From positions 6,503,828-6,567,827 of the forward strand of contig OZ004595.1 of the NCBI GenBank assembly GCA_963924555.1: 64,000 bases of DNA, in the 5' to 3' direction. Below, piece by piece: positions 1-64,000 of this stretch. The translations under genes and the position numbers were made by a program. The stretch's first letter is position 1. Each line of letters begins with the position of its first letter. Source of the DNA: Crambe crambe. Taxonomy: Eukaryota; Porifera; Demospongiae; Poecilosclerida; Crambeidae. The notes under the pieces were generated by a model. The model had not been told where the DNA came from, did not search any database, and was given only the letters and a program-made list of their open reading frames with translations.

Positions 1-90
1 TATGTATTTTTAAAAAGTGAGGACATTTTTCATTACTGACTCCATAATAAAATTTTTATTTACATGAGGTTGATTGTTTTGGTTTTGTAG

Positions 91-219
91 GAAGCAGATG
101 GGTGGTACATAGTACAAAAGAACGATGATCGACCACAGGGTCTCTATGGTTACAGATTTGTAGATTATGATGATAGGGAAGCTGAAGGCAACATTCATAT
201 CACTGATGATGACCTCTAA
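91..219 (+). CDS. 3'-terminal exon of an unidentified gene entering from the left
   Basis: A 42-codon open stretch follows a pyrimidine-rich tract ending in AG at 89-90 and stops at TAA 217-219. The encoded tail is acidic and ends in a run of aspartates before leucine (ending TDDDL). The other frames are closed early, so the phase 0 reading is favoured. I do not recognise the protein; the rest of the gene lies outside the window. It converges with PACC1, whose stop codon is 201 bp away. It could also be a non-coding read of an intergenic region, but splice acceptor plus open frame plus stop fits a last exon. Confidence 0.45.
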   Translation, partial: EADGWYIVQKNDDRPQGLYGYRFVDYDDREAEGNIHITDDDL

Positions 220-420
220 ACCAATATTTCATGTCTGTCTGTCTGTATTGTATGTCTCTCACTGTTCACAATAATTATATGTGCTGCATAAAAAACATGT
301 GATTTGCAAGACGATTCATTGATCCTTGAATTTTGAAATACTGACATCATTTTAGTGAACAATGCAGAATGCCAGCTGTCTATTGTATATATGAATAATG
401 ACACCCATTCATGAATACGA

Positions 421-2318
421 TTAATAATTAGCTTGGTTAGAAAGCCTTTTCAATTGCCTCTCCATTTTTCTCCTCCAATGTTGGTCTAGTTTCTTGCGGT
501 GCTGCTCTTCAATTTCAGCAATTTTCAGTAGCTTTTTTTTCTTTTCTCTGTGTATCCTCTTGATCCAGCGGTTGGTGAAGTCACCCACTTTAATGAGAGT
601 GATGAACACTCCTGCTAGAGCCCCTAAAGTGTTCCAAACATTGGTCGACAATATGTCAGTGACATACTCATAAGTGTCTTCCTTCCATTCATAGAGGGCT
701 AAGATCGGTCTATCAGTTCTCTCAGAAATGTTTCTCCAGTCATTATGAGATGCTAGATCAGAATGGACATTGAATTCAGACTCATTCTTTGTTCCGACAT
801 TGTACACAGTATAGGACATTTTGACCCAGCACCTGAAACCAACAGGAAGAGAGTAGAGTGGTACCTTTTGCTCCACGTATGCCAAGTAGGCGGTTTGTTC
901 TTGCACTGATTTTTCCTGCACTTCATGCCAGTGATCCATTAACATATACTCTATTGCACTGTAGGAATGTGTTGTTGTGTCCACTGTCAACTGAACAGCA
1001 AGACTCTGTTTGAGACGAACTAAAGTAGGCCCATTGAATACCATGGCTGTTCTGTTGCGTTGGAGTGCACGAGAGAAGAAAGTGACATTTCCATAGGTGC
1101 AGTTTATGGGCCCAGGAAGTTTCGTACTCTTCTCAGGGTGTAAATCATCCTGGTATATAAAATTACAGTAATCGAATATAGCAAAGTCATCAATGAACAT
1201 GGCAATTCCTATAGTGTGGTATGTCTCAAGACTGATGTACTGGAATGAGCGGGCACGATGCTTGTAAGAGGTAACAAGTGCTTTGATAGAGAAGAAGGCA
1301 ACAATTGCAGCCACCACTATAAATGCAAAGTAGACTGGGGGCAAGATGATCAGCTTGAGTCTATCTCTCCAGGAACGATGATAAACCAAGTTACCTGGGG
1401 GAGGTTCTTTTAACACTTCATCATCGCTGTCACTATCAGAAATTTTTACTAGATGATAACTCTTGTCACTCTGCAGTAAAAATAAAATGTTCCTCAGTGA
1501 TGTATTAACATGGCACATTGTCTGCTGTCCCTAGTCTCGCGGGCCGACCCTTTACCAACCCAAGGGAAGGGAAAGGGTCTGGTCAAACTTGCATGAGCAT
1601 TTCGTTCTGCACATTCTGCAAAATAGAAAGTGCTAATGATTTGTGTGCGTCACACTGCGTCACATTATTGTGCGCATGGAATAGTGCTACAATATATATA
1701 TATATATATATATATGCTGTATGCAGGTTAAAGAGCTTCTCTTCCACTTTCTGAGCTTGATCAGGCCCTGATGCCACGAATTTCAGCTAGCACTCACAGC
1801 TCGAGCACAAGAACAATCTCTGCTGGGCTTTCCAAAGGCACAGTAGCTGCTGTGTAGTCTCATTCAGCGGCACAACTAGCTAGCTCCATGCAACTTCTTA
1901 TGGCTTAGTAGCTAGAGCCAGCAGCTGCTCTTTCCAGCAGCTCAGCCTCGCTCTCGATCGATTATCCGAATGACTAAACTTATAACATTATTCATAGCTT
2001 TGAGGTTATTTTACACTGAATTAATTATTTCTTGGAGTTTGATTTTTTTCTCCCCTTGGGTTGGTAAAGGGTAGGCCCGCGAGGCTATGCTGGGCTACTG
2101 CTCAAAATGAGTGGTCTGATCTTAATTAAGTCTGCTGATACTTTAGTAGTAGGAGTGCACACATATTTCTATCGCTACACAATAATGATTCTTACCCCAA
2201 CAAGAATGTGTGACTCTGAGCCTCCGTCATTGGAGGCTTGTACGCTGCCGTAGCCTTGATCTTCATTGTATGAATCAGCAGCCTCAGTCTTCCCTTCAAG
2301 CAGTGAGGTGGACTCCAT
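421..2318 (-). CDS. PACC1: Proton-activated chloride channel (PACC1/TMEM206), 390 aa, two exons
   Basis: Exons are complement(421..1470) and complement(2196..2318); both splice sites are phase 0 (GTAAGA donor, CTGCAG acceptor). The protein has a short acidic N-terminal tail, a first membrane helix near residues 84-106, a large extracellular domain with N-glycosylation sequons, a second helix near the C-terminus and a basic cytoplasmic tail. Family-diagnostic stretches are GFRCWVKMS and WNTLGALAGVFITLIKVGDF. The latter keeps the lysine that in the human channel sits in the pore and sets anion selectivity. The family forms a trimeric plasma-membrane/endosomal chloride channel opened by acid. 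The 725-bp intron is unusually long for this window because it contains a MITE (1534-2085). A longer single-exon reading starting at 1518 is possible but would discard the well-formed first exon. The gene is divergent from SELENOK, with 150 bp between start codons. Confidence 0.9.
1534..2085. mobile_element. Non-autonomous MITE-like element in PACC1 intron
   Basis: Imperfect terminal inverted repeats of about 36 bp (1534-1570 and 2051-2085; outer sequence GTCTCGCGGGCC against its complement) bracket 552 bp with no coding potential. A TA dinucleotide flanks both ends (1532-1533 and 2086-2087), consistent with a TA target-site duplication as in Tc1/mariner-type elements. The interior contains a TA microsatellite near 1691-1714 and several GCTAGC/CAGCT-rich stretches. 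The family assignment is inference from repeat structure only. Confidence 0.7.
1691..1714. repeat. (TA)n microsatellite
   Basis: A run of alternating TA dinucleotides, about 12 units, inside the MITE in the PACC1 intron. Likely polymorphic. Confidence 0.9.
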
Positions 2319-2468
2319 CTATTAACTTGCAGGCAGCTAATCATCACTTCCAGCATAATTATGCACATGATTGTCAAGGTAAGGGGGCGTGGCTTCGCAC
2401 TAGGCTGCGCGCGCATCGACGCAAAAGTGCTGAATTAGCATGTCACGTGACAGAACTAATAATCAACA
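2319..2468. promoter_or_regulatory. Bidirectional PACC1/SELENOK promoter region
   Basis: Only 150 bp separate the two divergent start codons, so both promoters must lie here or overlap the 5' exons. The interval has an E-box-like CACGTG within GTCACGTGAC (palindromic core near 2440-2452). No TATA box is evident. Regulatory function is inferred from position. Confidence 0.5.
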
Positions 2469-2945
2469 ATGGTGTACTTGTCCGGTGGTAAGTCTTGTTG
2501 ATGTTCTGAAGTTTGATCTTTTTACGGTAATACCTCTGATTATATCGTAGGTAAGGTGCTCCAGGAGCGATCTTGGTGGAGTTTGGATGGACTAACAGAC
2601 TTATTTTGGGCTATCATTAACTTCTTTGTTCTATTGTGTGTTAATGAATGTGTTATGTGCATGCATTGTTACTTATTTCTCTCTGGTACAGTGTAAAGAC
2701 TCTGATTAATCCTGGTGGCAATACAGATAGTAAGTATGAGACAAATTACAGACAAGCTGGAAAGTAAGTGGAAATGTCAAGTTGATCAAAAGTTAATCGT
2801 ATATATAAAATATTTTAGAGCTGCTGATCGTGGTAGGAAAATAGGTCGTATTGGAAGGGGAGGAGGTGGAGGAGGAAGTGGTCCCAGCCCCCCTCCAATG
2901 GGTGGAGGATGAGGAAGGTATAGTAACTGTATTGGGAAAGGATAG
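2469..2945 (+). CDS. SELENOK: Selenoprotein K (in-frame UGA = Sec)
   Basis: Exons 2469..2487, 2551..2635, 2692..2729, an optional 12-nt micro-exon 2752..2763, and 2821..2945 keep frame. The protein starts MVYLSGGKVL, has one membrane helix (LTDLFWAIINFFVLFVK), then a Gly/Arg-rich, proline-containing cytosolic tail GPSPPPMGGG followed by UGA (2910-2912) and Gly-Arg. This is the vertebrate SELENOK layout, where Sec is third from the end (GGUGR). Here the frame may continue eight codons to TAG 2943-2945 (about 92 aa with the micro-exon), or splice after the GGAAG at 2913-2917. SELENOK is an ER membrane protein acting with DHHC6 palmitoyltransferase and in ER-associated degradation. A SECIS-like hairpin lies 253 bp downstream. 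Annotation pipelines will probably truncate the gene at the UGA. The exact 3' end and micro-exon use are uncertain. Confidence 0.88.
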
Positions 2946-3164
2946 CAACACTATTTGGGACAGGTGGTTACTGTGAGAAGTGCCACATATGACTTCACCG
3001 AGCATGAGCTTGTTATGCAAATTTTCTTGCCGAGGTCATCATAATCCAGGAAGTGAGCTAACAGCACAGGAAGTTCACTATTATCTATTTTATGCAGGTA
3101 AAGTAGTGTTTGCAGTGTGGGAAGGGGATCCAGCAGGCAAACACTATTTCATTCTCTCAGTACT

Positions 3165-3225
3165 ATCTCATGAAGCATTCCTGGGAAACCACATTAATTT
3201 ATGGCCAGGAGAGCCGAGGACTCTG
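3165..3225 (+). promoter_or_regulatory. SECIS element (form II-like) of SELENOK 3' UTR
   Basis: A hairpin can be drawn with the conserved 5' quartet ATGAA (3170-3174), 3' quartet CGAG (3215-3218) giving tandem G-A/A-G pairs, an 11-12 nt stem including CCTGG pairing with CCAGG, unpaired AA at the start of the apical loop (3186-3187), and a small extra CCA/TGG helix in the loop as in form II SECIS. It lies in the predicted 3' UTR and recruits SECISBP2 to recode UGA as selenocysteine. Pairing was judged by eye, not by a folding program. Confidence 0.75.
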
Positions 3226-3278
3226 AGCTCCACTTATTTTTTTATGCAATGCAACTGTGCTATTTCATGACAAACTAA

Positions 3279-4346
3279 CTACTGTTCATAGTGTTTGGGG
3301 TGGAAACCAGAGGTACGTGGTAAAGTGTCTGCTTTGTATTCTTTATGGACAGAGTCAGAATTGATTGGTAGGGAAACCCTTGCTGGACGTCTAGTAGCTC
3401 CTTCTCGCTCAAACTGTTCTGACAAGCGTCGCGTCTTGAGAGGGATTTGGGGTGGACTTATGCCAGCTAGGCTTAGCTTGAGTTTACTCTGAGGTGTCAC
3501 AAAAGGGTTGTTTTTCATGGAAATGACACTTCCCATGCTCTCCATGGATGAACGATATGTGGTGAAATCCCTTCGAAGATTCCTGATTTCATTGTCGTCT
3601 AAAAACAGCATTACTATTTTGGTGAGTGCTGTGAGGCCAGGGGGGAGGTCAGAAATCTTGTTGTTTTGAAGGTAGAGACGCTTAAGATTGCGTAGGTTGC
3701 CAATCGATTCACTGATGTTATGAAGAGAATTTCCATTCAAATAGAGTACTTCCAGTTGTTTCAACTGACACAAACTTTCAGGAAAATCTTCAATGAAATT
3801 GAAATCAAGGTGGAGTCGTTTCAGGGAACTAAGTTTAGCTATGTCATCAGGAATTGAGGTGATTTTGTTATTATTGAGCCAGAGGAGTTGCAAATGAGAC
3901 AATTTACAGAGACAAGGGGGGATTGTATCAAAGTTATTTCGGTGAAGAAAGAGCTCTCTCAAGTTTGTTAGTTGATCTAGCTGATGTGGGAGAGATGTCA
4001 ACTTGTTGTGACTCACCCAGAGTCTCTCTAGAGAGATCAACTGACACACCTTCATAGGAAGTGTCTTCAGGGGTAATTTGTGCTTCTGGCTCTCAGGATT
4101 CCAGCCAGAGTAGAGATCTAAGGTTTTGGTCCCGTTCTGGTCACTGACATACACAGTTTTCTTTGTAACTTCGCCGGTTTCTTCGTTCCTTACTTCCAGT
4201 ACCACATATTCGGGGGGCATGGTGGGGCTCTGAATAGAATCTTCGGATAGCTGTCTCACTAGTTGATTCGTTCTCTTTTTCAAACGAGTAAGAGGTGGTG
4301 CGTCGGCAGGTGTGGTACGAAATGCCACTGTGGTCTGCCCTTCCAT
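3279..4346 (-). CDS. Intronless leucine-rich-repeat protein, 355 aa
   Basis: A single open frame from MEGQTTVAF to stop. After about 95 residues of polar N-terminal sequence there are about eight SHOC2/Ras-suppressor-type LRRs (pattern LxxLxLxxNxLxxLP, about 23 residues each, roughly residues 97-285), then a basic, Ser/Pro-rich tail. No signal peptide or membrane helix is seen, so it should be cytosolic and act as a protein-protein scaffold. I cannot assign an orthologue; SHOC2, RSU1 and LRRC-type scaffolds share the repeat class. Lack of introns, among intron-rich neighbours, would fit an old retrocopy or simple intron loss. It converges with SELENOK. Confidence 0.75.
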   Translation of the reverse strand: MEGQTTVAFRTTPADAPPLTRLKKRTNQLVRQLSEDSIQSPTMPPEYVVLEVRNEETGEVTKKTVYVSDQNGTKTLDLYSGWNPESQKHKLPLKTLPMKVCQLISLERLWVSHNKLTSLPHQLDQLTNLRELFLHRNNFDTIPPCLCKLSHLQLLWLNNNKITSIPDDIAKLSSLKRLHLDFNFIEDFPESLCQLKQLEVLYLNGNSLHNISESIGNLRNLKRLYLQNNKISDLPPGLTALTKIVMLFLDDNEIRNLRRDFTTYRSSMESMGSVISMKNNPFVTPQSKLKLSLAGISPPQIPLKTRRLSEQFEREGATRRPARVSLPINSDSVHKEYKADTLPRTSGFHPKHYEQ

Positions 4347-4673
4347 CCTGTCTGCTGTACTACTGGTATTTTAGTCACTTCCTACTGCTGCAAAGCAGGT
4401 GGGAGTAATTTCCGATCCCCTTAAGGGCCAAGACTTTGGTCTTTGCTTGGTGTATTACACTCTTACACTGACTTCTTCACTACTCCTACACGTAGCTAGT
4501 GAGATAAAGATCTGATTGGAATCTCTACTGGGTGGAGAGTAATAAACCATGACACTGATAAGTAAATATTATGATGCTAAGCATAAACCACATGAATGCA
4601 GATCATGATTCATTGTTTATAGAGATACAGGTACAACACAAACAATGAAGGTAAAAAGTAACCAGAAATTAGT
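4347..4673. other. Intergenic, nothing recognised
   Basis: This 327-bp A+T-rich stretch lies between the LRR gene start and the cytidine deaminase stop, both on the minus strand. It should hold the 3' UTR of cytidine deaminase and the LRR promoter. I see no repeat, RNA gene or open frame of note. Confidence 0.6.
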
Positions 4674-5333
4674 TCAACTCATTTGACCTCGATGCAACTT
4701 GTCCTTTGTAAACGATAAAGGGAGTAAATTTTCCACTGTTTGGAGCGGCTTGTAGTAAGAGCCATCAGGTTTACACATGATTACCCGACAATTTCTACTA
4801 AACTCTGCTAATATTTGCCTACAATTTCCACATGGTGAGGCAAAGTCTTCTGGACTGTCTCTGTGGAGGAAATCAAGGAGAGATGGTCCTGTAAATAAGT
4901 AGTTCAAATGTCTAGTGTACTAAACAATGTTCTAAGGCAAAGTCCAGATTTATGTGCACATTGATTGATTGCAAAAAAGGCCTATATATATATATACCTA
5001 CACAGACACAGCAATGGCTTTCAAGTGAGTGTAACCTTCACTGACTGCCTTGACCACCGCACAGCGCTCGGCACATGTGCAAAGAGGATAGGCACAATTC
5101 TCTACATTACAACCTAGATGGGTAAAAATCAGCCAGGTAGCATACACACATGCCATATTAAACAATAGTTTCGTCTGACCTGTGAATATTTTCACTTCTT
5201 TTTTTCCATTTTCTGCCAGGAGAGCTGCTCCAACCCTAAAATTACTGTAAGGGGCATATGCATCTTTCTTGCTATCAGCACTACTTTGTATCAATTCCTT
5301 GATCTCATCTTCACTAGGGTCGCTCCCCGCCAT
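4674..5333 (-). CDS. CDA: Cytidine deaminase, 150 aa
   Basis: Three exons, complement(4674..4860), complement(5002..5113) and complement(5180..5333), join in phase. The product follows the homotetrameric CDA family: substrate-binding FRVGAALL, CNVENCAYPLC, the zinc/catalytic CAER motif (Cys ligand plus proton-shuttling Glu) and the second zinc pair PCGNC. It should convert cytidine and deoxycytidine to uridine and deoxyuridine in pyrimidine salvage in the cytosol. Length matches human CDA (146 aa). Exon 2 must end at the GTAGGT donor two bases before an in-frame stop; the longer unspliced reading is therefore wrong. Start codons of CDA and the divergent mitofusin are 147 bp apart. Confidence 0.95.
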
Positions 5334-5480
5334 CTCTAGCTCTCACTGCACCACAATATATAGATATTTTCAATTTTCCTCCTTCGAGTAAATAGATAGA
5401 ATGCACATGTGATCGATCTGGACACTGTTATTTTGTAGGTGCGCTTTAAAAAGAAAATCGCTATCCGCATATCATAGGAG

Positions 5481-8400
5481 ATGTTGTCCAGAAGGCTTTC
5501 AGGGACAGTGGTAAGAGACGAGAGTGAACATCCAACAAGTAATGGACATGAATATGTAAACTCTCCGAAAAAACTGAACCGCTCTCTTACAATCTGTGAG
5601 GGCAGTGATGGTGACATAAAAAAGTATCATGTCAAACAGTCTCACAAGCCCAGTTCCCCCTTGAGGAGATTTTCCAATGCCAAGGAAGCAATTTCCCATG
5701 CATTTCAACTCGTTCAGAATTGTCTAGTGGACTCCCAAAAATTTTTTAGTCGTGTGCAGTCGGATGCAAGGTCTCCTCCTGTAAATGATTTGGTGCGGCG
5801 AGTGGATGGTATCACAGAGATCCTGAATAAGGACCACATGAAAGTAGTTTTTTTTGGTCGGACGAGTAATGGAAAGAGTACGGTGATTAATGGGCTATTG
5901 AAGGATAAAGTGCTACCGGCTGGCATAGGTCATACCACCAATTGTTTCTGTAGTGTTGTGGGAGTGGACGAGTCAGAAGGCTATCTCATCCCACCAAGAT
6001 CAAAGGAAAAAATGAATGTCAAGGTTTGTTAGAGGTTACCAAGCATGGGAGGGTATGTTACAGTGCACGTGTCTCTATCCTACAGAATGTGAAGCAATTG
6101 GCTCATTCTTTGCACAAGGAGCATTTGGATTCAAACAGCTTGGTTGAGATATTCTGGCCAAAAGCAAAGTCAGTCATACCCTGTCTGCTTTCTATTTAGT
6201 GCATACCTGCTATTGTGCCTGCCATAACCCACTATAATCTGGTATAACCCCCCAACTGGGGCATAGCACTGGATTTCAGACACCTGCTATGCTTCTTTCT
6301 TTTGCAATAATGTCAGACTAACAAAATGGCTGGCAATTTTTAAACATCTGTCCTGGGGTATCAATAGGAATAGATCTGACCTTCATAAATGAATTGTGAT
6401 TGATGTGTATGAACATGTGTAGATGTCCACTGCTGAATGGAGAAGTTGAGTTGATGGACAGTCCTGGCATTGACATGAACCCTAACCTGGACCAGTGGAT
6501 TAGCAAGTATTGCTTGGATGCTGATGTTTTTGTTCTGGTCTCAAATGCTGAGTCAACACTAATGACAGCTGTGAGTTGAAGGACTGCCTCTCCACATCAT
6601 GGGGCATCTTTAATGACGTTTTCTTCTCTCTCAGGAAAAGAAATTTTTCCATCGTGTGAGCGAGCGTCTTTCCAAGCCCAATATCTTCATTCTGAATAAC
6701 CGCTGGGATTGCTCAGCACAAGAGGAGCCCGATATGATGGCTGAGGTATGTCAGTTGGGGAAGGTGGGTTCCCATTCTATATTTATCTTGTGATGCAGGT
6801 GATGAAACAGCACCTCGATGCCGATGTCAAATTTTTGGCAGATGAGCTAGCAGTGGTGGATGAGGAAACAGCTAGAAACAGGGTCTTCTTTGTATCAGCA
6901 AAGGAAGTTCTGCATGTGCGGACAGAGCAGTCATCGGGAACTGTAGCAGAAGAACAGTTCCATGGGCTTGCTGATGGGTGGAAGAAACGTTTGATGGCCT
7001 TTGAGCGATTTGAAGAATTGTTCAAGCAGTGTATATCTAGCACTGCCATTTTGACCAAGTTTGAGCGGCACTACAAGCAGGGTTGTGAGGTGGTACAAGA
7101 ACTGGAACAGCTTCTCGGGCAAGAGATGGAGGATCTTTCACAACAATGGTAGGTTCTCTTTGGGTGCATGACTACAGCTGATGATTGTTTTGCAGTGTGG
7201 GTGTGAGGAAAGAAAAGAGTGATAAATGTGAACAGAGGAAGATCCTTGAGAGTGAAGGACAGAAAGTTCAGGAGAGGTGCCAATCGAAATCGCAGGGCAC
7301 GATAAAAGATGTGGAGGAAAAGTTAAAGGCAGCCATAAAAGATACCAGAAACCAGCTTCCTGATTTGGTCAAACGTTTTGAGGAAGAATTTAGCGAGGAG
7401 GAGGAGAAACTGGATCACTACAAACAAGCCCTCTTCCAGTTCATGGACGAAGAACTAAGCAAACTTCTGGAACTCACTACAACTTCCCTTCCTTCACTTC
7501 ATCAGGAAATGGAAACCTATATAGTTGGTAAGTGGTGGAATACTCTTTGAGTATGGACATAGTGGCTTGCTTTGAGCTGTTATAAAACTCTGTAGAGGAG
7601 TACCAATCTTTGCTAAGATTACCTGATGCTGATGTGAAGCGTTTCTTCCAGCCTACTAATCCTCCTCCACTTAATTTCACCTTTAAGTGTGCTCAGCTTT
7701 GTGAAGATTTTAATCCTGACCCTCGTTTCAGTTTCTTCCGTTCTCTTGGCTTCTCAGGCAACTGGCTGGTGAATATAAGATATGATTATCCATTAGCTGG
7801 CAGATACTTGCCCTTCTTTTCAATACAGAGGGATAAGTTTAGATTTGAATCAGCAGTGGGGGGAGTGTACAGTCAACTGTCTCGTATGTGGTCATTGGTC
7901 CCAACAGAATATGCTGTTCCCATGGTATTGCTGAGTGGTGCTTTTATGGTAAGCATTTTTCTCCCCTGAGGATTCAAGTCTTACCACACCTTACCATACA
8001 GCTCCCTCGAGTGTTCAGTTACAAAGTATGGCTGATTTCCCTTGGTGCTTATGCTTCTCTCTATACGTGGAAGTGGAGCACACATCGCCCTGTGAAAGCT
8101 GTCAAGGACCAGGTGAATCACAATACGAATAAATAGTGCGAAGGAGACAGATTAAACTTTTCTGCAGTTTGTTGCCCACATGGTGTCCAAACTGGAGGGC
8201 CCCCAAACACAAGCCACTTGCAACAACTACAAAAGCCAGGTGAAAAGCAACTTGGATAATCTACAAGCTCGACTGCAGGGAGCGTTGGAATCCAACAAGC
8301 TGGAAACCAACGAGACCATCAACCAGCTCACAGAAAAGGCACTGAATTTGGAGAATCTCCGAAACCAAGCAAAAGCACTCAAGTAAGGACTTTCCAGTAA

Positions 8401-8521
8401 ATAAATGCTATTGATAATTCATAGAATTGTGCCAATGTCATGCAGGAATAGCGTCCACTTCCTCAGAGAAGACTTTGAAAAATTCAAAGACGATCATTTA
8501 GTGATTACAGATGCCATTTAA
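5481..8521 (+). CDS. MFN2: Mitofusin, outer-membrane fusion GTPase, 773 aa
   Basis: Exons 5481..6023, 6086..6168, 6423..6570, 6635..6745, 6799..7148, 7196..7527, 7596..7948, 8002..8112, 8168..8382, 8446..8521 join in frame. The dynamin-like GTPase has G1 GRTSNGKST (residues 126-134), a threonine-containing G2 region (GIGHTTNC), G3 DSPG and G4 NNRWD. A long helical bundle/coiled coil follows, then two closely spaced membrane segments (exons 7-8) and a C-terminal heptad region (exons 9-10). This is the complete mitofusin layout that tethers and fuses mitochondrial outer membranes. Invertebrates usually have one mitofusin, so the gene is the common counterpart of MFN1 and MFN2; the symbol is indicative. 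It converges with NOC2L, stop codons 27 bp apart. Confidence 0.95.
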
Positions 8522-8548
8522 TTATTACAAAAAGAATCTTATTGCATA

Positions 8549-11500
8549 TCAAGGTTCCACAGAGTCGTCATCCTCACCAGATGACAATTCCGGCATATCA
8601 CACAGCACGTCATCACTGTCTTTGTCGTCGTCATCACTCTCAATACTCTTGCTGCAAGTCTCCCAACTAGAACCTGCTTGAAATCAAGTCAGTGAGAAGG
8701 GGAGTCCAAAATGGCAGCAAAAATTATCACCTGTTTTCTCTTCTCTGTTCTGTTGTGCACAAGCATGCCAAGTCTTCAGCAGTGATGAGATAGCATTGTC
8801 TTGTCCCTTGCGCTGCCTTTCCCATGATGCCTACAATCAGTATCATAGTGCATGCATTTTTTTCTTTTGCAAGTTTCAGTGCTTACTACAAGATCAGATT
8901 GCACTGGTGAGAAAGTGACACTAGCCCTATCTCGGTTAATCTCACCACTAACTTGCTCCACCTAAACAATGTACCGACATTACCAGAATGATTACAAATA
9001 TTATTTCAGCACCTTGGTAATCAATTGCTTCAGTTGAGCCCTCAGCCACGAGTAAGGAGTCACTTTGCTCACTTTTTGAAGCTGCATTAAACGATGTTAC
9101 TGGTGGATTATGATTCTGTTGTTACATGAACTTGCCCTGGTAAGTGTAGGGTAGGCCAACTCAGGGAAGCCAATGTAATGAGCATGACCAGCAAAGTACT
9201 GAAGCAGCAGATGAAAGGCTTCATTCAGGACAACAGTCTAAACAATAACATTATAGCCGCATGAAAACCTTTTGTTAGCAACTAGTTGGTGACTTACCTG
9301 GAAAGATCTGGTGCTTTGCAGCTGTTTTGTGGCTCTGAGAAGTACAGTAAGATCAGGTGGTTTCCCTGTCTGCAGCTTACCACTGGCTTGTGCTCCATTC
9401 ACTTCTATCATCTGTCATGAAAATTAATGTCCTAGCTGAACCCTTTACTGACCCACATCCAGCTTCGGATAATTTTTGAACTGACCTCAACTATGTAGGG
9501 GGCTATGGGGATGAATGTAGAAGTGGTAGTGGACAACTGAAGTAGACTCTTGAGCAGATGGATTCTAAGGGGGTAGTACTTAGCTGATGGCTGGAGTTGT
9601 AGTGTGCCTAGAATGGTCTGCACAAGGGGATATACCAGCGGTCGGAGGCTCTGGTGGCTCACATGACACAGTACCTGACTCCACAAGTTCAGACAGTGCA
9701 CAAACTGCCAATTATAAACTGCCTGCATCATTCATTATCATCACCACTATGTTAAATATCCCGAGAGCTTAGCCACACCTGCTGGGCATCCTTTTTGCTG
9801 GCAGTCAGAGCTGTTCGAAGGTGGATGGCCAATTGACGAATGTAAACGAAACCATGTTGGTACGAGGTAGGAGGGTCCATTGCCAGCAATTCCACTAAAG
9901 ACTTGACCGTGAAGCTGATGCCAGGGAGACTAGCAGCACTTGTGAACTTGCAGTTACGAACGAAAGCCAGATAGAGCTTCTACAAAAACAAATGAACAGT
10001 CTCTATTAAATTATTAATCATAGTTGAAATTGGACCAACTGCTTGAACACATGAGCATGCTTTATGCACCTTTAAGAGAGCATGGAGGGCAGGATGAGAC
10101 TGCAGAAGGACAAGTTTGCGAAGGGAGAGGAATGCTAGCACTTGAACTCGACACTCTCCACAGGCCCACTTTTCAATCAGACACTTGTTTAGTGCCTTGA
10201 CTAGTTTGGGGAAACAGGCAAAGTAGGTAGCCATGGTCTGAATTTGTTTGAGCACAGCACACTGCATGGCAGGGTCCTGCAGAGTCTGTGAGAGAGTCAG
10301 CAAGTCAGACAGATATTGTTTCACCATCCGTCGAACTTTAGGCCAAGCCTCCTGAGAGGATGGTGGATGTGAGGTTGAGGTAGATCCAAGATGATGGTCA
10401 AGAGAGAGAGAAACATGTTGAAAACAGGAGACAACGAGGACATTGAACACTGCTGAGTCTTTGACATGAAATCGTAGAGTGGTCTGGGTCTCTTGGTGTT
10501 GGAGGGTACAGCAGATGGCAGCATGGAGTCCCCCACAGAGCTGACACAAAAAGTGAAGAGAGTGTGTCTAAGGGATTGCAGAGGAAAGGGTTTGGGTGTA
10601 TACATATTAACAGAAGCCAGTGAATTGAGGTCTGTATGTACTGGACAGATAGGCTGTGTAGATGCATGTATGTACTGGAGCAATAGGCGTGTGTGCATAC
10701 AAAGTACTGGTTGTGTGTGTGTGGTGGCAGTTTGCACACACACACACAACATCCATTAGACTTTTTAAGAAGAGATAACTTTTGTCAACAACAATAGTCC
10801 CCTCAGCAACTCAGCCTAGCAGGATAACTGTTATGTCTGTCAATGGCACCTCCATCCATAAAGCATGCATGAAATGATTCACTCAAATCATATACCTACT
10901 CAATAATATCCACCTTTTCAAGAGCTCTGACCCACTTTTGTACCATGACCATTGTGATCTTCTTGCCAGGCAATTCTTGCATCTCCTCTACTGTATCTCC
11001 TTGTTCTGGTCCACCCCTCACGTCATCGTCATCATCATCATCATCATCACAATTTTCATTACTGTCAGACTCAATGTCCTGGAAGTGCAAACATTGCAGT
11101 ATTTGGCATATAAACCTTTTAAGTACATGCACATCAAATTTTAAGCTGATATCTTTTGGCAGAGCAATAATGTTTTTTTACTTAAGCAATACTTCCAGGT
11201 CTTGTATGCACTAGATTACTGACACCAGCCTCAATGACTCACCCAATCATTAGGTATATACACACTTAAAGAGTGTTTGGGCTTAACTACGGCATATTGA
11301 AAACAGGTTGGGCTGTATAACTTCATTTTTCAGTTCCAATTACTGGTTTAAGATGTAATGTATATGCCATGGACGGCTGCAACAGTAGAAATGATTAAGT
11401 ACAGAAAGCTCAGCTGGGACATAATAATGAACCGGGAAAACCCACCTGGACACATTTTGGCCAACAGCTAATGGATGAGATGAAATAAATGATTAAGCTA

Positions 11501-13287
11501 ATGGGGATGCACCCACTAGGTGTACTCCCCAACTAGGGAACCACAGAGGGGAAAGGCAGGCATGGATGTGGTAATGGGTGGGTCTAAGTCAAGGTTTCAA
11601 GAGCCAGGACTTAACCTTAGGATGGGCACCCACAAAATCAGCTGTAGCCTTCCTCTTGTTTGACCTACTTGCACCACAAGCTCATGAGGTCCAGACTGAG
11701 CACAGATAACCCACCACTAGACTCAGGCCTGACCATCTTAGACTAATATGTACAGAGAAATGATGACAGTAGGTGTGGATTGGCAAGCAGCAGTTTCTGG
11801 TTGGCAGACGCTAACATCAACCACCATCACTGCAGCCACTTGAAGAAAGACAATACACCACTTACTTACCAACTACCTCCTGCAGAACAGAAAAACCACT
11901 TCCTAACCAACAACCACAGTCAAGTGTTAATTAAAGGGCTTACATTCATATGGAAGGCAACCACAAAACTGAGCAACCACAAGTGTGGAATGGCTCCATT
12001 AATCACTAAATTCCCAATGGAAGGAATGAAGGTACATTCCAACAATACTTGATAAAAATGGCCCCCCATCAGAGAAAAACACTGCCAATAATCTCACACC
12101 TATGGGTAATATCAGATGTCCTTTGCCAATGGTCTCATGCCTATGGGTAATATCAGATGTCCTCATTCATGGCCAGGGATAACTAATCATATTCATGCTT
12201 TATGCTAATCAGGCAAGACCACAACAACCAGCTGGTTGCTTAGCAAAAGAATGATAACAAAATAAAAGTGGGATGTGCAGGTATTAGGATCGGGGTCAAG
12301 CCAAAAAGAAAAAAAAGAAAGAAAAAAAAAAAAGCATTCTGCCAAAGGTGGGACAGGAAACGGGAAAGAGCTGATTCCTTATTGATAACAATTCACTACA
12401 AACTTGCAGCACTCAAGAGTTCTTTATACTTAGACAAAAGAGCAGTACCAGGTGCGGATGGGCCCCCACCCCCTCAAACAGGCCCAAAGCTCCTGCCCAC
12501 CCACTTAACCGGGCACTTTTCCATGGTTTCAGAGCTCACACCCTATATAGCTTTGACTGTCCAACCTCACTTGGAAGGTTGCACCGAGGGTTCAGACACA
12601 ACCTTTAGAATAAGAGTCAGGTCGTGGGTTGGTGACGCCTCAGGCCAGGCAAGCAGGCTCAGCAGGCAGGCTGGCTACCCTTCCCAGGGCACACCCAAAC
12701 TTGCTGATGTCACAGCTCACGTCCCTTAGTGGAATGTGTTCTGCTAAATGTTAATCAAAGGGACTGAGGAAGCCCAGTTGCTGCTGTGACAGTTGGCTGA
12801 GGGTGTGCCCCGCTGTGGAGACTGCTTGTGGTAGCATTATGCCATCACTTGAGTGCAACTTGTTTATTTGCTTGCTTGGCTCAGTTGCCACAGCATCACC
12901 TTCCAAAGGCTTCTTTACCCCCACATTGACCACCAGAAAAGTACTGACTTGATCTTTCCAGTTGGTCACTCCAGGAGGACGTAGTTCCACCACTCCAACA
13001 CCATCCTCGTCCTCGTCTTCTGATTGGTCAATACTACCAGTGAGGGAGAATTGTACAGTATTCTCTTCTTGATCAGGGGAACATCTTCTTCTCCTTTTCC
13101 TTTTGTTTTGACTGAATGGTTTTGACTTATGCTCTTCTTCCTCACTAGAGCTCAAGGCCATAAACTGCTCCACATTCAATTGGCCTAAAGATTTTGAACT
13201 GAGCAGAGAAAAGGTAGCATAATTTTAGGTGTAACATTGCTGTCAGCGTTCTCACCTCTCCTTTCTTGAAGTCCATATCTTGGACAT
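8549..13287 (-). CDS. NOC2L: NOC2-like nucleolar protein (5' part provisional)
   Basis: From the C-terminus upward, minus-strand exons between 8549 and 11078 encode a clear NOC2 core: the acidic tail ending DDDSVEP, HYIGFPELAYPTL, YNWQFVHCLNLWSQVL, FIPIAPYIVEV, and the MVKQYLSDLL segment. An exon ending at 11078 carries an Asp-run followed by KKITMVMVQKWVRALEK, which aligns with the start of the conserved domain. The N-terminus probably comes from exons 13256..13287 and 12949..13198 (MSKIWTSRKE, then NVEQFMALSSSEEEE and a basic nuclear-localisation-like stretch). They join in phase with each other and, through a GTCAGT donor, with the exon at 11078. That would make a 1.87-kb intron, by far the longest here. 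NOC2 acts in 60S pre-ribosome assembly and export with NOC1/NOC3. The N-terminal join is inference; the core is firm. Confidence 0.85.
11079..12948. other. Long non-coding stretch (putative NOC2L intron) with repeat debris
   Basis: No conserved open frame is present. It contains a direct duplication of about 44 bp (near 12086-12130 and 12131-12170, sharing CTATGGGTAATATCAGATGT) and an A-rich tract near 12308-12335. In a window where most introns are under 150 bp, this looks like inserted DNA, possibly a degraded mobile element, but I see no terminal repeats or transposase. Confidence 0.5.
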
Positions 13288-13359
13288 TCTAAAAATTGAA
13301 CAGCTATTGTACTCCACGTGGACTCAATTCAGCTGGGCATTAATTAGAATAACGAAGGT

Positions 13360-14330
13360 ATGTTGGCGAGAGCCCTAGTGGATAGGGTAACGGGGGTCTT
13401 TGGAGTCTCTCTGTCAGAGGTGGGAGGGTCAAGAAGAAAGCTTTTCGGTTGGCCATCATTTGGCAAGAGAGACAAGGCAAAGCAGTTGTGAGTAAGTGCA
13501 GCATCTTGTAGAAAAGTTTCATTTCACATCAGTATATATTGTTTGCAGTGATGATCAGGGTTTGATTTATCAGCTGCAGGGTAAGTTAGCCGTTATAGCA
13601 GGTTGAATGGCACTTCAGTAAGTCATCGATTTTATAGAGTTTCGTAAAAATGAGGGAAAACGTTTTCATGCAGAAAGTGATCTGGTTTCTAGGGGTAGGT
13701 GTGTACTAATGCCATTATTTTCTGGTGATTATAATACATTTCACAGATAAGGCAATCAAATTTCCCTCCCTAAGTGGTCGTACCATCTCTGGTGATGCCT
13801 TGACCCTACCTCTTTCCCAGGTTTCGCTTATTTTAGTGTCACTAAGGCAATCTGGAATGGTGACTCATAATTCCTCAGTATGTAGTCTCGAATGATTTGC
13901 TCTTTCTTGTGTTCAGTTCATGTGTGACCAGTATCGAAAGCCTTTTGAAGCAGAGATTGGTGGAGAAGCAACTGTAGTAGAACTGTCTCTTTTAGACAAG
14001 AGATCTTTTGTACTAGTACAGCGCTCAATTGAGAATAATCTACGCCAGATCATTCCCACTAGCAGGCATGTCAGTGACTTATTTACTTCTAAATGTTCTC
14101 TGTGTTTATATAGAGTGTTGCTACAGAGTACTTTTATGGTCCAATCTGGGAAAGTGGTGTCCAAGTTAAAGAGTGCTATTGATATTGGCAGTTTCATAGT
14201 GGGCTATGCATACTTGCTGGACAAGGAGGGCATGATACGATGGAGGGCACTTGCTGCACCTACTGATAAAGAACTACAAGCCATGTTAAAATGCACTAGG
14301 GAACTTTTGGATTCTTACAAAAATTTATGA
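13360..14330 (+). CDS. ATP10: ATP10-type mitochondrial ATP synthase assembly factor, 231 aa
   Basis: Exons 13360..13487, 13549..13580, 13638..13694, 13747..13859, 13917..14065 and 14114..14330 join in frame. The short basic, arginine-containing N-terminus is consistent with mitochondrial import. Conserved ATP10 features are FPSLSG, a beta-strand core LILVSLRQSG, the MCDQYRKPFE segment, and the C-terminal GYAYLLDKEGMIRWRALAAPT block with a thioredoxin-like fold. Yeast Atp10 is an inner-membrane chaperone for subunit 6 during assembly of the Fo sector. The fifth intron (14066-14113) needs a GC-AG junction (AG|GCATGT) to stay in frame. The start codon is 72 bp from the proposed NOC2L start on the other strand. 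Confidence 0.85.
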
Positions 14331-14384
14331 TCGTTATTATTCCAATTGTGAGAACAGAGATAGAGTAATGTTGAAAAGACCGTT

Positions 14385-16081
14385 ATGCCCAAGAGAAAGG
14401 CTAAGCATGGCGGTAGAGGCAGGAAACATGCGGAGCTAGCAGATAAGGCATTAGCAAGACGCGAAAGAAGGGCAGGACTATATGTCAGCCCTGGTGATCC
14501 AGATTTCAAAAGTCTCTCAGAACAACTTGAAGTGCATGGCCTTGCTTTGAGGGATGTGCCTGGAGATGGGTGTGTTGCCTGGGATAGCCAATCCACAGTC
14601 ATAACCAAGTCATTGTTTCTGCATGGAACCAGTCAAGTGGTCATCAAGTTGAAAATGAATTTCTGATGCATTAGCTTGCTAGCCTTGGTTGCATTAGATG
14701 GTGCATCTGTTGGTATTGCATTGTGTAGTCTGGGCCAAAGTACTGGACCCAGCACTCCCTGTCAATCATTGCACTTTAATTGTTCCATTCTCAGAAACTG
14801 TCTCTTCCGAGCCCTTTCTGAACAGCTGCACGATCACTTTAGCAACATCCGCCAATCTGTAGTGGATCACATTCGAGCAAATAGTGCTGACTTTGCTCCT
14901 TTTGTGGAAGAAGACGTTACATTTGAGTCACATGGTGAATGGATGGACAGCTTACCTTATACATGATTGATTATTTTGCATGCAGTTGATGAACTCTCCA
15001 GGGATGGCACTTATGCAGGGAATGATGCAATTGTGGCAGTTTCTCGTTGTTATCAAGTTAATATCGTAATTCACCAAGTGGGTTCTCCTCCCTGGGAAGT
15101 TAGCGAGCCTTCGAGTCAAAAGACTGTGCACATTGCTTACCTGAGAGGAGAACATTATTGCTCTGTGATGCCACATGATCAGAGTTCCAGACGACATCCT
15201 CATCAGGTGGTTCAGGTGTTGCGTGCTGTATGTATGTATGTGTGTACCTAGATATTCATGACACTGTGTACTCAGAATCTTTTGTGGTCATGAGCTGATG
15301 GCAAGAGTGCCAGCATGCTGTGAATTTCATTACTTTATCTCTACAGGAGACAAGGGCTGCAAGGCAAGATCGTGTTGGGTCAGGATTGCCTCCTGCAAGG
15401 CAAGATCATGTTGGGTCGGGAGCAACAGCCAAGCCAAAGTCGTCTTCTGCAGATAGGTGGAAGAGGTGTGTGCAGAAACTTATGGAGGCCACTGGCTGTC
15501 AGGTGGGGCCATCTTTGTGTTCTGCTACATGGGAGTGGGCCCTCTTATAATTGGATCTATCACCTTTTTCTTGACCTAAGCGTGTCCATTTCATGTTGCA
15601 GGACACGGCTCAGGCTGAGCAATGCTTGAAGGAAAATGGTGGAGAAGTGGAGCTAGCCATTGTAGAACTATTGCAGCTACTTTCTCTCTCTGAAGACTCC
15701 AGGTTTGATGGTGGTCAGCTAATTTGATAGTCTTCAATTTTAAATTGTATTATCTCTAATAATATCATTGTAGCTGACGCAGCTGGCAAAGTGCAGGTGG
15801 ACAGTCAGCAACTAAGCTCAAGTACGGTGAACTCTACTGCTGGTCCTCATGCCAGTAAGATTCCCCATACCAGCAAGGAAATGGTTAGTGTTGATCTCCT
15901 GTTAAAAAAGGGGGAGGTAACCAGCTGATGATGAGATATCAGTAACACCCTTTTTTTCTCTCTCTCTCCTTAGCATTCCTTGTCTAAGCGGGAGAGGAAG
16001 GCAGTGAGAAAGTTGCGTAGGAATCAGCAAGAAAAAAGCTCTGATACTAGCCAGGACCCAGTAGAAGCTATGCTCATCTAA
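14385..16081 (+). CDS. OTUD3: OTU deubiquitinase OTUD3, about 342 aa
   Basis: Exons 14385..14569, 14795..14934, 14986..15206, 15347..15502, 15602..15710, 15774..15883 and 15974..16081 keep frame; exon 3 could end 9 bp later. A basic N-terminus precedes the OTU cysteine protease domain: catalytic DVPGDGNCLFRALSEQL (Asp and Cys), the AGNDAIVAVSR substrate region and the catalytic His in RGEHYCSV. A UBA-like helical segment (exons 4-5) and a lysine/arginine-rich C-terminus follow, the same order as in vertebrate OTUD3. It should hydrolyse ubiquitin chains in the cytosol. The gene is tandem with ATP10 (54 bp between the stop and start codons), so it may share transcription read-through or a very short promoter. 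Boundaries of exons 5-6 are less certain. Confidence 0.88.
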
Positions 16082-16325
16082 CCAATCAAAAAATTTTTTT
16101 TTAATTTGTAATTATGGTCATGTATGTGATAGCATTTGCCAGAAAAAAATAATGATTTAAAAACAAGTGTAAATGGTGCAAAATGAAGTGAGTGAATTGT
16201 GTAAGTGACGGGTCATGCTTCGTGCAGCATAACTTGAGCAATAATGGTGGTAGTACAAGTGAGAAAGAAATTAAGAATGATGAACCTGCATTATTATGAA
16301 TGAAACAGAAGGAATTGAAAATGAA

Positions 16326-17195
16326 CTACATTGCCTTAGTGTCCACCATGCCATAAGTAGGGTAGCCAGAAGCACCCAGCCCTGTCAATCCAGGACTAGG
16401 CAAGTATGAACTGCCATACATCCCTAAACTCTGGCTCATTCCCATCGCAAAATTTCCACTGGAACTTGCTCCAAAATTGAATCCTGTCAGTGCTGATGTA
16501 TTGGAGAACTGTCTGTAGGAGTCCATGTTGCAGTGTGATGGCATGGGGGTGGAAGGAGGGCTGGATTTCATCATCATGGCACTGGTACTGCTACAGGTGG
16601 TAGTCCCTGGCCCTGGCCAGTTGAAGTAAGGACCAGCTCCACTGGCTGCTGCTACTGGACTGAGATGTTGGGGAGGTGGGTAAGCTGCAGGTGCTGCGTA
16701 TGGATGGTAGCCAACACGATCTTCATAGAAGCCTGCTCCAGGATTTCCAGTGGTGAAATAGATGGCTTTCTTTGGCTCATTGGTCGGTTTAGTAGGACGC
16801 TTCATCCTCTTACGACGCTTGAAGTTTCCTTTCTCAAACATCTCTTCGCATGCCTCGTCCAGTGTCCAGTAGTTGCCCTTCCTATCCCCTCCTTCCTTGG
16901 GCACTTTGACAAAGCATTCATTCAGGGAGAGATTGTGTCGAATAGAGTTCTGCCAACCTTTCTTGTTTTTTGCATAGTAGGGGAAGTTATCCATGATGAA
17001 CTGGTAGATGCCACTCAGAGTCAGTCTCTTATCTGGAGATTTTGCAATGGCCATGGCGATTAATGCGACATAGGAGTAGGGAGGCTTCACGTCCTCGCAG
17101 CGATCATTGTCCGTGTTAACTGCAGCAAATAGCGATTTTTCTGCAGCAGTGAGTGAGTGACGGCCAGGTCTTTGCTTTTGGTATTCCATGCCCAT
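16326..17195 (-). CDS. FOXL2: Forkhead transcription factor, FOXL2-like, 289 aa, single exon
   Basis: One open frame with a complete forkhead DNA-binding domain at about residues 36-135. It has [15 protein letters not shown], the recognition helix [15 protein letters not shown], and wing/NLS residues [20 protein letters not shown] followed by [10 protein letters not shown]. The combination [11 protein letters not shown], the basic RRKRMKRP ending and intronless structure best match FOXL2 among Fox families. The C-terminal half is Pro/Ser/Gly/Tyr-rich, typical of an activation domain, with a YGMVDTKAM end. FOXL2 controls gonadal and cell-fate programmes in bilaterians; the role in this organism is unknown. 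Convergent with OTUD3, divergent from ARMC3. Confidence 0.88.
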
Positions 17196-17576
17196 TGCAA
17201 GTGTCAGATTTATTTATTCCTGAAGAGGTAGAGTGTCGTTTACTTGTAGTTCAAGTGCTGGTTGAGTCTACTGTGACTCTAAACAACTGCATCTCACTAT
17301 TTATAGCTCCGGCCCGAGCTCGAAACCGCAACGCCCCCTCATTTGGTGTTGCCAGTTGGTAATAATGCGTAGTATGTTGACTGTCGAGCTAATAATTGAA
17401 TTAGCCCAAGGCGGGGGGACACCAACATTGGATATTTGGATATCTGTGGTTAGAAGTGGTCTCACCGGAACTACATTGCTTCATAGCCAACAAGCCACTA
17501 TAAATAATACACTCTATTAGCCACGCCTACTTATTAGATTAGGTCGTCATGGTTACGATTTCTGATGTAGGTTGAG
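17196..17576. promoter_or_regulatory. FOXL2-like/ARMC3 intergenic promoter region
   Basis: This 381-bp gap lies between divergent start codons and is richer in unique sequence than the other divergent gaps. It contains a G-run (GGCGGGGGG near 17410-17419). No TATA box in a convincing position on either strand. Contains no open frame that looks coding. Confidence 0.4.
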
Positions 17577-20500
17577 ATGCCTCCCAAAGCTAAAAGAAAG
17601 AGTCAAGGAGAAAAACCACAGGCTCCAGTGGATGAGGTGAGAGTGTTTCAATTGGGGGGCACTAACTAGCTTGTTGCATCAAATGTCAGAAAGCCTTCCA
17701 AGTGGACATCTCCACTAGTGACCCCAGGACAATAGTGGTGATGTTGGATTCTCCTGAGCTCTTTGTCATCTGCAAGGCATGCGAGGCACTGGTGAAACAC
17801 CTGGAGACTTGTAAGTTATCATGGATGGTAATACTTTCCATATCTTAAATCCCTTTTTCTTTTTTTTTCAAGCTGAAAAATGTGTGATGGAAGTTGTAGA
17901 GCTTGGCGGCATTCCTAGACTGCTGCACTTAATTGCTTCATCTGAAAGACCTGCTCGATGCCATGCAATAGTCTGCCTCACCACCATGGCTTCACATGGT
18001 AAGTTGCTTGCAGACACTCAATTTGTATTGTCGACAGCAAAATTATTCTGTTCCAGTTGCTGTTCGACGCTTACTTTATAAGACTGACTGTATCCCAGCT
18101 TTGCTTCAACTGCTTAAATTGGATGGTATACAGTAGAAAATCTTAGCCAATGGATGATTTAAAATTTCATTCTGGTGCAGAGGATCTGATAGTCCAGGAG
18201 AGAGCATCCTATATCTTGACATTACTTGCCGGTATAATTGCAACCTCTGAAAATTAATGATTGTGTGATCTTTTATTGTATAGATAATTACAGCTTCAAG
18301 GTGACCTTGGGAAAGCACAATGCACACAGACCGCTCTTATCTCTAATCCAATCACCTGATCCTGACGTCCAAGTCAGTGTGGCCATTAATTAGTTTAAAA
18401 AAAGTGTCATTCTCTCTTGATTTACAGAGGAATTGTATTACAATATTGAATCTGCTGATGGAGAATTTCCTGTTGCGACCAGCACTACTTGAAGATAACG
18501 GACTTCCCTTGATCATGGGTCTCCTTGATTCTGAGTACGCTATTATCCAGAAGCAAGCCCTTCTTACTCTCCGTTCCTGCATGCACCATGGTAAGTATAT
18601 GCACCTCTTTTCATATGATAGATAACTAAAACATTCAGCTCCATCTCGAGAAGCAACAGTTAGTGGAGAGGGTCTCTCGAGATTAGTGACTTTTTTGGGA
18701 GAGAAAGCATGTGCTGATCTTCATGTGTTGACGGTTGAAGTTCTTTCTCTGTGCTTGGCTGAAGCTAGCTCCACGACTGCTCTGCAGGGATCAAATTGCC
18801 TGGAGAAACTTTTGGTCAACATCACGGAGAGCTCTGACCCTATCATGAAGAAAAATGCTACAAGGACACTGGCCAGTGCTGCTCTTGATGGTGAGGTATT
18901 TTTACCAGTTAATAGTTACGCTCCATCTATATATTTTCATGTTCAGATCTGAGCAGAAAAATTCTTCATGAGCATCAAGCTGAGAAGACTTTTATTCGGC
19001 TGCTTTCCACTGAGGTATGGACGGAGTTTACCATTCCTGTAAGAGGAAAGATTGCGTCCTTGATTTTCAGGATGGAGGGGTGGCGGAAGCTGCTTGTGCC
19101 GTATTGTCTAATATGGCTAGTTTGAAATCCAGCCAGCAGTTCATTGGTATTGAAGGAGGTGTGGCTGGACTCATCAAGTACCTTGGGGCAGAAGAAGGTG
19201 CAGTCAGAGTTGCGGCAATACATTGCTTGGCCTGTCTGCTCAACGAGTCTCCAGCTAATTGCAAGTGAGTATCAGAAAAATTTCAGAGGAAGCTTGAGTT
19301 TGTAATCAATCTTGCATGTGATTTTTAGGATAGTTGGTGAAAATGATGGATCAGAATCCTTGGTTTTTCTGCTGTCTGACACTGAAGCAGCTTGTTGTCA
19401 GTTTGCTGCAGAGTGTGTCGTGAGCATGTCCTGTGAAGGTCTGAAGTTCTTCAATCATAGAGACAGGACTCCTAACAGTTATTATCATTAGAAATAATGC
19501 GGGAAGAACTGATATCCTGTGGTGCAGTGACTGGTCTGGTGGCTGCATTGAAGTTTGAAGACTCTGCAGTTCAAGCCATTGCTGCACAAGCTGTGGGTAT
19601 GCTGGCTTGTGACCAGAGTGCTAGGCAACAGGTGTGCAGACATTTTCGGGTCCTCCATTGCTTAATAGCCATTCTTTGCACTATAGGTTTGTAGCAATGC
19701 TGGATTAGAGCCTCTCATTAAACTCTTACAGTCACCTTCCGAAAAAGTGTTGAAAAATGCAATTTGGGCCATTCAAGTGTGTGCTCAAAGTCCACAGGCT
19801 GCGGAAGAGATAGGCAGACTAGGGTCAGTTGTGTTACATGTCCTAGTTAATAGCACAAACTTAGCTACAATGGTAATGCTGCAGTGGTATTGGATTGGTG
19901 GAAACCATCGGTGCATCAGATCACATGCATTGTGGCACATTGGCACAAAGCACTGTGCAGAGTTTATTGAATGCTAATCTTCCAGCCAAGTACTGGATGA
20001 CTGGTGCATTGGACATGACTGATAGCATTGTCAATACGGAGTTTTATGATGCTGGGCCGGTAAGTTATCGTGCCACATTCTTCCCCCAAAATGATTGGAT
20101 GTCATACAGGCACAGAGTAGTCAACCCTTTGTGAGTCTCTCCGAGCTGATTAGTCAACCACCAGTTAGGAACCAACCGATCATAACGGTCAACTTGCTGA
20201 CCAAACCTTTACCAAAGTTAAATGGACACGACGATTCATTGGTACAAGGTACAGCACCAACACCAGGAGTAGGACCAGCAGACGAAACACCGTCCACCAT
20301 CAACAGCCGCAGCAAGTCAAAGCAGCAGCAGGCTACTTCTAAAAGGTAAGAGAGAATCAATCGCATGTTTGAATACCGATTCTCTTTTATTTAGCAAGCG
20401 AGGGAAGGCAGACAGGGGGGATAATGAGTCTCGGTTATCTGAAGAGTCTCACTTGGCAAGTGAAGACAGTAAGCCAACACTGATTGGGTTACTGGAATTG

Positions 20501-21088
20501 GACCAAGGCTTGTGGGATCACATTGAGAAAGTTCAGACCACAATCAAACCTCTGCTATCAGTCAGAGAACAAATGAAAGAATTAGCAAAGTATGGAATGG
20601 AATGTAGTGAATGGTCATTGCAATTGTATGGTATGTACAGATACGTTGCCAGTTGTCTTGGGGGAAAAGTAGAGAAAAGTGGGCCATTCTGTTTTGAGTT
20701 ACCTGTTGGAAGAATACAATCAGAAAATCTGTCTAGACTCGTGCCTCTAGGCAAGCTCCAGCAAGGCACTTTTCAACACCGAGCTCTTCTTTTTAAGGCA
20801 AGTGATCTAATTAGGGAGCCATATTTCGTGAACTATGTGTCCTTTTGTGATCACTTTTGAGTGCAAGCATTATGGTGTTTTGGTTAAAATTGGTCTCAGG
20901 TGCTGTGTGACAATCTCGGTGTGCCCTGCTCTCTAGTGCGAGGCAGCTATACCCGCCATTGGAACGAAGTCAGTATCAAGGATAACTCGCCCTCGAGTTA
21001 TAAGCAGTTTGTTGTGGACCTGATGTTTCAGCCTGGATCACTCTTCCCTGTAGACTCACCACAGGCAACTCGATACCAACACATTTGA
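17577..21088 (+). CDS. ARMC3: Armadillo-repeat protein ARMC3, 860 aa
   Basis: Seventeen exons (17577..17636, 17690..17810, 17873..17998, 18057..18125, 18181..18231, 18284..18372, 18428..18590, 18639..18890, 18947..19014, 19071..19264, 19329..19438, 19492..19631, 19687..19823, 19885..20059, 20110..20345, 20395..20797, 20900..21088) join without a frame break. About 10-12 armadillo repeats fill the first two thirds. A low-complexity linker and a C-terminal EDR1/transglutaminase-like domain (HRALLFKVLCDNLGVPCSLVRGSY, FVVDLMFQPGSLFPVDS) follow, exactly the human ARMC3 order and length (872 aa). The family is associated with ciliated cells and sperm flagella. The last intron (20798-20899) uses a GC-AG junction (AAG|GCAAGT). 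It converges with the C1orf50-like gene, stop codons 19 bp apart. Confidence 0.95.
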
Positions 21089-21107
21089 TTGTACAGTAAT
21101 TATTAAA

Positions 21108-21806
21108 TCAAGAGTTGCTAGGAAGAGTAAACTGTATGCTAGGAGTGAGTACTTGATTATCAATCACTTTATTGATGGCATCGAGATCTTTGCTACGTTT
21201 TTCCACCTCCTTACATGGAGTCCACGAGTGGTCATATTCCAGCCTATAGGACTCAAGATATCGGTGAGGGCAGCTCTTCCCCCAGTCCTGTGGTGATAAC
21301 ATGGAAAAATAGCAGCTCTCATCTTCCTTCTCATAAAGGTGGTAGGTGTGACCTGGGATCTTGGTGAAGTTGCAGGCAGCATGATGAAGTTGTGCATCTC
21401 GTCTCGCTGTCACCAAAATATCTCGAGCCTAATAAAAACGAACCTTGAATTATTGGGGGAGGGAGGGCATAGACATAGTCTGACCTTTTCCTGGAGAGCT
21501 CTGATCTGTTCCACAATGAGTAGGAGCTTTCCTCCAGTTGTGGCACGTACAAATTGGTCTGCTTTCATGACTGACTGTGCCAACTGAACGAGGTCCATAG
21601 GATCACCATGCCTTCGAGCACGTTCTGGGTTAACCATTTGTTGGCTCATACTCTCACTAGCACTTACTGTGCTTAAACCTTCAAAAACAACAAAACACAA
21701 CTCAGTAGCGGAATCTACATCTCTATAACCCAACATCACCTTGTAAGAAAGTTTCAGCTGACTGTAGTTGTGGTATCACAGATAACTCATCACATTTCTC
21801 GGCCAT
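21108..21806 (-). CDS. C1orf50 homologue (DUF2452 protein), 193 aa
   Basis: Exons complement(21108..21428), complement(21485..21678), complement(21740..21806) join in phase. Diagnostic blocks are DLVQLAQSVMKADQFVRA, LLIVEQIRALQEKARDIL, DAQLHHAACNFTKIPG, TYHLYEKEDESCYFSMLSP and EYDHSWTP, matching vertebrate C1orf50 along its length. The protein is soluble, mainly helical with a coiled-coil-prone middle; its molecular function is not established. The gene lies in a run of three minus-strand genes (with AGTRAP-like and M6PR). Confidence 0.85.
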
Positions 21807-21946
21807 TTTTAAGCCGGCAATGATCGTCATTTCAAAAGTTCAGAGTTTAATTGTTTGGTGATTACAATGCGCATGCGCATAGAATCTAATGTTTAAAAAA
21901 CAACACCAAAACTGAAAGTAAACAAGTGTTGAATTCAATTGTTTTT

Positions 21947-22995
21947 CTACTCTGATGCCTCAGGATTGTCAGATCCATGTATGTTATTGTAGGACTCTCC
22001 TCTTGTGCCTAGTACAAGATATTGGTAGCCTGACTAGCTATAATACCTCCTGCTCATGACTTACCAAATGCCCCTATGTTTCCTCCTGCTCGAATATATA
22101 CAGTAAGAGATGCAAGCACCAATGTTACAGGCTGAAAGAAAAAGAGAGGGGAAAACAGTTTAAAGCACAGTCAAGTGAAGATTGAATAGTGACTTCCCAC
22201 CACTGACCTTAAAGAGCAGATTCACAATACACATCCTGTATGTGTGTGTGAGCATGCATCATAAAGACGGCAATAAAGGCAGAAACCTGCTAGTCTTAGA
22301 GTTACAAATGTGCAGGTGATCATACACACTTGATACTTTGTGAGCAATATGCATTTGTGAAAGGCAGGTGGCATTCCTACATGTACTATAATGTAACCTT
22401 CACTTACCCAGCTGAGAACTGCCATGTGCGATTACCTGGTGCTGCAAAAAGAAAAAAAAAAAAGAAAAAAAAAGCATCAGTACACTACATAACTAGATCC
22501 AAGCACATACTGAGTCCACTGCCATTTGCTTGCTGGAATCCAGGAAAGAAGAGCCCAAGTTGAATGATGTCCATAAGAATTGAAACTGCAACCACCACAA
22601 TGTACTGTACATTAAATAACAAAATTAGAAGAGAGTTACGCATGTATCAATGAACTATACACATTCAACTTACAACTATAACTGGCTTGATCTCAGTCTT
22701 TGCATGACTAGCCCAGAGTCCCACTCCAACCATAATCAAGTGGTAGAAGATGTAAGAAAGAGGCAACCATTGAGATAAGAGGACACTGGAATCAAGTTCA
22801 GCCTGTAATATTTGTTACTAAGGGGCTAGGGCTAGGGCTGACTTACAAGCATAACAAAACAAAGTGAACTCCAAGGGGTGCCTGAAGGGTTTCCAACTTA
22901 TTAGCAATGGCTTCACGCCCACGTTATAATAGACTCACCAAGATAGGAACCACTGGGAGCGCACTCTGGAGTATTTCTGCACTCTTGCCAGGCAT
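21947..22995 (-). CDS. AGTRAP: AGTRAP-like four-helix membrane protein, 169 aa
   Basis: Eight small exons (complement of 21947..22029, 22065..22131, 22208..22235, 22408..22441, 22511..22604, 22674..22785, 22847..22881, 22939..22995) join in frame. The hydrophobic segments FVLLCFVLLS, IFYHLIMVGVGLW, IVVVAVSILMDIIQLGLFFP and a following helix, plus a polar tail ending in acidic/Ser residues, mirror AGTRAP (type-1 angiotensin II receptor-associated protein), including the helix-3 ILMDII..LFFP pattern. AGTRAP resides in ER/Golgi vesicles; an angiotensin role is not expected outside vertebrates. Exon 6 is only 28 nt. The 34-nt and 35-nt exons make this gene easy to miss in automated annotation. 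The intron after exon 2 contains nearly three copies of the telomere hexamer. Confidence 0.8.
22823..22839 (+). repeat. Interstitial telomere-like hexamers in AGTRAP intron
   Basis: The bases GGGCTAGGGCTAGGGCT form 2.8 units of the hexamer found at the chromosome end. They sit inside the intron between AGTRAP exons 2 and 3. Confidence 0.8.
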
Positions 22996-23102
22996 GACGG
23001 CTCGCGGTGTTACCGTTAACTAGCTATACCTGAAAACGCTATGCTCGAATGATCATCTGATACTGCGGGAATATTATTTATAAATAGCTAGATCATGTGA
23101 CA

Positions 23103-24639
23103 CTACATGGGTAATAAATTGTCATCCTTTTCGTCATCTTCTTCATCTGTATCCGCTCCAAAGGAAGGCTCTTTCTGCAAAAAAATATTTGGAAGCATTA
23201 TTAAATTTACATAGCTATAGGTGCATACATATTCAACAAGTTTTCTTGAGCGAGTCCGGCATACCAGGTCACACCCATCCTAATATCACAGGAAAAGATT
23301 CACAATAATTTGGGAGTCACTCCAGTCTGTGATGTACTCCTATCAGTGCACGTAACCTTTATGGTATTGTAATATGGGAAGCAAAAAGATGTCAATGGAC
23401 ATATCCAATTAGCTCAAGGCTACACCTTCTGATTTCATGATGCATAATTATCACACTAGCTAATAGCCCTTTAGAATTATGGTTCATCACTTCATCAAGA
23501 CTTACACAGAAGGGGAAACAACTTACTGATTCAAGATTGCCAAATGCTTTGTACCAATCCAGAAAGGGAATCTGTTCCCAACCTTTAGCTCCCAACATGT
23601 ATCGTTTAAATGCCATACCAACTGCCATTGCCACCAACCAAATGAACGCCAAACAGGCCATTCTGTGATGTGATAAACATTATCACTATTAGTGAACCCA
23701 TTGACACAACATACTAACATTATGAGGATAATGTCGCCAACAGAAAGATTGCCAGGGTAGCCACACACAGCTCGTGAGGCCACACTAAACATGTAGTAGC
23801 AGAGATTGTCCTCTTTATTCTCTTCAAGAAAGTCAACATTGCCCTGTAGCAAACAAAATGAATTTTTTGTGGCTGCTGCAAGAGTAAGAAACTCCGATTT
23901 TTCCTTGTGGAGGGGTGTCAGTGTGAAAAAAAGGGGGGGGGCAACCAACGTGTTGAGGAGCATTGGAGCAAGGGTGGGCAGTCTCTAATAATAAATGCTT
24001 GTCACTTTACTAGTATAATGTCTTACATATCCAGGGATATTGGGGTCACACAGGAAAACGATTCTAGCAGTCCGTTGTGTTTTAGAACAGTGAGAACTAT
24101 AATTGCTGCCTTTGGTGTACGTCAATTCAAGCCACACATGATCTGGAGCTTTGAACATTACAACAGACGATTGTAACAAATTACTCGTAGAGAAAAGGAT
24201 TGTACTTACTCCTTGCCACCTGTGCGCTATTTACATTGCCAATGCAGTGGGTGTGATTTCCAGCTCCATACTGCATGACACCACAGTTCATGTACTTTTG
24301 TTTATCTGGGGGTCCTACATGGACACACACTCCAACCACATATTTATAGCTGTCCTTGGTGTCAGGGTGTGTAACAAAAAATTCCTTCCTGACAGGATAA
24401 AGTGGAGATTATTATTCCAGTGCTAGTGGACAGCTAGTTCAATCTACGTAATAGACGTGCTTCATTGCTTACTGCATTCCAACGTAGTATGACATGTGAC
24501 TGTCTAGCTTAGTAAGAGATTTGCTACAGTTTTGATTTATTGTGCCACTGCGGGTCCAACACTGACAACACGGATTCATCCAGGTGAATAGCACCACGCA
24601 AGATATGGTCCACACTCCAAAAAAACGCAAAGAAGTCAT
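23103..24639 (-). CDS. M6PR: Cation-dependent mannose-6-phosphate receptor, 283 aa
   Basis: Seven exons (complement of 23103..23174, 23229..23279, 23527..23662, 23719..23843, 24027..24148, 24210..24388, 24473..24639) join in frame. The start MTSLRFFGVW opens a signal peptide. The lumenal beta-rich MRH-type domain contains paired cysteines and N-glycosylation sequons. One membrane helix (exons 4-5) is followed by a cytosolic tail LGAKGWEQIPFLDWYKAFGNLES, then DGCDLVCRT, and an acidic dileucine end DDNLLPM. The tail closely matches vertebrate M6PR (ends DDHLLPM), where it binds GGA adaptors for Golgi-to-endosome transport of lysosomal hydrolases. Length equals human (277 aa). The 51-nt exon 23229..23279 carries the DGCDLVC block and is easily missed. 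Confidence 0.93.
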
Positions 24640-25092
24640 CGTTCCTTAACTGCATGCACAGGTCAGTCATGTGACACACCTACAGTCCTGAGGTAAAGGG
24701 TCGGCGCCGCCAGACTGTACTACTGGATCGATCATGGACTCCATGCATATCGCATGTGACACGTACCTACAGTCCTGAGGTAAAGGGTCGGCGCCGCCAG
24801 ACTACTGGATCATGGACTCGACCGTCTGATCTGGACACGACATCGACAGTGGTGAACCATCGTATTGCATCACCAGCACGCCTGGCACTGGCAGCCCACA
24901 ACTTAATGCTGTGCCATCCGGAAGTGGCGCCATGGCCGCGGGGCCGGCCGGAGATACCCCATGACTATGTGGGGGAGTGGCTACATATACGTACACATTG
25001 CACCATCAAGGGTAATGCGTTGGACTGGTGCAATAGCTATTCTGGTTCTATGTTTAAAAGCGGTATGCTGCTGATCGTAGGACTAAATAGTG
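24640..25092. promoter_or_regulatory. M6PR/ABCG divergent region with an 87-bp tandem duplication
   Basis: About 24670-24755 is repeated at about 24757-24836 with a period of 87 bp (marker ACCTACAGTCCTGAGG at 24678 and 24765). Each copy carries GGTAAAGGGTCGGCGCCGCC. The stretch is G+C richer than its surroundings. Open frames here look fortuitous. It must contain both promoters. Confidence 0.65.
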
Positions 25093-27709
25093 ATGGGAGA
25101 GCTTGAAGTAACTGGTATTCCTAAGGAGTCATTTCCAGGCACTATGACTACTCATTTATCTGATCTTCAAACATGTACAGAGGCGAGTATTAGCTATAGC
25201 CTAGGTAGTTAGATAGATAATACCGTGAAATTTTACAATGCAGGGCTTAAAGTTTAGCAATGTGTGTGTTGATGCTGCTGGCAAGCGGATTCTATGGAGT
25301 ATATCAGGTCATGCCTCTCCTGGTCACGTGCTAGCTGTGATGGGACCAAGTGGTGTGTTATTCTAGCGTCCAGGAGAGCAGGATAGGTGTAGTTACTAGT
25401 TTATGTAAGTGCAGGTTCTGGGAAAACTACACTGCTAAACATACTGGCAGGCTACATGGATTTAAGTTCTGGGCTCATCACTCTCGATGGGTCAAAACTG
25501 GGGAAAAGAACTAAGCGCAAAATCAGCTATGTTTTACAAGCTGACATATTCTTTCCGAATCTTACTTTGAGGGAAACTTTACGGGTAGGTAGCCTTTAAT
25601 GAGTATAATTCTCTGCTAATAGTGTGAATTGCGCAATAGTATTCTGCACTCCTGAGGCTACCTCGTGAGTACAGCTTCAAAGAAAAGTTGGCTAAAGTGG
25701 AGGAGATAATCAGCTCTCTCCACCTTTCAGATTGTGCCAACACGAGTGAGTAGCCGCAAACAATGCTCATGGTTGTGATATATTTGTTATAATTATAGTC
25801 ATTGGGGATGCTCTGGTGCGTGGTTTGTCAGGTGGGGAGAAAAAGAGGGCCAATATTGGTTGTGAATTATTGACCAATCCTTCCTTGCTCCTGCTGGACG
25901 AGCCCACCTCTGGTTTGGATAGCAGCTCTGCCCTTACTCTCATGCAGAACTTGTGCAGACTGGCCAAGGACGAGGGAAAAATAGTAGTGGCCTCCATCCA
26001 TCAACCATCCTCACAGCTTTATCACATGTTTGATGACTTGTTACTTTTAGCAAAGGGAAAAGTGAGTCCTTCTCTTATCTATAACTTGCTGTGATGTGTA
26101 GTGTAAATCAGGTAGCCTATTTTGGAGAGACGTCTGGTGCCCTTCCTTATTTTTCTTCTCAAGGGCTTCAGTGTACAGTGCATTACAACCCAGCAGATTT
26201 CATGTGTATGTTACAATCTGCCAAGTGAGTCTTCTTTCAAGGATACATTATTGCAGTGGAGATGGTGACTCAAGATGAAAGCAGGAAAACCTTGATCGGA
26301 GAAGACCCTATACAAAGTAGTCAACCTCTTACCAGGTTTGATTGTCTACTATCATCTCATATTTTGATCAAAATTGTAATCCATATTCAGGATTTGGTGG
26401 AAAAGAATCCTGTGTTGGAGAAAATGCCATGAAAAAAAAGAATCCAGCATGACAATTGATTTAGAAGCATATCCCTCTAGTCCAAAGTTCCCACGTAGAG
26501 CTCTACCTACTGTGGCCGAAGATGATAAAGACATGACCTTAGAAACATCTGCATCTGATAGTGACACGCCTCTGGATTCGAAGGGTGATTATTGTGATGT
26601 GTCCTCTGTGGGAACTACATCTCGTAAATGGCCAACCTTTTGGCACTGGCAATTATTGGTGCTGATAGTCAGAACTTTTAGGCAATCTAGGCACGTCATT
26701 CTCTCCAAACTCGATTTCCTGCAAACTATCTTCATTGCTATAATGGTGAGCTTCTTTTGGTTCCAAATTCCTGAAGATGAAGAGAGCATAAATGACCGAA
26801 GAGGCTATGTGAGTGGAGAAGGCTGGCTAGATCCATAAAACATAATTATTTTTTTTGTGTGTTATTGCAGTTCTTCTTTACTCTCACTTACTGGGCTTTT
26901 CAACCTCTGATAGTGTCTAGTTTGTCCTGTGAGTGTATGGAACTGATATGGTATGGATAAGTATCATGCAACTTTGTTACAGTCCCATCGGAACACTTGG
27001 TCATTTCCAAAGAGAGAAGGAGTGGCTCCTACCACCTTTCGGCCTACTACTTTGCTAAGACGTTGAGTGAAATGCCTCTAGTTCTGCTTTTCCCTTCGTT
27101 ATATTATATCATCACTTATTGGTGTGGTGGTTTCAATGGCTGGGCTTCTTTTTTCGGGACCTGGTTTATCCTTCTCACTTCTTCAGTAATATCACAAGTG
27201 CGTATGTGGTCTATAATTGCCACAAGTTACGTGAATTCTCTTTCTGCAGGGATTGGGACTTATGATTGGAGCATTATTCATGAATTTTACACGATCCTTG
27301 GTGGCAGCTGCTGTGATAATGTTGTCATTCATGTTGCTGGGAGGATATTTTGTGCAGCGTTTACCATACTGGCTTTTTTGGGCTAAATATGCATCTTTTG
27401 TATCCTACCTCTTTGATGCCATGCAGGAGTTTTCATTCTGTGATTTGAACTTTAGGTAACTGTAGCTATAGTCAGGAGTATGCTTATTAATGAGATAATT
27501 ATTGCAATAGATGCAGCAATAGCAGTATGAGCCAATATGAATCGTGTACTGTGGGAAATGCTACCACTATATCAGGCAAGGAAGTGTTTCTTCAACATCG
27601 GCCCACTTTTGGCACGTGGTACTGGAACACTCTAATTGCTCTAGGTTATGGTATCTTATTTCGATGTATAGCATATCTGGCACTCAGATTCTTGCATAGA
27701 AAACATTAA
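25093..27709 (+). CDS. ABCG-subfamily half-transporter, 668 aa
   Basis: Twelve exons (25093..25182, 25244..25352, 25415..25584, 25640..25745, 25799..26061, 26112..26205, 26257..26335, 26391..26808, 26871..26928, 26983..27197, 27250..27455, 27511..27709) keep frame. The nucleotide-binding domain comes first: Walker A GPSGSGKTT (about residues 64-72), signature [12 protein letters not shown], Walker [15 protein letters not shown]-loop IHQPSSQ. Six membrane helices follow from about residue 400, with an extracellular Cys-containing loop before the last. This reverse order (NBD then TMD) marks ABCG/White transporters, which work as dimers to export lipids, sterols or xenobiotics. An Asp/Ser-rich linker near residues 330-395 is longer than usual. 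The first intron needs a GC-AG junction (GAG|GCGAGT) unless an alternative upstream exon exists. Substrate unknown; I cannot assign a human orthologue. Confidence 0.9.
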
Positions 27710-27754
27710 CCAACTTCTGTAATAAATCATTTTTATTCCGTTGTGGATTTAATG

Positions 27755-29062
27755 TTATGTAGACTGGTCATCCACACTTTCCTGTTGTCTTTGTTGGTCA
27801 AACTAAAATGGGGGGACATCTTCAAAGTGACATAATTATTGTCAATTTACTGACCTCCTCAGCCTCTGCTCTTTCGTCCTCTGTAAACTCCTCTTTATCC
27901 AGTCGCTCCAACTGGCGTAGAACTAAACAAACCTCCAGGCGATAGTCATCAGTCTCAAAGATGGGGTTATCTTGAAAAATCATGTACAGATCAAGTTCAC
28001 TACTCAAATTCATCACTGCACGTATACTAACCCATTAAAACCAATGCTCGCAGCAGAGGCAGGGATTTAAGTTTACTGATTTCAGACAAATTCTCGACGC
28101 TGTTGGATCGGAGGTTTAAGTATTGTAAAGCTGCGAGACTAGGGACAAACTCATTCAATGTAGTGATTTTATTATCTCTCAGGTGGAGTGTAGTGAGCTG
28201 GTTCAAGCCCTGAATCCCTTCACATTGGGTCAGTTTATTGGAGGCCACATAGAGCTTCTGGAGGGTAGGAAGATTGATCCCAGAAAGGCTCTCCAGCTGA
28301 TTTGCATGTAGGTCTAGCAGTCGCAGACAGGGAATATTCTTGCTATTCAGTCCAGTGAGACCAGAAATTTTGTTTGCTATTATTACAATACACACAAATG
28401 CAGACAGATTTAAGAAATGCAAGGGGTTCTTACAAGATAAGTCAAGGAACTCCAGCAAGGGATGGGCTATCCCTTCAGTGGTAGTAATGCGGTTATTGGA
28501 AAAACTAGCAATTTGCAGATACTGAAGCTCAGGCAGTGCAGCTGAAGTTAGCTTGTTGTTGTCAGCTTTTAGGGTTAGGAGGTGTGGAAGGCTACCAAGT
28601 GAGCTAATATCATCGAGAGCATTACCGGAGAGATCCTGTTAATTCATTACACCATGTACCATGACACAGGAGGCTGCTAGTCTTATAATAGGGCTTACCA
28701 CATAACGAACGTGCACAAAGGATTTAAGGACAGTCACATCAGTTAGGCCTCTGTTCATAAATTTAATACACACTGCACTGACAATGGATGCTGTAACTAC
28801 CTACCTGTCTTTGACATCCATTCTAACGTATGCATGTGCCAGTCCACTGCCGGTCTTGCAAAGGAGGGAGAGACTTTCACCAACAAGCTCATTTGTCAAT
28901 GGCTTATCTTCAACAACCTAAAAGTCTTAAGATTTCAGTTTAAGTTATCTAAAATTCTAAATAAACCTCCTCTTCCTCTTCTCCATCTACAGTTGACTTC
29001 TCCACATCAGCCTCAGTGTCCTCTTGGTCGTCATAGGTATCTTCCTCCTCTTCTTCAGACAT
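27755..29062 (-). CDS. LRRC23: Radial-spoke protein LRRC23, 323 aa
   Basis: Exons complement of 27755..27802, 27855..27970, 28032..28376, 28434..28635, 28699..28750, 28805..28917, 28967..29062 join in frame. A Glu/Asp-rich N-terminus (MSEEEEEDTYDD) leads to the conserved LSLLCKTGSGLAHAYVRMD block, then SDS22-class LRRs (NQLESLSGINLP, LTTLHLRDNKITTL, LQYLNLRSNSVENL) and the C-terminal ERLDKEEFTEDERAEAEE motif, matching vertebrate LRRC23 end to end. LRRC23 is a component of the RS3 radial spoke of motile axonemes and is needed for sperm motility. Its presence indicates motile flagella. Its ATG is only 18 bp from the TBC1D24 ATG on the opposite strand. Confidence 0.93.
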
Positions 29063-29080
29063 TTTAAAACTACTGTTTCC

Positions 29081-31422
29081 ATGGCAATTATGGGTGTGGC
29101 CAACGAGCTGCATGTTATGCTGACTCAGCAAAGTTTAATGGATTCCCGTCTTAGACTTGGAGAATGTTTCTCACCTTTGGTAGAGAGAAAACATCCCGAA
29201 GTAATTAGTTTTACTAGCAGAGACGATTTTCGTGAGGGCTCAGCAATTACACAGTGCTCTAGATCTAAGCCAGTTACAGTAGAGAATTGTGCAAAGTTGA
29301 TTTTGAATAAGTCCAAGTTGAAGCAGCACTGTAGGAACGGTGTGGAGCCAGCTGTGCGTAAGAAGTTATGGTTGGATGTGGTAGGTGTCAACGATGCAGA
29401 TTCTGTCCTGCTCATGAAAGCTTTTGGAGGAGAATTGAGGGATGATGGTATGCTAGTCTGTACTTTATAGTGTAACTCTACATTTTTTGTCCTAATACCC
29501 TTATACCAGTGATTAATTTGGGGAGAACAAGAAAATAAACTGATTATGTGATTTTCAGGTTAAGGGTGTGCATTATCATCTGGACTTTATGTGGTTGTGA
29601 TATTGTGTAGATTGCTCTATTTGCAAACTGCTGTATGAAAGTTGTTATTACTACTAACTGTGATAATGATCATTTTTCAGAAGAAATAAACGTTAGTGGA
29701 AGAACGATGCACATGGGGCTGGATACAGATTTGACACCTTTCCCGTCATTTCATTTGAGGCTAGCCAACTTCACTCCAGGATTAGAACGAGTACTGACTG
29801 CTATACATTTGAAATTCTCACACGGTCGTGAGGGTTGGGAGAGTGTAGAGGGCATGCATGCACCGCTGCTTCCTGTGCTAGTTCATCTCATGCTGCACTT
29901 CATAGACGAGTGGCAGGTCTTTGCTCTGTTGTCACACTTACTCGTCCGCACTGCTTGGCTTGATCGGAACAAAGCCGAGTGCCATGCTTCTCACCTCACT
30001 CTCATCTCATTTCTTCGTTCTCACGCTGTATGTTCCTACAAGCTGCCACGGAAATCTGGCAGTCCTAATGATGGTTTTTGTGCAATTACCACAGCATGCT
30101 ACACTGGACGCACTGAAAAATCTTGTACCTGATGAAATGGCACAAGACGTTTTTCTGAACGAACTCACCCAAAATTGGTTCTTATGGCCTTTCTTCCGGC
30201 AGCCATTCTGGATCGCTGTGAGTTCTTTGGTGTGCATTGCTACCAATATTTTTTTTTGTTTGTTACAGGTCAGGGTTCTGGATATGTTTCTAGTCGAAGG
30301 ACCTAAAGTGATGTATAGACTGGCAATATCTGCACTGAAGTTATTTGCTTCTCGTTCACAGAAACTAACCTCCGGTATGAGCTAGGATATTATCAAGTGG
30401 GCTTTTGTCACTTTTCCCAATGTGCAGATTCTGGGTCTAGTGTGGTCACAGCTGTCCAGGATCTGCTATGTTCTGTGTCCTCTCAACAAAAGGCTCGCTG
30501 GTTCCGTGATGCCTTTGCCATTCCACGTTTGAGCTGGATATCCATTTTAAGCAAGTGGCAATCTCTTTTGCCTGCTGCCAGCTCCATCTGCGAGGTAGAC
30601 GGAGCAGACCACGAATCACTTGGTTCTTTGGAAGAAGTTGATGGGTCCAGAGAGCACTGTTTGGTCATCCCCGACCCTTCAAGTGAACTCATTCATTGTC
30701 CAGATCACTGGTACACTCTGTGGAGCTGGTTTCCAGAGTGGGTCATTTGTGAGGAGCCTCAATGCATATTCAGAGCTTCTCGTGATGGCTACAAGTATGC
30801 GAGTAAACTGTATTACGTTATAGAATTAACTCAACTTTAATAATGCTCAGTCTCCGAACTCTGTACCGCAAATGTGAGCACTACCCATATGTCCTACTTC
30901 TTATCAAGAGCAATAATGGAAGGGTGAGCCTGTGATGCTTACTGTTGTCTCGTCTGATTCACAGATTATCGTTGTCTAGACCTTTGGATCATTTATTGCA
31001 AGTGACCTCTCTGACAGGCACAATAATCAGTTTTTTGGGACAGGTGAAACCTTTCTTTTTTCCCTTACGCCAGATGTGCAGTGTTATAAATGGAGTGCCG
31101 AGACTGATCTAATTTTGCGTGCCAATGACCACGAATTGATAGTGGGCTCTGGTGGAGGGTATGTTAGTGCAAGAAAAAGATAAAATCTGCATTATTTTGT
31201 GAATCTTTTGTGCAGAGCATATGGTTTATGGCTGGATTCTGACCTTAACCTAGGGAGCAGTAGTACATGCACAGCATTTAAAAATCCACCCCTCTGCGGG
31301 CCTGAAGGTCAGTTTGTCTGCACCTCAGTGGAAGTATACAGTTGTTCATAGAACAATGTTAATTTTTCATCACCACACACTCTTTAGTGCCAGCCTTAAT
31401 TTTCATTTTAATTTTTAAGTAG
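29081..31422 (+). CDS. TBC1D24: TBC1D24-like TBC/TLDc protein, about 562 aa
   Basis: Exons 29081..29447, 29681..30027, 30095..30217, 30269..30374, 30428..30794, 30851..30923, 30980..31158, 31216..31307 and 31388..31422 join in phase. An N-terminal TBC domain (VRKKLWLDV through VRVLDMFLVEGPKVMYRLAISALK) lacks obvious catalytic dual-finger residues. It is followed by a TLDc domain (WFPEWVICEEPQCIFRAS, LRTLYRKCEHYPYVLLLIKS, FGSFIASDLSD, FFGTGETFLFSLTPDVQCYKW, IVGSGGGAYGLWLDSDLNLG). This domain pair defines TBC1D24, which acts in vesicle trafficking with ARF6 and the V-ATPase. Length matches human (559 aa), but the predicted last exon encodes a short hydrophobic tail instead of the usual VEVWGF end, so the true 3' exon may differ. 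A second in-frame ATG lies 9 bp downstream. Confidence 0.88.
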
Positions 31423-31436
31423 CAAAGATTTTAAAA

Positions 31437-31718
31437 TCATGTTGGAGGGTCATTTGGAACATTTTCATAGTTTAGAGGTAATCTCGCTTCACTGGTTCCT
31501 TTCAGTAAATTTGATCCTGCAAGTTGAATCGGAGTACGGTCGATGACACCAGAAGGTGAACGTGGGTCCACGTTAAGCTGGTGATTTTTCCTCGAGTTAT
31601 CTATCCTCAGTGGTGTACGAGAAATCTCTTTGCTGGGTGATCTAGGATCCTGCGTCGTAGGACTTTTCTGTTGGACAGTAGAAGGTTCATCATTGGCAGT
31701 AGGGGCAGTATTGCCCAT
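31437..31718 (-). CDS. CDCA3/Tome-1-like small protein, 93 aa
   Basis: Single-exon frame starting MGNTAPTAND, the first methionine followed by glycine and so a candidate N-myristoylation start. An upstream in-frame ATG would add 23 residues but lose this feature. The protein contains two copies of the motif DPRSPS followed after 3-5 residues by RTP (near residues 24 and 51). Vertebrate CDCA3 (trigger of mitotic entry) has MG at its N-terminus and repeated DPRSPxxxIxRTP motifs, so a relationship is likely. It is otherwise polar and disordered. CDCA3 has been linked to WEE1 degradation at mitotic entry; function here is inference. Its stop codon is 14 bp from that of TBC1D24. Confidence 0.65.
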   Translation of the reverse strand: MGNTAPTANDEPSTVQQKSPTTQDPRSPSKEISRTPLRIDNSRKNHQLNVDPRSPSGVIDRTPIQLAGSNLLKGTSEARLPLNYENVPNDPPT

Positions 31719-31860
31719 CTTCTCGACTTTGAAATTTTGAATAACGCGGCGCCGCCCCTGTGATATCACGTGACTGTTGCCTAGCAACCAGACAGCTAAA
31801 AATAATAGGGCGGGACCGCAGCTACATCGGGTCAGAGCTAGCTAGCTGCGAGTGGTTCTA

Positions 31861-34850
31861 ATGGACGGTAGCATTGCAGGATGCAGTAGTAATGTGGAGA
31901 TTGGAGGGTGCGATAGTGATGTGGAGAACCAGAGTGGAGGTTGCAGTTTATATGAAGCCTTTGAAGTTCCTCTGGAAACTTCTGATGACAGTGTATGTCA
32001 ATCCGCAGAAGAGAGCCTACAGAGGGCTTTTCAGAAGTACAGGGGAAAAAAGCAAGTGGGTGCTATACATCATCACCGTTTCATTAATACCGGCAAGAAT
32101 TATTATGCTGTAGGAAGAATTGAGAGCAAATGCAGAAAAAGAAATGGCTAATCAAAGAGAGCGTAGAGATCCAGCCAGAATGGCTGTTCTTAGGACAAAA
32201 TTCCTTGAAAGAGCAACCACTTACATGGGCACTCCATATGCCAGAAAGTTTCACAGACCTGATTGTAGGTCACCCTTCCATGACATCACGAATCAATATA
32301 TATATATATACCTTTGCTTGGTAGCACCAGCATTCAGTGCTGATCTCTATCTGGATTGCTGTGGATTAGTACGACGAGTGTTGAAGGATCTGAAGGAGGA
32401 GTTTGGGTTCTCCATTGGTCCTTGGAATCAGGCTTATATGGTCAGTAGTCTGACGGTAGAAAGTGCATCATGTCGTGATCCTCTCTTCAACAAGTGTAGT
32501 TTGATACACTTCCAGTAGTTGTTTCTGGACCAGCTGAGATGGAGCCAGGAGACCTGGTATTTATTTCTGGGACCTACAACAATCCCAAAGGTGAGCCAAT
32601 GCAGACAGTTTAAGCACGTTTGCTATTATTACACTCTGTACCTAGCGAAAAGACAGCATCACGACATGGTACATGTGGAAATATGGGCAGGAGACGGAGA
32701 GAAAACTATAGGGGCTCGTTGGCACAGTGGAAGGTAAGCATACCAATGTTGTGCATCTGAAGTGATTGAAGTTTTTGCAGCGTTGAAGTACACGATTCCT
32801 ACAAGTTTGAGGCCAAGTCCTATCATGACATGCAGTACTTCTTCAGATCCATAAACACATGGTTGGCAGGAGAATGCAAAAGGTAGTTATTCCATAATTT
32901 CTACTTTGATTGTGAATGATTATGATGACGTGTAGTCATTGTCCCGAGCACCCATGGCAGATCCGCAAATTCAATCCCAGTAAGCACTCTATATTTACAC
33001 TGGAGCACCAAGAAGAAGGGGAAGCAGCTTACAGCCTGTTGGATCAAGACTTAGCAGAGCAGGGTCAGGGACCAAGTGACCAAGTACCCAAGGAAGCTAC
33101 GAAGAAGAATTTGAAATTGGGAAGGTCTTTTACCATCTGTGGAGGAAATGCCGGGCCATTGTGAGTCTGATGTAATTTGTGAGGAACAGTTCTTATAGTG
33201 GACTGTTGTGATTCAGAGTAGAGAAGACTTTGATAGCCAAAGGATGGCGGAAAACAGATGATAAAGTTGCATTTACTCTCAAGTGGGTGGAGCTTAAACA
33301 GCATATCAACTACAAATCTTTTCGTGAAGGAGAACAGTTGGTCAACCACTTCCCCAATATCAACCTGCTAACAACAAAGATTGGCCTGTTGGAGAGCCTT
33401 CGTACTTACTACAGTCTCTATAAGTCAGTGAATTGATATTTACTTCATCAGGGATGATTACCACTTAATATTAATGGGTAGGCCTCGAGTAAGTATGGAG
33501 AGTTTTTTCCCTCAGACTTTCCGTATGGATTTTGCTGCTGAACGTGAAAAGTTTACTGAGGTCTTTGACGGTAAGAGAATCATAGTATGATTAGCATTAG
33601 CATCCTTAGATTCACGTTGAGTGATGTTGAGGTTATATCTTTGATTAAGTGCAACCAATTTTGATCAAAAGTGAATCTAGGCATCATGCAGAATGCTTAG
33701 ATTTGAGTTCTATCGGTCTCGGGCTAAACGGCCAAATTTATGTGACCAATAACGGTCAAATCAATGCTTAGTTTTACATTTCCAGGGTTATTGAGACACT
33801 TAGATTGAACCTAACCCTCCAGGTAAGGAGTTGTGGATATGTAAACCAACTGGAGCTAATCAGGGAAAAGGGATATTTCTTGTGAGAGATCTCCAGCAAG
33901 TTTTTGCTCGTTTAGAACAAGATCAAAAAGCTTGTAAAGCCACAGCTAAACCAGTTGCCAGGATAGTTCAGAAGTAAGTAATCAGGACGGTACAGAGTAA
34001 TGCTCATGTGTGTTGAAAATCACTGCAGGTATATAGCTAATCCACTTTTACTTCACGGTCGAAAGTTTGACCTGCGAGTCTACATGTTAGTGGTGTGGGG
34101 AAGGGAGTGGCTAGTGTTCTTCAGGAAAGGCTATGTTAGACTCTGCTGTGAGAAATACCAGCCAGGATCAGATAACCTCTCCGTTCACTTGACCAACCAG
34201 TACCAGCAGAAGAAAAATCCACTCTATGACGAAGTAAAAGAGGACACTGTGAGATTATGACAGATTTTGTGACTTGTTACTTCATCGATATTAGTAGGTA
34301 TGGGACTTCAAAAAGTTTCAGGACTACCTCACTGAAGACCATGGGTTGTCAGATAATTGGGTGGAAACTGCTCTTACCGTGAGTCTTATAATGATAATAA
34401 TAATAATGATTTATTCAATGATTTCAACTTGCAGGATAAAATAATATTCATAATGACAGTCTGTTTCAAAAGTGTGAAGTACAAGTTGAAGCATGCCATT
34501 GGTTTCTTTGACTTGCTTGGATTTGACTTTATGTTGGACACAGATATGAATGTTAGTATTATATTTGACGTTAAAGAAGCATTAAAGATATTTTCGTTGT
34601 TATCAAGGTATGGTTGATCGAAGTTAATATTAATCCCGCACTGCACACAAACTGTGAAACTTTGGCAAGGATATCACCATGTGTGGTGAAAGAAACTCTA
34701 GGTATGCAACATAATGTCATTGGTTGATGTAATTTATGGCTAATAACTATTGCAGATATTGCCATAGAAATATATGACAAGTGTAGAAGGTACAAACCAT
34801 TAAGCCCTCTGAAATCATTGGAACATTTTAGACAATTTTCTATAAAATAA
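31861..34850 (+). CDS. TTLL10: TTLL10-like tubulin ligase with N-terminal NlpC/P60-like domain, 683 aa
   Basis: Fifteen exons (31861..32055, 32114..32264, 32325..32440, 32500..32590, 32646..32733, 32781..32882, 32936..33160, 33217..33423, 33452..33570, 33823..33973, 34029..34248, 34298..34378, 34435..34551, 34608..34701, 34756..34850) keep one frame. Residues about 95-240 resemble NlpC/P60 cysteine peptidases: YMGTPY, LDCCGLVRRVL (candidate nucleophile Cys127), EMEPGDLVFI and HVEIWAGDGEKTIGAR (candidate His194). From about residue 323 the TTL ATP-grasp ligase follows: KGWRKTDD, SFREGEQLVNHFP, LLTTKIGLL, WICKPTGANQGKGIFL, VQKYIANPLLLHGRKFDLR, HLTNQYQQKK and metal-binding WLIEVNINPALHTNC. The ligase half matches TTLL10, a tubulin polyglycylase. 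Both catalytic halves appear intact. Confidence 0.88.
33571..33822 (+). other. Long TTLL10 intron with inverted/direct short repeats
   Basis: This 252-bp intron is the longest in the gene. It has repeated versions of a GAATCTA/CTTAGATT motif in both orientations (about 33608, 33675, 33698, 33800), suggesting a small decayed insertion. No coding potential. Confidence 0.4.
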
Positions 34851-35066
34851 AATTTTGAAAAAAAAATAAATATTATAATAAAATATTATACATAAAATTA
34901 GTTTGCTATAAAAATGAACTTTTGACAAGCACACACATTAAAAGTCAACAGTACACAGTGATCAGCAACAGTGTATAGAAAACACAAGTTTCAGTTTCAG
35001 GTACTGTATTCAAGTACTGCACCACAACAAACACTGAATAAAGCATAACATTTCTACTGGACGTAC

Positions 35067-37193
<2,127 letters not shown>

Positions 37194-37500
37194 GACTATG
37201 GAGAAACCAGCTGACTGAGCAGTGTATTCAGCTTCGAATGAGGAAAACAACTCTACAGCGATCAAGGCACGATATACCGTATCCTTTCAATAATACGCAA
37301 ATCTAAAGAAACTTTTTCTTTTGAACTTTGAACTTTGAGCCCTTGTACAAGATTCCGGAAGTATGTGGGCCGGATATCAGTCTGTTAGTATATATAGTGG
37401 GCGTCACTGGTGAGCAGCTAGCTAGGGGTTCCAGTTCATTCGGTGATTTGCAGTAAACTTGTAACATTTTTTCACTCTTTGTTTGCTGTTGCTGCAGAAG
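37194..37500. promoter_or_regulatory. PTPN11-like/PGD divergent promoter region
   Basis: This 307-bp gap lies between start codons. It includes GGCGTCACTGG and a TATATATAGTGGGCG stretch about 110 bp upstream of the PGD start (near 37388-37402), which could be a TATA-like element. Nothing else recognised. Confidence 0.4.
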
Positions 37501-39457
37501 ATGGCTGAGTAAGTTCAGAGCCATAGCTAGAGCTGTCTAGCTAGAAATGATTATGTGTAATTAATTATCCAGGGCTGACATTGCTCTGATTGGACTGGCT
37601 GTTATGGTAAGTTAATTTTTTTTTGTAATAGCTGGCATTGGAAAATGAACAGAGGCCAGAAAAATTATCTAATGTTTAGAGCCAGTTAGATTTATAACGG
37701 TTAATTTTATCAACCTCGACAGGGCCAAAACTTGATTCTTAACATGAATGACCATGGCTTTGTGGTGTGTGCATACAACAGGACAGTTGAGAAGGTGGAC
37801 AATTTCCTTGCAAATGAAGCCAAAGGTATACACGTGGTCCTTATTAGTGGTTAATATAATTGCATGAACTGATCCACTTGCAGGAACAAAAATAGTAGGG
37901 GCTCATTCCCTTGAGGAAATGGTAACAAAATTGAAGAAACCACGTCGAGTGATGATGCTAGTGAAGGCTGGAAGTGCAGTGGATGCATTCATTGATAAAC
38001 TTGTCCCTCTTCTAGAGAAGGGAGACATCGTAATTGACGGAGGAAACTCTGAGTACACCGACTCTATTGTAAGCGTGCGTCTAGCCTGTCACCTTTATCT
38101 ATAATCTATAATCATGTAGCGTCGTTGTAAAGCCTTGGCCGAGAAAGGCATTTTGTTTGTGGGAAGTGGAGTCAGTGGTGGAGAAGATGGAGCTCGCTAC
38201 GGACCCTCGCTAATGCCTGGAGGGGCACCCGAAGCGTGGCCATTTATCAAACCCATTTTTCAAGGCATTGCTGCTAAAGTGGGCAAAGAACCTTGCTGCG
38301 ACTGGGTAGGCGAAGACGGTGCCGGACATTATGTCAAGATGGTTCACAATGGAATCGAGTACGGAGATATGCAGGTGCAATAATGCTACGTTTTTCTGGG
38401 CAAAATTCAAAAGAGTCTTTATAATTATAGCTCATTTGTGAAGCCTACCAATTGATGAAGGACTGTCTAGGAATGACCCCCGATGAAATGGCCGAAGTCT
38501 TCAAGGAATGGAACAAGACTGAACTGGATTCATTTCTCATAGAGATATCTGCCGACATACTGGCATTTAAAGACACTGATGGCAAGCCCTTGGTGGAGAA
38601 GATTCGTGACGCTGCTGGCCAAAAGGGAACTGGAAAGTGGACAGCAATTTCTGCCTTAGATAAAGGAATGCCCGTTACTCTGATAGGTAAGTCTTCATTA
38701 TTGCCACGATGATTCAGGAAACAAAGAACTAACAAATTGCAGGGGAGTCTGTATTTGCTCGTTGTCTATCTTCACTGAAAGATGAACGTGTGGAAGCATC
38801 CAAGCACCTTCCCGGTCCTCCCGACTCCAAGTACAAAGGAAATAAGAAGGAGTTCATAGAGCATATCCGAAAAGCTCTGTATGCCTCCAAGATTGTCTCT
38901 TATGCGCAAGGTTTTATGTTGATGCGCGAAGCAGCAAAAGTTTACAATTGGAAGCTGAACTATGGTGGCATTGCTCTCATGTGGCGTGGTGGATGCATCA
39001 TTAGAAGGTGATCATCGAAAGTAAATAATTAATCATTACCTTTATTGGAAATTCTATGCAGTGTGTTCTTGGGTAACATCAAGGAAGCTTATGACAAAAA
39101 TCCCAATCTACAAAATCTCTTGCTCGACGATTTTTTCAAGAAGGAAATTTTAAAATGTCAAGATTCATGGCGCAAAGTAGTGGCTGAAGCTGTGACTCTG
39201 GGAGTGCCAACACCCGCATTCAGCACTGCTCTTGCTTTCTTTGATGGCTATAGGTAAGATAGTTGTAGGTGCGAGTCTCGATTCCATTTTTTTTTTGATA
39301 CAATAGATCTGCCCGAGTGCCTGCCAATCTGATACAAGCACAGAGGGATTACTTTGGTGCACACACATACGAGTTGCTATCCAACCCCGGAAAATTCATC
39401 CATACCAACTGGACTGGGCATGGTGGAAATGTTTCTGCTTCTTCATACAATGCATGA
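37501..39457 (+). CDS. PGD: 6-phosphogluconate dehydrogenase, 482 aa
   Basis: Exons 37501..37508, 37573..37606, 37723..37825, 37884..38068, 38120..38374, 38431..38686, 38743..39007, 39062..39253 and 39307..39457 join in frame. The N-terminal Rossmann domain has the NADP-binding GLAVMGQNL and NRT motifs. Next come GGNSEYTDS, the signature [19 protein letters not shown] and the catalytic [13 protein letters not shown] stretch (Lys and Asn). The helical dimerisation domain ends in the tail segment [18 protein letters not shown] that reaches into the partner's active site. The enzyme oxidatively decarboxylates 6-phosphogluconate to ribulose 5-phosphate, making NADPH in the cytosolic pentose phosphate pathway. 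The first coding exon has only 8 nt (ATGGCTGA). Length equals human PGD (483 aa). Confidence 0.97.
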
Positions 39458-39593
39458 TCTCGGAGGTCGAAATTGAGTTTAGTAACGACCGAGTATAATT
39501 ATAGTAGCGTAGTATCTAGCAGACATTTTTGGGATTGATCTTTTTAAAAAACTGTATAGCATGTCATTCTCATTGTGTGAAGTATCTATAGAG

Positions 39594-41479
39594 TTAAATT
39601 TGTTGTTCAGTAGGCCTTGAAGTGGTAACTCCACCCATTTCTAACAAGTACCGGTCAGGGCCATCCTTCCATGTCTCCCTAATCGTTTCCTTATTAATCT
39701 GCAAGATAATTTATCAATATAGCCACCTCAATTAATCTACCTACAGAAAGAAATACCTTTCGGCGGCGTAAAATCTCTCTAGTTTCCCATTCCTTGAGTC
39801 TCTGTTGGGTTTGCATTGCCTCCACTCCCCCGCACCCCCACACTTCCACCAAGTCCACTCTTAGCCAATCATCACTTCCCATCAATTTAGCTTCTTCCAA
39901 ACTTGGTTTGACTTCCAGAAGACAGAGATCGTGTCGTTCAGAAGCCATGACACGCAGACCTGTGGGGAATCCACGTTGCTTTTCATTCAGTGACACTAGC
40001 TTTGCTCCTCCTGCTCAAGATCAAAACCAGTGAACTTGGCTATTATTTTTCTGACCAACACAAATGTATTACTTTTCAGTAGGGAATAAGTTGGCCTAAG
40101 CTGAATGAGGTTGAAATGCATTCCTCCATAAAAATACGTTCCATCCCTGTGTGAGAATCAACAATTACCAAGGATAGTGCATAAGAACGTTCAGTTTATA
40201 CCTCCACTCTGAATCCATGGCTAATGCAAAGCTGCAAAGTCCTTCAGCACCATGGCAGTTGAGTATCATGATAGAGGGTTGCTTATAGTCAAAACAGTGA
40301 TGTTGAAATCTGTTCATGGAGAATCCATGCCGTCTACTGGAGTAGAGACATGTCCAAGTACCACCCATCGGTAAGCCCTAAATGACCATTAAAAAAAAAA
40401 ATTGGTACATATATTTAGGTGTTGGTACGATCCTTGCTCTTGGTTAAACTTACTTCTTCTTGCCGTGTTCCCATGTACAAGGACGGTAGTACGCACGAGA
40501 GAATCCACACCAGAACATCGAGTTCAAGTCGTCTCTCCTCATCATTACAATCTGTTGAAGGCAGGTGATATATCTCTTGGTTTTTGGCCGCAACAGGTTG
40601 AAGAAGGGAACACAACCACTGGCACAGACCAGTCAACATGTGTGGGCAATACAGCGAAAGCCAATGGCTGAAATGTCCCATTTCAAGCATCCCACTCTGT
40701 TGGTCAGCATGGCGACCCTAAATATAAAGCAATGCAACACTTATACTGCACTGAAAGTACGTACGATATTGTACAGATTTTCGTGCGACTTACTATGGCC
40801 TTTACAACAGCAGAAAGGAGAGGGTCATCTTTTGGGACAGTTACTTGACTTGCTGATCCAACATGCAGGGCACAAGATGCTGCAGTATGCACCAACTCTT
40901 GGAGAGCTACACATGTCATTACAGCAATGCAAGATATCATACAGTGTCCTTTCCCCAGTGGCTATTCAGGCAATGCCTCCCTTCCTAAACTACATCAATC
41001 TTCCTGATACTGACTGCATAATTACCTTCTTCTGTATTACTCTCTGAACCGAGAAATAGATTGAAGAATAAACATGTAGCATCTTGCTTTTGTGATAAAG
41101 CAGTCTTTAAATTGGACATGGCTCTAAGGAAAAAGTCGAACTCCACTTGCTGCACTGGATTGCTCTGATTCACTTGGTGCTCATTTAGCATATACTCAAA
41201 TAGCCGTCTTCCCAACTCTGAGCTGGGACCTCCAATGAAGGAAATAAATCTCTCCTAACAATAAAAGAAACCATTCAAAAGCCACCACATTATTGTTGCA
41301 GGGGCTAATCTAGCTAGGGGGAATACACCTGAAGTTCATGTCTTAAGCTTATTTACCTTGAATAAGTAAGGAGACTGAGACTCAGACTCAGAATCTGCTA
41401 GATCAGAGTACAGTTGTTTCAAATGAAGAAAGAAAGGGTCATTTTCCTGGGTCTCCACATTAGATTGCGCAGCTCCCAT
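39594..41479 (-). CDS. N-myristoylation-type TLDc protein, MEAK7/TLDC1-like
   Basis: The N-terminus MGAAQSNVET fits a myristoylation signal, like human MEAK7 (MGNSRS). A helical region includes GRRLFEYMLNEHQV and FDFFLRAMSNLKTAL, and further exons lead to a divergent TLDc domain: WTCLYSSRRHGFSMNRF, ILNCHGAEGLCSFALAMDSEWRDG, GTYFYGGMHFNLIQLRP, a GLRVM segment and VDLVEVWGCGG. The family pattern (YSSRxHGxS...FG...FxLxP...EVWG) is present, but several core glycines are changed. The closing segment WKDGPDRYLLEMGGVTTSRP after the TLDc domain is unusual. MEAK7 is a lysosomal mTOR-associated protein; orthology here is probable, not certain. Exons are multiple and small; only the outer coordinates are firm. 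Confidence 0.65.
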
Positions 41480-41546
41480 CTTGCAGCAGTAGCGTAGGGT
41501 AAAGGGTCGCTACAGAATCCGGTATCTTGCATGGATATATATATAT
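41480..41546. promoter_or_regulatory. 67-bp bidirectional promoter (TLDc gene/NICN1)
   Basis: The gap contains GTAGCG and CGCTAC arms flanking GGGTAAAGGGT (41487-41512), followed by a TA-rich run (41539-41546). Too short for two separate promoters; shared initiation is inferred. The GGTAAAGGGTCG core recurs at 24693 and 24779 and in the MITE ends. Confidence 0.4.
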
Positions 41547-41960
41547 ATGGCTGTGCAAGTGGCAGCAATAAGTATTCACCCTCCTGGAAAAAAGCAAAGG
41601 TACTGTGGCTGCCATATCTTTGATGTGGAGTTGAAGGAACCCTGTTCAGATTGCAGTGCCGTTCAATTTCGCAATGATCACAGTTACTCAATCTCTATTC
41701 TGTTTCAGTCATATTCTAGTGACTGGAAAATCGCTCTATGGGACTACGTCCTCATGCCTACTCCTCACAGTAGTGGGAAAGAATCTCAAGATTGGGTAAA
41801 TCTACCTCGAGAGGGTTTTCAAAATACATTGGAAAACGCAGTACGGTTGCGAGTATTACTAAAGCAGCCCTCCCCGCACTGGAAGAAATTTGGAGTCCTT
41901 AATTTTTGCTTAATTTGTGGAACACACTCTAATTATACAAGTATCCCTTGCATAGATTAA
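41547..41960 (+). CDS. NICN1: Nicolin-1 homologue, 137 aa, single exon
   Basis: An intronless frame with the nicolin core: FDVELKEPCSDCSAVQF, FRNDHSYSISILFQSYSSD, WKIALWDYVLMPTPHS, and LRVLLKQPSPHWKKFGVLNF. Vertebrate NICN1 has the equivalent DYCLMPDPHSE and LRLILRQPSPLWLSF. The vertebrate protein is about 213 aa; this copy lacks the C-terminal third, ending soon after the core, with no obvious extra exon before NCAPD2 begins 60 bp downstream. Nicolin is a subunit of the neuronal tubulin polyglutamylase complex with TPGS1, TPGS2, LRRC49 and TTLL1. Divergent from the TLDc gene, 67 bp between start codons. Confidence 0.8.
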   Translation: MAVQVAAISIHPPGKKQRYCGCHIFDVELKEPCSDCSAVQFRNDHSYSISILFQSYSSDWKIALWDYVLMPTPHSSGKESQDWVNLPREGFQNTLENAVRLRVLLKQPSPHWKKFGVLNFCLICGTHSNYTSIPCID

Positions 41961-42020
41961 AGGTTAAAGGTCAATTTGTTTGCGCGCCAAAGAATTTTGA
42001 ATTTCATATGGCTAGTTGAC

Positions 42021-45000
42021 ATGAAGGAGTTCCAGATTCCTGCTGGGCCCAAGCTTTCAAATGATGATGACTTGAGAACACATGAAATAAGCTCTAAGTT
42101 GGAAGGTTGGTTCCTCTGTCTTATCACTGTTTAATATGCTCCAGCATACCATATACCACGCACGCACTTTAGAATGCAGAAGAGATTTGAGTATGAAGGT
42201 AGGAGAGACACTTCCTACTTGGTACCCACTCTTCAATTCAGTTATCAGGTATTTGTAATCAGTTATAGTTACGCGGAAGGTGTGTCCACACTTTTAGAAA
42301 ACAATTTGCTGTAAGGGGACGATATGAGATTTTTATCATCTGTGTTATTCTGTAGCAAGTTTTCCGAACTTGATGCCTGTACTCGTGAATTGTGTTGGGA
42401 GATTGTTTTAAATGGTGAGTATCGAGTATCGAGTCCAAGGCAAAGGAAATTTCATGTTGGGTGTTACTCTGCAGAGCTGCACAATCATAGCAAGTTCTGT
42501 GCAGGCTGTGATATAGTGCAGCAGGACCAGAATAACAAAAGAGTCTTGCGGAATTCCACCAAGGTAGTTTATTCGGTATCTGTTCTGTTTTCTTTAATTA
42601 ATATCAATACCTAAAGATGCTGTGTTTTGTCGCTGTGACTCTGTCAGAAAAGTTTGAAAACGAAGCAGTTCAAATTTATTCAAAGGAAAAAAAGAGCAAG
42701 CAAACTGTCAGTTCAATCTCTGTTTGGGAGAAGGAACGTCAAAGGTTGACATCAATGCTCGTGGATCTCTATCGATTGGAATTGATGTACTTGTGGGAAC
42801 CTCCTTCTGCTCCCATGATGGAAGATCTGTCTGCACTTCTTGCCTCTCTCTGCTACAAGTTCCTCGAGAACCCTATGATAGTTCGCGACAAAGTATTGCT
42901 GGATTCGATTGCCGATCTGCTTGGATTAGTAGTGAAGAAGTACGGACTGTCTTTAAGTATGTGTGCCACGATGAATAAATAACACGTCATTAGAATAACT
43001 CTTTGTTACAGGTGTTAGTTTGAAGCTTATTCAACTGCTGCAGCACTTTGACCATCTAGTCAATCCTATTAGCACCATTGTGAGCACCATAGTTACCAAG
43101 TTTTCCTTCAAGCAAATTGTTTTAGACATGTTCAGGGAAGTGGGCTCTAAAAATCCGTGCGATCTGGCCATGGATTCTAGTGGCACTAAATCTTTTGCTA
43201 GTTTCCTGGTGGCTGTGAGCGTGCAAGTACCGGCAACAGTTTTGCCCGTAGTGCCCGTTCTTCTTCCTCATTTGAGTGGAGAGTCGACGACTTTTCGCAA
43301 TGGAGTGATAGGAGTACTTGGCGAGCTCTTGAAGCTCCCATCTGATTGTAGTGGTGATGCCTCCTTACTTCCAGATACTCGAGATCAGCTGTTGCGAAAG
43401 GTGTTGGATCGTCTTCACGATACCAATGCCTTTGTCAGGGTTAAAGTCTTACATGTTCTTCTCCAGCTCTGTTCTGTACAAGTGAGTGTTACGTGACATT
43501 TTTTTTTCTTTGCACGCAATGATTTTGGTATTTTCGTATCTAGGCAATTCCTCTTCCTGCCCTGCAAGGGTTATTGGAGAAAGTGGCTGGACGTCTTAAA
43601 GACAAGAGTAGTCTAGCAAGAAAGGGAGCCCTTCAGCTTCTCTGTGCTATGCTTTCAAATAACCCTTTTGCAGCAAAGGTATTTACACGTGCTGCACAGA
43701 CGATAACTCTATTCGTATGTATGTGTTTAGCTAGAGAAGAACGAATTGATAGTAAAGTTGGAAAAGGAGAAAAAAAATCTCGTCGAAAGAGGCAGTGACG
43801 AACCTGGTAGCAACACTGCTGTTGTCCAATATTTACAGGTGTGTGTACTGGAGCAAACGGCCAGATAATTATTTTTTTTTCGACTTTTAGGCAGCTATCG
43901 ATTTTGTCATTTCAATGGCTGAGTGTGTTCCCGTCGCAGTGGAGATGTTGGGGTCAAAGGTGGTATCAGATGTGCTAGAGTCTCTCGAGTTTCTGTGTAC
44001 GGCACAGCTCTTTCAAGTCAATGGAGCTAACGAATCAATCGCCAAGACTCTTCCTCTTGTTTGGTCTCAGGACGAACAGCTCCGCAACGCCGTTGTTTCT
44101 GTGTATATTCGTCTCTATCTTACACCCGACGCTCAAAGCACCTTCAAGGAGCGTGCCGAACAGATTGTGGACAATCTACTTCATATCGTGTCTGCTTCCA
44201 CATCAGGGCAATTAGCATCTTTGGAAAAACTAGTTGGTCTTTTGGTTGCTGGCGGTCATGTTCCTCTTCCTGCTCTCAAGCAACTGTGGGAGATTTATCA
44301 TCTTCGTTGTCCAGAGAGGAGTAAAAAAGAGTCTGTGTTGGCATGTCAGTTGCTCTCTATGGCCATCCCTGTGAATGCTACAACTTCTAGCATCTCGTCT
44401 GATTTGGATAACCTCGTATCGGGTGGCTTGGCTCAGTCAAATGGTAATTTATCATCACTTTGCGTATAGTCTTACTTTGTATGCGTTTTCTAGATCTGTT
44501 ATTGGCTAAATATACATGCTCTGCTCTCAACAAGCTGGTTCAGTGTAAACATGCAGTTCGTTTGCCACTTTATCATACCATTTTCGACCATTTTTTGCAC
44601 ATTTTGACATCAAATTTTCGAAACACGGAGACTAGTCAGTGGATACCACTTTGTGAACAGGTACTTAACGTCGTGTACCACATATCAGAGCAGCCAACCA
44701 GTTTTAGTGAGACTCTGCTCAAGGACTTGTCGCAGGTGACATTCACACAAGGTGCATACAAAGGTGAGGGAATCCATAAAACACGATTGTGACGACAGAG
44801 TGTACTAACTCAGATGGATTCGACTCCCTTCTACTGTCCCGACTGCTATTTTGTGCCGGACATACGGCGCAATGTCAAGTGATCCACTGTGAACTCACCA
44901 TCGTCAACGAGAGAAAGAAAGTAAAGACGTTGAGCAAGAAATGCCCCGAGGCAGCAACAGCTAAAGTCAGTACCATCGAAAAGGGTTTAATTCCTATTAT

Positions 45001-45856
45001 AAATATGATATCGTGCAGGGAGAAACGGAAGAGGAACTGGGAATGGTTGGAACAGAAGATCAGGATGCAGAACTCGTACACAAAGTGATGGAGACAGAAG
45101 TCGGTGGTAGTGGTGGAATGTTGGCAGTGTTTGAGCCGCTCATAGTATGCGTTGTCAGCAGTCCAATTAAGTTTTCCTGTGATAAGCTTCAGACCGTAGG
45201 TGCTCTGTCACTCTCTAAGTACATGCTCATCAGGTAAGATATGTCGTTCATTATCATGTACTTGACATAATTATTCCTATTAATAGCCCTGTACTGTGCG
45301 AAAAATATCTTCAAATCTTTTTCACTATTCTTGAGAAATCTTCACTTCCAACTGTACGAGCGAATTTAATCATTGCTGCATCAGACTTAGTATGTCGCTT
45401 TCCTAACACAATCGAGCCCTGGACTCCATTTTTGTATAACAGGTAGATGTGTACGATAATCGATTACATAGTCATAAATCTTCTGTATAGACTAAAGGAC
45501 GAGTGTCAACTGGTTAGAAAGAATACAGCGATGGTTCTTACTCACTTGATATTGAATGACATGATCAAGATTCGAGGTCAAGTTAGTGCCATGGCTCTCT
45601 GTCTCGAGGATACCGAATCCAGTATTGTCGAGTTGGCAAAAGTGTTCTTTTATGAACTATCGCAAAAGGTAAATGTGTCGCATATTCTTTGTACCAGATT
45701 CACTGTGAAGTTTGATATGAAGGGAAATACTCTCTACAATGTGCTTCCCGATATAATCAGCCAATTATCAGATCCAAATGGTGCCGTGTGTTCTCAAGCT
45801 TCTTTTAGGAATGTTATCAAGTAATTCTAGTCATTGCATGGAGACAGATTTTCAAC

Positions 45857-45887
<31 letters not shown>

Positions 45888-46428
45888 ACACACAAGATAT
45901 CTGCTTCATTTTATAAAGAAAGATAAACACCACGAAAGTCTAATAGAGAAACTCTGCCATAGGTTAAGAGCTATCAGGTAAGGATCTATTGCATGTAGTT
46001 AAAAGAAGTTGATTCCAGCAACACCGTAGGAACAAGCAGCAATCACACGACCTTGCATACTGCATCTCTTTATTCTCACCTACCGAGAAGGGCCTGGCCA
46101 AATTACAGGAGAACTTTGCCTGCTACCAAGAAAAGCTGGCAGATGCTACATTTTATAAGCATCTTCTTACTTTTGTCACCAAAGCAAAGAAAGCTGGGAA
46201 AAATGAAGTTAAGGTCATTATTTTGTATTAAATTTGCAGGGTGTTGAAGTTTGCTTGCTGTAGGTATTGGCCGAAGAGATTGAAAAGAGAATGTACGACT
46301 TTACGCAGACTGGATTCCATAGTGATGGAGATGCAAGCTTGACTGAACAGATGGACTTGGTATCAAACTGTGAGCCTAACAGTGTACCAACAGTACAAAC
46401 AAGAATCAGCTCATCAGTAGTACACTAA
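42021..46428 (+). CDS. NCAPD2: Condensin I subunit CAP-D2 (NCAPD2)
   Basis: The start MKEFQIPAGPKLSNDDD resembles the human MAPQMYEFHLPLS opening. Successive exons encode HEAT-repeat blocks in human order: LLQHFDHLVNPIS, GTKSFASFLVAVSVQVPATVLP, DTRDQLLRKVLDRLHDTNAFVRVKVLH, KDKSSLARKGALQLLCAMLSNNPFAAK, LPLVWSQDEQLRNAVVSVYIRLYL, EEELGMVGTEDQDAELV, the highly conserved RKNTAMVLTHLILNDMIKIRGQVS, LYNVLPDIISQLSDP, ESLIEKLCHRLRA and the ARRNKQQSHDLAYCISLF segment. The Cnd1 domain (DECQLVRKN onward) is intact. The protein ends TRISSSVVH, shorter than the vertebrate tail. CAP-D2 is the HEAT subunit of condensin I in mitotic chromosome compaction. About 20 exons; I did not fix each boundary. The gene converges with UTP3, stops 19 bp apart. 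Confidence 0.92.
45858..45894. repeat. Poly-C/(CA)n microsatellite in NCAPD2
   Basis: A C homopolymer of about 17 bases passes directly into about ten CA dinucleotides, in an intron of NCAPD2. Such junctions are prone to length error in assemblies. Confidence 0.85.
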
Positions 46429-46447
46429 TAGAAATATTAACAAAAAA

Positions 46448-47930
46448 TTATTTAAGAGAAACACTTCTTGCAAGGTTTGATCTAATTCCAGTACTTTCTC
46501 CACCATACTTTTGCAGTTCGCAAACTACTGGAAGCACTTGGCCTTTTCTTTTCACAATAGCCTTCCTGTACTTGTTACGATGCTTGACTCGAGGATTCCT
46601 TTGTTCCTTCTTTCTGCTAGGAATCAATCCTTTGTTTCGAGCCATCTTAAAAAGAAAAATAATAGCATGCATGCATGCATAATCACGCCATTACCTGGTA
46701 AGTAATGGCTCTTTTCCCTTCCACTGCAAAGTGTACGGAATCGTTCATTGCTGCTTGCGATACCCTAGAAGACGAAGACGATTTACGCTTCCTCATTTGC
46801 TCATAGTATCGAAGAGGAGAATTACTAGATGATTCACGACATTGTAATGTAGTTGGGAGCAGCTTGTAGTCTTCACTCGAAGCTTCACTGCTGAAATTGA
46901 CATTGGGAGGACGTGCAAGAGTTGCCTTCAATTGATCATCAACTGCTTCCAATTGAGACATCATCTGAATTGATAACACAAATATAGTCAGTGCCTTCTT
47001 TCCAGAGCATTACCTGACGCAAAAGAACCATTTGACCGATCACAGGGTGGTTAATCATATCTCCATTTCTCATTTTCAATTGAATGCAAAACAGAGCATT
47101 CACACAGTAGCTAGGAAAAATGAACAAGTGACTAATCTGCAAGATATTACACCATATTCTGTACCAAAAAAGCATATGAAATTTAGACTGCATGTATGCA
47201 TTGCCCTGAAGAGAAAAGGTAGAGTAATGCATGCTACTAACACACTTTTTAACATACTTCAACAGTTAGCAATGGGGTATTAGAAAACAGCTGCATAGCC
47301 GAGATGCCACGTTCCAAAAGCCACGAGAAACTCTCTTTAAACGAAGAAGCAAGCATCACCAACTTTTCTTTTTCCAACACCTGTACTATTACATTACTGA
47401 GACAGCACGATACATAATCGTCATCTCACCATACTACTAACACCAACTGCAGGTTCTTGATGTTCTTTTTTCAATTCCTGTACAAAAATATCGGTCTCAT
47501 CACATTTCTGATTAGCTCGACTATACCTCACATCTGAATTGTCAAGTGCATTGAGCCAATATGATTCAAAATCACTTTCGTTCATGGTGGAATAAAATCT
47601 TTGTTGCATTGAAGTAGCTTCTTCCTCTTCGAGATCACTTCCTGAAGTACTTTCTCCAGGTAGTTTATGATCAACATCGTAAAACACTTTTTTTTTGTTG
47701 CCCCATGCTTTTTCATCTTTGTCTATTGGCTATCGTTATCATTATTAACCCACTCACTTGTTATGTAATTGAACTCACATCACTTTCAGAAGACGACAAA
47801 GGAAAAACTTCCGTTTCTGAATCCTATGGAAAAGAAAAATGTCATAATTAGCGAGAACACTAGCAACAATACCTACCAACTCTTCTGTGGATGAACACAG
47901 AGAACTCTCTCCTTCTAGGTCGATCTCCAT
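46448..47930 (-). CDS. UTP3: UTP3/SAS10 small-subunit processome protein
   Basis: Starts MEIDLEGESSLCSSTEEL and is acidic/serine-rich at the N-terminus. A Sas10/Utp3/C1D domain lies in the middle (CVNALFCIQLKM, then HPVIGQMVLLRQ). The signature basic Sas10 C-terminus reads MARNKGLIPSRKKEQRNPRVKHR, NKYRKAIVKRKGQV, KYGGESTGIRSNLARSVSLK, which closely follows the human UTP3 end. UTP3 belongs to the nucleolar SSU processome for 18S rRNA maturation. At least eight exons with introns of 40-80 bp; the outer coordinates are firm. Divergent from PPP1R7 with 48 bp between start codons. Confidence 0.9.
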
Positions 47931-47978
47931 TATTACCACGTGGCCGGCCACACCCACTGAAGGCCCTGACCGGTCACA

Positions 47979-49300
47979 ATGACAGAGCCATCGTCAAGCA
48001 CTAAGAAAGGTCTGGCGAAGGAAAGTAGAAAGAAAAACTTGTAACAGTTGTTATCTGACAGATCTGGAGACCTCTCGAGAGGAAGCAGAATGCGACATTG
48101 CTACAAGCATAAAGGTGGAAGATGAAGTGAGTAAGAAGATTAATAAAGTAGCTAGTAGGTCTCTATATTCTCTTATTAATGATAAGGAAGTGGACCTATC
48201 TCATGCTTGCCTAAAGGCTCTCCCCCAAGTTTTCGTTCGTCTTACAAAGGTCAAAGTGGTCAATCTGCGGCAGAATTTGTTGAGTGACGTTTCTCAGTTG
48301 CTTCACTTGGAAACGTTGATCGACTTGGATCTTTATGATAACGAGATAACTGCTATGCCAGATCTATCCAACCTGTGCAAGCTCGAGTATGTAATGATAT
48401 AGTGCACATTATAGTTACTGCAAGACTGTTCTTCAGATCTCTAGATATGTCCTTCAATCACATTGATGACATTGAAAACCTGGAAGGCTTGTCCCAAATG
48501 AAGAAGTTGTATCTGATTCAGAATAAGATATCTCGAATTAGGAATCTTCATCCTTTGGTCAATCTTACTATGTTAGAACTTGGTTCTAATAGAATTAGGG
48601 TAAAAAAAATAATTTTTTTTTGGAGGTGGTTACGACACTATCCTTTATAGGTAATTGAAGGATTAGATACTTTAACGAGTCTAGAGAGTTTGTATCTTGG
48701 AAAGAACAAGATCTCTAAATTGCAGGTTTGAGTGAATATCTAGATTGCTGATTACACTATTCTACACTATTCTAGAATTTGGACAAACTGGTATGTCTCA
48801 AGGTGTTGAGCATCCAAAGTAACCGAATTACAGTAATTGAAGGTCTTGACCAGTTGAAACAATTGGAAGAACTCTACTTAAGCCACAATGGAATAAAATG
48901 TATTCAGGGATTGGCTAATTTGGTAACTCTTAACAAATTCATTAAAATTAATGTGAAATTGATATCGAACATAGATGAATCTTAATACATTGGATCTAGC
49001 CAACAACCAGATCAAAAAGTTGGAAAAAGTTTCTCACCTTACGAAATTAGAGGAATTTTGGGTAAGAATCAACTTCTTTACAGTAAAGAGCTATAATGAT
49101 TTTCAATTTCTCCCTCCGAATAGTTTAATCATAACCAGTTGGATGATTGGCAAGCAATAGACCAGTTAAGTGCTATTAATCTGCGTACTGTGTATTTCGA
49201 AGGAAACCCCATAGCTAACGAGTCACAGTATCGACGTAAACTTCATCTAGCTCTGCCAACTCTTACCCAGATAGATGCAACTATGATTCCTAGAAAATGA
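47979..49300 (+). CDS. PPP1R7: Protein phosphatase 1 regulatory subunit 7 (SDS22)
   Basis: Exon 1 (47979..48009, [10 protein letters not shown]) splices in phase 1 to 48062. About eleven SDS22-type 22-residue LRRs follow (for example [92 protein letters not shown]) and an LRRCAP C-terminal motif ([33 protein letters not shown]). The repeat register, N-terminal acidic segment and ending match PPP1R7, a nuclear/cytosolic PP1 partner and PP1 biogenesis factor. This is the last conserved gene before the subtelomere; the next 14.7 kb contain no intact gene. Confidence 0.93.
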
Positions 49301-49404
49301 TTCATTTGATAAAAAAAAAAAAGAAAAAGAGTAAAAAGTTGAAAATTCCATTATGGATATTAGGTTGGGCCCTGGCTCACAAGAGAGATACTGTGGAAAA
49401 CTAT

Positions 49405-49890
49405 ACCAGAATGAAGAATTTGGGTGTGATTGGATTTTGTTTTGAAGTATTTATTGAAAGACCATCCAACCTCCTTGCTCGTACATGTACATGGTCCTCA
49501 TATAAACACCACAATACTGTCAAAGTTTTCATTGGCATTGCTCCTCAAGGTATTGTTTCTTAGATTTCTGCTGCCTGGAGTGATAAGTATTTGACTGAGA
49601 ACTGTGGAGCTGGTGATATTGTACTAGCTGATTGGGGATTTGATATTGCTGCTCAGTCAGTGCATTTCAGGCCAGGTTACACATTCCAAAAGGGAAGGAC
49701 CAATTATCAGCAGCAGAAGTTGAAGAGACCAGATCTCTGGCTAATGTACGCATACATGTGGAAAGAGTGATTGGTGCAGTACGCCAAAAGTTCTCCATTT
49801 TACAGGGAACGCTTACAATTGATATGATCACAATGAGAGCTGGAGAGGAGTGTCCAATTGTTGATAGGATACTTGTTAATGTCTGAGTTA
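49405..49890 (+). pseudogene. Decayed DDE_Tnp_4-type (IS4EU/Harbinger-like) transposase fragment
   Basis: The plus strand reads [37 protein letters not shown], a stop, [24 protein letters not shown] and, in another frame, [24 protein letters not shown]. These are the central and C-terminal blocks of DDE_Tnp_4 transposases. The usual LADRGFDI has Trp for Arg. Stops at 49561, internal deletions and frame changes show it is inactive. No terminal repeats were found around it. It sits immediately after PPP1R7 and marks the boundary to repeat-rich subtelomere. Confidence 0.8.
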
Positions 49891-50403
49891 CAGTAATAAT
49901 TATTGTCAATTTATGTGCCTGTGACAGATTTCATAAAAGATGCACCACAATGCTGGAAATCAGATTTTTGCTCACAGGGAGTGTAGTTTTGATGCTATGA
50001 AAGTCAAATTGTGACACTGGGACCTCTATACAGTGCTCTACTGCATACTTCATGGATGGGGAAATTAACCCCATCTAAGCTTATTACATGGCGTACCAAT
50101 GGGTGATTGAAGTAGAGCCACTGCTAGCTAGGACTTGTATAGGTATCTCCCAATGATGACAAATGGTTATATGACATACTAGTAATTCCATACGACATAT
50201 TTGAAATTCTTCTAATTCTGTTAAGTTATTAAGGGGTTATTACCTACAACACAACATACTTGAAATTCTTTGAATTCCGGCCGTTAAGTCATTAAGGGGT
50301 TATACTATATCTCTAATTTCATAGATATCCCCCTGATGATATGATATTAGGATATACGGGTTGGGTGCGCGTGTAAACACGGCTTATAGAATAAGATACT
50401 GTA
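49891..50403. other. Non-coding interval with a degenerate short direct repeat
   Basis: Two imperfect copies of a segment containing TTGAAATTCTT...AATTC...GTTAAGT.ATTAAGGGGTTAT occur near 50200-50245 and 50260-50310. No open frame or RNA gene recognised. Confidence 0.45.
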
Positions 50404-50605
50404 GATTTCACTTCCCTTCGAATTTCCGTGAATATATCCGTGGGGCGTGGCAGGTGCTAGAGTGAAGCTATCTCTACGCTCTTAGCAGCAACTTGAAACT
50501 CTTATTCTGAGCTAGCTCTTGTGCAAAGAGCGTGGAGATAGCGCTTCTCTATCACGAGCCACGCCCCACGGATATATTCACGGAAGTTCGAAGGGAAGTG
50601 AAATC
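50404..50605. mobile_element. Fold-back MITE, copy 1
   Basis: About 48-bp near-perfect terminal inverted repeats (outer GATTTCACTTCCCTTCGAA; inner GTGGGGCGTGGC) flank a short partly palindromic centre (GCTCTT...AAGAGCG). The whole 202 bp can form one long hairpin. No coding capacity. No clear target-site duplication. Confidence 0.75.
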
Positions 50606-50617
50606 AACAGTACAGTT

Positions 50618-50806
50618 GATTTCAACTTCCGTGGTTATTTCGTGGGGCGTGGCAGGTGATAGAGTGAAGCTATCTTTACGCTCTTTGCAGCAACTTGAAA
50701 CTCTTGTTCTGAATAGCTCTTGTGCAAAGAGCGTGGAGATAGCGCCTCTCTCTCACGAGCCACGCCCCACGGATATATTCACGGAAGTTCCAAGGGAAGT
50801 GAAATC
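50618..50806. mobile_element. Fold-back MITE, copy 2
   Basis: A 189-bp relative of copy 1, same orientation, with the same right end (GCCACGCCCCACGG ... GGGAAGTGAAATC) and a left terminal repeat that has lost about 12 bp (GATTTCAACTTCCGTGG). Only 12 bp separate the two copies. Confidence 0.75.
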
Positions 50807-52129
50807 ATATAGATATAAGAGGTTTACGGGATTGGAAACGGATCACGTGCTCTCGTTAGCAACTCTATAACAACCGAGGCGCGTTGACAGCTGAATGACA
50901 TAGCACTTTTGTCAAAGTTGCTGTTCTGACAAGATCCATGAGGTAAGACTTATGCCAATGATACTATAATACACTAGGGCATAGATTTACTGTATGAAAT
51001 AAATTTCAGCTCAGATTTTCAAGTTTATTCCTACAAATACTACTGTAGTGGTTAATGGGACTGTAATCCCTCTCACGCTTGATGGAATCAATTGCTGTTG
51101 CCCATTTTCTGATCAAAAGGCGTAAACTTTAGCTACATGGAATAGTAATGTTGGTTTTTGTATTAGCTGACATATATTGTCTCTAGCATTTGCAAGTGGT
51201 GTTAAAACTGTAATCCCTCTCCCAAGAAATAGATTAACAATATTGAAACTGTATTAGTTATTTCAGGGAAAGGATAAAACAGTAAATGAAATTTGTGCAT
51301 TCGTTTTCTATACAATAGTCATCCTATGGAGATGGCAAGCTTACTATATTTCCCCCCTAATATCCATAGAGTCCACAGGACAGCTGACTGAGCCGAATTC
51401 TTGAGGTGGATGGTGTCAAAACCCAACAGCCAAAAGCTGGAAGTATTGCAATAATGTTGATGAGGGAGAACTGAGCAGAAACTGGTGGATAACTTTGGGG
51501 CAAAGTTATCTAGCTATAATAATGATGAATTTATGTCTAATTTTTATACCAAAAGTCATTCTGGCCTTTCTTTCAAATCAATCACATAAAATTAATGTAT
51601 AATGAGCAACTACTCATAGTTACAAGGAAAAAAGTTATGAATAATTAATAACTTCCTTCCTCAGACTCTCCAACTTCAACTCTCTGACTCTTCACTTCTT
51701 CAATACCTTCCCCTTAGCTTACTTGTACTATTCTGTGAGCTGTAGGGGCAGAATATCACTTTAACTGCCTTGAAAGGAGTCGCCACGGTTGTGCAGTTCA
51801 TTGGGCGTTTCCAATCCCGTAAAACCTCTTGGTACCTACAGTACGGTAGGACTATCAGAAATAGAAACATCAGCTATGGAAACATATCAGCTTTAGCTAC
51901 CATAGCCACTGTACCTACGGTTGGACCAGAAATAAGCGGCGCCTATTTAGACCAAACTGGCTATAGATAAACGGGGGTTTTCTTCACTCGAGGCTGCTCA
52001 CCAAGCGCTTCCATCTTCCTAGGCGGCTCCGATCTTCCACTTGAGCGGCCATTTCGACTAACTTTAACATAGACATGTACGGTAAAGGGATAACGAAGTT
52101 TGTACCTGCATAATATAGAAATTCTCTTT
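50807..52129. other. Subtelomeric non-coding stretch
   Basis: No conserved protein match. From about 51836 the first copies of the motif family TGGAAACATCAGCTATAGC / GTACCTACGGTTGGACC appear, which recur through 55080. Short open frames here are not supported by homology. Confidence 0.5.
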
Positions 52130-52610
52130 TCGCTCATAACGTTTTTATTATTAAGTTTATACAGATAATTTTTATATCAATACATTGCTCTCTGTGTGTA
52201 CTTTCCGATCACATGTCTAATTTGTGGATATCAATAATTTAGAAAAATATATGATACCCACCTATAACACAATATTTTCTTTTGATCAAAACTTTTGAAA
52301 TATAAAGAGAATGCAAAAGATTTCTATATAATAGCATTGCCACTTGTGTATGCTTACTTTGGCCATAATGATAATTTTGAAAATATTCCCACTTACATAT
52401 AGATGATGAATTCATACTATCATAACTTTTGAAATATTGTGTATACAGATAATATCAATATCATAGCATTGCTCTTTGTGTAAGCTTTCTGGTCGTATGC
52501 TTACTTTGTCCATACCGACAATTTTCAAAATATATGGTAATGGGTCCAGCCTATCTATAACTGATGAATTGCCACTATCATAACTTTTGAAATATCTTAA
52601 TTATAAGGTG
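52130..52610. repeat. A+T-rich subtelomeric repeat, about 130-150 bp units
   Basis: About three degenerate units with the shared core ATAACTTTTGAAATAT, then ATAGCATTGCTCTTTGTGTAAG, then CTTACTTTGTCCAT (near 52190, 52333, 52464). The same family occurs at 55560-56110; part of the first unit is present in inverted orientation at 55395-55480. Confidence 0.7.
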
Positions 52611-54600
52611 GTTGGAACGGCTATGGAAACACAACAGCTACAGCTATTTAGACTGCGAATGGACAAGAAATTGAATTCAAAAAATGTCAAGTGTGAATGG
52701 ACAAGGTTCAACATGCAATGCACCCGATTTCTGCTGATGGCTAATCAGCAAGGCTGATTACGTATCAGAAGAGTTGGGTTTGCTATAATCATCTACTGAA
52801 GTGTGTAGATCAACTCGAATCAGCTACGAAAGTAAGTGTAGCTATAGCTAAAGATTCCATTTCCAACCTCGCGTCCACCTTCTGCGTAACTTTAACAGAC
52901 ATTTCAACAAACTGGCAATAGCCAATGTAACTTACTACATCAGAAATGGCTATAGCTATTTAGACTGGCATTTAACAAACTGGCTATAGCCACGAACTTA
53001 CGGTTGGAAAAAGGATTTAGCTTGACACGAGGCTTATCTCACGGTTCTTCCATCCTCTTTCTCCTTGGTGGTTTGATTCGAGGCTGATCTCCATCTCCCT
53101 GGCCGAATCGATGGCTCCAGACCAAGTGGCTAAGAATAAAAACAGCTCCAGCCTGCCACAGTGACAATTGTCTAACTAAAACACTTACTGATCATTAGTT
53201 GTACATAGATGAATAAACGATAAATGATCACAAGTTAACAACAAAATAACTACACAGATGATGATTGATATAGCTAGATATGGGAAACAGGGTTATGGTC
53301 TTCAGATAGATTTTCCAAATCACGAGGGAGCTCACATAGGCCTACTGCATGATGTAAATTGGACCGAAACAGTGAGATTCGAGGATCTGCACAATCGATA
53401 TTCGGATAGGGAAGCTGTAGAACTATGGTAGAGCCATCCAGTTAGAATATTCATATCCAACTAGAAGATTGAGTCGACTATTGAACAAGGGCCAGTGTAA
53501 TGGGAGAAGGAATGTACACACGATGAAAATGTGGTTTTTGCTAAGACTGGAAACATCAGTGTACCTACAGTTGGAATGGCTATGGAAACAGCTACAGCTA
53601 TTTTGACTGCCATGGATTGATAAAGTGTATAACCGACCAAAATGGGGTGGGAAACTGTCATGACGAATGGACAAGAAATTGAATTCTGTGTGAATGGACA
53701 AGGTTCAACATGCAATGCACTCAATTTCTGCTGATGGCTAATCAGCAAGGCTGATTATGTATCAGAAGAGTTGGGTTTGCTATCATCATCTACTGAAGTC
53801 TGTGATCGACTCGAATCAGGTACTAAGGTAAGATTGCGTGTGTAGCTATAGCTAAATATTCCATTTCCAACCTCGTGTCCACCTACTGCATAACTTTAAC
53901 AAACTGGTTACAACATTTCAACAAACTGGCTATAGTCAATGTAACTCACCTACGTCAGAAATGGAAACATCAGCTATAGCTATTTAGACTGCCATTTAAC
54001 AAACTGGCTATAGCCACGGACTTACATAGGGGTACCCGCTTGGAAAGAGGATTTATGTCACGGTGCTTCCATCTTCCAGAAGAGGCTTTCTCAAGGCTGA
54101 TCTCCTGGTGCTTCCATCTCCCTGGTCTCGGTGCCCAGTCGATGCTCCATAACCAACCAACGAGCTGGTGGCTAAGAACAATAGGGCTACGAAAACAGCT
54201 ACACAGTGACAATTGTTCTGAAGTAGATAGTCATAAAATAATAATAACGAATACAAATTAACAACAAAATGATATAGGAAAGCTGTAGCAGGGCTATGAT
54301 CTCCAAATCTGATTTCGAGGTAGGCGTATACTGTAGATGCAAATTGGACCAAAACAGTGAGAGTCGAGGGTCTCCACAATTGATATTCGGATAGGAAGCT
54401 GTGGTACAATAGAGCCATCCGTTAGAAGATTTATATCTAGCAAGAAGATTAAGTCGACAATTTATATTCAGATAGGAATAAGGGCCATCTGTGGTTCCAG
54501 CTATACACACAAACAAAAATAAATTATAATGTGTTTTTGTTAAGACTGGAAACATCAGCGTACCTACAGTTGGAATGGCTATGGAAACACAACAGTTACA
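52610..54600. repeat. Tandem duplication of a unit of about 1 kb (two full copies plus start of a third)
   Basis: Copies begin near 52613, 53566 and 54556 at the shared start GGAACGGCTATGGAAACA / GGAATGGCTATGGAAACA. Matching internal markers include GTGTGAATGGACAAGGTTCA (52692, 53690), CAGAAGAGTTGGGTTTGCTAT (52767, 53762) and ATTGGACC.AAACAGTGAGA (53358, 54345). Divergence is about 10-20% with indels. Open frames in it are not conserved between copies, so it is non-coding. Confidence 0.8.
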
Positions 54601-55085
54601 GGTAGTTAGACTGAACAAACTAGCTATATGCTATAACCACAAACCTACAGTTGGAAATCAGAAATGGAAACATCAGCAATAGCAATTTAGACTGCCATTA
54701 AACAAAAAGACTATAACCATTGCATTAATAAACTGGCTATAGCCAATGCACCTACAGTCGGACCATCAAAAATGGAAACATAAGCTACGTGGCATATTAG
54801 ACTGACATTAATTTCCATTTAACCATCTAGCTATAGCCATTAACAAAGTGGCTATAGCCGCAGTTGGACGGAGACATCAGCCATGGAAATACCATTTAGA
54901 CTGCCATTTGGTACCTACAGTACATAGGACCATCACAAATGGAAACATCAGCTATGGAAACATATTGGCTATAGCTACCACACTGTACCTACGGTTGTAC
55001 CATCAAAAATGGAAACATATAGCTATTTAGACCAAACTGATGAGGCTACTCTCTATGGCACTTCCATCTTCCTAGGCTGCCCCGA
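54600..55085. repeat. Degenerate short tandem motif (GGA/TGGAAACATCAGCTATAGC family)
   Basis: Multiple degenerate copies of AACAAACTGGCTATAGCC, GTACCTACAGTTGGACCATC and AAATGGAAACATCAGC recur every 50-80 bp. It extends the preceding 1-kb repeat family. Confidence 0.65.
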
Positions 55086-55090
55086 ATGAA

Positions 55091-55280
55091 AGTTACTGCA
55101 GGTTACAGGAGGTTACTGCAGGTTATAGGAGGTTACTGGAGGTTACTGCAGGTTACAGGAGGTTACAGGAGGTTATCAGAGGTTACTAGGAGGTTACAGG
55201 AGGTTACTGCAGTTACAGTAGGTTACTGCAGTTACAGTAGGTTACTAGGAGGTTACAGGAGTTATTGCAGGTTACAGTAG
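55091..55280. repeat. GGTTAC-rich minisatellite
   Basis: About 18 degenerate units of 9-11 bp based on GGTTACAGGA / GGTTACTGCA in direct orientation. Confidence 0.85.
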
Positions 55281-55364
55281 CAGTGGAGTAGGAATAGGAA
55301 ATTTATTGGGGGCAGGAACAATAATAAGTTAATCACAGTAATAGCAACAATCTTTCTGTCATTA

Positions 55365-55377
55365 ACTAGCCCTAGCC
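55365..55377 (-). repeat. Inverted telomere-like hexamers
   Basis: TAGCCCTAGCCC is two units of the terminal hexamer in reverse orientation, 1.7 kb inside the telomere junction. Confidence 0.6.
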
Positions 55378-55382
55378 CAAAA

Positions 55383-55543
55383 ATTTTAATGGAATGAAAG
55401 TATTGTGGGTATCATATTTTACTGATATCCACAAATTAAACATGTGATCAGAAAGTACACACAGAGAGCAATGTACTGATATTAAAATTATTTGTGGATA
55501 TCAGTAAAATATGATACCCACAATACTTTCATTCCATCAAAAT
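55383..55543. repeat. Inverted repeat with 54-bp arms
   Basis: Left arm 55383-55436 and right arm 55490-55543 are complementary at 53 of 54 positions, separated by 53 bp. The arms contain GTGGGTATCATATTTTACTG and its complement. The centre matches the A+T-rich repeat family at 52170-52240 in opposite orientation. Confidence 0.85.
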
Positions 55544-56110
55544 TTTTGAAATAATTATAAAGAAATATAATAGCATTGCCCTCTTTTTAAGCTTTCTATC
55601 GATATGCTTAGTTTAGCCATACTGATAATTTCGAAAATATATTGTAAAAGGTCTTCAAAATAACTGACGATTAACATAACTTTTGAAATATCAAGTGTAT
55701 ACAGATAATTTCGATATCATAGCACTGCTCTTTACGTAAGCTTTCTGTTCATATGCTTACTTTCTCCATTCCGACAATTTTCAAACAAAGGTAAAGGGTC
55801 GTCAAAATTTCAACCTACTCATAACTGATGGTGACTTCTGGCTATCATAACTTTTGAAATATCATGTATATACATACAATTTTGATACTATAGCATTGCT
55901 CTTTATGTATGCTTTCTGTTCATATGCTTACTTTATCCATTCCGATAATTAAAAAAATATGGTAGTTTCTTCAATGTTCATAACTGATGGTGACTTCTGG
56001 CTATCATAACTTTTGAAATATCAAGTATATACATATAATTTTGATATCATAAAATTGCTCTCTGTGTAAGCTTTCTGCTAATATGCATATTTTGTCCATA
56101 TTGACAAAGT
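55544..56110. repeat. A+T-rich subtelomeric repeat, about 150-172 bp units
   Basis: Four units with cores TAGCATTGCTCTTTATGTAAG and GCTTTCTGTTCATATGCTTA near 55569, 55721, 55893 and 56051, linked by CATAACTTTTGAAATATCAAG. Same family as 52130-52610. Confidence 0.8.
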
Positions 56111-56240
56111 TCAACTATCCAGAACATTCTTTTCACTATTAACTTTCGAAATATTCACCCACATTTTGTTAAACTTTTTTTAACACACACATATTTAAGA
56201 CAATTGCGCATGTCAATTACCAACTACGCATATTTCTCTA

Positions 56241-57060
56241 ATTGAGGCCCACCATATCTAATTGATGCCCACCATATCTAATTGATGCCCACCATATCTA
56301 ATTGATGCCCACCATATCTAATTGATGCCCACCATATCTAATTGATGCCCACCATATCTAATTGATGCCCACCATATCTAATTGATGCCCACCATATCTA
56401 ATTGATGCCCACCATATCTAATTGATGCCCACCATATCTAATTGATGCCCACCATATCTAATTGATGCCCACCATATCTAATTGATGCCCACCATATCTA
56501 ATTGATGCCCACCATATCTAATTGATGCCCACCATATCTAATTGATGCCCACCATATCTAATTGATGCCCACCATATCTAATTGATGCCCACCATATCTA
56601 ATTGATGCCCACCATATCTAATTGATGCCCACCATATCTAATTGATGCCCACCATATCTAATTGATGCCCACCATATCTAATTGATGCCCACCATATCTA
56701 ATTGATGCCCACCATATCTAATTGATGCCCACCATATCTAATTGATGCCCACCATATCTAATTGATGCCCACCATATCTAATTGATGCCCACCATATCTA
56801 ATTGATGCCCACCATATCTAATTGATGCCCACCATATCTAATTGATGCCCACCATATCTAATTGATGCCCACCATATCTAATTGATGCCCACCATATCTA
56901 ATTGATGCCCACCATATCTAATTGATGCCCACCATATCTAATTGATGCCCACCATATCTAATTGATGCCCACCATATCTAATTGATGCCCACCATATCTA
57001 ATTGATGCCCACCATATCTAATTGATGCCCACCATATCTAATTGATGCCCACCATATCTA
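56241..57060. repeat. 20-bp subtelomeric satellite, 41 copies
   Basis: Unit ATTGATGCCCACCATATCTA, 41 copies in perfect register. Only the first unit differs (ATTGAGGCCC). Its last three bases, CTA, merge with the first CTAGGG of the terminal array. Confidence 0.97.
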
Positions 57061-60000
57061 GGGCTAGGGCTAGGGCTAGGGCTAGGGCTAGGGCTAGGGC
57101 TAGGGCTAGGGCTAGGGCTAGGGCTAGGGCTAGGGCTAGGGCTAGGGCTAGGGCTAGGGCTAGGGCTAGGGCTAGGGCTAGGGCTAGGGCTAGGGCTAGG
57201 GCTAGGGCTAGGGCTAGGGCTAGGGCTAGGGCTAGGGCTAGGGCTAGGGCTAGGGCTAGGGCTAGGGCTAGGGCTAGGGCTAGGGCTAGGGCTAGGGCTA
57301 GGGCTAGGGCTAGGGCTAGGGCTAGGGCTAGGGCTAGGGCTAGGGCTAGGGCTAGGGCTAGGGCTAGGGCTAGGGCTAGGGCTAGGGCTAGGGCTAGGGC
57401 TAGGGCTAGGGCTAGGGCTAGGGCTAGGGCTAGGGCTAGGGCTAGGGCTAGGGCTAGGGCTAGGGCTAGGGCTAGGGCTAGGGCTAGGGCTAGGGCTAGG
57501 GCTAGGGCTAGGGCTAGGGCTAGGGCTAGGGCTAGGGCTAGGGCTAGGGCTAGGGCTAGGGCTAGGGCTAGGGCTAGGGCTAGGGCTAGGGCTAGGGCTA
57601 GGGCTAGGGCTAGGGCTAGGGCTAGGGCTAGGGCTAGGGCTAGGGCTAGGGCTAGGGCTAGGGCTAGGGCTAGGGCTAGGGCTAGGGCTAGGGCTAGGGC
57701 TAGGGCTAGGGCTAGGGCTAGGGCTAGGGCTAGGGCTAGGGCTAGGGCTAGGGCTAGGGCTAGGGCTAGGGCTAGGGCTAGGGCTAGGGCTAGGGCTAGG
57801 GCTAGGGCTAGGGCTAGGGCTAGGGCTAGGGCTAGGGCTAGGGCTAGGGCTAGGGCTAGGGCTAGGGCTAGGGCTAGGGCTAGGGCTAGGGCTAGGGCTA
57901 GGGCTAGGGCTAGGGCTAGGGCTAGGGCTAGGGCTAGGGCTAGGGCTAGGGCTAGGGCTAGGGCTAGGGCTAGGGCTAGGGCTAGGGCTAGGGCTAGGGC
58001 TAGGGCTAGGGCTAGGGCTAGGGCTAGGGCTAGGGCTAGGGCTAGGGCTAGGGCTAGGGCTAGGGCTAGGGCTAGGGCTAGGGCTAGGGCTAGGGCTAGG
58101 GCTAGGGCTAGGGCTAGGGCTAGGGCTAGGGCTAGGGCTAGGGCTAGGGCTAGGGCTAGGGCTAGGGCTAGGGCTAGGGCTAGGGCTAGGGCTAGGGCTA
58201 GGGCTAGGGCTAGGGCTAGGGCTAGGGCTAGGGCTAGGGCTAGGGCTAGGGCTAGGGCTAGGGCTAGGGCTAGGGCTAGGGCTAGGGCTAGGGCTAGGGC
58301 TAGGGCTAGGGCTAGGGCTAGGGCTAGGGCTAGGGCTAGGGCTAGGGCTAGGGCTAGGGCTAGGGCTAGGGCTAGGGCTAGGGCTAGGGCTAGGGCTAGG
58401 GCTAGGGCTAGGGCTAGGGCTAGGGCTAGGGCTAGGGCTAGGGCTAGGGCTAGGGCTAGGGCTAGGGCTAGGGCTAGGGCTAGGGCTAGGGCTAGGGCTA
58501 GGGCTAGGGCTAGGGCTAGGGCTAGGGCTAGGGCTAGGGCTAGGGCTAGGGCTAGGGCTAGGGCTAGGGCTAGGGCTAGGGCTAGGGCTAGGGCTAGGGC
58601 TAGGGCTAGGGCTAGGGCTAGGGCTAGGGCTAGGGCTAGGGCTAGGGCTAGGGCTAGGGCTAGGGCTAGGGCTAGGGCTAGGGCTAGGGCTAGGGCTAGG
58701 GCTAGGGCTAGGGCTAGGGCTAGGGCTAGGGCTAGGGCTAGGGCTAGGGCTAGGGCTAGGGCTAGGGCTAGGGCTAGGGCTAGGGCTAGGGCTAGGGCTA
58801 GGGCTAGGGCTAGGGCTAGGGCTAGGGCTAGGGCTAGGGCTAGGGCTAGGGCTAGGGCTAGGGCTAGGGCTAGGGCTAGGGCTAGGGCTAGGGCTAGGGC
58901 TAGGGCTAGGGCTAGGGCTAGGGCTAGGGCTAGGGCTAGGGCTAGGGCTAGGGCTAGGGCTAGGGCTAGGGCTAGGGCTAGGGCTAGGGCTAGGGCTAGG
59001 GCTAGGGCTAGGGCTAGGGCTAGGGCTAGGGCTAGGGCTAGGGCTAGGGCTAGGGCTAGGGCTAGGGCTAGGGCTAGGGCTAGGGCTAGGGCTAGGGCTA
59101 GGGCTAGGGCTAGGGCTAGGGCTAGGGCTAGGGCTAGGGCTAGGGCTAGGGCTAGGGCTAGGGCTAGGGCTAGGGCTAGGGCTAGGGCTAGGGCTAGGGC
59201 TAGGGCTAGGGCTAGGGCTAGGGCTAGGGCTAGGGCTAGGGCTAGGGCTAGGGCTAGGGCTAGGGCTAGGGCTAGGGCTAGGGCTAGGGCTAGGGCTAGG
59301 GCTAGGGCTAGGGCTAGGGCTAGGGCTAGGGCTAGGGCTAGGGCTAGGGCTAGGGCTAGGGCTAGGGCTAGGGCTAGGGCTAGGGCTAGGGCTAGGGCTA
59401 GGGCTAGGGCTAGGGCTAGGGCTAGGGCTAGGGCTAGGGCTAGGGCTAGGGCTAGGGCTAGGGCTAGGGCTAGGGCTAGGGCTAGGGCTAGGGCTAGGGC
59501 TAGGGCTAGGGCTAGGGCTAGGGCTAGGGCTAGGGCTAGGGCTAGGGCTAGGGCTAGGGCTAGGGCTAGGGCTAGGGCTAGGGCTAGGGCTAGGGCTAGG
59601 GCTAGGGCTAGGGCTAGGGCTAGGGCTAGGGCTAGGGCTAGGGCTAGGGCTAGGGCTAGGGCTAGGGCTAGGGCTAGGGCTAGGGCTAGGGCTAGGGCTA
59701 GGGCTAGGGCTAGGGCTAGGGCTAGGGCTAGGGCTAGGGCTAGGGCTAGGGCTAGGGCTAGGGCTAGGGCTAGGGCTAGGGCTAGGGCTAGGGCTAGGGC
59801 TAGGGCTAGGGCTAGGGCTAGGGCTAGGGCTAGGGCTAGGGCTAGGGCTAGGGCTAGGGCTAGGGCTAGGGCTAGGGCTAGGGCTAGGGCTAGGGCTAGG
59901 GCTAGGGCTAGGGCTAGGGCTAGGGCTAGGGCTAGGGCTAGGGCTAGGGCTAGGGCTAGGGCTAGGGCTAGGGCTAGGGCTAGGGCTAGGGCTAGGGCTA

Positions 60001-63000
60001 GGGCTAGGGCTAGGGCTAGGGCTAGGGCTAGGGCTAGGGCTAGGGCTAGGGCTAGGGCTAGGGCTAGGGCTAGGGCTAGGGCTAGGGCTAGGGCTAGGGC
60101 TAGGGCTAGGGCTAGGGCTAGGGCTAGGGCTAGGGCTAGGGCTAGGGCTAGGGCTAGGGCTAGGGCTAGGGCTAGGGCTAGGGCTAGGGCTAGGGCTAGG
60201 GCTAGGGCTAGGGCTAGGGCTAGGGCTAGGGCTAGGGCTAGGGCTAGGGCTAGGGCTAGGGCTAGGGCTAGGGCTAGGGCTAGGGCTAGGGCTAGGGCTA
60301 GGGCTAGGGCTAGGGCTAGGGCTAGGGCTAGGGCTAGGGCTAGGGCTAGGGCTAGGGCTAGGGCTAGGGCTAGGGCTAGGGCTAGGGCTAGGGCTAGGGC
60401 TAGGGCTAGGGCTAGGGCTAGGGCTAGGGCTAGGGCTAGGGCTAGGGCTAGGGCTAGGGCTAGGGCTAGGGCTAGGGCTAGGGCTAGGGCTAGGGCTAGG
60501 GCTAGGGCTAGGGCTAGGGCTAGGGCTAGGGCTAGGGCTAGGGCTAGGGCTAGGGCTAGGGCTAGGGCTAGGGCTAGGGCTAGGGCTAGGGCTAGGGCTA
60601 GGGCTAGGGCTAGGGCTAGGGCTAGGGCTAGGGCTAGGGCTAGGGCTAGGGCTAGGGCTAGGGCTAGGGCTAGGGCTAGGGCTAGGGCTAGGGCTAGGGC
60701 TAGGGCTAGGGCTAGGGCTAGGGCTAGGGCTAGGGCTAGGGCTAGGGCTAGGGCTAGGGCTAGGGCTAGGGCTAGGGCTAGGGCTAGGGCTAGGGCTAGG
60801 GCTAGGGCTAGGGCTAGGGCTAGGGCTAGGGCTAGGGCTAGGGCTAGGGCTAGGGCTAGGGCTAGGGCTAGGGCTAGGGCTAGGGCTAGGGCTAGGGCTA
60901 GGGCTAGGGCTAGGGCTAGGGCTAGGGCTAGGGCTAGGGCTAGGGCTAGGGCTAGGGCTAGGGCTAGGGCTAGGGCTAGGGCTAGGGCTAGGGCTAGGGC
61001 TAGGGCTAGGGCTAGGGCTAGGGCTAGGGCTAGGGCTAGGGCTAGGGCTAGGGCTAGGGCTAGGGCTAGGGCTAGGGCTAGGGCTAGGGCTAGGGCTAGG
61101 GCTAGGGCTAGGGCTAGGGCTAGGGCTAGGGCTAGGGCTAGGGCTAGGGCTAGGGCTAGGGCTAGGGCTAGGGCTAGGGCTAGGGCTAGGGCTAGGGCTA
61201 GGGCTAGGGCTAGGGCTAGGGCTAGGGCTAGGGCTAGGGCTAGGGCTAGGGCTAGGGCTAGGGCTAGGGCTAGGGCTAGGGCTAGGGCTAGGGCTAGGGC
61301 TAGGGCTAGGGCTAGGGCTAGGGCTAGGGCTAGGGCTAGGGCTAGGGCTAGGGCTAGGGCTAGGGCTAGGGCTAGGGCTAGGGCTAGGGCTAGGGCTAGG
61401 GCTAGGGCTAGGGCTAGGGCTAGGGCTAGGGCTAGGGCTAGGGCTAGGGCTAGGGCTAGGGCTAGGGCTAGGGCTAGGGCTAGGGCTAGGGCTAGGGCTA
61501 GGGCTAGGGCTAGGGCTAGGGCTAGGGCTAGGGCTAGGGCTAGGGCTAGGGCTAGGGCTAGGGCTAGGGCTAGGGCTAGGGCTAGGGCTAGGGCTAGGGC
61601 TAGGGCTAGGGCTAGGGCTAGGGCTAGGGCTAGGGCTAGGGCTAGGGCTAGGGCTAGGGCTAGGGCTAGGGCTAGGGCTAGGGCTAGGGCTAGGGCTAGG
61701 GCTAGGGCTAGGGCTAGGGCTAGGGCTAGGGCTAGGGCTAGGGCTAGGGCTAGGGCTAGGGCTAGGGCTAGGGCTAGGGCTAGGGCTAGGGCTAGGGCTA
61801 GGGCTAGGGCTAGGGCTAGGGCTAGGGCTAGGGCTAGGGCTAGGGCTAGGGCTAGGGCTAGGGCTAGGGCTAGGGCTAGGGCTAGGGCTAGGGCTAGGGC
61901 TAGGGCTAGGGCTAGGGCTAGGGCTAGGGCTAGGGCTAGGGCTAGGGCTAGGGCTAGGGCTAGGGCTAGGGCTAGGGCTAGGGCTAGGGCTAGGGCTAGG
62001 GCTAGGGCTAGGGCTAGGGCTAGGGCTAGGGCTAGGGCTAGGGCTAGGGCTAGGGCTAGGGCTAGGGCTAGGGCTAGGGCTAGGGCTAGGGCTAGGGCTA
62101 GGGCTAGGGCTAGGGCTAGGGCTAGGGCTAGGGCTAGGGCTAGGGCTAGGGCTAGGGCTAGGGCTAGGGCTAGGGCTAGGGCTAGGGCTAGGGCTAGGGC
62201 TAGGGCTAGGGCTAGGGCTAGGGCTAGGGCTAGGGCTAGGGCTAGGGCTAGGGCTAGGGCTAGGGCTAGGGCTAGGGCTAGGGCTAGGGCTAGGGCTAGG
62301 GCTAGGGCTAGGGCTAGGGCTAGGGCTAGGGCTAGGGCTAGGGCTAGGGCTAGGGCTAGGGCTAGGGCTAGGGCTAGGGCTAGGGCTAGGGCTAGGGCTA
62401 GGGCTAGGGCTAGGGCTAGGGCTAGGGCTAGGGCTAGGGCTAGGGCTAGGGCTAGGGCTAGGGCTAGGGCTAGGGCTAGGGCTAGGGCTAGGGCTAGGGC
62501 TAGGGCTAGGGCTAGGGCTAGGGCTAGGGCTAGGGCTAGGGCTAGGGCTAGGGCTAGGGCTAGGGCTAGGGCTAGGGCTAGGGCTAGGGCTAGGGCTAGG
62601 GCTAGGGCTAGGGCTAGGGCTAGGGCTAGGGCTAGGGCTAGGGCTAGGGCTAGGGCTAGGGCTAGGGCTAGGGCTAGGGCTAGGGCTAGGGCTAGGGCTA
62701 GGGCTAGGGCTAGGGCTAGGGCTAGGGCTAGGGCTAGGGCTAGGGCTAGGGCTAGGGCTAGGGCTAGGGCTAGGGCTAGGGCTAGGGCTAGGGCTAGGGC
62801 TAGGGCTAGGGCTAGGGCTAGGGCTAGGGCTAGGGCTAGGGCTAGGGCTAGGGCTAGGGCTAGGGCTAGGGCTAGGGCTAGGGCTAGGGCTAGGGCTAGG
62901 GCTAGGGCTAGGGCTAGGGCTAGGGCTAGGGCTAGGGCTAGGGCTAGGGCTAGGGCTAGGGCTAGGGCTAGGGCTAGGGCTAGGGCTAGGGCTAGGGCTA

Positions 63001-64000
63001 GGGCTAGGGCTAGGGCTAGGGCTAGGGCTAGGGCTAGGGCTAGGGCTAGGGCTAGGGCTAGGGCTAGGGCTAGGGCTAGGGCTAGGGCTAGGGCTAGGGC
63101 TAGGGCTAGGGCTAGGGCTATAGGGCTAGGGCTAGGGCTAGGGCTAGGGCTAGGGCTAGGGCTAGGGCTAGGGCTAGGGCTAGGGCTAGGGCTAGGGCTA
63201 GGGCTAGGGCTAGGGCTAGGGCTAGGGCTAGGGCTAGGGCTAGGGCTAGGGCTAGGGCTAGGGCTAGGGCTAGGGCTAGGGCTAGGGCTAGGGCTAGGGC
63301 TAGGGCTAGGGCTAGGGCTAGGGCTAGGGCTAGGGCTAGGGCTAGGGCTAGGGCTAGGGCTAGGGCTAGGGCTAGGGCTAGGGCTAGGGCTAGGGCTAGG
63401 GCTAGGGCTAGGGCTAGGGCTAGGGCTAGGGCTAGGGCTAGGGCTAGGGCTAGGGCTAGGGCTAGGGCTAGGGCTAGGGCTAGGGCTAGGGCTAGGGCTA
63501 GGGCTAGGGCTAGGGCTAGGGCTAGGGCTAGGGCTAGGGCTAGGGCTAGGGCTAGGGCTAGGGCTAGGGCTAGGGCTAGGGCTAGGGCTAGGGCTAGGGC
63601 TAGGGCTAGGGCTAGGGCTAGGGCTAGGGCTAGGGCTAGGGCTAGGGCTAGGGCTAGGGCTAGGGCTAGGGCTAGGGCTAGGGCTAGGGCTAGGGCTAGG
63701 GCTAGGGCTAGGGCTAGGGCTAGGGCTAGGGCTAGGGCTAGGGCTAGGGCTAGGGCTAGGGCTAGGGCTAGGGCTAGGGCTAGGGCTAGGGCTAGGGCTA
63801 GGGCTAGGGCTAGGGCTAGGGCTAGGGCTAGGGCTAGGGCTAGGGCTAGGGCTAGGGCTAGGGCTAGGGCTAGGGCTAGGGCTAGGGCTAGGGCTAGGGC
63901 TAGGGCTAGGGCTAGGGCTAGGGCTAGGGCTAGGGCTAGGGCTAGGGCTAGGGCTAGGGCTAGGGCTAGGGCTAGGGCTAGGGCTAGGGCTAGGGCTAGG
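57058..64000 (+). repeat. Terminal (CTAGGG)n array, probable non-canonical telomere
   Basis: About 6.94 kb (some 1,157 units) of the hexamer CTAGGG (equivalently GGGCTA), running to the last base of the window. The G-rich strand runs 5' to 3' toward the right edge, as expected of a right-hand chromosome end. The only irregularity seen is an extra TA at 63121-63122 (GGGCTATAGGGC). No TTAGGG units were seen. Confidence 0.93.

What the first reader, a model, noticed from the sequence alone, without database searches (positions are those of the whole stretch)
57058..64000. Chromosome end capped by (CTAGGG)n instead of the animal TTAGGG telomere
Seen: 6.9 kb of pure CTAGGG, G-strand oriented outward, directly after a subtelomeric satellite and running off the window edge. 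Known: most animals, including sponges examined so far to my knowledge, use TTAGGG; CTAGGG occurs in human telomeres only as an interspersed, unstable variant repeat. Inference: the telomerase RNA template here would read as a permutation of CCCUAG, and telomere-binding proteins (TRF/POT1 class) would have to tolerate a C at the first position. Each unit contains the self-complementary tetramer CTAG, so the single-stranded overhang could form hairpins or pair with other ends, and G-quadruplex loops would be CTA, able to form G-C-G-C tetrads. This would be a telomere system change in an animal.
Basis: partly seen in the sequence, partly recalled or inferred. Interest (0 to 1): 0.92.

Follow-up and report, generated by a model that had tools for sequence, protein, structure and literature searches.

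The report
A sponge with CTAGGG telomeres
The chromosomes of this marine sponge appear to end in thousands of copies of CTAGGG instead of the TTAGGG reported for sponges and most other animals, a variant that in people is a minor and unstable guest.

Summary
Window 57058-64000 is 1,155 CTAGGG units plus one CTATAGGG, no TTAGGG, and the window's last base is the contig's last. The genome matches Crambe crambe odCraCram1.1 (Demospongiae): 17 of 18 chromosome lengths agree to rounding. CTAGGG, G-strand outward, ends 28 of 36 chromosome-contig ends; two more carry it inside head-to-head joins; six show none in what was read. Seventeen arrays hold 18,143 CTAGGG units and one TTAGGG unit. Genome-wide, (CTAGGG)4 matches 40,889 times, (TTAGGG)4 twice. 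Matches to TERT, two POT1-like genes and two telobox-like Myb domains are present. The telomerase RNA was not found: 56 of 74 sites of one template length were tested, none above shuffles; raw reads were not available. Best reading: a telomerase-made switch from TTAGGG to CTAGGG. Earlier work, as quoted in papers whose passages I read, gives sponges TTAGGG. My searches listed no report of a species with CTAGGG telomeres.

The parts
57058..64000 (+). Terminal telomere array (CTAGGG)n, G-strand reading outward, to the last base of the contig; one CTATAGGG unit about 87% along
56237..57060 (+). Subtelomeric satellite, 20-bp unit TCTAATTGATGCCCACCATA, 41.2 copies; the same unit or a close variant lies next to the array at eight other arrays read
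57057..57063 (+). Satellite/telomere junction: the satellite reads ...CCATATCTA(ATTG); the array starts at its CTA (ATAT|CTAGGG), the same phase as at C5L, C11L, C14L and the inner array of C12; the 60-bp flank is identical to that of C14L

Best explanation
This is the right end of chromosome 15 of the sponge Crambe crambe, and (CTAGGG)n is that species' normal telomere repeat, made by telomerase. Shown: in the assembly the repeat is near-perfect, G-strand outward and terminal at 28 of 36 chromosome-contig ends; TTAGGG is virtually absent; sequences matching TERT, POT1 and telobox-type Myb proteins are present. Inferred: the telomerase RNA template has changed from a CUAACCC-type to a CUAGCCC-type sequence (one A-to-G change per copy of that position in the template). 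Telomerase would align a 3' end such as ...CTA or ...G on the template and copy GGGCTAG repeatedly. Older TTAGGG units have been lost by terminal turnover. The overhang would be held by POT1, the duplex by TRF-type Myb proteins that accept C at position 1.
For: Terminal arrays: 15 of 18 left ends begin with CCCTAG repeats and 13 of 18 right ends finish with CTAGGG repeats. In 17 arrays (109,288 bp) there are 18,143 CTAGGG units, one TTAGGG unit, one TTAGGGGG and one CTTAGGG; telomere recombination or a decaying satellite would be expected to mix in more variants. Genome counts are 19,099 + 21,790 for (CTAGGG)4 against 1 + 1 for (TTAGGG)4; the backwards control pattern gives 0 in both. TERT: PF12009 matches E 1.0e-13 and 1.9e-6 on C6, both over the cut-off, with FFYVTE (T motif) and SKLRFIPK...RPIVN (RT motifs 1/2) in the translation (motif names recalled). 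POT1: E 7.4e-25 on C20 and 4.4e-11 on C21, aligning with the OB-fold region of human POT1. TRF-type: a Myb domain ending an open frame with LKDKYRNIKGRK on C19, and another on C18 (E 3.0e-4 and 7.8e-4 against human TRF1 Myb). Junctions: at nine satellite-flanked arrays the satellite is cut at 4 or 5 different points and the array begins in register after CTA, TA, C or G, as expected of addition by telomerase; not all nine are independent (see full report). Basecalling: HiFi reads at 459-fold, QV 58.1 (PMC12166358, passages); in another study HiFi gave over 95% alignment accuracy within an Arabidopsis telomere-repeat vector (PMC9845338, passages).
Against: The telomerase RNA and its template were not found. 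RF00024 gives nothing (27 of 286 first-look candidates scored), and 56 of 74 sites of the 11-nt form CTAGCCCTAGC score no better than shuffles. Raw reads were not available. Array lengths (4.8-8.6 kb) are near the mean read length of about 6.9 kb (67.94 Gb / 9.82 million reads), so what lies further out is unseen. Six of 36 ends show no telomere in what I read: 10 kb at C15L, only 300 bases at C1R, C10R, C13R, C17R and C21R. The larger TERT match runs over one TAG stop, perhaps an intron, TERT's catalytic motifs A to C were not located, and the C-terminal model reached no cut-off. The TRFH domain model found nothing, without a positive control. No wet-lab evidence exists here.
Confidence: 0.93

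Rival explanations
1. CTAGGG is a long subterminal satellite or variant-repeat zone, as in some human telomeres, and the true cap further out is TTAGGG that the assembly lost.
For: Human telomeres hold CTAGGG among their variant repeats, and (CTAGGG)n arrays there are very unstable in the male germ line (PMC7073516, passages). Perfect repeats longer than the reads are truncated in assemblies.
Against: (TTAGGG)4 occurs twice in 143 Mb, both times internally as four units in a row, although long TTAGGG caps on about 36 ends at 459-fold coverage should leave some contigs or array tips. No TTAGGG tip is seen at any of the 28 terminal ends. The 17 arrays hold one TTAGGG unit. Human variant zones are interspersed with TTAGGG; these arrays are not.
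Confidence: 0.04
2. Systematic base-calling or consensus error turns TTAGGG into CTAGGG.
For: Telomeric repeats are a known trouble spot for some platforms (recalled, for nanopore).
Against: PacBio HiFi data, QV 58.1. TTAGGG is read as such at two internal places of the same assembly. Left ends read CCCTAG and right ends CTAGGG. An error at one position in more than 99% of units is not a HiFi error known to me.
Confidence: 0.01
3. The array is kept by recombination (ALT-like copying or fusion and breakage) rather than by telomerase.
For: Two head-to-head array pairs exist in the assembly (C1 near 18,760; C12 near 7,634-7,785), CTAG is self-complementary, and some chromosome ends share identical flanks (C5L with C12b, C18R with C14L), so ends do exchange sequence.
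Against: A TERT gene is present, at least in part. The arrays read are near-perfect without mixed variants. Several satellite junctions differ in phase. The join at C12 links ends with different junction sequences and is most simply an assembly join.
Confidence: 0.02

Closest known systems
(TTAGGG)n telomeres of sponges and other animals (Traut 2007 and Sakai 2007, as cited in PMC8233369 and PMC5793068; originals not read)
   Same: Hexamer with three G, G-strand outward, kilobases long; TERT, POT1 and telobox-type Myb sequences present
   Different: First base is C, not T, in more than 99% of units; each unit holds the palindrome CTAG
CTAGGG variant repeats of human telomeres (PMC7073516, PMC3919612, passages; Mendez-Bermudez 2009 cited there, not held)
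   Same: Same hexamer; PMC3919612 reports that telomerase extension brings variants at position 1 and that CTAGGG lowers TRF1/TRF2 binding in vitro
   Different: There a minor variant among TTAGGG; here the whole array in the 17 arrays read, with no TTAGGG zone in them
Motif switches in other lineages: TCAGG in beetles (PMC8233369, passages), TTCGG in an earwig (PMC11829193, abstract in listing only), AAACCCG/AAACCG in Mimulus (PMC12169523, passages)
   Same: Small change of the ancestral repeat; in Mimulus traced to changed and duplicated telomerase RNA templates
   Different: Those are insects and plants; this is a non-bilaterian animal, and the telomerase RNA is not in hand

Membership tests
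Telomerase-made eukaryotic telomere repeat | Short G-rich tandem repeat, terminal, G-strand 5'-3' towards the chromosome end | tested here: met
   28 of 36 chromosome-contig ends
Telomerase-made eukaryotic telomere repeat | Same repeat on all chromosomes | tested here: met
   17 of 18 chromosome contigs have it terminally at one end or both; C1 has it only inside the head-to-head join near its left end. Single ends without it in what was read: C15L (10 kb), C1R, C10R, C13R, C17R, C21R (300 bases each)
Telomerase-made eukaryotic telomere repeat | TERT gene in the genome | tested here: met
   PF12009 over cut-off on C6, the larger match with one TAG inside; T motif and RT motifs 1/2 in translation. 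Catalytic exons not found; TERT_C hits below cut-off, so completeness is not shown
Telomerase-made eukaryotic telomere repeat | Telomerase RNA whose template is complementary to the repeat | tested here: inconclusive
   RF00024 no hit; 56 of 74 sites of the 11-nt template form tested, none above shuffles; the 10-nt form not exhausted (one search listed 100 of 346), shorter forms not searched
Telomerase-made eukaryotic telomere repeat | BAL31 sensitivity or terminal position shown on DNA | not testable with these tools
   needs sponge DNA
(TTAGGG)n animal telomere | Terminal repeat unit TTAGGG | tested here: not met
   1 TTAGGG unit against 18,143 CTAGGG units in 17 arrays; (TTAGGG)4 twice genome-wide
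Shelterin-type telomere proteins | POT1 with paired OB folds | tested here: met
   (sequence matches; no structure made)
Shelterin-type telomere proteins | TRF: TRFH domain plus C-terminal telobox Myb | tested here: inconclusive
   Telobox-like Myb at the end of an open frame on C19 and a second on C18; PF08558 (TRFH) no hit, but that search had no positive control

The most novel reading that the evidence does not exclude
A whole sponge lineage has replaced the ancestral animal telomere by one whose unit contains the palindrome CTAG. Its overhangs can then pair with themselves and with other ends (CTAG stems between G tracts) or form quadruplexes with G-C-G-C tetrads. End protection has been rebuilt around that, with two POT1 proteins and a TRF-type Myb helix that reads CTAGGG.
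Probability: 0.2. Interest if true: 0.88.

Novelty: new variant of a known kind. Interest (0 to 1): 0.74.

Why it matters
TTAGGG is held to be the ancestral motif of animals, present in all basal groups including sponges (PMC8233369, citing Traut 2007; passage). Here is a sponge with a different one, and the new unit is the very variant that in humans is reported as unusually unstable and as lowering TRF1/TRF2 binding (PMC7073516, PMC3919612; passages). An animal that lives with some 5-8 kb of it on its chromosomes makes it testable how telomere proteins and replication cope with CTAGGG, and how a telomerase RNA template changes without killing the lineage. The species is matched to a public HiFi assembly whose read accessions are published, so the first checks need no new sequencing.

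Tried and rejected
Telomerase RNA: the Rfam vertebrate model gave no hit (27 of 286 first-look candidates were scored). The template pattern DCTAGCCCTAGD gave 346 matches (backwards control 29), of which 100 were listed; many of those are spaced 30 bases apart like a 30-bp subtelomeric satellite that contains CTAGCCCTAG. The 11-nt form DCTAGCCCTAGCD gave 74 places (backwards control 12). I left out 18: 13 copies of one tandem with 28-29 base spacing on C12, 4 of 5 copies within 35 kb on C14, and one of two neighbours on C8. I fetched 56 and scored them for a U-rich/A-rich pseudoknot; the best score (22.1) lay below four of the 168 shuffles (24.7, 23.0, 22.7, 22.3); 24 of the 56 resemble another candidate and may be repeats. 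Not identified. The score was my own and assumed a vertebrate-like layout.

TRF co-evolution: the place of Val418 of human TRF1 (numbering recalled) is Asn in this sponge.

TRFH domain model PF08558: no hit and no control rang. TERT C-terminal model: three hits, all below the cut-off, two of them on C6 35-73 kb from the TERT match. Scan of viral contigs for (CTAGGG)4: 3 contigs with 1-2 matches each, not followed. tRNA and Rfam scans of the window: nothing. Literature: 'CTAGGG' + 'telomeric repeat' found 36 papers, 30 listed; going by titles and abstract starts, none is about a species with CTAGGG telomeres. CCCTAG + telomer found 37 papers, 25 listed, none such. Other phases found 4, none such. 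CTAGGG + telomer + sponge found one unrelated paper, CTAGGG + telomere + chromosome-level genome none. TeloBase's online table itself could not be consulted.
Full report
What is there. The last 6,943 bases of the window (57058-64000) are (CTAGGG)n: 1,155 perfect units, one CTATAGGG and a cut last unit; TTAGGG is absent from the array. It follows without a gap a 41-copy, 20-bp satellite. The window is C18:6503828-6567827 of the assembly G000 (143,139,886 bases, 119 contigs), and that contig has exactly 6,567,827 bases. So the array is the end of the contig, not cut by the window.

Whose genome. Of the 24 contigs whose length I saw, 18 are of chromosome size (C1, C3, C5, C6, C8-C21). Their lengths match, in order, the 18 chromosomes of Crambe crambe odCraCram1.1 (PMC12166358 Table 2, passages): 17 of 18 agree to rounding, and the other (C8, 9.168 against 9.18 Mb) differs by 0.01 Mb. 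Contig number (119 against 124 scaffolds) and total (143.14 against 143.20 Mb) differ slightly, so the held copy may be another version. The window is then the right end of chromosome 15. The genome note does not contain the word 'telomer'.

All chromosome ends. I read 10 kb of 15 left ends (C1, C3, C5, C6 and C8-C18; 20 kb at C1), 300 bases of three more (C19-C21), 300 bases of 14 right ends and of three more, plus the window; 6 kb more were read at C1L and C12L. Left: 15 of 18 begin with CCCTAG repeats within the first six bases. Right: 13 of 18 finish with CTAGGG repeats; at C6R the last 20 or so bases are degraded. C1L and C12L hold arrays inside head-to-head joins. C15L has none at its end in 10 kb; C1R, C10R, C13R, C17R and C21R have none in 300 bases. 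(CTAGGG)4 matches 19,099 + 21,790 times and (TTAGGG)4 1 + 1 times; the two TTAGGG places are short internal tracts. In 17 arrays taken whole or in part (109,288 bp) there are 18,143 CTAGGG units, 22 CTAGGGG, 17 CTAGG, five ATAGGG, and TTAGGG in three units only: a TTAGGG and a TTAGGGGG side by side some 11% into C13L and a CTTAGGG in the inner array of C1. Array borders were set by runs of CTAGGG, so units beyond them were not counted, but the 60 bases next to 16 arrays show no TTAGGG run. I see no zone left over from an older TTAGGG telomere.

How it probably arises. Nine of 16 junctions abut the satellite or a close variant: five start at its CTA (window, C5L, C11L, C14L, C12b), the others after ATTG(A) (C10L, C12a), CCATA (C17L) and GATGC (C18L). 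They are not all independent: the window and C14L share their 60-base flank, as do C5L and C12b, and outside the satellite C6L and C8L differ by one base; such ends may have copied one another. Elsewhere the array follows G runs or unrelated sequence. Starts in register after short matches to the repeat are what telomerase leaves when it extends a broken 3' end (inference). TERT: PF12009 matches on C6 at E 1.0e-13 (over one TAG, perhaps an intron) and 1.9e-6, with the sequences FFYVTE and SKLRFIPKVSKVRPIVN (motif names recalled); catalytic motifs were not found in the 7.2 kb read. Two POT1-like genes match human POT1 OB folds. Two telobox-like Myb domains were found, on C19 (end of an open frame, LKDKYRN) and C18 (LKDKARN), at modest E-values (3.0e-4, 7.8e-4). 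The template itself is not in hand: RF00024 is silent, and 56 of 74 eleven-nucleotide template-like sites showed no pseudoknot above shuffled controls. That test had low power: it assumed one template length and a vertebrate-like layout, and the published search for sponge TRs needed iterative models (PMC8480181, sections 5, 10 and 16 and passages read).

Consequences of the C. PMC3919612 (passages) states that CTAGGG diminishes human TRF1 and TRF2 binding in vitro, and that telomerase extension brings variants at position 1. PMC7073516 (passages) reports a male germ-line mutation rate of 20% per gamete for human (CTAGGG)n arrays. In this sponge the recognition helix of the C19 Myb reads TTNQLKDKYRN; 12 homologous proteins from unnamed sources have the same or nearly the same helix, with N or S at the place of human Val418, so nothing there is peculiar to Crambe. 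Either the helix tolerates both repeats or the relatives share CTAGGG; the data do not say. By nearest-neighbour DNA folding (CTAGGG)8 forms CTAG-stem hairpins at -5.2 kcal/mol and (CCCTAG)8 at -2.9, while (TTAGGG)8, (TCAGGG)8 and (CCCTAA)8 give 0. Quadruplexes are not in that model, and all 200 shuffles of (CTAGGG)8 fold at least as well, so this is a property of the composition of the unit and a weak argument.

Head-to-head joins. C12 begins with satellite, 6.9 kb CTAGGG, about 150 bases of CCTAGG-like sequence, 7.3 kb CCCTAG, then satellite inverted. The two satellites differ in unit and junction (...ATTGGGGG|CTAGGG and ...CACTT|CTAGGG), so it is not one end folded back. C1 has 8.5 kb CTAGGG meeting at least 7.2 kb CCCTAG at 18,755-18,765. 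Mean read length is about 6.9 kb, so these are most simply assembly joins, perhaps helped by the palindrome; true fusions are not excluded.

What is known. TTAGGG is described as the motif of all basal metazoan groups, sponges included (PMC8233369, passage, citing Traut 2007), and as the only type in three sponges tested (PMC5793068, passage, citing Sakai 2007, a FISH study by its title); I read neither original. TeloBase's paper lists motif changes in insects, plants and fungi (passages) and does not contain 'CTAGGG' in its held text. Mimulus shows how such a switch can happen: telomerase RNA duplication and divergence (PMC12169523, passages). My searches for CTAGGG or its phases as the telomere of a species showed nothing in what was listed; the TeloBase table and assembly pages could not be searched. 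Hence: a new variant (motif) of a known kind (telomerase-made telomere), in a phylum where no change was known to me.

Certainty. That this assembly ends in CTAGGG at 28 of 36 chromosome-contig ends is certain. That CTAGGG is the functional telomere is very likely (0.93); the missing pieces are raw reads, telomerase RNA and BAL31.

Noticed in passing
G000 C12:765-15129 (L021, L055) and C1:10215-26000 (L010, L056): Head-to-head pairs of telomere arrays (CTAGGG then CCCTAG) inside contigs; at C12 the joint is about 150 bases of CCTAGG-like, self-complementary sequence. Probably assembly joins of two chromosome ends; real fusions not excluded.
   Followed up: partly
L057:1105-2973 (C20) and L058:415-1887 (C21): Two POT1-like genes in one sponge genome, matching human POT1 chains at E 1.4e-32 and 6.5e-12; a possible duplication with different roles.
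   Followed up: partly
L059:1501-2220 (C19) and L060:1477-1758 (C18): Two telobox-like Myb domains. The C19 one has 12 unnamed homologues with N or S where human TRF1 has Val418 (recalled numbering), most of them with a GIFDR...EM.WSSDES-type motif before the Myb, function unknown to me.
   Followed up: partly
L015:8859-9104 (C6L); places with 30-base spacing on C1 (37948-38139) and C3 (53904-123283): A 30-bp subtelomeric satellite (CCCTTCCGAGTTGCATCTAGCCCTAGTCAT at C6L) that contains CTAGCCCTAG, 1.7 telomere units; the C1 and C3 places were seen only as pattern matches with that spacing.
   Followed up: no
C1:1247-1306 (L009): Ten perfect CTAGGG units in the interior of the 10-kb stretch before the joined array on C1.
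   Followed up: no
C6L and C8L (L015, L017), C5L and C12b, C18R and C14L: Pairs of chromosome ends with identical or nearly identical 60-base flanks at the telomere junction, a hint of sequence exchange between subtelomeres.
   Followed up: no
window 16329-17213 (-), 424-1530 (-), 36217-36702 (-), 35398-35790 (-): Ordinary animal genes in the window: FOXL2-like forkhead, TMEM206, an SH2 domain and a protein-tyrosine phosphatase.
   Followed up: partly
window 50424-50807: A 201-bp direct repeat, 1.9 copies, 92% matches, about 6 kb from the telomere array.
   Followed up: no
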